Both the position numbers and the translations under genes were made by a program. Below are positions 1-39,656 of a stretch of 39,656 bases of DNA, in pieces. Source of the stretch: a virus; the IMG/VR virus record IMGVR_UViG_3300018080_000320, positions 1 to 39,656 of that record; one strand, 5' to 3'. Position 1 is the stretch's first letter; each line of letters starts with the position of its first letter. The notes under the pieces are model-generated. The model made no database searches and was not told the origin of the DNA. It was given only the letters and a program-made list of their open reading frames with translations.

Positions 1-252
1 CGCTCCCGCCAGATCATCAACCTCGGTATCGACATAGGTTTTAACTGCTTTTTCCGTAGGGATTGAACTATCAGAGTTGCCCGACAAAGTACCATCAGTA
101 TCCTTATGGGCACTATCTAACCGATCGGCATTAAGATTGGTCACCACAGCCGTATCGGTAATACCTTCTAATTTAGGGGTATTTACTTTAGTCGATGCCG
201 TCACATTTACCGCAGTAAATGAGCCGGTAACTGTCAAATCTCCTGCTGCCAT
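1..252 (-). CDS. Tail fibre / virion protein, N-terminal part (cut by window start)
   Basis: The 84 visible residues begin at an ATG with a good ribosome site (GGAGCATAAA) that overlaps the stop region of the preceding gene. They are Thr/Val/Asn-rich and end in a stretch (SIPTEKAVKTYVDTEVDD) typical of the repeated shaft of phage tail or head fibres. The stop codon lies outside the window. The text at the right edge (39656 downward) reads like the continuation of the same kind of fibre, so the two are probably parts of one gene. It is the last gene of the structural operon on this side. Exact role, shaft or receptor tip, cannot be seen. Confidence 0.7.
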   Translation of the reverse strand, partial: MAAGDLTVTGSFTAVNVTASTKVNTPKLEGITDTAVVTNLNADRLDSAHKDTDGTLSGNSDSSIPTEKAVKTYVDTEVDDLAGA

Positions 253-253
253 T

Positions 254-577
254 TTATGCTCCTACTTTTATGGTGCCATCCTGTTGAATCTGAAACAGCA
301 CCACATCGTTGCTGTCCGTGATCTTGAACTTCACAGCCGCAACGTCCGAAATATCGAATACCAGATTCTCTCCTTCGGTCTGGCTCTCGATTAAATTGGC
401 GATGAACTTGGTCGAGGCAATCATTTTTTTGATGCTCAGCCATGTTTCGTCGTCGATGTTGTCATGGTCCAAACTACCATTCAAAACTGTCAACAAATCG
501 TCGAAGTTCTGCATGATCTTGGTGCCCAAACCGGACTCACCATCAGAGAATGTATAGGTCAGCGTAATATCAGCCAC
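254..577 (-). CDS. Small virion protein, paralogue 1 of a tandem trio
   Basis: A 107-residue protein with a GTG start that follows the upstream stop by one base and sits six bases after GGAG. It has an N-terminal segment of the form NFDDLLTVLNGSLDHDNI and a beta-rich C-terminus ending in DGTIKVGA. The 'NF-x5-LNG-x-LD-x2-NI' pattern is common at the base of phage fibres. The two genes just upstream share this layout and are probably paralogues made by tandem duplication. A minor capsid- or tail-attached fibre is the best guess; there is no enzyme motif. Confidence 0.7.
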   Translation of the reverse strand: MADITLTYTFSDGESGLGTKIMQNFDDLLTVLNGSLDHDNIDDETWLSIKKMIASTKFIANLIESQTEGENLVFDISDVAAVKFKITDSNDVVLFQIQQDGTIKVGA

Positions 578-578
578 A

Positions 579-890
579 TTAAGCTCCTATGGTCACTCCG
601 GTTTCATCTACCCGCAAATATTTGGTAGTGGGCGCACTTTCCAACTGAAACACGATATCCTTATTGGAGGCGGGTTTGATCGAAAAATTACCCACAGGTT
701 CAAAAAGCGAACCGGACACTTCCTCCGAAACCGCCACTTCATCCACGGTCGGATTCATCGCATTATCAAAATTGTTTTCATCCAACTGTCCGTTGATTTC
801 ACCCTTCACCTTATTGAAGTTTGCCATCGTGGGCACCGCATCAAACCAATCCGAGTCAGCGATCGTGTAATCGTATGCAATCGTACCCAC
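579..890 (-). CDS. Small virion protein, paralogue 2 of a tandem trio
   Basis: 103 residues, GTG start overlapping the previous stop by one base (TAGTG). It carries the segment NFNKVKGEINGQLDENNF and ends in a beta strand TGVTIGA, matching the neighbours on both sides in layout though weakly in sequence. It probably forms small trimeric fibres or a decoration. Translation is likely coupled to the upstream gene because no strong ribosome site lies outside it. Confidence 0.7.
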   Translation of the reverse strand: MGTIAYDYTIADSDWFDAVPTMANFNKVKGEINGQLDENNFDNAMNPTVDEVAVSEEVSGSLFEPVGNFSIKPASNKDIVFQLESAPTTKYLRVDETGVTIGA

Positions 891-1219
891 TATTTCACCT
901 CAACTTCGCCGCTGCTCTTGACTTGCAACCGTGTATTACCGTTGTGATCCTTGAACAAAACACTGTGCGATCCATCTGCACTCGGAAGCTTAATTGTCAA
1001 CGTTCCGTTACAGTCCACTACTGCCGTAATAATCTTGGTCGAAATCGTGATCGTACCCACGGTCAACTGTGCCGTACCCTTCATATTATCACCCTGAATA
1101 TTACCGTGGGGATTTGCACCCTTGTTAATTACGTCCAGGATTTCCTGAAAATTGTTATTCAACTCAGTATGAGAGCTGACCTGGGCGTTGCGAATAATGT
1201 TTGGATATTCAACCTGCAT
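890..1219 (-). CDS. Small virion protein, paralogue 3 of a tandem trio
   Basis: 109 residues from an ATG preceded by GAGGTTCTAA. The N-terminus has NFQEILDVINKGANPHGNI, the same fibre-base pattern as its two downstream neighbours. The C-terminus (NTRLQVKSSGEVEVK) is a run of short beta strands. It lies directly after the hub-like protein gene, as expected for a tail-attached accessory fibre. Function is inferred from position and pattern only. Confidence 0.7.
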   Translation of the reverse strand: MQVEYPNIIRNAQVSSHTELNNNFQEILDVINKGANPHGNIQGDNMKGTAQLTVGTITISTKIITAVVDCNGTLTIKLPSADGSHSVLFKDHNGNTRLQVKSSGEVEVK

Positions 1220-2752
1220 TTAGAACCTCTTCAACGCTGCTTCTAAGCTAAATCCATAAAAAATTACGTTGCCGTAATTCCCCTCATGGATGATTTCCGC
1301 ACTGATCGCATAGCCGTCCAATTCCGGGGGCAAGGCAATTTCAGAAGTCATACGGGCATTTTCCTGAGAAGTCCAATAGGTCGTACCCAGAACCGCACTA
1401 CCGTATGAATCTCCACCACCAGACGCATCAATACTCTCAGCCAGGGTATAGGCATCATTCAGATTGCGAATCAGATTCAGGGTAAAAGTGCCGATTCCCT
1501 GCGTATTGTCCAGCTTGCAGATTCCATATTCTTTCTCGCGGTTTGGCTGCCCAAGAACAAAATACTTGCTATGGAACTCCGCCCGAATATTTGTGGTATC
1601 ATCCTGATTGCCGGAATCGATCTTCCGTAAATATCCGGCAGAGCCATCTGCAAAATAGAGATCCTGATCATCATCCGGCCCGACATACGGGATGTATCCC
1701 GCGATGTACCGGCTGTTGTTCGGCCACCATGCCACAATACCTTGCTTGAACATTCTAAGATCCAGGATCACTTCAAAATCATTTTTCTCTGATTCGTTGG
1801 ATGTGGCAAATGCCAGCCGGTAGTAATTGTTGTAATATGTACCTGCCGCCAACTTGCGAAGTGTAACCGGAATCGCATCCAGCCACGGCTTGATCGGATC
1901 GCCTACCGGAACCGGATCGTTCACCCCATCGAAGAAATATACGTTGTCGTTGGACAAGAAAAAGTGCCCAAATCCACATTCGGCGATACTCTTCGGGGCA
2001 CAACATCCAATCGCCTTGTTCTGGGTCTGTTCAAACCAGTTGTACAGGTTGTCACCCTTCATCAGCCAGATCGAATCGTTCTTGTAGATCACCAGATCAT
2101 CGCCCCGGGGTACTAATCCGGTAAGCGGATCTCCATCCTGACGGCCAGCATAGAAGGCTTCACCATCCCCACCCGACCAATCCGTATAATCATCATAGGC
2201 ACTGCACTCAAAATAGCCCAAGGGCATGTCACCGCCACCCGCCCACAGGCGATCTCTGTGAGCGCACACATATTGCGGTTTGTAGGCCAGACCCGAAATA
2301 TCAGCCCGAGACCAGCCACCCGAATAGGTGATTACTTGGATCACCTGATTGCCGGAAGCCACAAACAGCGCATCTTTCCATGAGGCAAAATGCACCTCGT
2401 TACCGGAGGCGATTGCCGAACCCCCGGATACTGTTGTCAAAGATCCACCGCTTTCATACTGAATCAGGACATTTGATCCATTATCAGCGCCCACAAAAGT
2501 CGTCTTAACAGGCGCATCACTTCGATAGTGCCGATGTCCGTTGACCAGCTTATCCCCGGAGGCCGAACTGTTGACCTTCGAGGTGCCACCGCGCCGCCTG
2601 ATCCCCTTATCCCAATAGACGTTGACCGTACCATCGTAGGTACTGACCCGCGCATAGCACTGCCGGTCGTCAATAAGGTAGCCAGGATCTTTACAGTTCA
2701 CACCGTATGAAAAATCATACAGGTGCTTCACTCGGCCTTTCTTGAGCGCCAC
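1220..2752 (-). CDS. Beta-propeller-like tail hub / DNA-stabilisation protein
   Basis: 510 residues rich in Gly, Asp, Trp and Tyr with recurring strand-turn units such as RDRLWAGG, GDDLVIYKNDSIWLM and NDNVYFFDG, spaced about 50 residues apart. This is the look of the propeller domain in the hub or nozzle of short-tailed phages (P22 gp10 / T7 gp12 class). Its place after the adaptor gene and before fibre genes fits a nozzle that plugs the portal channel and retains packaged DNA. Family assignment rests on repeat appearance and gene order; no direct alignment was possible. Confidence 0.65.
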   Translation of the reverse strand: MALKKGRVKHLYDFSYGVNCKDPGYLIDDRQCYARVSTYDGTVNVYWDKGIRRRGGTSKVNSSASGDKLVNGHRHYRSDAPVKTTFVGADNGSNVLIQYESGGSLTTVSGGSAIASGNEVHFASWKDALFVASGNQVIQVITYSGGWSRADISGLAYKPQYVCAHRDRLWAGGGDMPLGYFECSAYDDYTDWSGGDGEAFYAGRQDGDPLTGLVPRGDDLVIYKNDSIWLMKGDNLYNWFEQTQNKAIGCCAPKSIAECGFGHFFLSNDNVYFFDGVNDPVPVGDPIKPWLDAIPVTLRKLAAGTYYNNYYRLAFATSNESEKNDFEVILDLRMFKQGIVAWWPNNSRYIAGYIPYVGPDDDQDLYFADGSAGYLRKIDSGNQDDTTNIRAEFHSKYFVLGQPNREKEYGICKLDNTQGIGTFTLNLIRNLNDAYTLAESIDASGGGDSYGSAVLGTTYWTSQENARMTSEIALPPELDGYAISAEIIHEGNYGNVIFYGFSLEAALKRF

Positions 2753-3391
2753 TTACAGTATGCCCTCCACATCGTGGGTAGCCGGATTAAGATGCTGATT
2801 TGCCGGAGGGTACACTTCCGGCCAGGGCGACAGATTCACCACGTCACCCTTTGCTTCATCCAGCCCACGATCCCAGATCCTCTGAAACGTGGTCTGTCGG
2901 GTATCATCACCCTCAATAGAGGCAAAAATACACGCGAAGGCTATCAGGAGCATGTGATGCTCCTCGGGAATAATAGGCGTATCTGCTGCAGAGATCATTT
3001 CCCCGCCCCGGGAATAGTAGATCAACGTAATTGCGTATGCTCCATCGGGTTTGTATTCAAACCCTATTTTCTTATTCTCGATGTAGTAAGCGTAAGGTTC
3101 ACCACTCTCATCACCACCTTCATGGATTGTATCCTCCAGTTCACAAGTATCCAGAGGCTTGCCATCCTCAAAGACCGCGATCTCGCGGATAAAGCCAGCA
3201 GGCAAATCATATTCCCGGGTGCCGCTGACCGTGGTAATGGAGGTGTCTTTTTTTACGGAATAACTGGTAGCGTTGCAGTATTGGCGTTCCGCTTCATTCA
3301 ACCACTTTTTAACGAAATCCAGACTATACCGAGTCTGGTTCGGATCTCTCATGAGGCGAAAAACGTGATTTTGGAGAGTTTCAAATGTCAT
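2753..3391 (-). CDS. Head-to-tail adaptor protein
   Basis: 212 residues. The N-terminal helix pair (WLNEAERQYCNATSY) followed by a beta segment with TREYDLPAGF and an acidic loop is characteristic of the short-tail phage adaptor family (T7 gp11 / P22 gp4-like), which forms a ring beneath the portal. It sits between capsid and hub genes, the canonical place. The ATG is preceded by GGGGGT at a long but workable distance. It starts just after a hairpin that separates it from the capsid gene. Confidence 0.75.
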   Translation of the reverse strand: MTFETLQNHVFRLMRDPNQTRYSLDFVKKWLNEAERQYCNATSYSVKKDTSITTVSGTREYDLPAGFIREIAVFEDGKPLDTCELEDTIHEGGDESGEPYAYYIENKKIGFEYKPDGAYAITLIYYSRGGEMISAADTPIIPEEHHMLLIAFACIFASIEGDDTRQTTFQRIWDRGLDEAKGDVVNLSPWPEVYPPANQHLNPATHDVEGIL

Positions 3392-3416
3392 GGACCGTGA
3401 CCCCCGATGTTAAGAA

Positions 3417-3452
3417 GGGGAGGAGAAGGCGCTATGCGACTCCTCGCTCCCC
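3417..3452 (-). terminator. Hairpin between capsid and adaptor genes
   Basis: GGGGAG and AGGAG on one arm can pair with CTCCT and CTCCCC on the other, with a two-base bulge and a loop of about 14 bases. On the minus strand it is followed by CTTCTT, a weak U-tract. It lies in the 92-base gap after the capsid stop, so it may be a leaky terminator or RNA-stabilising hairpin that makes capsid message more abundant than adaptor message. The rest of the gap shows nothing else. Confidence 0.45.
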
Positions 3453-3483
3453 GTATCAGCCTACGTCAGACTGTCAGCTACTC

Positions 3484-4461
3484 TTAGCTTACAGTCGTAA
3501 TCGCGGACATCCAGCCCTGTTTTCTGCGCTCGTCACAGATCAGGTTTCCGTACCAGCGAATGTGAGCCACCCAACGGTCCTTGGAGGCAGTCTCATAGGT
3601 CCAGGGGATGAACTTGAAGTTCATTTTGGAGAACACCGCGAAGTACAGGTGTTCACTGTTCAGGAAGAACAGGTCACCAGCATCACACTTATCGTCGCCG
3701 AAAGCGTAGCTCTTTCTGTACTTGAAGTTCTCAAACCCGAGATCGGCCAGCTTGGTGTCCGTGTACCTCATGTTCGGCATGAGGAAGGTGGTCATAATAC
3801 CCGACCAGATATCATCCGTGGTAAACAGGATATCGGGATGATCGTTATCCATCTTACAGGAATTGTAGTGCTTATCCAGCACCGTCTTGGTCAGGGTTGT
3901 GGTGGTGGCATCGGGACCGTTTGCACGACCCTCTGATCCCGAAGAGGACAGCCATTCAGAGGCATCCCCGTTGGGTCCACCAGTGACTCCACCCAGAGCA
4001 GAACCAGATCCACCGTCTGCTTCACAGATGGTGTGCAGTCCCGTAAAGGCGTTGGACTGCGTGGTGTTGAACAGGTCGTCTGCCATCGAATCTTTGAGAG
4101 ATTTCTCGGCGTTCTTGACCTTTTCGGAGGCCAAATTGACCACCTGATGTGCGCCTTTGTTGATCGCCATGTCCAAACCTTCCAGAACGATACCGGCATT
4201 ATACCGGACCGGCGAGAACTGAGTTTTCGTGAACTCTTCCTCTGCGGAAGGAGACAGGTCGGCGTTGTTACCGTAAGGACCAACGTTGGTGTTTTTGGCA
4301 TACACCAGCTCGGTCTCGAAGTATGTACCTCCGGGCCACCGTTTCGCTTTCTCTTTCATCAACTTGTACAACAGAACATTACTGTTGTAGATGTTGTCAA
4401 CTACTTTCGGAATGATGTGACTGCGAGTGAAAGCGTTGAGTTGGTTTATGGAAATAGCCAT
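3484..4461 (-). CDS. Major capsid protein (HK97-fold type)
   Basis: 325 residues, no signal or membrane segment. The N-terminus (HIIPKVVDNIYNSNVLLYKL) and the following VGPYGNNADL region resemble a capsid family found in short-tailed phages, and the length is normal for an HK97-fold coat protein. Central residues 150-200 are Gly/Ser/Thr-rich with a GGSGSALGG loop. The C-terminal part carries the Trp/Tyr-rich strands expected of the axial domain. Placement right after a scaffold-like gene and downstream of the portal supports the call. Confidence 0.82.
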   Translation of the reverse strand: MAISINQLNAFTRSHIIPKVVDNIYNSNVLLYKLMKEKAKRWPGGTYFETELVYAKNTNVGPYGNNADLSPSAEEEFTKTQFSPVRYNAGIVLEGLDMAINKGAHQVVNLASEKVKNAEKSLKDSMADDLFNTTQSNAFTGLHTICEADGGSGSALGGVTGGPNGDASEWLSSSGSEGRANGPDATTTTLTKTVLDKHYNSCKMDNDHPDILFTTDDIWSGIMTTFLMPNMRYTDTKLADLGFENFKYRKSYAFGDDKCDAGDLFFLNSEHLYFAVFSKMNFKFIPWTYETASKDRWVAHIRWYGNLICDERRKQGWMSAITTVS

Positions 4462-4501
4462 GTCGTCACCCTAAAGTCAAAGAAGGATTCCGGGCGACTT
4501 T

Positions 4502-5461
4502 TTATTCTTCGAAATAACCCTCGTCCAGAGCTTTCTCGTAGATGCGCCGGATATCCCGGGTGCCTGAGAGATCCACGTTTTTAGGAAGGTCTACTGCGGA
4601 CTGTTGCTCTCCGGTTTCCACGCCTGCGTTCTGTTTCTTCTTCTGGTTCTCAAGTGCCTGTTGCTGTGCCTGCTTGATCAGATCGTCTTTGTTGCCCCAC
4701 TGAAAGGCATTAGCCAGCACTTGGTACATCGCTTGCATATCCGTCATGTTTGACGTTGTCTGCTCGATATACTGTTTGAACGCCTCGCGCTTATCCTCGG
4801 GGATCGAAGGTAATACAGCCTGCATCGCCTTCTCTCGCTCGGAAAGCTGCCTATCCTGCAGCCTGACTTCCCGTTCTTTCTGGAGCTGTTGCTCCACGGC
4901 ATGAAGTCTCTGCACCACTTGGTTGAGAGCAGGATGATTACCAAAGGCGGCCTGTTGGCCCACAGGTTGCTGTTGTCCCGACTGCTGGCCCAAAATCTGC
5001 TGTAACGTCTGCTGCGGGATGCGACCCTGTACGAAGGCGGCTACAAGCTGCTGCAGCCCGGGATTGGATCTAAAATAGCCCGTCCACTGATCCAGTTCCT
5101 TGAGCTGCTGCTCGAACTGTTGCTTCTGTGCCTCGTATGCCCTTCTCTCTTCGGCGATTTGTTTGGCCTTTTCGGTGTTGGATTTGTTCCACTCATGCTT
5201 ATTCACATGAGCGTCATACCATTCCTTGACCTGTTTCGGAGTCAGCTTGTTTAACGGAAGCTGTTGCTCCTTGCCATCCTCGCCCGAGATGGCAAATAGA
5301 ATCTCTTCTGGAGTTTCCTCTTCGGTGAGTTGGTCCTCTTCTGCGCCTTCGGACTCTCCACCCTGATTCAGACCCTCTTCGGGGAGATCCTCTTCCCCGT
5401 AGGACAAGAAATCTTCATCTTCCTCGTCCTCGAATGTTGGATTTAAAAGATCATCGCTCAT
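4502..5461 (-). CDS. Scaffolding protein
   Basis: 319 residues from the ATG that follows AAAGGAGCG; an upstream in-frame start would add 14 unlikely residues. The first 60 residues are very acidic and the middle is a long Gln/Glu/Lys coiled coil with Gln runs (QQTLQQILGQQ). The C-terminus is charged. This composition and the position between portal and capsid genes are typical of a capsid assembly scaffold, which is lost or degraded before DNA packaging. It has its own promoter immediately upstream, allowing extra expression together with the capsid protein. Confidence 0.8.
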   Translation of the reverse strand: MSDDLLNPTFEDEEDEDFLSYGEEDLPEEGLNQGGESEGAEEDQLTEEETPEEILFAISGEDGKEQQLPLNKLTPKQVKEWYDAHVNKHEWNKSNTEKAKQIAEERRAYEAQKQQFEQQLKELDQWTGYFRSNPGLQQLVAAFVQGRIPQQTLQQILGQQSGQQQPVGQQAAFGNHPALNQVVQRLHAVEQQLQKEREVRLQDRQLSEREKAMQAVLPSIPEDKREAFKQYIEQTTSNMTDMQAMYQVLANAFQWGNKDDLIKQAQQQALENQKKKQNAGVETGEQQSAVDLPKNVDLSGTRDIRRIYEKALDEGYFEE

Positions 5462-5513
5462 TTTCGCTCCTTTCGACACTGTGAGTTGGTCACTTAGAGC
5501 CACTGTCTACTTT

Positions 5514-5542
5514 AGTATACACACTTTCAAGAAAAGTGTCAA
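5514..5542 (-). promoter_or_regulatory. Sigma-70 promoter for scaffold/capsid, with palindrome in spacer
   Basis: Reading the minus strand: TTGACA, a 17-base spacer, then TATACT. The spacer region contains a perfect inverted repeat ACACTTT-TCTTG-AAAGTGT that overlaps the -35 edge, so it could bind a repressor or activator. The promoter lies between portal and scaffold genes and would boost the two most abundant virion proteins. Confidence 0.8.
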
Positions 5543-5547
5543 GTTTT

Positions 5548-7497
5548 TTATACACCCCCTGCAACAGCGGCAAGCATTTGAGCAAACTGCTCAGGAGGAA
5601 TCCCTGCGGCTGCAGCCATTTCTATGATTCCGGCAAGGGGATTTTCGCCCCCAGGTGCCGGGGCCGGTGCGGGCGCAGGAACGGGCGGAGGAGTCCCGGT
5701 GTTCGGAACTCCAGGTGCCTCAGTCTGAGGCGGGAAGGAGGGAGGTGCCTGGGGAGGAGGCTGGAAGTTTAGAAGTTCTTCCCGCCCGGGAAACTCCACC
5801 GCATCAAGAATTACTTTCGCTGTTTGTTTCGCTATCGGATCACCGGACATCGCCATCTGAAATACTTGCATGTCAGCCAGATGAAATACCAGATCCGCCT
5901 TACTCTGCTTATCTCGCGGCAACGCCGCACCGGAGTCAATCGAAACCTCAAACTTACCCTGGAGCTGATCCGGTTCGGTCTGCAACACTCCGGCTATCTG
6001 TCCGTTGCCACCGATAACCGCATGAATACGGTCCTCGGTGTAAAACTCTTTCACCAGATCGGCCATCTGGAGCGCAACCTCCTTGAGTGCCTTTTCATAG
6101 TACTGGATCGATTTTCCTATCCTGGTACTACCGGCCTCAAAAAGACGCTCGATACCCCGGGCTGTCCGGTGTGTTACACGGCCTGACCCCTGCATGATTT
6201 CGTTGATTCCCGTAATCTCATAAATCCGCTGCACCAGATCGGTAATACGGTTGATGAGATACTGCGGCACAACCGGAGGCACATCTGCCCGAAGCTTATC
6301 CAGGGGAGCCACTTTGAGCGCCCCGGGAATCATCAATTTCTCAGCCAGTTTATTGATATTGGCTTTCCCTAAGCTCGGATCAGCCGTCCAGCCAATATTC
6401 GACACATGGGCAATAATATCGTCAAGCTGCTGGTAGGCATGGTTCAACGCATCCTGCAACGGAATTAATTGCTCGATATCCCCAATACCCCAGAACTCGT
6501 TGCCGATTTTGTGCATAATCTGTTTCACAAACGGAAACTTGCCGTGATCATACGGGTGCGGTTTATCATCAACAATTGCCGCATCATTCAGGGTGGTAAT
6601 TACGCGACCCTTAGCATATTTGGGCCGCTGGTTTACTGTTTTCTCCACATGAGTCACATTCTGGCCGGTCACAGGATCAACTTGCGAAATCTGTTGCTCC
6701 TCTTCCACATCCTCCATGATCGATTGATCACAAAGTCGTGGGGCAAGCCAATATTCTTTCTTGAACGCCCGCTCGACCTCGAACTTGGTGTCCTCGGTCA
6801 CAACCCCGCTCAAGACCGTGGGTTTGCGATCCGAAAACTTGCGCTCCTCGAAGAGAATCTGACTAATTTCTTTATCCGGTCCGATGCGATCTGCGTATTT
6901 AGGATACTGTGCCTGCAATTCATCTACAGCATACGGCTCGACGTGAATGACAAAGCGACCTTTCTGCAGTTTCTTGGTATAGGGATCTGGAAGGATCTTA
7001 AACGGTTCGATCGAGGAAACGAATACCTCACCGTCACCATCTTCTGATCCCGTATCCCATCCAACTTTGTAAAAACCGGCATCATAGACCATCGCATCCC
7101 AACATACATCCTCGGAGATGTAGTTAATTTCCAGCTTGTGCCACAAAGCGTTCCCAACCAAACGGCTCATGTGTTCCGCCCGATCTTCGCCATTCGGATT
7201 GAAGGAAATGAAGTTAACGCGGGGCATGTTCTGGGTCATATACGGCAGCTTAACCTCTGTGGTAACCCACGCATAGTTTACCCGTAAATCACTCTTGTAG
7301 CGCGGACGACGAGCAGACAACATCGCGTTGACCCAATACTTGTACTGGTACTTCCACTTGTCGCGCCGGGATTTAGTTGCATTTAATCCCTCACGATACA
7401 ACTTTTTTAGATGTCGCAGGATTTCCCTTTCATCCTGGCTACCAAACCGCCAGACCGTATCCTGTGATTGCTTTTTACTATATAGCTTTTTTGCCAT
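5548..7497 (-). CDS. Portal protein
   Basis: 649 residues, the usual size for a short-tailed phage portal. The N-terminal third (RRPRYKSDLRVNYAWVTTEV, residues about 60-80) and the central YAITGINEIMQG-like segment around a basic helix match the portal family that forms the dodecameric DNA channel. Residues about 575-610 are a Pro/Ala linker and the end is a hydrophobic Ala-rich helix, consistent with a disordered tail plus a short barrel helix. Start ATG follows TAGGAGTTCAAT. It lies two genes downstream of the terminase. Confidence 0.85.
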   Translation of the reverse strand: MAKKLYSKKQSQDTVWRFGSQDEREILRHLKKLYREGLNATKSRRDKWKYQYKYWVNAMLSARRPRYKSDLRVNYAWVTTEVKLPYMTQNMPRVNFISFNPNGEDRAEHMSRLVGNALWHKLEINYISEDVCWDAMVYDAGFYKVGWDTGSEDGDGEVFVSSIEPFKILPDPYTKKLQKGRFVIHVEPYAVDELQAQYPKYADRIGPDKEISQILFEERKFSDRKPTVLSGVVTEDTKFEVERAFKKEYWLAPRLCDQSIMEDVEEEQQISQVDPVTGQNVTHVEKTVNQRPKYAKGRVITTLNDAAIVDDKPHPYDHGKFPFVKQIMHKIGNEFWGIGDIEQLIPLQDALNHAYQQLDDIIAHVSNIGWTADPSLGKANINKLAEKLMIPGALKVAPLDKLRADVPPVVPQYLINRITDLVQRIYEITGINEIMQGSGRVTHRTARGIERLFEAGSTRIGKSIQYYEKALKEVALQMADLVKEFYTEDRIHAVIGGNGQIAGVLQTEPDQLQGKFEVSIDSGAALPRDKQSKADLVFHLADMQVFQMAMSGDPIAKQTAKVILDAVEFPGREELLNFQPPPQAPPSFPPQTEAPGVPNTGTPPPVPAPAPAPAPGGENPLAGIIEMAAAAGIPPEQFAQMLAAVAGGV

Positions 7498-7506
7498 ATT
7501 GAACTC

Positions 7507-7779
7507 CTACACCCATTTCACGGAGGGCATCCAATCCAAGCCGTTCTGTTTCAAAAGACGCTTTTTCTGATCCCGACTTTCTATCAGTACAGGTTTTCCG
7601 TCACGGGAAATATGCTCATCCATATAGGGCACAAATGGCTTCTGCACTGCCGCCCGGGGCTTGAAAAGTTTCTGCGCCTGATGTCCACATTTCGGACAAA
7701 TCGAGGTATGGCGCTCGGCGACTGACTTGATATCTTCAAACTCCTCGCCACAATTCGCGCATTTATAGTCGTAAATCAT
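7507..7779 (-). CDS. FmdB-type zinc-ribbon protein
   Basis: 90 residues. Cys7/Cys10 and Cys28/Cys31 (YKCANCGEEF and CPKCGHQ) form a single zinc ribbon of the FmdB family. A basic linker and a short C-terminal tail follow. Such proteins are found beside phage portal genes, where a role in head assembly or gene control has not been settled. The ribosome site (AGGAGAACGGG) is strong. It sits between a terminase-linked unknown and the portal. Confidence 0.75.
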   Translation of the reverse strand: MIYDYKCANCGEEFEDIKSVAERHTSICPKCGHQAQKLFKPRAAVQKPFVPYMDEHISRDGKPVLIESRDQKKRLLKQNGLDWMPSVKWV

Positions 7780-7791
7780 CCCGTTCTCCTA

Positions 7792-8154
7792 TTACGGGTT
7801 CAGAGGCCGCGATTCCTCCTGACCTGCACCCATTCCGCGCTGGATCATGCCCGCAACCCCAGACCAAGGTTCTTTCTTCTTGGGCACCACGGGGCGCGAC
7901 CCAAACTCTTGAGCCGAGGAGCCAACAAAGGCGTTCAACAAACGATCCAGCTCCATCTGAGCATCCTCGATCTGCTGAATGATTTTCGCCCGATCAGTAT
8001 CGCCGTACTCCATACCCTTGAGGCGTTTCTGCTCAGCATAGAGTTGCCGCTTGAGCGGCGGATATTCCCGCGCCCAATCCGTTACCGGAAATTGCACTGC
8101 CGGTTCTACACCGTATTTTTCCCAATATTCCGGTACATATTTGCCATCTGCCAT
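7792..8154 (-). CDS. Unknown protein between terminase and portal
   Basis: 120 residues, start after AGGAGGACCAG. The middle (residues about 35-75) is a predicted helical hairpin with Glu/Lys/Gln heptads and the ends are Pro/Gly-rich and probably flexible. There is no recognisable domain. Its place in the packaging block suggests a structural or packaging accessory; I cannot tell whether it could be a diverged terminase small subunit. Confidence 0.65.
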   Translation of the reverse strand: MADGKYVPEYWEKYGVEPAVQFPVTDWAREYPPLKRQLYAEQKRLKGMEYGDTDRAKIIQQIEDAQMELDRLLNAFVGSSAQEFGSRPVVPKKKEPWSGVAGMIQRGMGAGQEESRPLNP

Positions 8155-8163
8155 CTGGTCCTC

Positions 8164-9786
8164 CTAAAGATCCTTCCAGGAGGGACCATCCAGAGCGGCC
8201 ATTTCCGCCAGAAGCGCCTCCAGTGAGTTCGGATCTTCTTCAACTTCGCTATAACCCGCGTGTCGCGGATCTATTACTTGCACATCCACATCCTGATCCA
8301 TTACATCCGGGAGATAGGCCAGGGACATAACATGGTCGTCATGGGTAGTAGCCCCAAAATCGAGGAGCTGTTCCACCAGCTTATTGCACCGTGTTCGATG
8401 CAACTCGATACCCTCATTCTCAAACAACGGTACAAGCTTGTTTACACGATCTTCCTTGGGTCGGTTTCCGTGTTTCAACTCTTCCGGCTCGAAAAATAGA
8501 CCGCGCTCACGCATCGCTTCACGAAGCCATTCGATCAATATGTACTGTAACTGTGCCTGCTCTATGCCGAGCGTGATGTTCGGGCAAATGCGGGCGAAAT
8601 ATACATACTCATCGAGCATAGCATCGATAAGTTGCCGCGATCGTACTCGCAAACCGCGAGATTTGATTACCTTGAGCCGATCGTCTGGATTTTTGGGTTT
8701 TCCAACAATACAGATCGCCGAATCATCGGCTTTTCGCGTCCGAGACAGTGCGGGATCTACCAAGATCCAGATTTTGTTGTACGGGGGGTCCGAATCGTAA
8801 AATCGGATCATCTCCTCCGTGAACTTGATATCTTCTTCGGCAAGAGCCTGCAGATTGTACTGGCAAGCATAAAAAGCTCGGCCAAGCTCAAGTTTGATCT
8901 GCCGCAGCTCCTCGACCGTGAACAATTCCGGGAAATACGGTTGGGCATCTTCGGCATCACAATCACATTCTTCGCCCCGAGAGTTGTATGTGGCTACACG
9001 CCGATATTTTTCGAATCCCCTATCCTCGCACCATGCATAGAAGTCGTCACGCTTCCACACAGTGCCGATGATGATTCGCAATCCCCCGGGTTTCAGTACC
9101 GCACGGCAGTTTCGGAACCTCTGAATCACTTTTCGGATTTGATCGGCAGTCTGAGTGTTCTCGATATCATGGAGGTCGTCAAAAACCATGATGTCGCAGT
9201 GCGATCCGGTAATACCACCCATGATCGAGTCTACTTTAACGGTAAAACCACCCACAACCTCAGTACGCTTGACCGTAATCGCATCCTCGCCCCATTTCGG
9301 GGCATACGCCTTGGGATCAAACCACAAAACCTCGGGGAAGAGCTTTACCAATTCGGGATTTTTCAGATGATCCTTGATTTCGGTCAAAATCTCGACCGAT
9401 CGGCCCCATCCGAAGGTCACAATACGAATTGTCACATTCGGATTGATCAAAATCTGCTGGATCACCCAGGCAATCGACAATAAAGACGTTTTCAAATGGC
9501 CTCTGGGAACCAGGAAAACGATCGGAACCGGATATTTCGTGATTTTACGAGCTACCTTCTGGACCAGCCCCCTTATTCCGCCCCGACCCGCGTTCCACGC
9601 TCGACATTTTTGGATATATTCATCCAGTTTAGCCTTAATAGCCCCATGAACCTTGTCGCTCATGTCCCTGTAATGGAGATAGTTCCGGGCCAAATGTAAA
9701 AGATCGGTGCGACAACGCTCCCGTTCCGCTTCATCAAGCTGAGAAACGTCTATTTCTGCAGTAGCATCAACTTTTCGGCGACTCAT
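8164..9786 (-). CDS. terL: Terminase large subunit (packaging ATPase-nuclease)
   Basis: 540 residues with both terminase domains. The ATPase half has a Walker A variant PRGHLKTS at 94-101 and Walker B IMVFDD at 199-204. The RNase H-like nuclease half has the three acidic positions in ILVDPALS (Asp344), GIEQAQ (Glu409) and THDDH (Asp483/484). It pumps DNA into the prohead through the portal and cuts the concatemer. The ATG overlaps the preceding stop (ATGA). No clear small terminase gene lies next to it, which is unusual. Confidence 0.92.
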   Translation of the reverse strand: MSRRKVDATAEIDVSQLDEAERERCRTDLLHLARNYLHYRDMSDKVHGAIKAKLDEYIQKCRAWNAGRGGIRGLVQKVARKITKYPVPIVFLVPRGHLKTSLLSIAWVIQQILINPNVTIRIVTFGWGRSVEILTEIKDHLKNPELVKLFPEVLWFDPKAYAPKWGEDAITVKRTEVVGGFTVKVDSIMGGITGSHCDIMVFDDLHDIENTQTADQIRKVIQRFRNCRAVLKPGGLRIIIGTVWKRDDFYAWCEDRGFEKYRRVATYNSRGEECDCDAEDAQPYFPELFTVEELRQIKLELGRAFYACQYNLQALAEEDIKFTEEMIRFYDSDPPYNKIWILVDPALSRTRKADDSAICIVGKPKNPDDRLKVIKSRGLRVRSRQLIDAMLDEYVYFARICPNITLGIEQAQLQYILIEWLREAMRERGLFFEPEELKHGNRPKEDRVNKLVPLFENEGIELHRTRCNKLVEQLLDFGATTHDDHVMSLAYLPDVMDQDVDVQVIDPRHAGYSEVEEDPNSLEALLAEMAALDGPSWKDL

Positions 9787-10052
9787 ACGTAGATATCACG
9801 CCCCTTGATCTTACTCTCGTCAAACGGCACAGGTGCCGCGCCCACCGAAGATCGCCGTTTCTTCCGCCTTTTCTTCTGCTCTTTGTCCGGTTCTCCCGGC
9901 ACTACGACCCAACACTTCGGGGGGCGGGACTTCCGCGCCTTTTTTACCGGCATTTCGGCCTGTTGTTTATGGTTCAACCAATATCCGGTGTACCATCCTG
10001 CAAAAAAGATCACTGCCCCCGCAACTGCTGATAAAATCATCATCAGATACAT
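9783..10052 (-). CDS. Small single-pass membrane protein, first gene of the structural operon
   Basis: 89 residues: a hydrophobic segment at residues 2-27 ending in WYTGYWLNHK, then a strongly basic tail (KKRRKKRR near 62) with a Pro-rich stretch. Ribosome site AGAGGTGC precedes the ATG. It overlaps the terminase start by four bases and follows a consensus promoter. The position is where a small terminase is often found, but the sequence is a membrane-anchored basic protein. Function unknown. Confidence 0.65.
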   Translation of the reverse strand: MYLMMILSAVAGAVIFFAGWYTGYWLNHKQQAEMPVKKARKSRPPKCWVVVPGEPDKEQKKRRKKRRSSVGAAPVPFDESKIKGRDIYV

Positions 10053-10072
10053 TTTGCACCTCTGTATGATTT

Positions 10073-10102
10073 ATTATACAGCTTTTTATGAGAAAGTGTC
10101 AA
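10073..10102 (-). promoter_or_regulatory. Consensus sigma-70 promoter of the structural operon
   Basis: On the minus strand: TTGACA, an 18-base spacer and TATAAT, both hexamers perfect. The start codon of the first structural gene lies about 20 bases after the -10. No operator of the repressor type overlaps it. A strong terminator stands just upstream, which insulates this promoter from the small-gene operon. Confidence 0.85.
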
Positions 10103-10123
10103 CTTTTGTAGACAGTACAAAGA

Positions 10124-10153
10124 AAAGGGGCGCTGGTACTGCAGCGCCCCTTT
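10124..10153 (-). terminator. Rho-independent terminator of the small-gene operon
   Basis: A perfect 12-bp stem AAAGGGGCGCTG / CAGCGCCCCTTT with a 6-base loop. On the minus strand it is followed by TTTCTTTG. It ends the long operon that begins near 15.84 kb and separates it from the structural promoter. Confidence 0.88.
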
Positions 10154-10172
10154 GACGGAGGGAAGAAAGGAA

Positions 10173-10460
10173 TTAGGATTTCAGTTGCTTTTTGAGATCC
10201 CCGATCATTCGACTTTGTGTTTGAATGATCTTTTCGTAGCGCTGGATCTGAGCTTCGTATTCTGCCGGAGTCTTTCCCGGGATGGGCAATTCGTTCTGCT
10301 TCCGTGCATTACATCGGGCACTATATAGATCCCGGCGCACTAAAGCAGTCAAATATTCTCCCCGGCTCCGATAGTACTCAGTAGCCAGCATGGTATCCAG
10401 TTCGTTTCTCTCTTCCTCGGTGAGAAAGAGCTTGAAACCAACGGGTTTAATTTCGCTCAC
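10173..10460 (-). CDS. Ribbon-helix-helix-like small protein with coiled-coil tail
   Basis: 95 residues from a GTG start that lies inside the end of the preceding gene (14-base overlap). Residues 7-45 (KLFLTEEERNELDTMLATEY, then RSRGEYLTALVRRDL) have the strand-helix-helix spacing of Arc/MetJ-type DNA-binding proteins. The last 30 residues form a basic coiled coil. It is the final gene before a strong terminator. It could be a transcription regulator of the late switch; this is inference from fold appearance. Confidence 0.6.
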   Translation of the reverse strand: MSEIKPVGFKLFLTEEERNELDTMLATEYYRSRGEYLTALVRRDLYSARCNARKQNELPIPGKTPAEYEAQIQRYEKIIQTQSRMIGDLKKQLKS

Positions 10461-10758
10461 TCGGATCGAACTGCGGCAGGGCTACTCCCTTTGGCGGGGT
10501 AACGATTCGGGGCGATCGGGCCGCCTGCGCCTGTGCCTGTTCCATCTCCCGGGCTTGCTCTGCAGCTTCCTGGTTTTTGCGGTCCACGATCTTTTTCATC
10601 GCAGGATCAAACTTCACGGTTTTGATATTAGCCCAGGAAAAGAACAATACCGTATCATCAGTCTTGCGAATCATCACGCAAGGCTGCATGATTTGATGCT
10701 CAACGATGTTATACCCCGTGCCATCGATAAACACCTTGTACTGATTTTTCTTGCTCAT
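10447..10758 (-). CDS. Unknown small phage protein
   Basis: 103 residues, ATG after GAGGAGTGCTAA and overlapping the previous stop as ATGA. The first 55 residues are beta-rich (KVFIDGTGYNIVEHQIM, VLFFSWANIKTVKF), then an Ala/Gln/Glu helix and a Pro-rich tail. No known domain was recognised. Confidence 0.6.
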   Translation of the reverse strand: MSKKNQYKVFIDGTGYNIVEHQIMQPCVMIRKTDDTVLFFSWANIKTVKFDPAMKKIVDRKNQEAAEQAREMEQAQAQAARSPRIVTPPKGVALPQFDPSERN

Positions 10759-10922
10759 TTAGCACTCCTCTTCATTTTTTCCATGTAGTCTTTTTCCCAC
10801 ATAGAATAACAAATCGCCAAAGCCTGATCACGGTCTCTTTCTGGCTCATTTTCAGCCATGTACTCCGCACATCTGGCAATAAAATCTTTTCGAGTTTCAC
10901 CCTCTTTAAGTGGTACTGGCAT
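10755..10922 (-). CDS. Conserved 55-aa phage protein
   Basis: Start chosen at the ATG six bases after GGAGG (protein begins MPVPLKEGETRKDFIARC); an earlier ATG abuts the ribosome site. The pattern 'KDFIARCAEYM ... DRDQALAICYSMW' is a recurrent short phage family usually found near virion genes, with no known function. Coupled to its downstream neighbour by an ATGA overlap. Confidence 0.65.
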   Translation of the reverse strand: MPVPLKEGETRKDFIARCAEYMAENEPERDRDQALAICYSMWEKDYMEKMKRSAK

Positions 10923-11121
10923 TATCATCCTCCTTGAAATGGACACACCCGAACTCTTCACCAGTCAAAATCACTGGATAATCATCAATCGACTCAACGA
11001 ACATAGCATCATCCGCTTCCGGTTCCGTGCAATTAATTTTGGCATGGGTACAAGACCCCAGGTGGTCCTCCTCGTCCTCTACGGGCCACCAATATATGCA
11101 ATTCTTACATCTTCCGCTCAT
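10906..11121 (-). CDS. Cys-rich zinc-binding small protein
   Basis: 71 residues beginning MSGRCKNC after GAGAGGTTCGGAT. Cys5/Cys8, Cys24, Cys31 and a later GCVHF provide a likely zinc site. The acidic middle (EPEADD) and the 'NCIYW ... G-x-C ... GCVHF' layout recur in small phage proteins of unknown role. Overlaps the next gene by 17 bases. Confidence 0.6.
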   Translation of the reverse strand: MSGRCKNCIYWWPVEDEEDHLGSCTHAKINCTEPEADDAMFVESIDDYPVILTGEEFGCVHFKEDDNASTT

Positions 11122-11290
11122 ATCCGAACCTCTCTTGTGCATACCATGCCCGCTCACCATCTAAAGTCACACCTTCTAAAATCATTCGATCCAAATCAAA
11201 CTGCTCATCCCGCAGGCGCTCAGCTACAAGTGCGTTCGGAAACGGGTGGTGAAAAATATCATTAAGCGAAATGAAGCAGATCAGTTTCAC
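11105..11290 (-). CDS. Unknown 61-aa protein
   Basis: Start chosen at the GTG that overlaps the RNA ligase stop as GTGA, preceded by AAGGGATGTTCGA. The protein begins KLICFISLNDIFHHPF and has a charged C-terminal half. The longer in-frame extension runs through the RNA ligase end and is unlikely. No domain recognised. Confidence 0.5.
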   Translation of the reverse strand: MKLICFISLNDIFHHPFPNALVAERLRDEQFDLDRMILEGVTLDGERAWYAQERFGYERKM

Positions 11291-12183
11291 TCGAACATCC
11301 CTTGCGCGAGTCGTTCCTTGTAGAACTCTGGGAATCCCCGCGTGATCCCCCGACTGATATCCTTCCAGGCCCATTTGAACAGCATTTCCTGGATCTCGTC
11401 TTTACATTCAGCCAGAACATCCTGGTTGATCTCTTTCAACAAACCTCCGATGTCCCGGGGATCATTCTCCAGTTCCCCCCGTTCGGCAAGGTGGAGAATC
11501 GCCTTGTTCCAGCGGGCCTCTGTTCGGAACGCCTCGATGATCTTCGGCTTGATATCTCTTCCGGCAGGATTGCGATCCTTACGATCTTTCTTGTGAATCT
11601 CCTTGAACTTTTCCGAAACGTATTTGCCCATTAAGACATGGCCGGTTAAACGACTGATCTTCTCGTAATTTTTGATAACTATCCCCTCAACCTTCTGGCC
11701 GCCGAGGAAACTGGTTGTGTCCAATAACTCCTTGAATTGTTCCCAAGAGCCAAAAGATGTGGCTGCTAATATCGGTACGCTCTCCAGACCGATGCGCTCC
11801 GCTTCATGTTGTTTACTCATGGGAGGTAAAAAACACTGCGGGGCAGTCTCGATATCAAAAATCACGATATTTTTCTCGGGCACCCGATCATAAGCCAAGA
11901 TGTTGTGCTTGGGCTTCGATAGATATTCACCCCGATAGATCCAACAGGGGTGCAACTCAGGGGAGAGTTCCTGGATAATCTTAACCGCATTTTTGAACAT
12001 CTTGTCCGGCGCTTCAAGATCGATGTCGTTGTGGTGACTCCGGCAGTACAACATTCCCTGCTCGTCTAACATGAACGAAAACTGAGAGCCATCCACCTTT
12101 TCCTCGACCAGTACCGGATCAGCAAAGAGATCCTGGATCGCCTTATGGCCCAAATTGAAAACCTCCGGATAACTCGAAATCAT
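11287..12183 (-). CDS. RNA ligase (Rnl2-like nucleotidyltransferase)
   Basis: 298 residues. Motif I is EEKVDGS with the nucleotidyl-accepting Lys29, a later YRGEY supplies the conserved Glu, NIVIFDIE looks like motif III, VEGIVIKNY like motif IV and LMGKYVSEKFKE like motif V. These ATP-dependent ligases seal 3'-OH/5'-phosphate breaks in RNA, in other phages to repair tRNAs cut by host defence nucleases. The phage also carries tRNA genes, so an anti-defence or RNA-repair role is plausible. Neighbours are tiny membrane and zinc proteins, with no partner kinase. ATG overlaps the previous stop. Confidence 0.8.
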   Translation of the reverse strand: MISSYPEVFNLGHKAIQDLFADPVLVEEKVDGSQFSFMLDEQGMLYCRSHHNDIDLEAPDKMFKNAVKIIQELSPELHPCWIYRGEYLSKPKHNILAYDRVPEKNIVIFDIETAPQCFLPPMSKQHEAERIGLESVPILAATSFGSWEQFKELLDTTSFLGGQKVEGIVIKNYEKISRLTGHVLMGKYVSEKFKEIHKKDRKDRNPAGRDIKPKIIEAFRTEARWNKAILHLAERGELENDPRDIGGLLKEINQDVLAECKDEIQEMLFKWAWKDISRGITRGFPEFYKERLAQGMFE

Positions 12184-12266
12184 TTCTTATCTCCCAACGC
12201 GAACCACCACAAGCATGTGGGGATCGCCAACATCAAAATCAGCCAGATCAGACCCATGAAGCTCAT
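12180..12266 (-). CDS. 28-aa single-pass membrane micropeptide
   Basis: The ATG overlaps the stop of the zinc-ribbon gene (ATGA) and the stop overlaps the RNA ligase ATG (ATGA), so it is locked in a coupling chain. The sequence is MSFMGLIWLILMLAIPTC, then LWWFALGDKK: one hydrophobic helix with a charged end. Too short for domain searches. It may be a membrane anchor or toxin-like peptide, or only a translational bridge. Confidence 0.6.
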   Translation of the reverse strand: MSFMGLIWLILMLAIPTCLWWFALGDKK

Positions 12267-12433
12267 GCGAAATCACTTGGCTTGCGCTGAACTCGACCAC
12301 ACTTCATGCAACGGGCAAAGTGCCTCATACCTCGACAAAACTGCGTGACCATCTTCACCTGCCCACCACAAGGACAGTGATACTTGAGTGTCAAGCGTTC
12401 GGGTTCCGCCTGGGCAGTCTTGGCTTTTTTCAC
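12263..12433 (-). CDS. Zinc-ribbon protein, 56 aa
   Basis: Start chosen at GTG, which overlaps the upstream stop as GTGA, nine bases after GGAGG. An alternative GTG lies six codons earlier. Cys20/Cys22, Cys42/Cys45 (HCPCGG, RCMKCGRVQRKP) form a probable zinc ribbon, with an extra Cys33. Basic overall. Function unknown; possibly RNA or DNA binding. Confidence 0.6.
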   Translation of the reverse strand: MKKAKTAQAEPERLTLKYHCPCGGQVKMVTQFCRGMRHFARCMKCGRVQRKPSDFA

Positions 12434-12588
12434 CCCCAAAATCCTCCCCACCAGAGCAAACCCGAAATGATAAGGGCATCAACCAACCCCCACCACATAC
12501 TGATTGTCGTTGTTTTTCCGTGCTGGAGTACCTTAACCACAAACCCCACCGCTAACAGCACGATAACAATAACTTGAGGTGCCCTCAC
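12430..12588 (-). CDS. 52-aa membrane protein with two hydrophobic segments
   Basis: GTG start after AAGGAGCCAAGG. Two hydrophobic stretches, residues 5-20 (QVIVIVLLAVGFVVKV) and 31-51 (MWWGLVDALIISGLLWW), are joined by a short basic-polar loop (QHGKTTTIS). Both ends overlap neighbours by GTGA. Likely a helical hairpin in the inner membrane. A second holin or superinfection factor is possible; no family recognised. Confidence 0.65.
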   Translation of the reverse strand: MRAPQVIVIVLLAVGFVVKVLQHGKTTTISMWWGLVDALIISGLLWWGGFWG

Positions 12589-12767
12589 CCTTGGCTCCTT
12601 GGAATATGCTGCACGATGTTGTAATCAGGATGGGTATCCTCTTTCTTCTTGTCGTTGGCAAACACCACAATCCTGATTTTACGATTGTCAACAAAAATGT
12701 GACCCTTGTAATACTCCCGACCATCTTCGGTATTCTGGGTCCACAACGCTCCAATACTCTGTGCCAT
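12585..12767 (-). CDS. Conserved small phage protein (DUF736-like look)
   Basis: 60 residues from the ATG five bases after AGGAGG. The text 'GALWTQN...DGREYYKGHI ... KIRIVVFANDKKK ... PDYNI' follows a pattern seen in many phage and plasmid single-domain proteins related in appearance to DUF736. These are thought to be small beta-barrels, perhaps nucleic-acid binding. Stop overlaps the next GTG. Confidence 0.65.
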   Translation of the reverse strand: MAQSIGALWTQNTEDGREYYKGHIFVDNRKIRIVVFANDKKKEDTHPDYNIVQHIPRSQG

Positions 12768-12776
12768 CAAAACCTC

Positions 12777-12941
12777 CTAATTCAGTTGATATGTATGAAA
12801 AGCTGCCGGGGTCACACTGCCGCAAGGCAGCACTACCGGCAGAACTATGATCTGTCCCTGGGGAGCATTTTGCGCCACCCTCACACACAGGTCACAGCCC
12901 TCCGGTTCTTCCGGTTCAATTGCCTCTTTTATCCAGTCCAC
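12777..12941 (-). CDS. Unknown 54-aa protein
   Basis: GTG start (VDWIKEAIEPEEPEGCDLC) chosen because it overlaps the end of the glycosyltransferase-like gene by 13 bases and follows AAAGGTGAG. A longer frame through that gene would add about 88 residues that are clearly a shadow. Two Cys (17, 20), a further Cys40, and a hydrophobic IIVLPVVLPC run. No known family. Coding status is likely but not certain. Confidence 0.45.
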   Translation of the reverse strand: MDWIKEAIEPEEPEGCDLCVRVAQNAPQGQIIVLPVVLPCGSVTPAAFHTYQLN

Positions 12942-13558
12942 GGCCTCACCTTTAACGTCATGGTCTTTTCGTGTCCGAGAACCACACTCGGGTGCGCCCA
13001 GATTTTGAACCCAAGCTGCTTGACCCGCAGGCACCATTCCACATCCTCGCCGTAAAGGGTCGGTTGATCCGTACCCTCCACCATCAACGGTGTCTGCATG
13101 AAATAGGGATAACCAAGCTGCTCGAAGATCCCGGGCTTGACCAAAAGAAACGCAAAGCCCGCATAGCCAACCTCCATCGGAGCCAAGGCCAACGGCTGAC
13201 TCCAATTCAAGCTTTCCAAACGGCCATTCCTGCGGAAATGCCCAACACCGAAATTGTTCCCATCATCAATCGGCACCAAGCCTGAAATGATGTCTTTGTC
13301 CGCCAGGATCAATTCATCGATATGTTCGGGCTTCCAGACAGTATCGCTATCAATCCACATCATGTAATCGTATGGCTCCCCATCCAGAAGCTTGTTCTCA
13401 CCAAGTACCATATTCCGGGCCTTGGTCACGTTCGAACACTGTGCATAGGAAGTCAGGATCTCCACGCCCTGGCGCTCCATGTGTAAAACCGTCTTGGTCC
13501 AGGCCCACAGAAAACCCGAGGTGAAATACAGCCCCGGCAGGCAAAATGCAATTCTCAT
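12929..13558 (-). CDS. Glycosyltransferase-like protein (GT-A fold)
   Basis: 209 residues from the ATG after GGAGGAAGAAAA. Residues 62-72 (PYDYMMWIDSD) give the Asp-x-Asp sugar-nucleotide and metal site typical of GT-A transferases, preceded by a 'TKARNMV' loop. Later GYAGFAFLLVKPGIF and EDVEWCLRVKQLGFKIW match the acceptor side of family-2-type enzymes. No membrane segment, so cytoplasmic. Phage enzymes of this kind can modify DNA bases, virion proteins or host surface sugars; the substrate is not evident here. Confidence 0.75.
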   Translation of the reverse strand: MRIAFCLPGLYFTSGFLWAWTKTVLHMERQGVEILTSYAQCSNVTKARNMVLGENKLLDGEPYDYMMWIDSDTVWKPEHIDELILADKDIISGLVPIDDGNNFGVGHFRRNGRLESLNWSQPLALAPMEVGYAGFAFLLVKPGIFEQLGYPYFMQTPLMVEGTDQPTLYGEDVEWCLRVKQLGFKIWAHPSVVLGHEKTMTLKVRPWTG

Positions 13559-13758
13559 TTTTTCTTCCTCCGTGGCTCCTCCTGGGGAGTCGGGTGGGAG
13601 GATAAGACAAAATCCAAATGTTCCTGGCACACAAAATCGTTGACCCCAACCCGGGCCACTACAGGCTTGCCGCAATATTCCTCTTTGCCCTTGGGATAGA
13701 ACTTGTAACTACATCCCTTCCCGTGCCGTTCGTGTTCGGCCAACATTCGCACTGTCAT
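13555..13758 (-). CDS. Small zinc-binding protein, 67 aa
   Basis: Start ATG eight bases after GGAGG (MTVRMLAEHERHGKGC). Cys16, Cys29, Cys44 and His47 (EEYCGKP, FVCQEHLDF) form a likely zinc site. The tail is Pro/Lys-rich (EEPRRKKK). ATGA overlaps on both sides. Unknown function. Confidence 0.6.
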   Translation of the reverse strand: MTVRMLAEHERHGKGCSYKFYPKGKEEYCGKPVVARVGVNDFVCQEHLDFVLSSHPTPQEEPRRKKK

Positions 13759-13922
13759 GCTACTTTCCTCCGCGACTTCTCGTACCAATCCGGGGAGATC
13801 CACCGAATGTGCCGGAACTGCTTGAACATTTCACGGTCCCGATGCACCACTCGACAGCCATGCCGGAGTACCACCATGATTTCCACTTGTCGCCAGTGAT
13901 TACCCAATAATGCTTGAATCAT
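13755..13922 (-). CDS. Unknown basic 55-aa protein
   Basis: Begins MIQALLGNHWRQVEIMVV after GGAGGCGGAAG, inside the end of the metallopeptidase-like gene (23-base overlap). Rich in Arg and Trp, strongly basic (RRKVA end). Stop overlaps the next ATG. No domain recognised. Confidence 0.5.
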   Translation of the reverse strand: MIQALLGNHWRQVEIMVVLRHGCRVVHRDREMFKQFRHIRWISPDWYEKSRRKVA

Positions 13923-14229
13923 CTTCCGCCTCCACATTAGGGACCATGTGCGGGACCAACCAGGGATTCTCTTTCATCACCGTAAAGAAGTTGTGAGACA
14001 AACCCCGGACCTGATCCTCGGACAGATCCAAACCCGCCATGTAGCTAAGTGCGTGAAGCAACTCATGGAACACGGTCACCTTTTTACGCTCATACGACAT
14101 AAGCCGCTCGATACGGATCTCGGTATTGATCAAATCACAAGTACCGCGACAGCTATCCCCATCCTCTCCCAAGAGCTTCGCCACATACCGGAACCTCCAT
14201 TTCGCCCACAAAATCTTGATCTCTTTCAC
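13900..14229 (-). CDS. Putative zinc metallopeptidase (HExxH)
   Basis: 109 residues from a GTG that overlaps the upstream stop (GTGA) after GGAGGATCA. HELLH at 55-59 inside VTVFHELLHALSYMAGL is the zinc-peptidase signature; Glu71 in DLSEDQV is a candidate third ligand. Layout resembles small phage SprT/IrrE-like proteases. It might cleave a host repressor or stress protein; no DNA-binding domain is attached. Short length suggests a minimal catalytic domain. Confidence 0.7.
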   Translation of the reverse strand: MKEIKILWAKWRFRYVAKLLGEDGDSCRGTCDLINTEIRIERLMSYERKKVTVFHELLHALSYMAGLDLSEDQVRGLSHNFFTVMKENPWLVPHMVPNVEAEDDSSIIG

Positions 14230-14420
14230 TGATCCTCCGCATGTGCCGGATCGTCCGGCTGCACCAATTCGGTGCGTACAAACCTCCGCCGCCATCGGAT
14301 ATATGTTCCTACTCGCTCACTGCAGATCTTGCAAAACCCGATAGACTTCGGCTCCTGCTTCGGCACCTCAAACGTAAGCTTGTGCGTTGCCGGAGCAGAG
14401 CAGATAAAACACTTGGCCAT
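14226..14420 (-). CDS. Small zinc-finger protein, 64 aa
   Basis: ATG overlaps the previous stop by one base (TAATG), so it depends on re-initiation. Cys4/Cys7 (KCFIC) and Cys30/Cys33 (FCKIC) form a four-Cys zinc site and the middle is basic. The tail is acidic. No function known. Confidence 0.65.
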   Translation of the reverse strand: MAKCFICSAPATHKLTFEVPKQEPKSIGFCKICSERVGTYIRWRRRFVRTELVQPDDPAHAEDQ

Positions 14421-14641
14421 TAGAACGGCGGCTCAGGCTCGTTAAAATCGAAGTACCGCACTGGTGGTGGCGCGACCTTGGCTACGCCAATCGCTTCCAG
14501 CACATAGAAACTCGCATCGGGATTTTCCCGGGCCAGTCGTTGGGCTTCTCCGATAGCCGTCCATCTGGTTGTGTGTTGGATATTACAAGGTCCATATCCA
14601 TCCCGCTTAACCATCCAAAATCGTTTTATTCCTTCGTTCAT
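14420..14641 (-). CDS. Conserved small phage protein, 73 aa
   Basis: Begins MNEGIKRFWMVKRDGYGPC. The 'KRFWMVKRDG ... H-T-T-R ... EAQRLARENPDASFYVLEA' pattern is a known small phage/plasmid family with an alpha-beta look and no assigned function. ATG overlaps the previous stop (ATGA). Confidence 0.7.
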   Translation of the reverse strand: MNEGIKRFWMVKRDGYGPCNIQHTTRWTAIGEAQRLARENPDASFYVLEAIGVAKVAPPPVRYFDFNEPEPPF

Positions 14642-14862
14642 CGTACCTCCTCGATCTCTGCCTCAATCTCGTCCAGCATGTGTTCCATTTCCTGGGTCAA
14701 TCTCCAGATCTTCCCGTAGTCAGGCTTTTTCTCCCGATCCCGGCACTCCAAGCACTCCATGTCCTGGAGCATGACAGGATACTTGTTCAGATCCCTGATC
14801 GTGCCGCATCGCGGGCATTTAAGCCGGACCAAAATATCGACCATTCGCATCTGAATCTTCAC
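14638..14862 (-). CDS. Zinc-ribbon protein with acidic helical tail, 74 aa
   Basis: GTG start eight bases after GAGG. Cys16/Cys19 and Cys37/Cys40 (LKCPRCGTI, MECLECRD) make a zinc ribbon. The last 30 residues are a very acidic helix (MEHMLDEIEAEIEEV). The combination suggests a protein-protein adaptor, perhaps touching RNA polymerase; this is a guess. Confidence 0.65.
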   Translation of the reverse strand: MKIQMRMVDILVRLKCPRCGTIRDLNKYPVMLQDMECLECRDREKKPDYGKIWRLTQEMEHMLDEIEAEIEEVR

Positions 14863-14865
14863 GGT

Positions 14866-15090
14866 CTATTCCTCAATTCTCACTCGGCTTAACTCCAGGT
14901 TTTTCTGCAGAACACAGCAAACATGACCGGGAAATACCTGCTCAATCGTTTTGATGATGGTGTCGGTCTGCTGTCGTGTTAGCGACACCCGAGCGTGAAT
15001 CACCAGCACATCCCCGGGCCTAAGATCCTTTGCGCGGATCACACCCAATCGAAGTCGCCTGCGAAAAAACCGCAGCAATTTTTTTTTCAT
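14866..15090 (-). CDS. Unknown basic protein, 74 aa
   Basis: Begins MKKKLLRFFRRRLRLGVIRA, a highly basic helix, followed by a beta-rich part with VLVIHARVSLTRQQTDTI and FPGHVCCVLQ. The second half matches a short phage family in which 'P-hypothetical-L-x-P-x-Q' motifs precede a Gln/Glu helix. ATG overlaps the micro-ORF upstream. Unknown function. Confidence 0.6.
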   Translation of the reverse strand: MKKKLLRFFRRRLRLGVIRAKDLRPGDVLVIHARVSLTRQQTDTIIKTIEQVFPGHVCCVLQKNLELSRVRIEE

Positions 15091-15137
15091 GGTTCCCGTT
15101 CCTGTTGGATTTGGTCGTGGATATATTGCTCACTCAT
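15087..15137 (-). CDS. 16-aa micro-ORF in the coupling chain
   Basis: ATG AGT GAG ... encodes MSEQYIHDQIQQEREP. Its ATG overlaps the upstream stop and its stop overlaps the next ATG, both as ATGA, and it contains the ribosome site of that next gene. It may only carry ribosomes from one gene to the next, or be a real micropeptide. Confidence 0.4.
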   Translation of the reverse strand: MSEQYIHDQIQQEREP

Positions 15138-15322
15138 AGCTGATCCTTCCGCGGGATCTCCACCCCGCAACAGGGACAACGAAAAATCTCCTCATCCCGG
15201 GGAACAGATCCGACTACGAAAAAGTCTTGACCATACTGCGTCTTTCCCTTACGGACAGAAAAATGTTCCGCGTCTTGGAGAGGAGGTTTCCTTAAATCGC
15301 GGGGGTGGGGGGGCGTGTCCAT
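15134..15322 (-). CDS. Unknown 62-aa protein with Cys cluster
   Basis: Start placed at the ATG after AAAGGCG (MDTPPHPRDLRKPPLQD). Residues 31-56 (GQDFFVVGSV, IFRCPCCGVEIP) end in a C-x-C-C cluster that could bind metal. The frame stays open upstream to 15643 but the added residues look non-coding and the region holds palindromes, so the short form is preferred. Confidence 0.5.
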   Translation of the reverse strand: MDTPPHPRDLRKPPLQDAEHFSVRKGKTQYGQDFFVVGSVPRDEEIFRCPCCGVEIPRKDQL

Positions 15323-15635
15323 TCGCCTTTCCGTTTTGCCAATATCGGCCACCGGATCAGCATAAATGCACCGAGATAGCACAACAATACTTGTCACAAG
15401 CTTACTTGACTTGTGACATGCTTGGAAATCTTGACTGTCAGTGATTGAATTGACTCTTGATTCCAGAGATTGAAAACGATCCCCCCGATCCTTTCTTACC
15501 TGGAATCGAAACCTAATATATCTCCCACCAATTCCCTTAATTAGTGTATCTGTCCTACTAATTACTACATCTATTATTCTATATATATAAGATTGAATAA
15601 CAGTAGACTTTCTATCTATGGCAGTGATTAATCGT
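15323..15635. other. AT-rich regulatory gap between first and second gene of the operon
   Basis: Holds a perfect inverted repeat (15392-15418), three TTGACT repeats in plus orientation at about 15406, 15431 and 15450, and AT runs near 15580. One minus frame stays open through it and joins the downstream gene, which could be an N-terminal extension, but its residues have no protein-like pattern. A second start point for the operon is plausible. Confidence 0.4.
15392..15418. promoter_or_regulatory. Perfect 9-bp inverted repeat (candidate operator)
   Basis: TGTCACAAG, a 9-base centre, CTTGTGACA. The two arms match exactly, spacing is about two helical turns centre to centre, and there is no U-tract, so a protein-binding site is more likely than a terminator. 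It lies about 75 bases upstream of the start of the 62-aa gene. Confidence 0.5.
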
Positions 15636-15836
15636 CTATTCATCTTTGCTAATTTTGTCGATCAGAGTGAGAACACAATATGTCAATTCAATTATCTCCG
15701 CCGATCCGTATTGTCTGATCAATCGAGATAGCTTATCGATCTTTACACCTTGATACAGCGCATCAGCTTGTTTTGCTTCTTCCTCTGTCTGATACATCCC
15801 ACCACTAATTGACTTGAAAGCTTTGACTTCTTTCAT
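15636..15836 (-). CDS. Unknown 66-aa protein, first gene of the small-gene operon
   Basis: ATG after GAGGAGAAGC. Helical, charged: MKEVKAFKSISGGMYQTEEE, then LSRLIRQYGSAEIIELTYC. The 'F-S-I-SGGMY-x-TEEEA' opening is seen in small phage proteins of unknown function. It faces the plus-strand cassette across a divergent control region. Confidence 0.6.
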   Translation of the reverse strand: MKEVKAFKSISGGMYQTEEEAKQADALYQGVKIDKLSRLIRQYGSAEIIELTYCVLTLIDKISKDE

Positions 15837-16029
15837 GCTTCTCCTCTAATTAATCACTCATATTATTGATGTATCAAATTAATTATGTATTAGGTAAAGG
15901 TCAAGGGAAATTGATATTTTTTTCAGCATAGGATAGCTGAATTGCTATTAAACTACACAAATGTGTAGTGCTATGTTTCACATTATAAAACTTTGGGCAA
16001 AAAAACTCTAATTTCCTCAAACTTTTTTC
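15837..16029. promoter_or_regulatory. Divergent control region between leftward small genes and plus-strand cassette
   Basis: AT-rich, no gene. On the minus strand TTGACC with TAATTT 17 bases on is a weak promoter candidate for the leftward operon. At 15953-15968 there is a perfect palindrome CTACACA-AA-TGTGTAG that could be an operator distinct from the CTATCA type. The plus promoter begins just after this region. Confidence 0.45.
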
Positions 16030-16057
16030 TTGCAATCTATCTATCACATGGTATAAT
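16030..16057 (+). promoter_or_regulatory. Promoter of the plus-strand cassette with operator-like sequence
   Basis: TTGCAA, a 16-base spacer and TATAAT. The spacer contains CTATCTATCACATGG, which matches one half of the CTATCA-N2-TGATAG operator, and a perfect palindrome GATAGAT-TTT-ATCTATC follows at 16070-16086 in the leader. The repressor could block this promoter in the prophage. Confidence 0.7.
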
Positions 16058-16069
16058 TGTATTTGTATC

Positions 16070-16086
16070 GATAGATTTTATCTATC
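16070..16086. promoter_or_regulatory. Palindrome in leader of the plus-strand cassette
   Basis: GATAGAT, three-base centre, ATCTATC, just downstream of the -10. It shares the CTATC half-site with the repressor operators, so it is a candidate second operator. Confidence 0.5.
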
Positions 16087-16115
16087 ATAAATCTAATAGG
16101 TGGGAGGTAAAGAGA

Positions 16116-16436
16116 ATGACAGAACTAAAAGACAAGGTGACGTTCTACATACCATCGGAGTCAAACGGACAGTCAATCAACAATTCTGCAGTGCTTCACA
16201 TGATAGCTAAAAGACTTTCCAAACGGTTCGGCGGTTGCACTGTCACTGATGGTATCGGCTATTGGGTTAATGGATCGGGTGAACTTGTTTGCGAACCTGT
16301 CAAGCTTGTCTACTGCTATGGGGATTTTTCAAACGGTTTATCTAATCTGTTTTTCTTATTGGCTACATATATAAAGCAATCATTACGTCAAGAGTCTGTA
16401 GCCTACGAAATCAATAACAAGCTTGTACTTGTGTAG
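16116..16436 (+). CDS. Uncharacterised phage protein, first gene of the plus-strand cassette
   Basis: 106 residues from the ATG eight bases after GGAGG. An alpha-beta protein with KRFGGCTVTDGIGYWVNGSG and EPVKLVYCYGDFS near the centre. The 'FGG-C-T-V ... G-x-GYW' pattern recurs in small phage and plasmid proteins without known function. No catalytic motif. It is the promoter-proximal gene of an operon transcribed against its neighbours, so probably made early after derepression. Confidence 0.65.
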   Translation: MTELKDKVTFYIPSESNGQSINNSAVLHMIAKRLSKRFGGCTVTDGIGYWVNGSGELVCEPVKLVYCYGDFSNGLSNLFFLLATYIKQSLRQESVAYEINNKLVLV

Positions 16437-16446
16437 GGAGGATTCT

Positions 16447-16629
16447 ATGAAAAGGAATCTGTCAGCAAAGGATATGAAGATTGTCGGAACATTCCGAGGA
16501 TCTGATCCGATCTGTGAAGATTGCGTGATTAACAACGGAATGAGGTATCTGGACAGTCCTATTTTCCACCGTTGTGCTCGTGAATATAAGCTTATTTGCG
16601 ATGCTTGCGGAGAAGCACTTGCCAAGTAA
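16447..16629 (+). CDS. Small zinc-binding protein of the cassette, 60 aa
   Basis: ATG after GGGAGGATTCT. Cys23/Cys26 (PICEDC) and Cys51/Cys54 (ICDACG) form a likely zinc site with an additional Cys43. Basic and compact. Unknown function. Confidence 0.65.
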   Translation: MKRNLSAKDMKIVGTFRGSDPICEDCVINNGMRYLDSPIFHRCAREYKLICDACGEALAK

Positions 16630-16717
16630 GTGCATCGATTGCCGGATCGGTCAAACGGTCCGGTGGTATCGACAACGTTGTTGTCAGGGCGATTAAGAAT
16701 CGGACGGAGGAATCACT

Positions 16718-16996
16718 ATGAATCGGACGATTGCACAACATGCTCTTGATGCACTGAAAGTACAAGACGCATGTAACCTGTCGGGTGTCGTTCACTCACT
16801 CGACACGGTAGTAACCGATCTGTGGGAAGAAGCAAATCGGATCGGGCAGGGTACGGATTGGGTAAATACTCACCCAATTGTCAAGGCATACGTCGACAAG
16901 CTTGCATCGCTTGCAGGAGTACAGGTAGCTGTCAACCACTACGAGACTGTACTCGAAGCATTTGATGAATGTGAAAAGCTTGCTCGTATGGAATAG
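16718..16996 (+). CDS. Uncharacterised helical protein of the cassette, 92 aa
   Basis: ATG after GGAGGAATCACT. The protein MNRTIAQHALDALKVQDACN continues as an all-helical chain with many acidic residues (DLWEEANRIGQG). Its first four codons are themselves a copy of the cassette repeat. It ends GAATAG, which forms the next copy. A 'WEEANRIGQGTDWVNTHPI' segment recurs in phage small proteins; function unknown. Confidence 0.65.
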   Translation: MNRTIAQHALDALKVQDACNLSGVVHSLDTVVTDLWEEANRIGQGTDWVNTHPIVKAYVDKLASLAGVQVAVNHYETVLEAFDECEKLARME

Positions 16997-17010
16997 GACG
17001 GGAGGAAAAC

Positions 17011-17769
17011 ATGGGCACATCAAGAAAAGACAGACGCATAGGTGATTTGATGAGCAATACATCCTACACGTCTGCCAAGAAAATTGGACACAGTAGAGTA
17101 TTATGGACAGGCCAAAATGTCAACGGAGAACCAATCACAGCTATCCGGTACCATGATACTGACATAGCCGTACAAAAAGACGGTTTGCTCTGGCTAACAT
17201 CGGGGGGATGGCGAACCGCTACCACTAAGCTGAACATCAATAGAGCATTAGATTATTTTAACTATCCAGGTTTTATACATCAGAACCGCTCTATATGGTA
17301 TTACGATTCGCGGCTTAAAGGTATAGATCCATACATCTTTTTTGACGGCATGATAATCGATCATGCCGGAAACATTCGCAATCCCTCATTAGGAACAAGC
17401 GAACAAGAAAGAATCCAGAAAACTGTCAAACAAATTAACAACTATTGCCGAGTATTGCGCGAACAAATCAGAAGAGATGGTAGGGTGCCAAGGCCCACTA
17501 ACGGTGATTGTTGGGGTTGTCTGCTACGGACAGAATCGGGCAGTACCATGGGAGATGTGTTTGGTGACACAGAACACCTTGTCCTGCATCTAAAAGAAAA
17601 ATACATCCATGGATCGCTAATATTAAATGCCTTAGAACATGCTGGATATAAATATCCGGCCTTAATTGCCGGATGGTTTATAGATGGTAGCGATCACTGT
17701 GTGGATGACGATTCTGTGATACGTGCCGTTAGACGTTACCTGAAAGACAAATTGCACATCGGAAGATAG
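17011..17769 (+). CDS. Uncharacterised 252-aa protein of the cassette
   Basis: ATG after GGGAGGAAAAC. The first 100 residues have the layout 'HDTDIAVQKDGLLWLTSGGW, TATTKLNINR, SIWYYD' followed by IFFDGMIIDHAG, a family seen in environmental phages with no function assigned. The C-terminal half has a HLVLHLKEKYIHGSL and a Cys/His-containing segment GDCWGCLL. No membrane segment. It is the largest gene of the cassette and precedes a structured leader. Confidence 0.65.
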   Translation: MGTSRKDRRIGDLMSNTSYTSAKKIGHSRVLWTGQNVNGEPITAIRYHDTDIAVQKDGLLWLTSGGWRTATTKLNINRALDYFNYPGFIHQNRSIWYYDSRLKGIDPYIFFDGMIIDHAGNIRNPSLGTSEQERIQKTVKQINNYCRVLREQIRRDGRVPRPTNGDCWGCLLRTESGSTMGDVFGDTEHLVLHLKEKYIHGSLILNALEHAGYKYPALIAGWFIDGSDHCVDDDSVIRAVRRYLKDKLHIGR

Positions 17770-17774
17770 CACGG

Positions 17775-17841
17775 TAGGGCACGGTCTACAGAGCGCTCAT
17801 CCAATCGGGTGTAGGTCGGAGTGCAAGACTCCGGTGCCCTA
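17775..17841 (+). ncRNA. Candidate structured RNA with three-way junction
   Basis: An 8-bp closing stem TAGGGCAC/GTGCCCTA encloses two hairpins: GGTCTACA with TGTAGGTC (two G-U pairs) and CGGAGT-GCAAG-ACTCCG. Wobble pairs work only on the plus strand, so a plus-strand RNA is favoured. It resembles a tRNA in closing stem and last hairpin, but it is about 65 bases and lacks a D arm and an anticodon loop. It lies in the gap before the 185-aa gene. Confidence 0.5.
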
Positions 17842-17842
17842 T

Positions 17843-17889
17843 AGGTGCGTTGCACCTCAATATCTTAACAGTCCGATTAGGAATCGGAC
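17843..17889 (+). promoter_or_regulatory. Two leader hairpins before the 185-aa gene
   Basis: AGGTGC-GTT-GCACCT (17843-17857) and GTCCGATT-AGG-AATCGGAC (17871-17889), both perfect. The second contains a copy of the cassette repeat and ends next to the ribosome site, so it could gate translation of the following gene. Confidence 0.55.
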
Positions 17890-17902
17890 GAAGGAGAGGA
17901 TA

Positions 17903-18460
17903 ATGAAAAGACTCATTATCTCCCAGGATGATTGTCCTGAATCTCCCAGAGAATGGGACAATCTCGGTACGATGGTATGCTTTCACCGACACTACGATCT
18001 CGGCGACAAGCATGAGTTCTCCGATCCCCAGGACTTTCTTGACTACCTGGAATCGGACGATCCGATCAGACTCCCGCTTTATTTGTTGGATCATAGTGGC
18101 CTCTGGATGCGAACCGGACAGTTCATGGAAGATCCCCAAGGGTGGGATACGTCGATGGTAGGATTTATCTACGTCACCCGCGAAAAGGTCCAGCAAGAAT
18201 ACGGGTGGAAAAGATTGACTCAGAAACGGATCAAACAGATTCAACAACACCTGGAATCGGAAGTTGCCACCTACTCACAATACCTGGAAGGTGACGTTTG
18301 GGGATTTTCGCTGATCGAAGAAACCAAGTGCTGTCAGTGCCACCAAACAATCACGGATATTCTTGATTCCTGTTGGGGATTCTACGGCCATAACCCCAAG
18401 ACAAACGGTATGGCCGATCACATCCCCGACCTGGATCAATACGAAATCGTCTACGAATAG
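17903..18460 (+). CDS. Conserved phage/plasmid protein with PREWDNLGTM motif
   Basis: 185 residues from the ATG after GAAGGAGAGGATA. The start SQDDCPESPREWDNLGTMVC, followed by FHRHYDLGD, is a widely distributed but uncharacterised family of phages and mobile elements. Residues about 78-95 (LYLLDHSGLWMRTGQF) and 109-120 (MVGFIYVTREK) complete the typical layout. The C-terminus has a CCQCHQ cluster. It ends in GAATAG that feeds the next ribosome site. Confidence 0.75.
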   Translation: MKRLIISQDDCPESPREWDNLGTMVCFHRHYDLGDKHEFSDPQDFLDYLESDDPIRLPLYLLDHSGLWMRTGQFMEDPQGWDTSMVGFIYVTREKVQQEYGWKRLTQKRIKQIQQHLESEVATYSQYLEGDVWGFSLIEETKCCQCHQTITDILDSCWGFYGHNPKTNGMADHIPDLDQYEIVYE

Positions 18461-18473
18461 GACGGAGGAACCC

Positions 18474-18641
18474 GTGGAAAAGGTACGAATCGTGGTGAAA
18501 CACGGAATTGTCACGGACGTTAAAACAGACGTGCCTATGACAATTCAACTCATCGATCAGGGGCAGGAGGGGTTGAGAGGCTATCGTTGGGTATCGATCC
18601 CTGAAAACCTGCAAAGACTTCCCCGGCGATATTGGAGGTAA
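18474..18641 (+). CDS. Uncharacterised 55-aa protein of the cassette
   Basis: GTG start after GGAGGAACCC. MEKVRIVVKHGIVTDVKTDV reads as a beta hairpin, followed by MTIQLIDQGQEGLRGYRWV. The stop includes the ribosome site of the next gene. Short, basic end (RRYWR). Coding is supported by spacing and ribosome site. Confidence 0.6.
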   Translation: MEKVRIVVKHGIVTDVKTDVPMTIQLIDQGQEGLRGYRWVSIPENLQRLPRRYWR

Positions 18642-18642
18642 C

Positions 18643-18879
18643 ATGGCAAAGGAAGGTTTTTTGCATGATGCGTTTGTCAAGTTCGACAAGAAAAGCAACA
18701 AGCTTATCAAACGGTGTCGAGTATGTAGAACCGATCTTGCAAAAGCCGAATTGATCCGTGCTTGGGAATCGGACGGAAGAAAGAACTTTATCTACGCCTG
18801 CCCAAAGTGCGGACGGTTCAACTTGTTTTTCAGGAAGCGGAGCTATGGACGTGACGTATCAAATCGCATGGTGGGATAA
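18643..18879 (+). CDS. Zinc-ribbon protein of the cassette, 78 aa
   Basis: ATG after GGAGGTAAC. Cys25/Cys28 (KRCRVCRT) and Cys53/Cys56 (YACPKCGRF) form a zinc ribbon; the protein is strongly basic (RKRSYGRD), suggesting nucleic-acid contact. Its last 35 bases overlap the next gene. A copy of the cassette repeat lies within it. Confidence 0.65.
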   Translation: MAKEGFLHDAFVKFDKKSNKLIKRCRVCRTDLAKAELIRAWESDGRKNFIYACPKCGRFNLFFRKRSYGRDVSNRMVG

Positions 18880-19045
18880 AAAGGTACAGTCCCCGGATCG
18901 GGCAGGCTGGAAGTTTATGCCCTCAGAAATCCATAAAACCAAACACCGAGGAATCGAGCGCCTGCACTCCTTGCGGAAACTGTACCCTGGTATCACATTC
19001 TCCCTGCAAAAAATATCCAGGGAGATTTTAGCACAGGTACAGTAG
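18845..19045 (+). CDS. Uncharacterised 66-aa protein, last gene of the cassette
   Basis: ATG after CGGAGCT. Begins MDVTYQIAWWDKKVQSPDRA; the central part (GIERLHSLRKLYPGITFSL) is helical and basic. It overlaps the zinc-ribbon gene and is followed by a terminator. No domain recognised. Confidence 0.55.
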   Translation: MDVTYQIAWWDKKVQSPDRAGWKFMPSEIHKTKHRGIERLHSLRKLYPGITFSLQKISREILAQVQ

Positions 19046-19084
19046 TAAGACAATTGCACGATAACATCGAGAATGTTACTATGC

Positions 19085-19112
19085 AAAGGGACAGTCAACC
19101 AGCTGTCCCTTT
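19085..19112 (+). terminator. Rho-independent terminator of the plus-strand cassette
   Basis: A 10-bp stem AAAGGGACAG / CTGTCCCTTT with an 8-base loop, then TTATTTG on the plus strand. It stands 40 bases after the last stop of the cassette. Confidence 0.85.
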
Positions 19113-19155
19113 TTATTTGTCAAAAATTGGATGCTGTCAAATCGTCATTCAGAAT

Positions 19156-19235
19156 AGGACGGCTGCCCTCTTACTCGTTTACCCTTCGGTAGCGCTTTGC
19201 CACCCCGCTCACACAACCTGGAAAGCAGCCGCCCT
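19156..19235 (-). ncRNA. Candidate minus-strand structured RNA flanked by cassette repeats
   Basis: On the minus strand AGGGCGGCTGC pairs with GCAGCCGTCCT (11 bp with one G-U), enclosing GGTGGC-AAAGC-GCTACC (6 bp with one G-U). The wobble pairs would be mismatches on the plus strand, which favours a minus-strand transcript, perhaps the 3' end of the leftward early operon. Copies of GAAT(C/A)GGACG lie at 19152 and 19239, at each end. The rest of 19046-19291 is AT-rich and shows no gene. Confidence 0.45.
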
Positions 19236-19291
19236 GATGAATCGGACGATAAAAAAAATTACTATGTGCTAATTAATATATCAAAAATATA

Positions 19292-19615
19292 TTACGCGAT
19301 TCTACGACCGGAAATCGCACGGTAGTGCATCGGACTGTTGTTTATGATCTTGGTCCACCTACGACAACTGTTCCGTTTCTGCTCCGATTCTTTTTTGAAC
19401 AACCGGCGCGGCTCCTTGGGAATCGACCTCGGTTCCACATACTCAATCGTGCCATGCTCAGACTCCCATCGCATGATCATTTGTTTAAGAGTCGGGTGCG
19501 CTACACCGATTTGCTTCGCGCACCATGTTACACCCTTGGTCTTGAGATAGAGCTGCAAAAACTCTACCTGATCCTCGGTCAATAGCCTTGCCGTTGGTCC
19601 ATATTTATGCTTCAT
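19292..19615 (-). CDS. Helix-turn-helix protein, last gene of the early operon
   Basis: 107 residues, ATG after GAGGGGTTGAAAG. Residues 12-50 (LTEDQVEFLQLYLKTKGVTW, then GVAHPTLKQMI) form a clear HTH. The basic C-terminal half (KKESEQKRNSCRRWTK) may extend DNA binding. Overlaps the previous gene by 11 bases. As the last gene of the replication operon it may regulate the later switch; target unknown. Confidence 0.65.
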   Translation of the reverse strand: MKHKYGPTARLLTEDQVEFLQLYLKTKGVTWCAKQIGVAHPTLKQMIMRWESEHGTIEYVEPRSIPKEPRRLFKKESEQKRNSCRRWTKIINNSPMHYRAISGRRIA

Positions 19616-19811
19616 CTTTCAACCCCTCATCATAGCCCTCATCATAGCCCTCGTTACGGGCCTGGGCCAAACACTTCTCGCATGGCTCCACCATTACCTG
19701 ATTCCTTCCCCGATTATAAGACACCCGGGTATTAGCACAGATCCCATTCCCACAGGAACAGTAGACCTCAAACTCCACATCCCCTGTTAGTTCTACCTCT
19801 ATGTTAGGCAT
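19605..19811 (-). CDS. Small Cys-rich protein with GYDE repeat, 68 aa
   Basis: ATG after GGAGGAGAGAA. MPNIEVELTGDVEFEVYCSC: Cys18, 20, 25, 44 and 47 could bind zinc. The tail EGYDEGYDEG comes from a 12-base tandem duplication. A short phage family with the same CSCGNG core exists; function unknown. Confidence 0.6.
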   Translation of the reverse strand: MPNIEVELTGDVEFEVYCSCGNGICANTRVSYNRGRNQVMVEPCEKCLAQARNEGYDEGYDEGLKDEA

Positions 19812-19824
19812 TTCTCTCCTCCCC

Positions 19825-20316
19825 CTATAAGCCGAGTCGCCGCGCCCATTCCGCAATCAACAGGCTGTCCGCATCCTTATGCTTCTGGATCTGTTCAACC
19901 TGCTCCGGGAATAGACGGCAACCAATATCCAGCGACGCTTTTTTTAAATCTGCCGTTCCTTTGATCCCGACAGGCAGCATCACCTTCTGCCATTCCCGGG
20001 AGTCAATATACTGATAAGACAATCCAATAGTTTCGATAATGATTAGAGTTGCCTCTAATGCTCGCAACGCACTGACCGTAGCTTTGAAACCGTGCGGATT
20101 AACAAACGGACGTTCCAGAAAGACGCGAGCCGGTTTCCAGGGGGACAGCACTCGCATCAGTTCGGAATGATCGACTCGGGTAATCTGTTGTTTTTTTTTC
20201 GTGTAGCTCTGCTCTTTGAAAACGGGGGTAGGCAAAAAAATCACCGTACCGTCAAGCAGATATGCAATCGAACCCGTTACCCCGTTGTCGATGCCGATGT
20301 ATGCTCGATCACTCAT
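19825..20316 (-). CDS. RuvC-like Holliday-junction resolvase
   Basis: 163 residues with a RNase H fold signature: IGIDNGVTG (Asp10), FLERPF (Glu68) and KHKDADSLLIAEWA (Asp148/Asp150) near the end. Such phage resolvases cut branched DNA after replication and recombination, clearing intermediates before packaging. The gene lies in the early operon with RecT and YqaJ-type genes, which fits. The length is close to the RuvC family. Confidence 0.82.
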   Translation of the reverse strand: MSDRAYIGIDNGVTGSIAYLLDGTVIFLPTPVFKEQSYTKKKQQITRVDHSELMRVLSPWKPARVFLERPFVNPHGFKATVSALRALEATLIIIETIGLSYQYIDSREWQKVMLPVGIKGTADLKKASLDIGCRLFPEQVEQIQKHKDADSLLIAEWARRLGL

Positions 20317-20319
20317 CGC

Positions 20320-20607
20320 TTATCTCCTTCCCCACCAATCTTTCCCCTCACCCTCGGCACGGGCATGGATTTCTTTTTCCGCTTCCGCAAGGTCGGCCTG
20401 CAGTTGCTGGTTTTCGGCATATAGACGATCGCGCTCTTTGCCTGTACAAATATGAGCTTCTCTTGTTGTATCCGCATCAAACTTCCACCGCTCCACTTCG
20501 GCGATGAGCCAGTCAGCATCGCGTGCCATTTGCTGTGTCCATGGAGCATAGTCTCTCTCTTCAACCCAGCGTCGTTCTTGCCGTTTCTTAATCTCTTCCA
20601 GGTTCAT
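20320..20607 (-). CDS. Coiled-coil protein of the early operon, 95 aa
   Basis: ATG after CAGGAGGTAGC. All helical: MNLEEIKKRQERRWVEERDY then Trp/Asp/Glu heptads (RLYAENQQLQADLAEAEKEI). No domain recognised. It overlaps the HTH-protein gene by four bases. Confidence 0.6.
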   Translation of the reverse strand: MNLEEIKKRQERRWVEERDYAPWTQQMARDADWLIAEVERWKFDADTTREAHICTGKERDRLYAENQQLQADLAEAEKEIHARAEGEGKDWWGRR

Positions 20608-21122
20608 GCTACCTCCTGTTTAGTTGGGCAACTCGCCTCCCATCGCCGAACCCAACGAGACACAGTGCCCAACGATATCCCGGTCTGACGATGCGTTTCG
20701 GCAATCGTTCGCGTTTTCTTAAACACCCGAATCACATCCCAATACCTGATCCTGTTCGACGGCTTGATGTACCTGGGAACATATTTGTTCGTACCCTGAT
20801 TTGCTCGACGTACATGATTGGAATGTCGGAGTCGTCTTTGCTTGTTGGAAATATAGCCCATCTTCTCAAGTTGCCGCAGTCGGGCCACAACATAGTTAGG
20901 ATGCAGCCCACAACGTTGACCAATCTCCTCGTTCGAAAACCCGCCAATAAACAAATCATAAATCCAGCGATCCGGTACTCCGTGGTGCCGCTTGGGAAAC
21001 TTGGGTCGCCCGCGCATAATCGATTCGCTTGGATGCCTGGGGTAATCCTCTTCATCCGGCCACTCGGCACAGATCGGCCAAGTAATCCTGAGCCAGCACG
21101 GGGGTTTACCGAATCCATTCAT
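20604..21122 (-). CDS. Protein with two helix-turn-helix domains
   Basis: 172 residues from the ATG seven bases after AAGGAG. HTH 1 spans about 51-90 (GFSNEEIGQRCGLHPNYVVA) and HTH 2 about 127-161 (TIAETHRQTGISLGTVSRWV), joined by a basic linker. This layout fits a phage transcription regulator or a resolvase/transposase-like DNA binder, but no catalytic domain follows. A diverged terminase small subunit cannot be excluded, since none is found beside the large subunit. Confidence 0.65.
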   Translation of the reverse strand: MNGFGKPPCWLRITWPICAEWPDEEDYPRHPSESIMRGRPKFPKRHHGVPDRWIYDLFIGGFSNEEIGQRCGLHPNYVVARLRQLEKMGYISNKQRRLRHSNHVRRANQGTNKYVPRYIKPSNRIRYWDVIRVFKKTRTIAETHRQTGISLGTVSRWVRRWEASCPTKQEVA

Positions 21123-21246
21123 ACAAATGCTCCTTGAGATAATCAATCAAAATACGCCAGTGTTTCACACAAGCCACTACCTTAATGCCATCTCGCTTAT
21201 AAACTATCGCCTGCTGCATACAGCCGGGATGCTTACACCATTTCAT
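21106..21246 (-). CDS. 46-aa zinc-knuckle-like protein
   Basis: ATG five bases after AAGGAG, overlapping the upstream stop (ATGA). The protein begins MKWCKHPGCMQQAIVYKRDG, with a CVKHW motif later: Cys4, Cys9, Cys26 and His29 are a plausible zinc site. It overlaps the two-HTH gene by 17 bases. Its first 20 bases around the start match those of the RecT gene exactly. Confidence 0.6.
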   Translation of the reverse strand: MKWCKHPGCMQQAIVYKRDGIKVVACVKHWRILIDYLKEHLYEWIR

Positions 21247-21767
21247 GCACTCTCCTTATCCTGCATCTTCTCCGCAACTGCAGAAGCCAGATCCGAAAGA
21301 TCAATCTTCTGCCCCCGGCTGGATCTCTCCCGGGGCTTCTTGCACTCTTCGCAACGAACACCCTTGCCACGCTCGGGATTCTCAGTAATAAACCAGTGCC
21401 CGCACTTCTCACACTTCCGGCCATATTTCGGATCAGAAGTGAAACCGCAAGATGTGCATCGAGTGAAATCACGGATACCCATCGCCCATTCCCGATGAAA
21501 TGATGTACCACAGTTCCGACAGGACGGATAACATTTGCAGTCTGGTGTAAAATAAGCGAAGTCAGCGCACCTGCCCTTGACCTCCACTTTCCGCCAGGAC
21601 TTGCGACATTCTGGGCACTCCCCGCCCAAAGTCTCAAGCTTGATCAGGTTTAAGATCAGTGCCGGAGCATTAGTTGTTTTGTACGCCTCATAGGTTTTCT
21701 TCTGATACTCGGCAAACTTCTCAGCCGTCCAGACATGATCGGCCAACAGTTCCTCAGTCTTTGCCAT
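21243..21767 (-). CDS. Multi-zinc-ribbon protein, 174 aa
   Basis: Five C-x2-C pairs (51/54, 83/86, 104/107, 119/122, 139/142) plus extra Cys at 67, 77 and 79 (TPDCKCYPSC). The N-terminus is helical and the C-terminus after RSSRGQKIDL is a short helix. Several stacked zinc ribbons suggest a nucleic-acid or polymerase-binding scaffold in the replication operon. It overlaps the replication gene by 14 bases. No direct homologue recognised. Confidence 0.65.
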   Translation of the reverse strand: MAKTEELLADHVWTAEKFAEYQKKTYEAYKTTNAPALILNLIKLETLGGECPECRKSWRKVEVKGRCADFAYFTPDCKCYPSCRNCGTSFHREWAMGIRDFTRCTSCGFTSDPKYGRKCEKCGHWFITENPERGKGVRCEECKKPRERSSRGQKIDLSDLASAVAEKMQDKESA

Positions 21768-22497
21768 ACTTTAACTCGTACTCATTCCGGTAACTCTCAA
21801 AATGGTTCCGGGTAAAAAGTGTCTCGGGTCGGAGGTACCCCTTCATCTTCTCATCATCTGCCCACTGCTCACATTTGATCTTGATCACCTTCTCGAAATC
21901 TTTAAGGATAGCCCCTTCCCGAAATCGAGCCTTAATCAGATCCCTGGTGCCTTTTGCTTTGTGACGAAAATGAGTCTCAGCCAGATAATTCAGTGCTTCG
22001 ATGATAGCAGCGCATTTGACATCAAAATCCGAAGGTGAGGGGTCCGGTTTACCGGACATAGTATAATTAGTATTTAATTTAGGTTTATTAGAATTAGAAT
22101 TAGAATAGTTCGAGAGGTATGGGTATGGTATCGCTACCCTATCTCCCTTCACCCATTCAGCCAACTCTTTCGGAGCATTTTCCAGGGCCAAATCAATCCC
22201 ACGCCGGATCTTGTCACTGCCCGTATTTTGGTACTTAATAAAGTTCTTGAGTGCCAACCAACCGTTGACATAAACGATCTTGCCATCCCGCGCAAATCGT
22301 TCCAGAATCTTCTCCACGGTATCCCGGTTGTAACCCGTGTCGTTACAGATCCGTTTGATAGTGATCTCATAGACCCCACAAATCGTGGTCAGAGGATTGG
22401 TCAGGAGATATAGATACACCAACTTCTCTGATGGATCGAGATCGCAAATATAACTATCATCCCAGAAGCGGGTATCCAAATAACGCTGCTTACTCAT
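21754..22497 (-). CDS. Phage replication initiator/organiser (phg_2220-type C-terminus)
   Basis: 247 residues, ATG after GGAGGGGGA. The N-terminal 105 residues read as a winged-helix replication domain (KLVYLYLLTNPLTTICGVYE). A polar Asn/Ser linker at 130-150 leads to a C-terminal domain (EALNYLAETHFRHKAKGTRD, LRPETLF) that follows the conserved phage C-terminal family PF09524. It likely loads the host helicase at the phage origin. A hairpin just upstream of its ribosome site may attenuate expression. Confidence 0.78.
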   Translation of the reverse strand: MSKQRYLDTRFWDDSYICDLDPSEKLVYLYLLTNPLTTICGVYEITIKRICNDTGYNRDTVEKILERFARDGKIVYVNGWLALKNFIKYQNTGSDKIRRGIDLALENAPKELAEWVKGDRVAIPYPYLSNYSNSNSNKPKLNTNYTMSGKPDPSPSDFDVKCAAIIEALNYLAETHFRHKAKGTRDLIKARFREGAILKDFEKVIKIKCEQWADDEKMKGYLRPETLFTRNHFESYRNEYELKYGKD

Positions 22498-22735
22498 TCC
22501 CCCTCCAAAGAAAAAACCCCGCCTGCCCGGGGGTACTCGACATGGAAAATACGAAATTATGGATTACCTTCTTTGCTTGAATAGGACCAGTCACAGATAG
22601 TCAATCTGCATTTAGGTGTTTTTGCTAATAACAGAAACACTTAATCTCATGCAGTAGAGAAGCAAGAGGACAGGTTAACTCCTCCCCACATTTCACACTT
22701 TCATACGTTTTCAACAAACGCTGAAAGCGTGGATT
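22498..22735 (-). promoter_or_regulatory. 238-base gap between RecT and replication genes
   Basis: No gene seen. It starts after RecT with a short hairpin ACGCT-TTC-AGCGT (22718-22730), then AT-rich text, and ends in the attenuator hairpin described separately. A promoter for the replication gene could lie here but no good match to consensus was seen. Iterons, an expected origin feature, were not recognised. Confidence 0.5.
22511..22534 (-). terminator. Terminator/attenuator before the replication gene
   Basis: Read on the minus strand: ACCCC, loop, GGGGT followed at once by TTTTT, then CTTT and the ribosome site GGAGGGGG. The five-C arm could instead pair with GGGGG of the ribosome site, masking it. 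So it could act as an intrinsic terminator or as a translational switch. Confidence 0.6.
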
Positions 22736-23632
22736 TTATTCATCAAACATATCAGCCTGTTGGGGCTGATCTTGATTCTTGCCGTCTTTTTTTGTATCCT
22801 CCTGGGTTGCTTTTTCTTCCGGCTTTTCCGGTTCCTCCGGCTCTTTCTCTTCTTCAACTTCCTCAAACTCACCAGATATAGTTTCTTCCCCAATCTGATA
22901 ATTTGGCTTGAGACCGTAGGCATCGATATCTTCCCGATCTACCGGAAGCTCGATCCGCAAAGGAGCCATCTTGAGTACCTTCCGCAACACCGTTTTCTTT
23001 GCCATTTCATCAAAGAAATTGTGCCAGGGCGAATCGCTTTTCTTGTATGCTTTACTGTATCGCTTCGCCCATGCATCGGCATCAGCACGGCTCATGTACT
23101 CAAACTTGGTGCCCCCATCTTTCAGGACAAAGAAAGCGTAATACCCAATCACCGTGCCACGATTTTCTTCGGCGGGCTTGTGATAGAACTCGGTGTCGAA
23201 CCCGTAGGAATATTGGAAATCGTCATTCTCGTACACCTCTCGGGCATCGATCATCTTAAACATGCCGGTGTTATAGGCCAGGGTCAGCAACCCCTTATAC
23301 ATGCACTGAAACTGTGCCTCATAGCTGTTCTTCTGGCTGTTCCAGTAAGGCACCAACGCCGCATGTCCCAAGACTCCCCCGGGTTCCAATCCCAATTCTG
23401 CAGCCTGCAGTGCAGCCAGGAAAATACTTTTGACGCTACACCTTGCCAGGGTGGGGGTAGTGTAGACGGCCCGGGCCACGATCTTGATGAATCGATCCGT
23501 GGACAAATGCCGGGGCTTGACCTTTTCAATCTGCTCCCGGTTCTCGACCAAGTAAGCCGTCAGATCCTTGGCCGGTAGATTCTTTTTGGCCTGTTTTGCA
23601 GCGGCCACACTGCCTTTTCCCGAAGCTTTCAT
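22736..23632 (-). CDS. recT: RecT-family single-strand annealing protein
   Basis: 298 residues, ATG after AAGGAGAGTGC. The core contains CSVKSIFLAALQAAELGLEP, the QCMYKGLLTLA segment and WHNFFDEMAKKTVLRKVLK, all typical RecT features. Residues from about 250 on are an acidic, Glu/Pro-rich tail. It promotes annealing of phage DNA ends with partner exonuclease activity, here most likely the YqaJ-type protein two genes upstream. Start is coupled to the preceding gene. Confidence 0.9.
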   Translation of the reverse strand: MKASGKGSVAAAKQAKKNLPAKDLTAYLVENREQIEKVKPRHLSTDRFIKIVARAVYTTPTLARCSVKSIFLAALQAAELGLEPGGVLGHAALVPYWNSQKNSYEAQFQCMYKGLLTLAYNTGMFKMIDAREVYENDDFQYSYGFDTEFYHKPAEENRGTVIGYYAFFVLKDGGTKFEYMSRADADAWAKRYSKAYKKSDSPWHNFFDEMAKKTVLRKVLKMAPLRIELPVDREDIDAYGLKPNYQIGEETISGEFEEVEEEKEPEEPEKPEEKATQEDTKKDGKNQDQPQQADMFDE

Positions 23633-24045
23633 GCACTCTCCTTATCGCAAACATACGTTGTCCGGGTTTCTTGCACTTCCCGAAATCCGCAACCGTCTTT
23701 CTGGAGCGAAGCAGGAAACTCCGATCTGGAACAGCTAAGCCAGATCTCAATCACAGTTTCGTTGATACTACCTCTCCACGTAGCATGTGCTTGTCCCGAA
23801 TACCAGATGTGATTAAGCTGATCTTTCCAGGAACCACAGATCTTTCGCAGATAGGCACGGGCCTGATGCACTTCCTCCATATTGCGTACATGGACGTTGA
23901 CAAAACCATCCCATCGATCCACGGAAACTCTACCCGGACATTCTTCCAGGGCGCTCAGGGTCAACAGAAAGTCAACAGCCTTCTGCATATCCCCAATATG
24001 AGCTTCCGCTGAAATGATCGCTTGATCCAATTGTTCTTTGGTCAT
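23629..24045 (-). CDS. Unknown 138-aa protein between RecT and YqaJ
   Basis: ATG after GGGAGGAGGTCTAA. A helical N-terminus (MTKEQLDQAIISAEAHIGD) is followed by a beta-rich part (GFVNVHVRNMEEVHQARAYL) and a Trp-containing loop. It ends in DKESA, the same five residues as the multi-zinc gene, because the junction is duplicated. Placement in the recombination block suggests a helper; no domain recognised. Confidence 0.6.
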   Translation of the reverse strand: MTKEQLDQAIISAEAHIGDMQKAVDFLLTLSALEECPGRVSVDRWDGFVNVHVRNMEEVHQARAYLRKICGSWKDQLNHIWYSGQAHATWRGSINETVIEIWLSCSRSEFPASLQKDGCGFREVQETRTTYVCDKESA

Positions 24046-24060
24046 TTAGACCTCCTCCCA

Positions 24061-25017
24061 TTAGGAAATACGCGGGAAGTCTACAGTAGAACTCTGCATG
24101 TACTTCTCCGCAAGGCGGGGATGATCTTTCTTAAAGCCTGACAAATTGAAAGTGGGTTTCTCGAACGTCACCCTCGTCACTTTATGCTCACCAGCCACAG
24201 CTCGATGAGCCGGACCCATAAGCTGAATAATCTCCTGCTTAATTCCCTCTTGGATTTTTTTCTTGGAATCTACCTCATGCTTGATCTCCAGATAGCGCTC
24301 TACTAATTCTGTAGTGCCCAGATTTACCGTGACATCTTCCTGACGCGGGTAGTATTCCAACAACAGATCGGTATCTATTTCATTCCCGGATGGTCCAGGC
24401 ATCTGATCCTTGAGAATGAACTCTTCCCAGAACCTTTTCTCCATCCTGACCATTTCACTCATAAATACCTTCCGCGCCGGAACGGTTCTCCAGAGAAGCT
24501 TTTTGTCCATGAGACAAACTACCAGTGAGAAGGGAAGATCCAGAACATACATACCATGTTGAACCTGGGCAAAGTACTGATCCGGTAGGCTCTCGTCTTT
24601 CCAATACCGTGCCTGCGCCCGGGTGGTAGACTTGATCTCCAGCAGGCCAAGTTGATCGTTGATCATCACCAGCCCATCCGGGTCCACACACATAAACGGA
24701 TGTTTAGTACTCTCGTACATCGAATGACAGGAATAAACCTCGATCGACTTGCCAGTTTCAACCTCCCGGAAATCTTTTACAAACTCTCGCCGGATCACCT
24801 CTTCTAAGAGTTTGCCCCATCGGGTAAACTCATTCTCTTGTCGCTTGACCATCCCCTTCTTGGTCATAAAAACCGAGAGAGGGGTCTGATACGGAGAAAG
24901 CCCCATGATCGCACCGGCATCCGAAGCGCCCAAGTGCTGATCATGAAGCTCCAGCCACTCTTCCCAAGTAGCTTTACTCCGATCGAGAATGATTCTTGCT
25001 TTGGGAAACTCGTTCAT
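24061..25017 (-). CDS. YqaJ-type viral recombinase exonuclease
   Basis: 318 residues from the ATG after GGAGAGAACCT. GASDAGAIMGLSPYQTP, RWGKLLEEVI (Glu72/73), CVDPDG (Asp114) and LLEIKS (Glu127-x-Lys129) and QVQHGMYVL are the classic YqaJ/lambda-exonuclease motifs with a PD-(D/E)xK centre. It resects double-stranded ends for RecT. A longer start would add 31 doubtful residues. The small upstream gene overlaps it by 44 bases. Confidence 0.88.
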   Translation of the reverse strand: MNEFPKARIILDRSKATWEEWLELHDQHLGASDAGAIMGLSPYQTPLSVFMTKKGMVKRQENEFTRWGKLLEEVIRREFVKDFREVETGKSIEVYSCHSMYESTKHPFMCVDPDGLVMINDQLGLLEIKSTTRAQARYWKDESLPDQYFAQVQHGMYVLDLPFSLVVCLMDKKLLWRTVPARKVFMSEMVRMEKRFWEEFILKDQMPGPSGNEIDTDLLLEYYPRQEDVTVNLGTTELVERYLEIKHEVDSKKKIQEGIKQEIIQLMGPAHRAVAGEHKVTRVTFEKPTFNLSGFKKDHPRLAEKYMQSSTVDFPRIS

Positions 25018-25159
25018 AGGTTCTCTCCTCGTAATCCGACACTTTATATCCACGCAACGTAGACATACCTCGCAGCTTTTGTTGTGCCTTAGTTTTGTTG
25101 GCAGCATCAAGAAAGATTCTGTTGTCAGAATTGTTTTTATGACGAAACTCGTAAATCAT
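24974..25159 (-). CDS. Unknown 61-aa protein
   Basis: ATG nine bases after GGAGG. MIYEFRHKNNSDNRIFLDAA then a basic helix (KTKAQQKLRGMSTLRGYKVS). Its 3' end overlaps the exonuclease start. Reads like a small phage protein of an 'F-LDA-A-x-K-A' family; function unknown. Confidence 0.55.
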   Translation of the reverse strand: MIYEFRHKNNSDNRIFLDAANKTKAQQKLRGMSTLRGYKVSDYEERTYERVSQSKNHSRSE

Positions 25160-25247
25160 AGTCACAAACCTCCAACCAAATTGCCCTACAACCCACTACG
25201 CAACACTGCGGAGTGGCCCTTTTCCACATTTTGGTATTTGGCTACCA

Positions 25248-25433
25248 TCAGCCATTTTTGGCCTTCTTTTCGGCCCTTTTTCGATACACTGGATTTCGTG
25301 CCATGTGCTGCCAAAAAGCATCTCTTGCAAAATCAGAAAGAGACTTCCATCGCCTTTTGCGCTTGATGTATTTCAGACACTCCTCTTTCTCTTCATAAGT
25401 AATGCCAAAGGAAATAAAGTGCTGATTTCTCAT
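25248..25433 (-). CDS. Ribbon-helix-helix-like protein, 61 aa
   Basis: ATG after AAAGGTAGCGGG, overlapping the upstream stop (ATGA). HFISFGITYEEKEECLKYIK, then SLSDFARDAFWQHM, has the strand-helix-helix plan of Arc-type DNA binders. Basic throughout. Second gene of the early operon, so probably an early regulator. Confidence 0.6.
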   Translation of the reverse strand: MRNQHFISFGITYEEKEECLKYIKRKRRWKSLSDFARDAFWQHMARNPVYRKRAEKKAKNG

Positions 25434-25606
25434 CCCGCTACCTTTTGCTCGTCCAACCAATTTTGAATCTCCACCGGATCAAATCGGATACTACCTCCGG
25501 CTACCCGAAGATAGGGAATACGATTCTTGCCGGTCAGTCGGTAAACCTGATCGGTGCTGCACTGGAGTAAGTCCGCAAGTTCTTTTACAGTAAGTAGTTG
25601 CTGCAT
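25430..25606 (-). CDS. Excisionase-like / HTH_17 protein, 58 aa
   Basis: Start chosen at the third of three starts (GTG ATG ATG), five bases after GGAGG. LLTVKELADLLQCSTDQVYR, then NRIPYLRVAGGSIRFDPVEI, is the winged-helix MerR-like excisionase family. It is the first gene of the leftward early operon facing the repressor, the common place for a Cro-like regulator or excisionase. It may direct excision with the integrase. Confidence 0.75.
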   Translation of the reverse strand: MQQLLTVKELADLLQCSTDQVYRLTGKNRIPYLRVAGGSIRFDPVEIQNWLDEQKVAG

Positions 25607-25617
25607 CATCACCTCCC

Positions 25618-25648
25618 CAGATGATAGCTGGTTTCTATCATGTGATAG
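25618..25648. promoter_or_regulatory. Repressor operator pair
   Basis: A perfect CTATCA-TG-TGATAG site at 25635-25648 and a half site CAGATGATAG at 25618-25627. They lie between the leftward -10 and the first early start codon, where a bound repressor would block the early operon. Confidence 0.75.
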
Positions 25649-25670
25649 AAAAACAGTTCTTATAGTGCAA

Positions 25671-25699
25671 AAGGTATCACTTTAGTCTGCAAAAGTCAA
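25671..25699 (-). promoter_or_regulatory. Leftward early promoter
   Basis: On the minus strand TTGACT, a 17-base spacer and TACCTT. The operator pair lies just downstream of the -10. It would drive the excisionase-like to HTH gene set. Confidence 0.6.
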
Positions 25700-25748
25700 C
25701 TTTTTTGAGTTTTTTCTGCTAATTTACGGAAAAAATATAAAGAAATGC

Positions 25749-25777
25749 TTGCCCTATCTATCAATATATTTTATATT
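25749..25777 (+). promoter_or_regulatory. Repressor promoter
   Basis: TTGCCC, a 17-base spacer containing CTATCTATCA, and TATATT. The ribosome site AGGGGGAAATC and ATG of the repressor follow about 33 bases on. The half-site in the spacer suggests self-regulation. Confidence 0.6.
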
Positions 25778-25810
25778 GCGAAAAACGGGGAAGGATATTA
25801 GGGGGAAATC

Positions 25811-26266
25811 ATGGAAAACAAAGAAAATGTATTCTGGACCGAAGTAGACAAGGGGCTGGTTGCACACAAGCAACGCCGACCGTGGCTTGCAGCCAGGACC
25901 GGGATCTCATTAGGAAGAATCAACAATTGGTATGTCCGGGGAACCCTGCCGCGTGTTGATGATGCAGTACGCATAGCAGATGCCCTGGAAATACCCGTGC
26001 GACAGTTGGTAACTGGAGAAGAAGAACTCAACCTCAATCATTTGCCACCACAAGGACAGGATCTTTTGAAAAGATTTACAAGTCTTTCCGATGCACAAAA
26101 ACAACAAGTACTAATGATCGGTCGTGCCTTGATGGTACTAATTGATCAGGGTTGGCTGGATGTTCCTTTTACTGCATATTATCAGATGATGCACCCGGGA
26201 GGACGGCCACCTTCTGGATCTCTTCTACCAAGTGGGCAGGGTCCAGGTGAATATAACCCCGGGTAG
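25811..26266 (+). CDS. Xre-type phage repressor
   Basis: 151 residues. Residues 15-60 (HKQRRPWLAARTGISLGRIN, RIADALEIPVRQLV) are an HTH_3 domain. The C-terminal part is short and helical (QGQDLLKRFTSLSDAQKQQV), unlike the LexA-like S24 domain, so induction probably does not use RecA self-cleavage. It sits opposite the early operon and is convergent with the integrase, overlapping its 3' end by 98 bases on the other strand. It probably recognises CTATCA-N2-TGATAG. Confidence 0.78.
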   Translation: MENKENVFWTEVDKGLVAHKQRRPWLAARTGISLGRINNWYVRGTLPRVDDAVRIADALEIPVRQLVTGEEELNLNHLPPQGQDLLKRFTSLSDAQKQQVLMIGRALMVLIDQGWLDVPFTAYYQMMHPGGRPPSGSLLPSGQGPGEYNPG

Positions 26267-27281
26267 TCCGGGCCTCGGTGTGACCAGCAATCGCCTGAAT
26301 CGAGAGTTCGCGTAGGCCCGACTGCTCCAAGAAAGTTACAAAGGTATGACGTAATGAGTGGGGAGATAAACCCCGCTCTTTTTTATCGGCTCCAATTTTC
26401 TTGCAAGCTCGATCCATCCACCAGCCAATTGCCCGGGGGCTAACCCAGGAACCATCATCCCAAGCCACCACACAATCCTCATCTTTCTGGCAACGCACGG
26501 TTTTCCTGAATGAGAAAAGCTCCGTTTTCAGGCAATCCATCATAGGGACCACCCGCTCTTTGCCCCACTTCGGAGGTCCGATGATCTTATCCTTCCAGCT
26601 CTTCCAGGATTGTCGCACAGTGATATAACCCCCGCCGAAATTAACGTCACCCCACCGAAGGAGTAGGATCTCACCCCGCCGTAGTCCGGCAAATGCTCCA
26701 AGCATCAACGCGATCCGCTCCCGTGGATGCTTCCACCACTGTTTCTCATAGAACATTTCTTTGAGTTCCTTGGGAGTCAAAACACCTCGCTGCTTATGCT
26801 CAACTTTGAGAGGAGTTACCCCAAACATCACGTCTCGATCCATATCCTCCCGGAACACAGCATGGCGCAGGCAAGCTTTGAGCGCACCCAGAGCGTTGTT
26901 GGCCGCACCAGCACTGTGATTGCGCTTGACATCAGATAGCCAATCCAGGATATCCCGGCGCTTGAGTTCGTGGAGCTTCTTCCCGGCAATTGGATGAGTC
27001 AGAACATAACGATCCAGGCGGGACCGTTGAGCCTTTGCGTGTTCCCGCCCCATCGATCCGCGATGCTCTTGGCGGAAAGCAACAAGGGGGCACTTATCCC
27101 AGACATAGTACGGCTCCAGGTAGGTGCCGAGAGTAATGTCGTCACCCCGGGGGGCATTACGAGTCACCCACTTCTCGGCCTCGGCACGGATAGTCTGGCC
27201 GGTGGAATGATAAATATCCTCATCGGCTGTCTTATAGTACCAGACCTTTCCCCGTTTCTTGTAGATGGTCTGCCGCCTCAT
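26169..27281 (-). CDS. int: Tyrosine integrase
   Basis: 370 residues from the ATG overlapping the previous stop, after GGAGGATCTATTG. The catalytic set is complete: Arg201 in GLRRGE, His308-x2-Arg311 in PHSLRHTF, His334 in AGHTEARTT and the nucleophile Tyr343 in RGYIHL. An N-terminal arm-binding portion and a core-binding domain (about 105-160) precede it. It integrates the phage into a host tRNA gene; the nearby 3' tRNA-Gly fragment is the likely core. Confidence 0.92.
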   Translation of the reverse strand: MRRQTIYKKRGKVWYYKTADEDIYHSTGQTIRAEAEKWVTRNAPRGDDITLGTYLEPYYVWDKCPLVAFRQEHRGSMGREHAKAQRSRLDRYVLTHPIAGKKLHELKRRDILDWLSDVKRNHSAGAANNALGALKACLRHAVFREDMDRDVMFGVTPLKVEHKQRGVLTPKELKEMFYEKQWWKHPRERIALMLGAFAGLRRGEILLLRWGDVNFGGGYITVRQSWKSWKDKIIGPPKWGKERVVPMMDCLKTELFSFRKTVRCQKDEDCVVAWDDGSWVSPRAIGWWMDRACKKIGADKKERGLSPHSLRHTFVTFLEQSGLRELSIQAIAGHTEARTTRGYIHLDPAHLVEEIQKVAVLPGASSDNMQ

Positions 27282-27691
27282 CAATAGATCCTCCGTACCA
27301 GAATCGTCAAAATACGATCCCCGGCCACCTCACAGATGGGGCACCATGCCGTCATAATCAGCATTTCCCGGTAAGGATGTTCGTAATACCAAATCCACAA
27401 TACTTTGCCGCCAAGATCATTTTCTTGATAAACGGTAATTGTCTGCGCCTTGGGGTCAAGCTGATAGCTATAGGTTTTTTCATCTCCCGGAGCCGAGAAT
27501 AAGAACGTGGTTTCAAAGAAAAAAACTACTGCTTCGGGATCTTCCACAGATGGCTTGAGTAGCCCCACTCCCTCGATTGCGGCAAAATAGATACACCAGC
27601 CAGCGTCCTGCAGGACATGGGTATTCAGATCCATCGCCCCCACCGATACACTAAGTGCCAGAATCACAAGAACCCAAAAAATGCGTTTCAT
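27281..27691 (-). CDS. Secreted protein of unknown function
   Basis: 136 residues, ATG after GGGGAGGTGCGCT. A signal peptide (residues 1-19, FWVLVILALSVSVGA) with cleavage near GA-MD is followed by a beta-rich, Tyr/Trp-rich domain (KVLWIWYYEHPYREMLIM) and a late Cys-x2-Cys pair (WCPICE). It lies between the integrase and a tRNA gene and overlaps the integrase start. Position beside the integrase suggests a lysogenic-conversion gene. Nothing known is recognised. Confidence 0.6.
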   Translation of the reverse strand: MKRIFWVLVILALSVSVGAMDLNTHVLQDAGWCIYFAAIEGVGLLKPSVEDPEAVVFFFETTFLFSAPGDEKTYSYQLDPKAQTITVYQENDLGGKVLWIWYYEHPYREMLIMTAWCPICEVAGDRILTILVRRIY

Positions 27692-27707
27692 AGCGCACCT
27701 CCCCTAT

Positions 27708-27782
27708 TTGGCCCGGATGGATTTGAACCACCGATCTTTCGGATATCAGCCGACTGCTCTACCCTGGCTGAGCTACGGGCCA
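27708..27782 (-). tRNA. tRNA-Ile (anticodon GAT)
   Basis: Acceptor stem TGGCCCG/CGGGCCA (7 bp), D arm GCTC...GAGC, anticodon stem GTCGG/CCGAA with loop CTGATAT, T arm GGTGG-TTCAAAT-CCATC. One mismatch (27-43) in the anticodon stem. No CCA is encoded. It reads on the same strand as the integrase. Confidence 0.85.
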
Positions 27783-27792
27783 TTTATTAAAA

Positions 27793-27866
27793 GGTACAAA
27801 TCGGGTACAAAATGTTCAAGAGAAACTACCTAATATTTTCTGATTTTTTAATTCGTTGTTAGGTAG
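27793..27866. repeat. Direct and inverted repeats on the integrase side of the att core
   Basis: Two direct copies of GGTACAAA at 27793 and 27804, and an inverted repeat CTACCTAA...TTAGGTAG at 27826-27833 and 27859-27866. Such repeats beside an att core are plausible integrase arm sites, but this is inference. Confidence 0.45.
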
Positions 27867-27876
27867 GAAATAAAAA

Positions 27877-27918
27877 AGCGAGCGAGGGGAATCGAACCCC
27901 CGTCACGAGCTTGGGAAG
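27877..27918 (-). other. Probable attP core: 3' end of a tRNA-Gly(TCC) gene
   Basis: On the minus strand: anticodon loop CTTCCCA, stem AGCTC, T arm GGGGG-TTCGATT-CCCCT and acceptor CGCTCGC, in exact tRNA order. No matching 5' half (GCGAGCG, D arm) precedes it. A 3' tRNA fragment near a tyrosine integrase gene is the classic form of attP, which restores the host tRNA on integration. Confidence 0.72.
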
Positions 27919-27934
27919 CGGCTGTTCAATCAGG

Positions 27935-28041
27935 CGATAGTTGCGATCTATCGATATTTTTAGATTTGCGTTGCAGGAAGGTGAGGCAAGGGCTTTAGAC
28001 TATCACCGTGCATTTTAGATTCTATTATACGATAGTTGCGA
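27935..28041 (-). repeat. Repeated TTGCG-type sites flanking the att core
   Basis: A perfect 12-base direct repeat CGATAGTTGCGA occurs at 27935-27946 and 28030-28041, with additional TTGCG copies near 27966 and 28047. Regular short repeats on the side of the core away from the integrase gene are typical of integrase or accessory-protein arm sites. Confidence 0.5.
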
Positions 28042-28077
28042 ATTGTTGCGTTGAGTTTTGGGGTGCAAATTAGGTAC

Positions 28078-28149
28078 AGCCCGCGCAGGGATTCGAACCC
28101 TGACCCTAAGCTTGGAAGGCTCTCATGCTGCCGTTCACACCACACGGGC
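28078..28149 (-). tRNA. tRNA-Gly (anticodon TCC)
   Basis: Acceptor GCCCGTG/CGCGGGC (one wobble), T arm CAGGG-TTCGAAT-CCCTG, anticodon loop CTTCCAA with stem AGAGC/GCTTA (one mismatch, one wobble). D arm GTGT/GCAT has two wobbles. Full length of 72 bases. The anticodon is the same as that of the attP fragment nearby. Confidence 0.75.
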
Positions 28150-28152
28150 AAG

Positions 28153-28226
28153 AGGGGGATTCTCGAACCTTCAAGGCTCCCGGGCCATGTTCCCGGGGCA
28201 GTTATCCCTATCCCGGTCAATCCCCC
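28153..28226 (-). tRNA. Degenerate tRNA-like sequence (possible tRNA pseudogene)
   Basis: The acceptor GGGGGAT/ATCCCCC is perfect and CCGGG-AACATGG-CCCGG makes a stem with CAT in the anticodon place, but U33 is replaced by A, the loop lies three bases too far from the 5' end, and the T loop (GGTTCGAGAATCC) carries extra bases. The D arm does not pair. Reads as a decayed or unusual tRNA, possibly Met. It lies in register between two good tRNAs. Confidence 0.35.
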
Positions 28227-28253
28227 GACACGGTTGGCTGGCCGTGCCAACGT

Positions 28254-28324
28254 AGCCCCCGGGAGGAATCGAACCTCCGTACCGCTGATTTGCAGTCAGC
28301 GGGCTACCCATTTGCTTCGGAGGC
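28254..28324 (-). tRNA. tRNA-Cys (anticodon GCA)
   Basis: Acceptor GCCTCCG/CGGGGGC (one wobble), anticodon stem GCTGA/TCAGC with loop CTGCAAA, T arm GGAGG-TTCGATT-CCTCC. The short D arm is typical for Cys. It begins six bases downstream of tRNA-His. Confidence 0.85.
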
Positions 28325-28329
28325 AAGAG

Positions 28330-28401
28330 GGTAACTGACTGGACTCGAACCAGCATCACCTGATTCACAGTCAGGTCGCTTGCCCTTAGCGTACAGCTAC
28401 C
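28330..28401 (-). tRNA. tRNA-His (anticodon GTG)
   Basis: Eight-base-pair acceptor GGTAGCTG/CAGTTACC, including the extra G opposite C73 that marks tRNA-His. D arm CGCT/AGCG, anticodon stem CCTGA/TCAGG with loop CTGTGAA, T arm GCTGG-TTCGAGT-CCAGT. Confidence 0.88.
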
Positions 28402-28404
28402 ATG

Positions 28405-28872
28405 TTATAGAATTGCAAAAATTAGCGCCAGAATCAGCGCCAGTATACCACCACCAGCCGCAACATTTCGTTGTCGCCGGAGTCTATGGGCTTTCAATTC
28501 CACCTTCTTCTTGTAGTCGTCGAATGAGATCCGCAAGACGTTGATTTGCTCCTCGAAGTTTTTGGAGTCCTGTTCGGATATCGTCAACTCCGCTTCGGCC
28601 TGTTTCAATTTCCTCTCTGCCCTCAACAATCTCTCTTCGAGCCTCGATAATCTCATCGCCTGCTGATTCAACGAGTTCACTACTTTGTTCAATCCGTTCT
28701 CGATACACTTCGCCGACTCGTTCAATTCGCTCGATATCATCTGCAACTCGTTCAGCAGCTCGGTCTGGTCCAGGGTGTATGAAATCGCGGAGCCACCCAA
28801 CAGCAGACACAACACCAATACCAAGAACAACGACGATTGCCACAATCGAGATGATCTTCCGAAGTTTCTCAT
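28405..28872 (-). CDS. Coiled-coil protein with N- and C-terminal membrane segments (spanin-like)
   Basis: 155 residues, ATG eight bases after AGGAG and overlapping the holin-like stop (ATGA). N-terminal hydrophobic stretch (residues about 14-32, SSLFLVLVLCLLLGGSAI), a long coiled coil, and a C-terminal membrane segment (GGGILALILALIFAIL). The N-terminal hydrophobic segment has a Cys but no clear lipobox. This layout resembles a spanin that bridges the two membranes at the end of lysis. A second reading frame overlaps it almost completely. Confidence 0.65.
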   Translation of the reverse strand: MRNFGRSSRLWQSSLFLVLVLCLLLGGSAISYTLDQTELLNELQMISSELNESAKCIENGLNKVVNSLNQQAMRLSRLEERLLRAERKLKQAEAELTISEQDSKNFEEQINVLRISFDDYKKKVELKAHRLRRQRNVAAGGGILALILALIFAIL

Positions 28873-28879
28873 TTCCCAT
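28484..28879 (-). CDS. Overprinted coiled-coil membrane protein (i-spanin-like)
   Basis: 131 residues in a different frame from the gene above, on the same strand. ATG lies only one base after AGGAG, so it would be poorly initiated. The frame reads as a signal anchor (IISIVAIVVVLGIGVVSAV, residues 9-27) followed by a Glu/Arg coiled coil, exactly what an inner-membrane spanin looks like. It could be a real embedded partner, like Rz with Rz1, or an accident of a high-Glu/Arg coding strand. Two-frame coding is not proven. Confidence 0.45.
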   Translation of the reverse strand: MGNEKLRKIISIVAIVVVLGIGVVSAVGWLRDFIHPGPDRAAERVADDIERIERVGEVYRERIEQSSELVESAGDEIIEARREIVEGREEIETGRSGVDDIRTGLQKLRGANQRLADLIRRLQEEGGIESP

Positions 28880-29087
28880 TCTCCTGTTTCCTTTTCAATA
28901 CCGGCCCAAAGAAGGCGGCCAGCTTCTCGGGAGCGATGAACAACCCCAAAACCGTCACCTGTTGAATGAGTCCGGGCAAGCGGTCTGGGCATTTGAACAA
29001 AATGAATCCCCCAACAATTAGTACATAGAGCGCCATAACGAACAGGGCGATTGTAGATCCCCACTGTGCAAGCTTGATAGGTTTCAT
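28869..29087 (-). CDS. Holin-like small membrane protein
   Basis: 72 residues from the ATG four bases after GGAGG. Two hydrophobic segments, residues 11-31 and 37-63, separated by KCPDR, with a basic tail (LKRKQENGK). Size, topology and its place before a spanin-like gene and after amidase-side genes fit a class II holin. No sequence homologue recognised. Confidence 0.6.
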   Translation of the reverse strand: MKPIKLAQWGSTIALFVMALYVLIVGGFILFKCPDRLPGLIQQVTVLGLFIAPEKLAAFFGPVLKRKQENGK

Positions 29088-29482
29088 CGGACCTCCGGGT
29101 TGAGAGCTTCCTCGGGCATCCTGGCAGTCACACTCCATGGAGCAAGCGGCCTGACCCGCCACTTCCCTTGCTCTTGCAGCTTCCTCATGTGCTGCACCAT
29201 TAACGCGACAAACAGAGGCGGCACCGGATTATCCGCGTCTTGAACTATGCCAGCGATGTACCAGCCCCCCCCGGAATTGCGACTCAACACCAGGGCAGCT
29301 TTCCCCCACCACACATATAGATCAGCACCGCTGAATGTCACCGTGGTAGGCGGCACCTCAGTATAAGACCGGATCAGCATCTCAATCTCACTGGCAACAG
29401 CAGTGCTTTCCACCGGCATCATGCCGACTACAAACACCAGACAGAGAAACACTGCTAATGCCAGAATAAGAGCCTGCTTCAT
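29084..29482 (-). CDS. Secreted or membrane-anchored protein of the lysis block
   Basis: 132 residues. N-terminal hydrophobic helix (residues 3-20, QALILALAVFLCLVFVVG) that may be a signal peptide or anchor. The remaining domain has a mixed pattern (SGADLYVWWGKAALVLSRNS) without known motif. It overlaps neighbours on both sides by four or one base(s). Function unknown; may act in the periplasm during lysis or lysogeny. Confidence 0.6.
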   Translation of the reverse strand: MKQALILALAVFLCLVFVVGMMPVESTAVASEIEMLIRSYTEVPPTTVTFSGADLYVWWGKAALVLSRNSGGGWYIAGIVQDADNPVPPLFVALMVQHMRKLQEQGKWRVRPLAPWSVTARMPEEALNPEVR

Positions 29483-29835
29483 CAGCTCGTATTCCCCGGG
29501 GGAATGTTCTCGATTGGTTCAGATGCTTCTACTACCACCCAGGTTCCGTCGAAATATTCGAATCTAACATACTGGATGATTTGATCATTCGCATCTGCCC
29601 AAAGAAAGAGCGCCACGCCTTCACACTTTTTACAAATGTGTGTGTTCAACGCGACATACATGCCCCACGCATCCAGGTAGGGCTGCACGGCTTCGGCCAG
29701 TGCCGCCATATCGACCTGCAACGGAAGCATCGACTCCGCCTCAACTTCGCGGTTGCCTTGTGCTAAGACATCCGGTGCGGCCATACAAGCCAGGGCCACA
29801 AACAACATCAACACAAGCATTAAAAAACGTTTCAT
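29482..29835 (-). CDS. Secreted protein of the lysis block
   Basis: 117 residues, ATG after AGAGGAGAACGTTAA. Clear signal peptide with cleavage after VLA (residues 1-25). The mature part includes NTHICKKCEGVALFLWADAN and a Tyr/Phe-rich strand (YVRFEYFDGTWVVVEASEP). Two Cys in KKC context could form a disulfide. No family recognised. It lies between the phosphoesterase gene and the previous secreted gene. Confidence 0.6.
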   Translation of the reverse strand: MKRFLMLVLMLFVALACMAAPDVLAQGNREVEAESMLPLQVDMAALAEAVQPYLDAWGMYVALNTHICKKCEGVALFLWADANDQIIQYVRFEYFDGTWVVVEASEPIENIPPGNTS

Positions 29836-29849
29836 TTAACGTTCTCCTC

Positions 29850-30812
29850 TTAGGCGTAAAACGGAAACCACTCAGCTTTCAGTCTTGCTACTGTGTGATC
29901 ACCAATTACTACCTCACAAATCCAGAAGCCGGTGTCACATCCCAAGCGCTTCGAGCGCATCCATCGGGTCTGCACCGACATCGCTCCCCCAGAGATCATG
30001 TGGATCATCCGAGGGAAAAAGTATCCTGCTTTATGGGTATGTCCGCCGCACCAGATGTGCGGCTTTTCTCCACCCGAGAAAGCCTCGGCAACTTTCTGGA
30101 GCCGGTAGCTCACTGCATAGCTATTGCCATCTTCTCCATGCCAAAGCTTGAGGGTAACGTTCCCGCCAAGGGATACATTTCCCTCATCCGTGCCCAGATA
30201 CTCCATTCCGTCCACGGCTTCCGCCACGTCCTTGACAATCAGAGCACCACCATTCTTGTAAAACCAGCGATCGTGATTGCCATCAATCGCATAAAGCGGA
30301 CGCTGGAACTGTTCACATTTCTCGACCGCGTATTCTTTCTGCCGGTCATATCCCAAGTGGGTAAGCTCGTAGATCAGCTCGGCTTTCCTGGGGTCCATCC
30401 CATGTGTCAGATCCCCGGAAAAGATCCCAAAATCGATCTTCTCTTCATCGCACACCCGGAGCATGGACTCCCAATACTCCTCGCGGAACCAAACGCTTCC
30501 CATATGGGTGTCCGTAAAGTGGACAAACTTGACTCGATCACCCTGAAAATCCACCACCGGAACCGGGGGCAGTCCCGCCAGTACTCGTCCACCTTTGGCA
30601 ATTGCCTTGAGTTCTTTCTCGGTATAGGTATCGCCAATCTTTCGGAGGGTAGCATTTACCTTGAAATCAGAATCAACGGTCTTATGCAGGCGTTTATAAC
30701 GGGCAAGAGTTTCGGGTGAGATATCGAAATCAGTACAAGCTACCTCGTCACCATGCTGGAGGGCATGGCCGACAATCATCGCAACTCGTTCAGGTGATGC
30801 TCGATGTGCCAT
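29850..30812 (-). CDS. Calcineurin-like metallophosphoesterase with N-terminal HTH-like region
   Basis: 320 residues; ATG overlaps the previous stop as ATGA. Metal ligands are in DTHMG (Asp101, His103), SGDLTHG (Asp134), IDGNHDRW (Asn179, His180) and GGHTHKAGY near 265. The first 50 residues (SPETLARYKRLHK) look like a short HTH. Substrate unknown; members act on nucleotides, DNA ends or phosphoproteins. A DNA- or nucleotide-directed role is likely in a phage. Confidence 0.78.
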   Translation of the reverse strand: MAHRASPERVAMIVGHALQHGDEVACTDFDISPETLARYKRLHKTVDSDFKVNATLRKIGDTYTEKELKAIAKGGRVLAGLPPVPVVDFQGDRVKFVHFTDTHMGSVWFREEYWESMLRVCDEEKIDFGIFSGDLTHGMDPRKAELIYELTHLGYDRQKEYAVEKCEQFQRPLYAIDGNHDRWFYKNGGALIVKDVAEAVDGMEYLGTDEGNVSLGGNVTLKLWHGEDGNSYAVSYRLQKVAEAFSGGEKPHIWCGGHTHKAGYFFPRMIHMISGGAMSVQTRWMRSKRLGCDTGFWICEVVIGDHTVARLKAEWFPFYA

Positions 30813-31159
30813 CAATAATTATCTCCAGCACGAAACTCGGGACGACTGGCTTGCTCGATATCCCGAATCAACATCGGCAAAATATCCAGGTAGTTCTGGG
30901 CATCAAAGATCCGACCTTCAATATCCTCGCTATATTGTTCTTTGCCTTCGGTACGCAGGAAACGTATGATCGAATCGAAATGCTTTTTCAAATAAATACC
31001 CAATACCTTGTAGGGATGCACGTCCAACTCTCCACCTACCCGCTTAAAGTTGTCTGCACGATCATCACACATGATATAGTCTCTGGCCTTGCGATCGCAT
31101 AAATCAAATCTGCGAGCGGTCAATCTCTCCCTGAGCGCCAGAAAATCAATATTTTTCAT
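30812..31159 (-). CDS. Conserved phage protein, nucleotide-metabolism-like
   Basis: 115 residues, ATG GA-rich ribosome site (GGAGGAGTGT). The segments DRKARDYIMCDDRADNFKRV and SEDIEGRIFDAQNYLDIL follow the plan of DUF1599/MazG-like all-alpha phage proteins linked to nucleotide handling or base modification. I place it only at family level. It overlaps the amidase gene by four bases and is coupled to the phosphoesterase gene. Confidence 0.6.
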   Translation of the reverse strand: MKNIDFLALRERLTARRFDLCDRKARDYIMCDDRADNFKRVGGELDVHPYKVLGIYLKKHFDSIIRFLRTEGKEQYSEDIEGRIFDAQNYLDILPMLIRDIEQASRPEFRAGDNY

Positions 31160-31731
31160 ACACTCCTCCCCACAAGACGCTTGTGTACATCTTGCTTAAA
31201 CTGCTTCCAATCTTTGGGATGCTCCGTAAACCATTTCGGACAAGGCCCCATAGCGGTTACTTTCTGAGTAACCTCATAGTGCGTTGTCAAATCCTCCAGC
31301 GGCTCAAGCTCGAAGTGATCGCATAGGCCCGCACAAAGATCCACCGCAGAATCCCAGGTTGCCGGTGTATATTCTCCGACCCAATTGATATGGCACATTT
31401 CTATACCGAGGGTGCAGTTATTGGGGTAGCTCCCGAACTTCTCCCGAGCATACGGAGTGTATTCCTTCGCTCCTACGTGATACGCCATTTCATGCAAGGG
31501 AATACACTGCACCACTTCACCGGCCAAGCCAATAATGAAATGCGCCGAACCGTATCCAAACTTTCCATTTTTGCGAAGCTCGAAATACTCCCGGTTATAC
31601 ACGGCACTGGTGCCGGGATTCCCGGTCCAGTGCAGGGCAATACCTTTGACTTTACGAAGAGGTCTCCGAGGTCTGCTATAAGGATTGGGGGAAAGATAGG
31701 CAACTTGGAGATCGCGTTCCAGAAAGCTCAT
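31156..31731 (-). CDS. N-acetylmuramoyl-L-alanine amidase (endolysin, T7-lysozyme type)
   Basis: 191 residues, ATG after GGAGGCACT. The zinc site is His34 (IALHWTGNPG), His151 (TTHYEVTQK) and Cys164 in GPCPKWF, with Lys157 in the position of the catalytic Lys. It cuts the peptidoglycan amide bond between muramic acid and the stem peptide. There is no signal peptide, so export would need the holin. First gene after a repressor-type promoter. Confidence 0.88.
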   Translation of the reverse strand: MSFLERDLQVAYLSPNPYSRPRRPLRKVKGIALHWTGNPGTSAVYNREYFELRKNGKFGYGSAHFIIGLAGEVVQCIPLHEMAYHVGAKEYTPYAREKFGSYPNNCTLGIEMCHINWVGEYTPATWDSAVDLCAGLCDHFELEPLEDLTTHYEVTQKVTAMGPCPKWFTEHPKDWKQFKQDVHKRLVGRSV

Positions 31732-31743
31732 AGTGCCTCCTCT

Positions 31744-31788
31744 CTATCAGATGATAGAAATATAGCACTTTTTGAGCAAAAAAGACAA
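31744..31788 (-). promoter_or_regulatory. Promoter with repressor operator before the amidase gene
   Basis: On the minus strand TTGTCT, an 18-base spacer, TATATT, then the perfect operator CTATCATCTGATAG (31744-31757) at about the transcription start. The same operator form stands at the early leftward promoter, so the repressor likely silences the lysis block in the lysogen. Confidence 0.75.
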
Positions 31789-31807
31789 GTGTATGATGGA
31801 TTTTATA

Positions 31808-31993
31808 TCACTCGATATGAGATTCCAGGATCTTCTCGATATTATTTACCTTCTCCTCGATTCGATAGAGAATAGGGAGAGCTTCTTCGATCACAATAAT
31901 ACGTCGATTAACATCAGCATAGCCCAGACCCAATAGAAAAAGAAGTATGGCGATTAATGGTCCGATAATCCACTTAGATGATTTGTCGTTCAT
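31808..31993 (-). CDS. Small membrane protein with coiled-coil tail (holin-like)
   Basis: 61 residues: MNDKSSKWIIGPLIAILLFL (membrane helix about 9-26), then a helical tail with IEEALPILYRIEEKVNNIEK. This layout resembles XhlA-type membrane proteins of lysis cassettes. Ribosome site is weak (AAGGTAAAAC) and the start overlaps the end of the fibre gene. A second holin component is the best guess. Confidence 0.55.
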   Translation of the reverse strand: MNDKSSKWIIGPLIAILLFLLGLGYADVNRRIIVIEEALPILYRIEEKVNNIEKILESHIE

Positions 31994-33902
31994 GTTGTTT
32001 TACCTTCAAACTTTTCAGCCTCACAACTCCGGGAGCATACTTGGTTCTGAAATCCGGGATGGTTTTCTTAATCGGCGTGACTTTCTCTCCGGGTATTGGT
32101 TCTGCTTCCATCGGCAGCCCTACAGTGATAGCCCTGGTGGGCCATTCGGGTGTAGACATCTCGTCTATCTCGTATTTCTCGAACAATATCTCGATGAAGT
32201 CCTTACTCGCATCCCGCATCCCATCGGGACGTTTCAGCCCGTTATTGATATTCGCTACCTGTTCCTTGGTTGGATTGATAACAATAATTTCATGCTTGGC
32301 TTCATCGAAGAAGAGAAAGGGATGAGGAAGAGCTTCTGGATCTCCGCCATTTCCGAAACAAGGATGGTCGGGAGCTTGCCAGACCGCGATTCTTTCTTTG
32401 GTATCTTTGTCTTGTAGAATAAAAATCCAGTAGATTTCCCCTGAACTTGTTACATATCGCTGTTGAGCAAATATATCGTATGATGAGCTGATTTGATCCG
32501 ACTTCAAACTGATAATAGTGGCGTAGCTTGTTCCTTCATACCCACTTATATTATTACAGATATTGGCAAATACCGGATATGAAGAATGTTCACATTTAAC
32601 GCGAGGATAAAAACCAAACTCACCGCCGGGTAGTGTCAGATTTGTAAATGAGGTATTAGCAGAACAACTTACCGATCCTTGACTTGTTTTGAGAGCCGCC
32701 TGCGGGACAACGGCGGAATTAGAGATTTCACCCGTAACTTCCAAATCCCCCGTGACCTTCGCCCCGGCAGACGTGGTCTCGAAACGCAAACTCCCATGAT
32801 AGTACAGCCGCACCCAGGAATCGGGGTCCATGTAGAGCATCGCTTTGTTGGTTCCACCAGCATCTTCGCCTTGGAAGTAGATACAGTATCCATGCTTCCG
32901 CTGCCGGATGTATATATGGCCCGTGTAATTGTCTATGTAGGAATGGGAACCGCTGTGCCAGAGTTGAAGATCCTCTCCTATCCCAACATACAGGCGATCA
33001 TTATCGTCAATATGGAGGCCCGAACTGTCCAGATATACATGGTGTGAATATACCTTGATCTCTCCGTTGACATGGACTTTATCGCCAAAATAAAACTGTC
33101 CTCGATCGGTACTAAAATGACACCAACCGGAATTGATAGGGCCAATCGTCACGTTTCCATGTTCGGTCTGGATTCTTAGACCAGTATTCTGTTTGATATA
33201 CGGATAGCCGTTTGCTCCAGGCCGGAAATAACCATCGGAGCCGATGTAGGCTTTGGTGGAATTATTGATGCGAAATCTCAGGTTTTGACCACTGGCAGCA
33301 TTTAAGTAGGTCGCACCACCGGCACTTTGCAGTAGTGCATAATTAGTCGCACCCGTAGAATCAATATGTCCAAAGGCGGCATGATCGGCATGTCCCGAAT
33401 ACCCAGCATACGCCCGACCGAACTTGTGGATGGTATCGGTATCTGGTTGAGCTTCTATAACCCCGGCCTCCACATATAAATTACCCGCATCCAGATATAA
33501 ACCGTTGGTACCTACCCTGAGAATATCAGTCCAGGTAATCGGATCACCCGCATCGGCTGCACTGCCATCGGCGAAATGTACAGAAAACAGATCGTCCTCG
33601 GGTGTTACGGGGTTAAACTCCCATTTCCCGGCATTTTCTCCGCCAACAAGAAAAACCCCTGATCCAGACCCGGGCATGGCGTTCCAATAGTGTTGAATAC
33701 GACCTGATCCATCCTGCAGAGAAATAATATAATCAGAGGAAGTACCCACCATGCGAATACATTCTCCCCCATGAGTATAGGTGTCCCGAGGTTCTTCGGA
33801 ACCTATGTAATTTTCGGGAACAATAGTAAGTCGTCCGTCGAGGGTACGAAAGACAGGGTGGATGCCGTACTGATCTCTGTAGTATCCGGTCGGTTTTTGC
33901 AT
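31974..33902 (-). CDS. Tail fibre / receptor-binding protein
   Basis: 642 residues. Repeating beta units of about 25-30 residues such as DLQLWHSGSHSYIDNYTGHI and GTNGLYLDAGNLYVEAG are the hallmark of phage fibre shafts. The last 150 residues (after about 490) form a globular, more charged domain (FGNGGDPEALPHPFLFFDEA) that may be an assembly domain or receptor tip. It starts by TAATG overlap after the ejection-type protein. Confidence 0.8.
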   Translation of the reverse strand: MQKPTGYYRDQYGIHPVFRTLDGRLTIVPENYIGSEEPRDTYTHGGECIRMVGTSSDYIISLQDGSGRIQHYWNAMPGSGSGVFLVGGENAGKWEFNPVTPEDDLFSVHFADGSAADAGDPITWTDILRVGTNGLYLDAGNLYVEAGVIEAQPDTDTIHKFGRAYAGYSGHADHAAFGHIDSTGATNYALLQSAGGATYLNAASGQNLRFRINNSTKAYIGSDGYFRPGANGYPYIKQNTGLRIQTEHGNVTIGPINSGWCHFSTDRGQFYFGDKVHVNGEIKVYSHHVYLDSSGLHIDDNDRLYVGIGEDLQLWHSGSHSYIDNYTGHIYIRQRKHGYCIYFQGEDAGGTNKAMLYMDPDSWVRLYYHGSLRFETTSAGAKVTGDLEVTGEISNSAVVPQAALKTSQGSVSCSANTSFTNLTLPGGEFGFYPRVKCEHSSYPVFANICNNISGYEGTSYATIISLKSDQISSSYDIFAQQRYVTSSGEIYWIFILQDKDTKERIAVWQAPDHPCFGNGGDPEALPHPFLFFDEAKHEIIVINPTKEQVANINNGLKRPDGMRDASKDFIEILFEKYEIDEMSTPEWPTRAITVGLPMEAEPIPGEKVTPIKKTIPDFRTKYAPGVVRLKSLKVKQHERQII

Positions 33903-36805
33903 TACGGTATATTCGCCTTTGTTAAATTAGTCAGACCCTTGAGATCGCGCAGACGTTCCTGCAGCGCCTTTTGCTTGTAGTACTCCACATCATAGGGTCT
34001 GAACTTCACACCCGCCGTGCGAGACAGTACATCAAAAGGTGCCCGTTCCGCTCGATATTCGGGGATCGGTGCGCCCACCAACGACTGCACCAATCGCTCG
34101 GTGGCTCCCCCTGTCTTAATCAGGGGCAAAAACGAAGTCAGCGCATGTACCCATTTCCCGGGCATGAGCATTTGTCCGGCCTCATTTACCTTGAGACCAA
34201 GCTTGCGCTGGATCTCCGGGGGCAACCGATCCATCACCAAGCGAATTGCCGGGGGAGCCGGTCGCCAGTCATACTCATGGTACTGGAGGGGCTGACCCGT
34301 GAACATGGAGGTGTTCTGGATCAGCTCAAAAGGGGTCTTGATAAAGGGGGTCAGACCCTCCACTACCACGTTCTGAGGGGAGAGAGGCTGGCGTAAAGTA
34401 GCCTCAAGGTCGCCGATATCCTGGAAAGGGAAATTGGGATTCAGCATCAGGGGATTGCCACGTTGAGTCGTCAATCCCATCGGATTAACGTACAGTTCTT
34501 TGTGCATCCAGTCGGGGAGATATTGCCCCTGCTCCTCTGTCAGCTTGTCTACTGCCCGGAGGGGCTTCACGGTAAACATGGAGTACTTGCCGGGATTGTG
34601 AACGAACTCGCCAACCTGAACTGCCAAGTTCTTTTTCATCCAGGTATAGAAGGGGATGAGTCTCTTGATCTTCTCCTCCACCTTGGTCAGATCCCCGTAG
34701 TCCAGAAAGTAATGATTCACTCTCTGTGTGGCCTGGGCCAAAGACATACCCTTATCGAGATCATTCAAGGTCGAAGCAACACGGGCCGTATTTTCCACCA
34801 AAGAGCCAGTGGCACTTCCAACTCGCTCCCAAGGACCACCTGTTTTTCCCAAAGTAGGTAGCAGTTCTGCTGCCTCGAACCCCCCGGTATGTGCCCCGGC
34901 CTTCCGCATCATTTCATAGAGTTCCTTGGTAGTTTTTCTGACTTTCTTTCCGTTTAAGGTAATATCTATGATCCGATCAGGATGCTTTTTCCAGGCATGG
35001 ATCTGCACCGCTTTCCGCCAATTATCGAGCTGCCGGACCCCAAAACCATCCTTGTAAAATGCGGTCCAGACATTACTCAGAAAGTTCCTGGCATGAAACC
35101 CGGGGTTGAAAATCGTAGCGTGTTTCTTCCAGATATTCTGCACCTTCACAAAGGCATCTACAGCCTTCTTTGTTTCATCCGGTTCCATCAAGATCTTGGT
35201 CGTGTTGTTGATCACCTCCGCGATATCAGGTGGTAACACTGCATCCTTGAAACCATCAACCTTGACCCGTTTAAAGCCACGCGGAGCTTTCTTGGCAATC
35301 GCTCCATACTGATCCACCATTTCCTTGACCAGATCGTGGTTCATAATCGACATCGAGGATCGTTGTGCATATTGCACCAAACTGTCCGAGGGGGTGAGCA
35401 GCTTGAAGCCCGCTTTCTCGGCCTGGGCACGGGTGGCAAATCGGCGAGTGTGGAGAAAGGTTGCATCAGCAGAAAGATCCCGGCGCATGATAACGGCCAG
35501 GGTTCCGTGACGATCCTTGGCAAAGCGAGGATAATACGCCTCGACATATTTCACTTTTTTAGTCATACCCCGGCGTTGCATTTCACCCCAGATATCATCA
35601 AGCAGCACCCGGAGCTGATCGTCGAGTCGGGTCAGTTCTTCGGGAAGAGGAGCAAGGCCCGTGACCTGTTTGGGGGAGGGGAGCGCCCCGGCATGTATAG
35701 CTTTTGCAGGAGTACCGTATACCCCCTTGCCGGTCGCCAGCAATTCATTCTGCCGCCAAATAAACTCCAGCACTGCATCAGTGGCATTTCGCCCTTTCTT
35801 CTTGCCAAATGCTTCTACAATATGCTGTACCCGAGGAGAAGGATTATCAAGGACATTCTTTACACTACGGGCGATAGTGCGAAAATTGTCCAGGGTAACA
35901 TCTGTGCGAAACTTGGCTGCTCGCGCTGCGGCTCGTTCAACCTCATGTGCCCCGGGGAAATGCCCCCACTTGGCACTGGTGGAAAAGGCCCGCCGAATCC
36001 CGGCAATACCCGGAAGTTGCCGTATCGCGGCAGGCGCTCTTTGAACAGCCTTAGCCAGATTCTCGGCACCGGCAGCCCTTAGACCCTTCTGCGCCCAATC
36101 TCCAAGACCACCTCGCGCTATCTGAGTACTGGCCCCGGTAAAAGGAACTCCCAAGCGTAGACCATATTGTCCGGCTTTTCGGGCATAGGCACGGGATGCA
36201 AGCTGGATCGCTTCCTGCCATGTCTTGCCACCATATTTCTGCATCACCTTCTTGGCAAAGGCAGAGGTGGCCCCTTCTTTCGCTAAGCGCTTGACAAGTT
36301 TCTGGGAGTATTTCGCACCCCGAGTCGATGCTTTGGCCGCACCCTTAATTCCACCGGCAGCTCCAAAAGTGAGCCAAGTCAGGGGATCGGTAACGATGTC
36401 ACCGGCCAAGCCCGCTACAGTTAATACCCACGGCGGGGCATCGGGAAAAGCAAACTTGAGTACATCCTCAGTGTTCTTGCGCTCTTTGAGCGTTACACCA
36501 TACCATGCAGATTTAACAATTTTGCCTATATCATCAAAAGTAAGCTGATCTTCCGCCGCTTCCTTGGAAGCAGTGTAGATCATATTTGTGATGGGATATC
36601 GCGCCCACTCCAGAAGATCCCAGAGGCGCACTTTCTTTTTGGTATCGGGGAGTTTCAGGCCGTAGCGTTTGGCTTCGGCCTCTGCTTCACGGACCTTTTG
36701 TTCGAGTGACTTGCGGCCACGGTCGGGCCTGGGGAACAGTCCTGATCCGCCACTCAGAGCAGAGTGCCCAAATGCAGAGGATGAAGTGGAAAATAGATCA
36801 GACAT
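33902..36805 (-). CDS. Large internal virion (ejection) protein with LPD38-like region
   Basis: 967 residues, ATG after AGAGGGGGTCT. Long helical Ala/Lys-rich chain. Segments IFNPGFHARNFLSNVWTAFY and INHYFLDYGDLTKVEEKIKR-type text follow the large polyvalent protein LPD38 family that occurs in phage ejection proteins. The N-terminal 80 residues are probably disordered (Ser/Gly, then KVREAEAEAKRYGL). It is expected to be packed in the head and injected with the DNA to extend the channel or protect it. Confidence 0.7.
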   Translation of the reverse strand: MSDLFSTSSSAFGHSALSGGSGLFPRPDRGRKSLEQKVREAEAEAKRYGLKLPDTKKKVRLWDLLEWARYPITNMIYTASKEAAEDQLTFDDIGKIVKSAWYGVTLKERKNTEDVLKFAFPDAPPWVLTVAGLAGDIVTDPLTWLTFGAAGGIKGAAKASTRGAKYSQKLVKRLAKEGATSAFAKKVMQKYGGKTWQEAIQLASRAYARKAGQYGLRLGVPFTGASTQIARGGLGDWAQKGLRAAGAENLAKAVQRAPAAIRQLPGIAGIRRAFSTSAKWGHFPGAHEVERAAARAAKFRTDVTLDNFRTIARSVKNVLDNPSPRVQHIVEAFGKKKGRNATDAVLEFIWRQNELLATGKGVYGTPAKAIHAGALPSPKQVTGLAPLPEELTRLDDQLRVLLDDIWGEMQRRGMTKKVKYVEAYYPRFAKDRHGTLAVIMRRDLSADATFLHTRRFATRAQAEKAGFKLLTPSDSLVQYAQRSSMSIMNHDLVKEMVDQYGAIAKKAPRGFKRVKVDGFKDAVLPPDIAEVINNTTKILMEPDETKKAVDAFVKVQNIWKKHATIFNPGFHARNFLSNVWTAFYKDGFGVRQLDNWRKAVQIHAWKKHPDRIIDITLNGKKVRKTTKELYEMMRKAGAHTGGFEAAELLPTLGKTGGPWERVGSATGSLVENTARVASTLNDLDKGMSLAQATQRVNHYFLDYGDLTKVEEKIKRLIPFYTWMKKNLAVQVGEFVHNPGKYSMFTVKPLRAVDKLTEEQGQYLPDWMHKELYVNPMGLTTQRGNPLMLNPNFPFQDIGDLEATLRQPLSPQNVVVEGLTPFIKTPFELIQNTSMFTGQPLQYHEYDWRPAPPAIRLVMDRLPPEIQRKLGLKVNEAGQMLMPGKWVHALTSFLPLIKTGGATERLVQSLVGAPIPEYRAERAPFDVLSRTAGVKFRPYDVEYYKQKALQERLRDLKGLTNLTKANIP

Positions 36806-36821
36806 AGACCCCCTCTATGTG

Positions 36822-37859
36822 TTAGCGCAAACTGTTGATGTATTCGTTATAAGCCCGCTGTGCCAAGTTCCGAATTGCAATTTGACCCATCGGCATACCT
36901 ACCAATTCGGGGCGTTGGGCACGAATCTCGGCTTCAAAATCGGCCACCGTTTTCTGTGGTTGGGCAGGAACCCCCGCAGGAGGAGGTGTAATCGGAGGCG
37001 CAACTGGAGCAGCACTCTGCTGTGCCTGCGCCGCACCCTGCAGTGCCCCGCGAACATCACCAAACACTTCCTTGCCCTTTTCAACCCCTCGCTCAACGAG
37101 TTGTCTCGGCGCAAGCGATCGCTCGGGACGTGATCCAAAAGGAAACGGAAGCCTATCCCATATATTCCAATCCCGTATACCGAAACCGCCACCTCCATCA
37201 CCCCGGGGCTGGGGAGTGTTTCGCAATAACCACGCCAAAGCTTTCTCCCGCGCCTGGGGAACACCCGTTGCACGGGCAACATCATCCAGGAACAATTCCC
37301 GGAGTACAGGATCAGTCGCCGGATCACCGTTGCGGAATTGAATCCAGTCTACATAGAACGCAAACGCACCCTCGGGGTCTACCATACCCTCGGGTGTAAA
37401 GAAAGAACGCTTGGGTTCGGCACCTTCCGGTTGCCGCAGTTGTGCCCGCAATTCTTCCAGTTGAGCCTGATAGCCGTATTCCTCTTCGCGTAGTGCCCGC
37501 TGCTTCTCTTCCCATGCCGCCTTCTGCTCAGCATACATGCGATCCCGCTCCGCTTGAGAAGTGGGCAAAGCATATCCTTCGGGAAAGATGCGATACATGG
37601 GTATATGAATCCCTGGTTCCGCTGAACGCGGGTCCAGTTCCTTCCACCGTGCCTCGGTGCGTAGGCGTTCCTCCTGGGCCATTTCACCCTGATAGCGATC
37701 CATTTCCTGTTGTGCTTGCCATCGCTGCAAGGCCAGTTGCTCCTCCCGGAGCTTCTGCATAGCCGCTTCTCGGGCTTGCTCGTCTTGACGGAGCTTGCCT
37801 GCGAGAAAAGCGTCTACTCCGGCCTGTACGCCTCTACCTAATGCGTCCCATACGCCCAT
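36822..37859 (-). CDS. Coiled-coil internal virion protein, 345 aa
   Basis: ATG after TAAGGAGTAATCT. The first 150 residues are a Gln/Glu/Arg coiled coil (REEQLALQRWQAQQEMDRYQ). Residues 160-230 have a compact acidic region (GAFAFYVDWIQFRNGDP) and the rest is Pro/Ala-rich to a final helix. Position between two ejection-type proteins suggests an internal core or ejection partner. No catalytic motif. Confidence 0.65.
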   Translation of the reverse strand: MGVWDALGRGVQAGVDAFLAGKLRQDEQAREAAMQKLREEQLALQRWQAQQEMDRYQGEMAQEERLRTEARWKELDPRSAEPGIHIPMYRIFPEGYALPTSQAERDRMYAEQKAAWEEKQRALREEEYGYQAQLEELRAQLRQPEGAEPKRSFFTPEGMVDPEGAFAFYVDWIQFRNGDPATDPVLRELFLDDVARATGVPQAREKALAWLLRNTPQPRGDGGGGFGIRDWNIWDRLPFPFGSRPERSLAPRQLVERGVEKGKEVFGDVRGALQGAAQAQQSAAPVAPPITPPPAGVPAQPQKTVADFEAEIRAQRPELVGMPMGQIAIRNLAQRAYNEYINSLR

Positions 37860-37869
37860 AGATTACTCC

Positions 37870-38229
37870 TTATACGCTGCGCGATTTACTCTTTCTGTAA
37901 TAAGCATTTACAGTGATCGTATCCGTACTGCCGCTTCGCACACAACCGATGCGGAACTTCCGCAGATCTTTCACTACAATCGAAAATGAGTTCGGATCAA
38001 TTTCCTTCTCGATCGTATACTGTGCATGGTACTTGGTATCCCAATTCTCCGAGGATTCATCCAGAGTACCGTACACACTGACGGTCAGATCATCGGTTGG
38101 AGTCCCGGGAAAATCAGCCTTTACCTGTACGTGCGCGACTTCCTCATCTTCCAGAACTACAGCACTGGAAAACAGTTCTGTGCCCGCCACGGACACATCA
38201 CTCATAATCTGAGCTTTGTTACTCCACAT
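37870..38229 (-). CDS. Small beta-rich virion protein, 119 aa
   Basis: ATG after AGAGGAGTAAAAG. MWSNKAQIMSDVSVAGTELF, then VAHVQVKADFPG and TDTITVNAYYRKSK form a beta-sandwich pattern common in small phage decoration or tail-accessory proteins. No domain assignment is made. Confidence 0.6.
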   Translation of the reverse strand: MWSNKAQIMSDVSVAGTELFSSAVVLEDEEVAHVQVKADFPGTPTDDLTVSVYGTLDESSENWDTKYHAQYTIEKEIDPNSFSIVVKDLRKFRIGCVRSGSTDTITVNAYYRKSKSRSV

Positions 38230-38242
38230 CTTTTACTCCTCT

Positions 38243-39148
38243 TTACTTTGCGCCTAACGCTGCTCCGGCCACGGTTGCCCCGCCGCCGATCAGGTTGCCA
38301 AAGAAATTAGCCCATCTATCTTTCTTCGCCTCGTTCTGCACCATTTCCAACTGTGCCGTATCGAGGTTGAATTGATTCATAATCCGCTGCAACTCCAACT
38401 GCCGGTCTGCATCGGACATATCCAGGGTTGCGTTGATTTGATCGATCGCCCGCTCCAGATCGCCCTGGTGCATGTTGAGCTGCGTTGCCAGTTCCTCGCG
38501 ACCCAACGCAATCTGAGCGTTAGTCTGCGCCATTTGTGCAGCCAGTTCACCGGACCCCAGGCTAAGCTGTGAAGCAAGCGCCTCGCGCTGCTGTGCCAAC
38601 TGAGCGTTCGAAAGGGCTTGCTGCAGACCCATTTGCTGCAAGTTCTGTTGTCCCTGTTGGATCGCCTGAATCGCCGGAAGTACCTGGGCAGCACCCTGAG
38701 CCTCGATTTGTCCACGGGCCTGCTGACCAGAGGCCAAGAGTTGCTGATCGATGTCACCATAACTCCGACTGAGAACACCGCTCTGCCCCAATCCACGGCT
38801 ATAGGCATCTGCCTCGGCCTGTCTCCGGGCTTCCTCGGCCTGTTGCTGTACAGGAGCCATCATACCCGTATACATCGTCTGCTTCTGTTCCGGGGAATAT
38901 CCACCGTACTGGATAATGTTGGCAAGCTGTGCAATCGCATTTTGCTCCACTCCAGCATACGGGGTCTGCTGACCCCAATTCCAGGCAGATTGTGCTTGCT
39001 GCGGATTATATGCCTGCCACCCTCCGAGAGAGACGGGCTGAATCTGCCCTACTTGCCGGGGTTTCCAGTTCAACGACTGCCGCTCAGTCGTTTTTGCCGT
39101 AGTAGATCCCTGCCATTCGGGAGGGGTTATTTGATTAAAAAGACCCAT
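38243..39148 (-). CDS. Gln-rich internal virion protein, 301 aa
   Basis: ATG after TAGGAGCAAATT. The YGGYSPEQKQTMYTGMMAPV segment, followed by a long Ala/Gln coiled coil (QQAEEARRQAEADAYSRGLG), is typical of a family of short-tailed phage internal proteins. The C-terminus ends in a Gly/Ala membrane-like helix (GGGATVAGAALGAK). It is expected to be injected or to line the internal core. Confidence 0.72.
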   Translation of the reverse strand: MGLFNQITPPEWQGSTTAKTTERQSLNWKPRQVGQIQPVSLGGWQAYNPQQAQSAWNWGQQTPYAGVEQNAIAQLANIIQYGGYSPEQKQTMYTGMMAPVQQQAEEARRQAEADAYSRGLGQSGVLSRSYGDIDQQLLASGQQARGQIEAQGAAQVLPAIQAIQQGQQNLQQMGLQQALSNAQLAQQREALASQLSLGSGELAAQMAQTNAQIALGREELATQLNMHQGDLERAIDQINATLDMSDADRQLELQRIMNQFNLDTAQLEMVQNEAKKDRWANFFGNLIGGGATVAGAALGAK

Positions 39149-39157
39149 AATTTGCTC

Positions 39158-39253
39158 CTATAATCCTTGACCGCACGACATTAAACCCGCAATCAAAACT
39201 CCGAGATAGAATCCCGCAAATCCAATAAATAATTTTAGAAACAGTGCTGACAT
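39158..39253 (-). CDS. 31-aa hydrophobic micropeptide
   Basis: ATG overlaps the upstream stop as TAATG. MSALFLKLFIGFAGFYLGVL, then IAGLMSCGQGL: one membrane helix, with LMSC near the end that could act as a lipobox. The stop is part of the ribosome site of the next gene. Confidence 0.55.
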   Translation of the reverse strand: MSALFLKLFIGFAGFYLGVLIAGLMSCGQGL

Positions 39254-39656
39254 TAATACACTACCCCAATATCTACAGACCACATCACATCATCTGCAGC
39301 CGCATCATCTTCACAATACGTAATTGTCACGGTCACCTGTGTTCCGTTAATGGTGACAGTATCCACCCTCCACTGAGGCACCGCACTGGCTTTCAGCGCA
39401 GAAAGAGAAGATGTGTCAAGGTCAAAATTAACAAACAGAAAGGTGAGCGCCTGGACACTGCCCGAAAAAGTAAAAACTTTATTTCGAGTTGCCCAAGTTC
39501 CCGTTGTTCCCGTGGTCCATTTCTCATCGAAATGTTGTGATTCAAAAGTCATGGCTAATACCTCTCTTCCATTCTTGTCTGTTAATACACCGTTAACAGT
39601 GACATTATTTGAAAATGTTTTATGATCAGCAATCGTTTCATCTCCCGTATCATGTA
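39253..39656 (-). CDS. Tail fibre / virion protein, C-terminal part (cut by window end)
   Basis: The open frame extends to the window end with GDETIADHKTFSNNVTVNG, a classic fibre-shaft text, before the part MTFESQHFDEKW. A ribosome site AGAGAGG precedes an internal ATG at 39552, so a 99-residue start is possible, but the upstream residues are so fibre-like that a longer gene is favoured. Beta-rich, ending in VDIGVVY. It probably continues the gene cut at the window start: the last codon there is followed by a one-base frame gap. Confidence 0.6.
   Translation of the reverse strand, partial: HDTGDETIADHKTFSNNVTVNGVLTDKNGREVLAMTFESQHFDEKWTTGTTGTWATRNKVFTFSGSVQALTFLFVNFDLDTSSLSALKASAVPQWRVDTVTINGTQVTVTITYCEDDAAADDVMWSVDIGVVY

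What the first reader, a model, noticed from the sequence alone, without database searches (positions are those of the whole stretch)
16116..19248. Isolated plus-strand cassette tagged by nine copies of GAAT(C/A)GGACG
Eight small uncharacterised genes run against all neighbours with their own promoter and terminator. Nine copies of a 10-bp motif lie in the span, all in one orientation, four fused to ribosome sites and two flanking an RNA-like element. The motif may mark a translation control system, for example a protein or small RNA acting on several messages of one operon. It could be an undescribed accessory or anti-defence module expressed on induction.
Basis: partly seen in the sequence, partly recalled or inferred. 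Interest (0 to 1): 0.78.

Follow-up and report, generated by a model that had tools for sequence, protein, structure and literature searches.

The report
Phage gene-start repeats with antisense RNA
A small block of phage genes repeats one 10-base tag just before several of its gene starts, and right behind the block, on the other strand, lies a conserved folded RNA gene whose two ends are the exact complement of both versions of that tag, so the phage probably uses one small RNA to control several of these genes at once.

Summary
In detail: nine exact GAAT(C/A)GGACG, all + strand, none elsewhere in the 39.7-kb phage record (0.23 expected). Four end 9-12 nt before start codons, abutting the Shine-Dalgarno. 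A relative (L011, 77% terminase identity) keeps a homologous cassette with eight copies in one orientation, three exactly 12 nt before starts of partly different genes. The last two window copies (19152, 19239) differ in kind. They lie beyond the cassette's terminator and form the ends of a conserved ~100-nt RNA encoded on the MINUS strand (20/20 pairs in both phages, 16/15 if read on +; MFE -44/-42 versus -27/-26). It carries CGUCCGAUUC (5' arm) and CGUCCUAUUC (3' arm), one for each motif variant, and has seven >=10-nt exact complements in the cassette mRNA against 0.14 expected. Best reading: a phage antisense RNA controlling translation of several cistrons through start-associated sites, working like P1 c4 RNA on SAS-like sites. 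Some genes also carry a covarying two-hairpin leader. Against: no expression data, only two genomes, and net pairing energy in the window clearly favours only ORF3. Gene functions stay unknown; nothing supports anti-defence.

The parts
16030..16057 (+). promoter-like site of the cassette (TTGCAA-16-TATAAT, TG before -10)
   Evidence: consensus match only
16116..16436 (+). ORF1, 106 aa (phrog_31027 / phrog_3543, unknown function); no motif at its start
16447..16629 (+). ORF2, 60 aa, Cys-rich, no family
16636..16720 (+). two-hairpin leader of ORF3, ending in motif, SD and ATG
16697..16706 (+). motif copy (C variant), 11 nt before the ORF3 start
16718..16731 (+). ATGAATCGGACGAT: motif copy 16720 at the ORF3 start codon; 14 nt exactly complementary to the 5' arm of the minus-strand RNA
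16718..16996 (+). ORF3, 92 aa, 70% identical homologue in L011, no family at significant E-value
16991..17000 (+). motif copy (A variant), contains the ORF3 stop, 10 nt before the ORF4 start
17011..17769 (+). ORF4, 252 aa, part matches phrog_554 (unknown function)
17774..17902 (+). structured leader of ORF5 (cloverleaf-like fold, small hairpin, motif hairpin); not a tRNA
17881..17890 (+). motif copy (C variant), 12 nt before the ORF5 start, 3' side of a cis hairpin GTCCGATT-AGG-AATCGGAC
17903..18460 (+). ORF5, 185 aa, widespread phage family phrog_6186, unknown function
18050..18059 (+). motif copy inside ORF5
18455..18464 (+). motif copy (A variant), contains the ORF5 stop, 9 nt before the ORF6 start
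18474..18641 (+). ORF6, 55 aa, GTG start
18643..18879 (+). ORF7, 78 aa, zinc-ribbon-like, 63% identical homologue in L011
18766..18775 (+). motif copy inside ORF7 (codons for ESD), kept at the same place in L011
18845..19045 (+). ORF8, 66 aa
19085..19112 (+). intrinsic terminator of the cassette
19150..19250 (-). conserved structured ncRNA, proposed antisense RNA
19237..19250 (-). 5' arm AUCGUCCGAUUCAU, complement of the C variant of the motif
19152..19163 (-). 3' arm GCCGUCCUAUUC, complement of the A variant of the motif
19256..19284 (-). weak promoter-like site TTGATA-17-TAATTT just upstream of the RNA (8 of 12); not matched at the same place in L011

Best explanation
The cassette is an operon of small phage accessory genes in which four translation starts carry a shared 10-nt site, GAAU(C/A)GGACG, placed directly 5' of the Shine-Dalgarno sequence. 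Just past the operon's terminator the phage encodes, on the opposite strand, a ~100-nt structured RNA whose 5' and 3' arms are the exact complements of the C and the A variant of that site. I propose that when this RNA is made (from its own weak promoter or by read-through of the minus-strand replication operon that ends there), its arms pair with the sites in front of ORF3, ORF4, ORF5 and ORF6 and block ribosome loading (or expose the duplex to RNase III), so that several cistrons of the convergent operon are switched off together. Some starts add a two-hairpin leader that may insulate the cistron or present the site. Shown: motif, positions, conservation, RNA structure and strand, complementarity beyond chance. 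Inferred: transcription of the RNA, pairing in the cell, repression rather than activation, and timing.
For: Motif: 9 copies against 0.23 expected, confined to the cassette; copies end 9-12 nt before 4 starts here and exactly 12 nt before 3 starts in L011, partly before different genes. RNA: minus-strand fold -44.1 (window) and -42.1 (L011) versus -26.9 and -25.9 for the + strand; 20 of 20 consensus pairs on minus in both phages, 16 and 15 on +; 9 of 20 pairs differ between the phages and all stay paired, 3 changed on both sides; the element has a 1-nt indel between phages, against a coding role. Arms: both ends invariant between the phages while the stem between them diverges, and the one variable motif position (C or A) is the position where the two arms differ (G or U). 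Complementarity: 7 sites of >=10 nt in the 3.06-kb cassette mRNA (0.14 for shuffled RNA, maximum 2) and 5 in L011 (0.12), against 4 sites in the remaining ~76 kb of both strands. The two arms lie beyond the + terminator (19085-19112), so they are not sites of the operon's own mRNA if that terminator works. Leaders: 12 of 20 pairs changed on both sides in 4 sequences, shuffle mean 4.3.
Against: No expression data. Only two genomes, in which motif and arms are identical in their core, so co-variation of site and arm could not be tested. In the window the arms are partly folded within the RNA; net co-folding energy clearly exceeds gene-start controls only for ORF3 (-14 to -18 kcal/mol) and not for ORF4, ORF5 or ORF6. 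In L011 the site-bearing starts exceed controls only with the longer RNA forms, and ORF8, without a site, also scores high. For two phages the covariation in the ncRNA alone is not significant against shuffles (66 of 500). The minus promoter is weak (8 of 12) and not seen at the same place in L011. ORF1, ORF2, ORF7 and ORF8 have no site at their start; L011 X1 has a decayed copy.
Confidence: 0.5

Rival explanations
1. Start-associated sequence read by the ribosome or by a phage or host protein, like SAS in cluster K mycobacteriophages. The motif extends the SD region and marks co-regulated genes; the copies at the ncRNA ends are protein sites or derived copies, not antisense seeds.
For: Position next to the SD, one orientation, stop codons inside the motif and restriction to non-structural genes are all as described for SAS. 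Net pairing energies for ORF4-ORF6 in the window are weak. Three copies lie inside or at the start of coding sequence.
Against: Does not explain why the two copies past the terminator are the invariant ends of an RNA on the other strand, nor why the two arms carry one complement each for the only two motif variants.
Confidence: 0.32
2. Boundary repeat for gene shuffling: short shared sequences at gene borders let genes be exchanged by the phage's RecE/RecT recombination, and the motif has no regulatory role.
For: Genes between copies differ between the two phages (ORF4-ORF6 here; X1, X2, X3 in L011), and X3 is flanked by copies at both ends. The phage has RecE and RecT.
Against: 10 bp is short for homologous exchange; the fixed 9-12 nt distance to start codons and the leader covariation point to RNA function. 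Exchange may be a by-product.
Confidence: 0.1
3. Plain bias: a favoured ribosome-binding context copied by local duplication, with no regulator.
For: Leaders X1 and X2 of L011 are near copies of each other, so local duplication does occur.
Against: Conservation extends well outside the SD; leaders keep loops and motif while both stem strands change; other ribosome sites of the same phage lack the motif.
Confidence: 0.08

Closest known systems
Start-Associated Sequences (SAS/ESAS) of cluster K mycobacteriophages (Pope et al. 2011, PMC3203893)
   Same: Short asymmetric repeat, many copies in one orientation, just upstream of start codons of small non-structural genes, overlapping the SD region, sometimes holding the upstream stop codon; some starts carry an extra upstream element with inverted repeats.
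   Different: Different sequence (GGGATAGGAGCCC versus GAATMGGACG) and unrelated phages. ESAS repeats were judged unlikely to form mRNA hairpins (and were later read as promoters), whereas the leaders here covary as RNA. No antisense RNA has been described for SAS in the papers read.
c4 antisense RNA of phages P1 and P7 (Rfam family C4)
   Same: Small structured phage RNA with two separate segments complementary to the target mRNA at and upstream of a ribosome-binding site, blocking translation.
   Different: No Rfam C4 match. c4 acts on the ant message with two loops on one target; here each arm fits a different variant of a site repeated before several cistrons, and the RNA gene is convergent with the operon.
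sar RNA of P22 and OOP RNA of lambda
   Same: Phage antisense RNAs that lower expression of a phage gene and shift the lysis-lysogeny balance.
   Different: As described they act on a single gene (ant; cII); here one RNA would address many short sites in a neighbouring operon that it does not overlap.

Membership tests
SAS (cluster K mycobacteriophages) | 13-bp consensus GGGATAGGAGCCC | tested here: not met
   The repeat is GAATMGGACG followed by GGAGG; only GATAGGA/AATAGGA-like resemblance by eye.
SAS (cluster K mycobacteriophages) | repeat within a few nt upstream of start codons, one orientation, non-structural genes | tested here: met
   4 starts at 9-12 nt in the window, 3 at 12 nt in L011, all one orientation, none in structural genes.
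SAS (cluster K mycobacteriophages) | ESAS: paired imperfect 17-bp inverted repeats upstream of some copies | tested here: not met
   Instead two hairpins of about 13 and 6-7 bp with changing stems and kept loops.
C4 antisense RNA (Rfam) | match to the Rfam covariance model | tested here: not met
   No match at E<=1 in the window, nor at E<=10 in 19040-19290.
C4 antisense RNA (Rfam) | two segments complementary to target at or near the ribosome-binding site | tested here: met
   5' and 3' arms, 10-14 nt exact complements directly upstream of the SD or over the start.
C4 antisense RNA (Rfam) | processed from a longer transcript by RNase P | not testable with these tools
   needs RNA mapping
base-pairing phage sRNA (general) | transcribed RNA whose effect depends on complementarity | not testable with these tools
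   Only structure, strand and complementarity were tested.

The most novel reading that the evidence does not exclude
Start-associated repeats in phage operons are docking sites for a phage's own antisense RNA: a one-RNA regulon in which every cistron that joins the operon brings the site. The same logic might apply to SAS of subcluster K1 mycobacteriophages, where the single reverse-oriented SAS lies in a conserved structured stretch.
Probability: 0.25. Interest if true: 0.85.

Novelty: new variant of a known kind. Interest (0 to 1): 0.6.

Why it matters
The role of start-associated repeats in phages has stayed open since 2011. Here a comparable repeat comes with an adjacent conserved RNA that carries the complement of both repeat variants, which turns the question into a direct test with point mutations. 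If true, it shows how a phage can switch a whole accessory operon with one small RNA, and how newly gained genes can be plugged into the same control.

Tried and rejected
tRNA or tmRNA at 17774-17843: rejected (ARAGORN and cmscan). Known RNA family at 19150-19250: none. Motif plus SD plus ATG pattern in 84,980 genomes: 20 hits, each with one motif copy only, taken as chance; in IMG/VR only L011. Core strand TCTTACTCGTTT(N)ACCCT in IMG/VR: L086 and L087, both without the motif, read as chance. ncRNA model in 398 and leader model in 398 genomes drawn from the phyla of two chance hits: no ncRNA match; four weak leader matches (best E 1e-6 per genome, an AACGGAGG ribosome site, no exact motif); the host is unknown, so this is uninformative. 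Terminase searches: only L009-L011 in viruses, none in genomes. Leader-model match in L044: inside coding sequence, rejected. ORF5 fold: confident model (pLDDT 92), no PDB match. Pairing of the leader loop GUCAAA with the ncRNA was considered and dropped: a complementary stretch lies only downstream of the 3' arm in the window and has no counterpart in the L011 RNA.

Full report
What was checked. The motif GAATMGGACG occurs nine times in the window, all on +, between 16697 and 19248, against 0.23 expected. With one mismatch allowed one further copy falls in the cassette (18254) and two elsewhere. The cassette is the one + strand block among minus-strand operons (terminase, portal and capsid at 1-10 kb; Holliday-junction resolvase, replication protein, RecT, RecE and integrase at 19.8-27.3 kb; tail proteins beyond). 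The record is a virus contig from IMG/VR; the host is unknown and a terminase search of GTDB genomes found no related prophage.

Homologous cassette. A terminase search gave L011, a 16.4-kb contig with 77% terminase identity. Its end carries the cassette, on the strand opposite to terminase as in the window: ORF1, ORF3, ORF7 and ORF8 homologues (70, 70 and 63% identity for the first three) and different genes in the other places (X1, X2, X3). It has eight exact motif copies, all in one orientation. Three sit exactly 12 nt before starts (ORF3, X2, X3), one holds the X3 stop codon, one is inside ORF7 at the same place as in the window, and three lie past the operon. So the motif follows gene starts rather than particular genes.

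Leaders. Upstream of ORF3 (both phages), X1 and X2 the motif (decayed at X1) is the 3' end of a ~90-nt leader with two hairpins. On the alignment of these four, 12 of 20 pairs change on both sides (shuffle mean 4.3; every slid version at most 3), while the loop GUCAAA and the segment from the AUU to the SD are kept. A covariance model built from them finds weaker relatives at L011 ORF2 and at window ORF5. These are mRNA structures; whether they insulate, are processed or regulate is not known.

The RNA past the terminator. The copies at 19152 and 19239 flank an element that is conserved in L011. It folds far better as a minus-strand RNA in both phages, with all 20 consensus pairs kept there and four or five broken if read on +. 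Nine pairs vary and all stay paired; with only two sequences this is not significant against column shuffles on its own. A 1-nt indel between the phages speaks against a coding role. On that strand the two motif copies read CGUCCGAUUC (5' arm) and CGUCCUAUUC (3' arm), the complements of the two motif variants seen in the operon. L011 has a third such segment (252-243) before its own convergent terminator. The arms are the invariant ends of an otherwise diverging element. Exact complements of 10 nt or more between the RNA and the cassette mRNA number 7 (window) and 5 (L011), against 0.14 and 0.12 for shuffled RNA; the rest of the window has 4 on both strands together. The longest, 14 nt, covers the ORF3 start codon.

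Mechanism. The simplest account is an antisense RNA that blocks translation starts of several cistrons of the convergent operon. The weak point is energetic: the arms are partly folded into the RNA in the window, and co-folding gives a clear net gain only for ORF3 there (-14 to -18 kcal/mol; the others lie within controls), whereas in L011 the site-bearing starts gain more than controls with the longer RNA forms, as does ORF8, which has no site. Pairing may need a chaperone, processing or co-transcriptional timing; that is inference. A protein-read start element remains a serious rival.

Known relatives. In kind, the sites are like the SAS of cluster K mycobacteriophages, and the RNA would work like P1 c4 RNA, but neither membership test is met (SAS consensus; C4 Rfam model). 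In the papers reached I found no description of a start-associated repeat paired with its own antisense RNA; the library is incomplete, so priority is not claimed.

A lead outside the window. Pope et al. note a single reverse SAS in four K1 genomes, not at a start. In the eight phages of that group read here in which it was found, it lies in a conserved stretch near the right end, as 12 or 11 of 13 bases of the anti-SAS between GC-rich arms. Other subclusters keep a C-rich segment there but not the anti-SAS, so there is no co-variation and it is only a lead.

Noticed in passing
L088:34683-35067 (Anaya 59682-60066); same stretch in L089, L090, L091, L092, L094, L095, L098: Conserved, strongly folded stretch near the right end of cluster K mycobacteriophages (177 phage records match, often called a hypothetical gene) that contains the single reverse-oriented SAS (GGCCTCCTATCCC) between GCGCGG and CCGCGC arms; other subclusters have a C-rich segment there. 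Possible anti-SAS RNA.
   Followed up: partly
17903-18460: ORF5 family (phrog_6186): 48 IMG/VR relatives and phages of very different hosts (Moorella, Bacillus, Caulobacter, Sphingobium, Ruegeria), often near genome ends; confident predicted fold (pLDDT 92) with no PDB match; function unknown.
   Followed up: partly
17774-17850; L011 2405-2340 (reverse strand): Leaders of window ORF5 and L011 ORF2 hold hairpins resembling a tRNA T arm (GGAGTGCAAGACTCC; GGTTCAACTCC) followed by a small triloop hairpin; the window one folds at z -2.9 but is not a tRNA by ARAGORN or Rfam.
   Followed up: partly
15952-15969: Palindrome ACTACACAAATGTGTAGT in the divergent promoter region between the cassette and the leftward operon; operator-like.
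   Followed up: no
L036, L025, L029, L020: Other phage loci with ORF5 relatives carry their own strongly repeated 10-mers, e.g. GTCGATCGGACA (17 copies, L036), AAGCTGTGAG (31, L025), AGCTTTATAT (19, L029), AACTAGACAAAATC-type (7, L020); nature unknown.
   Followed up: no
27708-28400: Four minus-strand tRNA genes (Ile-GAT, Gly-TCC, Cys-GCA, His-GTG) next to the integrase gene.
   Followed up: no

Follow-up and report, generated by a model that had tools for sequence, protein, structure and literature searches.

A folded intercistronic stretch in a phage operon is most likely a divergent copy of a repeated hairpin-and-motif leader module

We analyzed a virus record of 39,656 bases, which is referred to as the window in its full length. 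It belongs to a phage encoding terminase, portal, RecE/RecT-like proteins, an integrase and an RNA ligase. Most of the identified genes are directed leftward; the region from 16.1 to 19.1 kb is a short rightward operon. A folded stretch (17775–17890) is located within this operon, between the stop codon of one gene (17767–17769) and the start codon of the next (17903). The operon signals and the two neighboring genes are:

16030–16057, plus strand: operon promoter, sigma-70-like, TTGCAA-16-TATAAT (matching at 10 of 12 positions; scans of this type also hit shuffled sequences)
17011–17769, plus strand: upstream gene, 252 amino acids, weak match to phrog_554/Kyano_Gp96
17903–18460, plus strand: downstream gene, 185 amino acids, phrog_6186 family, function not known
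19085–19112, plus strand: intrinsic terminator of the operon

Besides the site at 16030, no promoter-like site was found on the plus strand between 15900 and 19400. Another gene of the operon, 18643–18879, encodes a zinc-ribbon-like product. The upstream gene had no relative in the viral contigs searched, and a terminase search of genome contigs revealed no relative. The phrog_6186 gene is conserved and was found in 48 viral loci and in 14 phage records. Four tRNAs at 27.7–28.4 kb (minus strand) are the only Rfam matches in the whole window. In this region (27600–28460), which is near the integrase gene, T-arm-like remnants are visible by eye between the tRNAs; the cluster possibly reflects tRNA decay or an attachment site.

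An initial annotation had described the folded stretch as a closed three-way junction followed by two perfect hairpins, the last of which contains a repeated motif and touches the ribosome site. The fold is real and all of its pieces are present. The stretch comprises the following features, where HP1 and HP2 denote the hairpins of a repeated module described below:

17775–17841, plus strand: three-way-junction domain, defined by pair probabilities; it occupies the HP1 slot of the other module copies
17843–17857, plus strand: HP2, perfect 6-bp hairpin AGGTGC GTT GCACCT, closed C-GTT-G (probability 0.66–0.78 in long context)
17871–17889, plus strand: third hairpin, perfect 8 bp, GTCCGATT AGG AATCGGAC (pair probability mostly 1.0)
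17881–17890, plus strand: start-associated copy of the repeated motif, GAATCGGACG, of the GAATMGGACG type; it holds the 3' arm of the third hairpin
17891–17899, plus strand: Shine-Dalgarno-like purine stretch AAGGAGAGG, directly 3' of the motif
17898–17923 (ends approximate), plus strand: predicted start-codon hairpin GGATAATGA-AAAGAC-TCATTATCT from the in-context minimum free energy structure; it contains the ATG at 17903–17905

Pair probabilities were computed in 201 nt of context. The junction begins 5 nt past the upstream gene's stop codon, and its 8-bp closing stem (17775–17782 with 17834–17841) has pair probabilities of 0.92–1.00. Both internal hairpins are found where they had been placed. 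The middle one (17798–17802 with 17807–17811) has 5 bp including one U-G pair and a 4-nt loop (probability 0.91–0.92), and the T-arm-like one (17817–17833, CGGAG-TGCAAGA-CTCCG) forms with a probability of 0.95–1.00. The two perfect hairpins follow, and the 3' arm of the last one indeed lies in the motif, with the Shine-Dalgarno sequence starting at 17891. The start-codon hairpin is a feature that the initial annotation did not contain. Start codon 17903 has an unpaired probability of 0.00; among 32 starts (4 from the operon and 28 others, leaving out 16118, 16448, 18475 and 18847), this is the lowest value, shared with the portal gene.

On the plus strand the stretch (137 nt) folds with −54.7 kcal/mol and a z-score of −4.49, which was equalled by none of 200 shuffles. 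The junction alone (68 nt) resulted in a z-score of −3.21, equalled by 1 of 200 shuffles. A preference for the plus strand had also been claimed. This is correct, because the opposite strand folds more weakly (−43.0 kcal/mol, z = −2.92).

The junction is tRNA-like in shape and clearly not a tRNA, as had been proposed. Its 8-bp stem is perfect and stacks directly onto a hairpin of 5 bp that has a TNCRANN loop. In a test devised only after the element had been seen, this acceptor/T-arm geometry (perfect pairs required) was found at a single place in the window and was absent from all 300 of its dinucleotide shuffles. The loop reads TGCAAGA compared to TTCRANN, with a G replacing the second T and the stacking geometry intact; this G falls at tRNA position 55, where tRNAs have T. 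ARAGORN and Rfam gave no match, even at E 10. Specifically, tRNA-clan models did not match the 86 nt around the junction up to E 10, and no Rfam family reached its gathering score in the element. By comparison, the truncated tRNA of locus L037 scores 17.8 bits with tRNA-Sec. The junction has no D arm, no regular anticodon arm (an arm with a 7-nt loop is not present, the middle hairpin having a loop of 4 nt) and no encoded CCA. A tRNA or tRNA-derived element was rejected as a claim of membership because of the missing ARAGORN and Rfam matches, and is kept as a low-ranking alternative (see below). Known riboswitches and other Rfam families were rejected for want of a match.

Truncated tRNA-like elements were observed in other loci, 1.6–2.3 kb upstream of the phrog_6186 homologue and on the same strand (L037/L039, 3341–3398; L009, 1690–1757). 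Short tRNA-like pieces form an array in Lactobacillus phage LL-H (L057, 355–1130) and in a related sequence from a Faecalicatena record (L065, 5650–6990). As judged by eye, these have T-arm and acceptor-like stems and little or nothing of the D and anticodon arms. The arrays are flanked by a hypothetical gene on one side and the small terminase gene on the other; in LL-H, no tRNA or other RNA is annotated in this region. One element of the LL-H type shows the identical 17-nt hairpin beneath a 7-bp closing stem. The string of this hairpin occurs at 13 places (3 viral, 10 genomic), with a comparable non-coding element in the two related ones. Since the searches used that 17-nt arm itself, the LL-H match is a lead and not a claim of homology. 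In L063 the hairpin has a 7-pair closing stem at long distance, which was judged to be chance. L058 and L059 were rejected as relatives of the junction, as they share the hairpin string but have a different fold.

The stretch had been interpreted as the leader of a conserved gene. The gene is indeed conserved, but the stretch is intercistronic within an operon and not the leader of a transcript of its own. We surveyed the upstream folds of 45 of the 48 phrog_6186 loci; three were dropped because there was no in-frame ATG or too little upstream sequence. Upstream z-scores of −3 or lower were found for 5 of the 45 homologues (median −0.46), and two of these five regions, when folded and read, end in ordinary terminators. 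The structure was thus rejected as a conserved leader of the phrog_6186 family. Of the two functions originally suggested, riboregulator or new small RNA, a cis-acting regulatory RNA is the likelier one, whereas an independent small RNA at 17775–17890 is unsupported, there being no other promoter-like site on the plus strand of 15900–19400.

The motif GAATMGGACG occurs nine times in the window, always on the plus strand and within 16697–19248, compared to 0.23 expected copies. It is absent from 50 of 52 loci; the two carriers are L001, which is a copy of the window, and L052, a relative with a 77% identical terminase. L052 contains eight copies, again on one strand only. A start codon follows 7 of all 17 copies (4 of 9 in the window, 3 of 8 in L052), and the four in the window are at ribosome-site distance. 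Two of these lack the hairpins described below:

16991–17000, plus strand: motif overlapping the stop codon of gene 16718–16996, before ATG 17011; no hairpin module
18455–18464, plus strand: motif overlapping the stop codon of gene 17903–18460, upstream of a probable GTG start near 18474; hairpin module absent

The other copies in the window are located in coding sequence (18050, 18766), spanning a gene start (16720) and after the terminator (19152, 19239). The copy at 18766 encodes part of W-E-S-D-G and is itself retained in the L052 orthologue. The last two copies delimit a well-conserved non-coding stretch of about 97 nt past the operon terminator (window 19152–19248, L052 102–208), with a motif at each end. 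This stretch and its L052 counterpart fold no better than shuffles (z-scores of −0.36 and 1.17). The pattern CGATTNNGAATMGGACGNNGG was found in four stretches of viral contigs. One of them (L074) is the L052 contig, and the other three (L072, L073, L075) contain isolated motif copies in a different context.

Four leaders, one in the window and three in L052, have a module in common. It consists of HP1 after the upstream stop codon, then HP2, then GAATMGGACG adjoining the Shine-Dalgarno sequence. HP1 is a hairpin of 12–13 bp with a GUCAAA loop (window 16638–16667; L052 2086–2118, 1592–1624 and 1220–1252). HP2 is a hairpin of 6–7 bp closed by C-GUY-G (window 16671–16685 and 17843–17857; L052 2066–2082, 1572–1586 and 1200–1216). 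The complete copy in the window is composed of:

16638–16667, plus strand: HP1, 12 bp, loop GTCAAA
16671–16685, plus strand: HP2, GACAAC GTT GTTGTC
16697–16706, plus strand: motif, followed by GAGGA and ATG 16718 (model match 16637–16712, 70.1 bits; this copy is itself in the model)

Taken alone, this leader folds no more stably than expected by chance (z = −0.88). The HP1 copies of L052 lead into short stretches rich in T (GGTTTTA, AATTATTT) and have the appearance of intrinsic terminators within an operon; the window HP1 has no T run. Hairpins precede four of the seven start-associated motif copies and one degenerate motif. Two C-GTY-G hairpins are found in the window compared to 0.14 expected, and other loci totalling 638,768 bases, scanned on both strands, contain the C-GTT-G form four times. 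In the data searched, the module is carried by two phages only.

Both hairpins covary. In the five HP2 copies from two phages, 100% of the cells are paired and five of six pairs are changed on both sides; in the four HP1 copies, 97.9% are paired and 8 of 12 pairs are changed on both sides. Each covariation score was reached in 0 of 500 shuffles, although the counts are biased upward because some copies (L052 1200, 2066 and 1572, and the GTCAAA hairpins) came from scans that required pairing. One gap in alignment A9 was set by hand. RNAalifold without a given structure predicted both hairpins from the four leaders, with two-sided changes in 11 of 20 pairs. The leader at 1538–1630 of L052 precedes the orthologue (70% identical protein) of window gene 16718. 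This pair of leaders was not chosen by pairing, because it is defined by gene orthology; in both leaders the two hairpins pair with differing letters. The compensatory stem changes together with the constant loops argue for a signal that is read in RNA.

Covariation among homologues had been named as the check for the reported stretch. It is found for HP2 (17843–17857), one of the five copies from two phages, and is absent in the last hairpin. In nine copies of the latter (17871–17889), no pair was changed on both sides and 65.3% of the cells were paired. We therefore rejected it as a conserved hairpin; only the motif sequence is kept there. The reported element retains the motif as well as HP2, which is separated from the junction by 1 nt, and has the three-way junction in the HP1 slot. 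The spacer between HP2 and the motif measures 23 nt compared to 10–12 nt in the other copies, and the module model scores 14.0 bits (E 0.063) on the element compared to 70–101 bits for the four training copies. L052 lacks the genes of 17011–18460 as well as the reported element.

Homologues of the junction or element were not found by an exact 25-nt pattern search or by a BLAST search of 1201 nt against phages. BLAST with 79 nt against phages and plasmids gave chance-level matches and LL-H over 18 nt, and single modules gave chance-level matches in phages and plasmids. In 14 records, covariance model R1 had strong matches only in the record of L052 itself, with weak ones elsewhere (14–26 bits). 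There was no match in 398 genomes at 1e-4. The 4/395 weak matches of R1 (27–29 bits) were all aligned: the one in L084, read in its context, is inside coding sequence and was rejected as a module, as were the other three, which align mainly as terminator-like hairpins. The stretch at 17775–17890 is most likely a cis-acting RNA element and a divergent copy of the repeated phage leader module.

HP2, with its invariant loop on a variable stem, and the constant sequence after it at the ribosome site resemble the translational operator of an RNA-binding regulator. We tentatively favor a unit of this kind, which would control translation in a small phage regulon similar to start-associated systems (SAS/ESAS, see below) and of which the reported element would be a divergent copy. 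HP2 and the motif would be read by an RNA-binding factor of phage or host, or through an extended contact with the ribosome, and this reading would set the translation of the genes carrying them; the hairpin-plus-signal units probably control the timing of translation. At 17775–17890 we infer that the tRNA-shaped three-way junction stands in for HP1. At gene 17903 an additional hairpin would enclose the motif and yet another one the start codon, so that translation of this gene is probably more strongly closed by default.

Alternatively, the hairpins could mark a boundary between mRNA segments. HP1 would shield the upstream message at its 3' end or act as a weak terminator for it, HP2 would guard the downstream 5' end after cleavage between the two, the motif would be an enlarged ribosome site, and the junction would do the job of HP1 at 17775. 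The spacing is consistent with this: in the window copy and in L052a, HP1 comes shortly past the stop codon of the gene before it, the junction lies 5 nt after its own upstream stop codon, and in all copies the start of HP2 is 1–5 nt from the preceding HP1 or junction. The terminator-like entry of the L052 HP1 copies into T-rich stretches points in the same direction, but the window HP1 does not share it. Moreover, end protection alone would not need the fixed loops GUCAAA and C-GUY-G on free stems, and we regard this explanation as unlikely.

A boundary at the DNA level, with motif and leader serving as recombination or exchange points for gene units, is rather improbable. The two phages do carry different genes in the interval bounded by the 16718 and 18643 orthologues, and each of these genes has its own motif or leader (17011, 17903 and the ORF after 18464 in the window; 988–1167 in L052). 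L052 also contains a module-plus-gene unit (1632–2033) before the 16718 orthologue that is missing in the window, and repeats in cluster O mycobacteriophages were tied to insertions and deletions by the authors of that study (PMC4351075). However, exchange points would not explain hairpins preserved by compensatory changes, and the single orientation of all copies (9/9 and 8/8) is that of a signal read in the transcript.

The junction (17775–17841) could also be a decayed or truncated tRNA, either inert or cleaved by RNase P or RNase Z. Its acceptor/T-arm geometry, the truncated tRNA-like elements of other phages (L037/L039, L009, LL-H and the related L065) and the four tRNAs and RNA ligase of the window phage would fit. 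In contrast to the truncated tRNA of L037, though, its 86 nt have no tRNA-clan match at E 10, the TNCRANN loop has a G where tRNAs have T, and the LL-H match came from searching with that very hairpin. This makes such an origin distinctly improbable for the junction. It is very improbable that, in a phage regulon united by a modular RNA operator, an exchangeable HP1 slot with a tRNA-shaped domain ties phrog_6186 expression to the state of tRNA metabolism or to a tRNA-cleaving defence, in which case RNase P, RNase Z or tRNA modification enzymes of host or phage, or the phage RNA ligase, would handle the element. Least probable of all is antitermination by an RNA that acts in cis like HK022 put and is reloaded along the operon: there are two adjacent hairpins of about 50 nt overall in a phage operon, and some L052 HP1 copies are terminator-like, but up to three copies are placed in front of single genes and reach as far as the ribosome site, and a motif beside the Shine-Dalgarno sequence has no role in antitermination.

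Compared to known systems, the HK022 putRNAs (about 70 nt, two stem-loops) are located downstream of each of two early promoters, one put per promoter (PMC9378689). Two adjacent stem-loops are common to both systems, whereas position, copy number and the association with gene starts differ. Like tRNAs and tRNA gene fragments (PMC9897764), the junction stacks its closing stem on an arm of 5 bp with a 7-nt TNCRANN loop; unlike the junction, tRNAs have a D arm, a regular anticodon arm and a model match. In the T4 gene 43 operator (PMC3014915), a hairpin whose loop is conserved lies some 40 nt ahead of the start codon and is combined with a sequence reaching the ribosome site, as here. We likewise found a structure-conserved hairpin, a fixed loop and a fixed ribosome-site sequence, which are structural features of a gp43-type operator. 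The T4 operator, however, has another loop sequence and serves one gene with a known protein (gp43), whereas several genes are involved here.

A further parallel is with start-associated sequences, described in 2011 in cluster K phages with a function not known at that time (PMC3203893). SAS/ESAS are short repeats at the ribosome sites of some non-structural genes (PMC3203893, PMC7302621). In cluster K as well as in cluster EF Microbacterium phages (PMC7302621), they have one main orientation and lie in the non-structural region, about half of the sites have an upstream inverted-repeat extension, and the repeat can contain the stop codon of the previous gene; all of this is also true for the module. 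An ATAGGA core is common to GGGATAGGAGCCC (cluster K) and GAATAGGACG (here). The consensus differs, being GAATMGGACG here compared to GGGATAGGAGCCC in cluster K and GGGAAAGGACCCC in cluster EF, and the phages are different ones. Virtually all SAS copies are within a few nt of a start, compared to 7 of 17 copies here. In PMC3203893, the function is left open, RNA pairing of ESAS finds little support and DNA-binding sites are favored; the upstream part of the module, in contrast, consists of two hairpins with covarying stems. As a comparable system in a different phage, the module would make the question of DNA or RNA site, and of ribosome or regulator, directly testable, and it would offer a way into studying a group of small phage genes without a known role.
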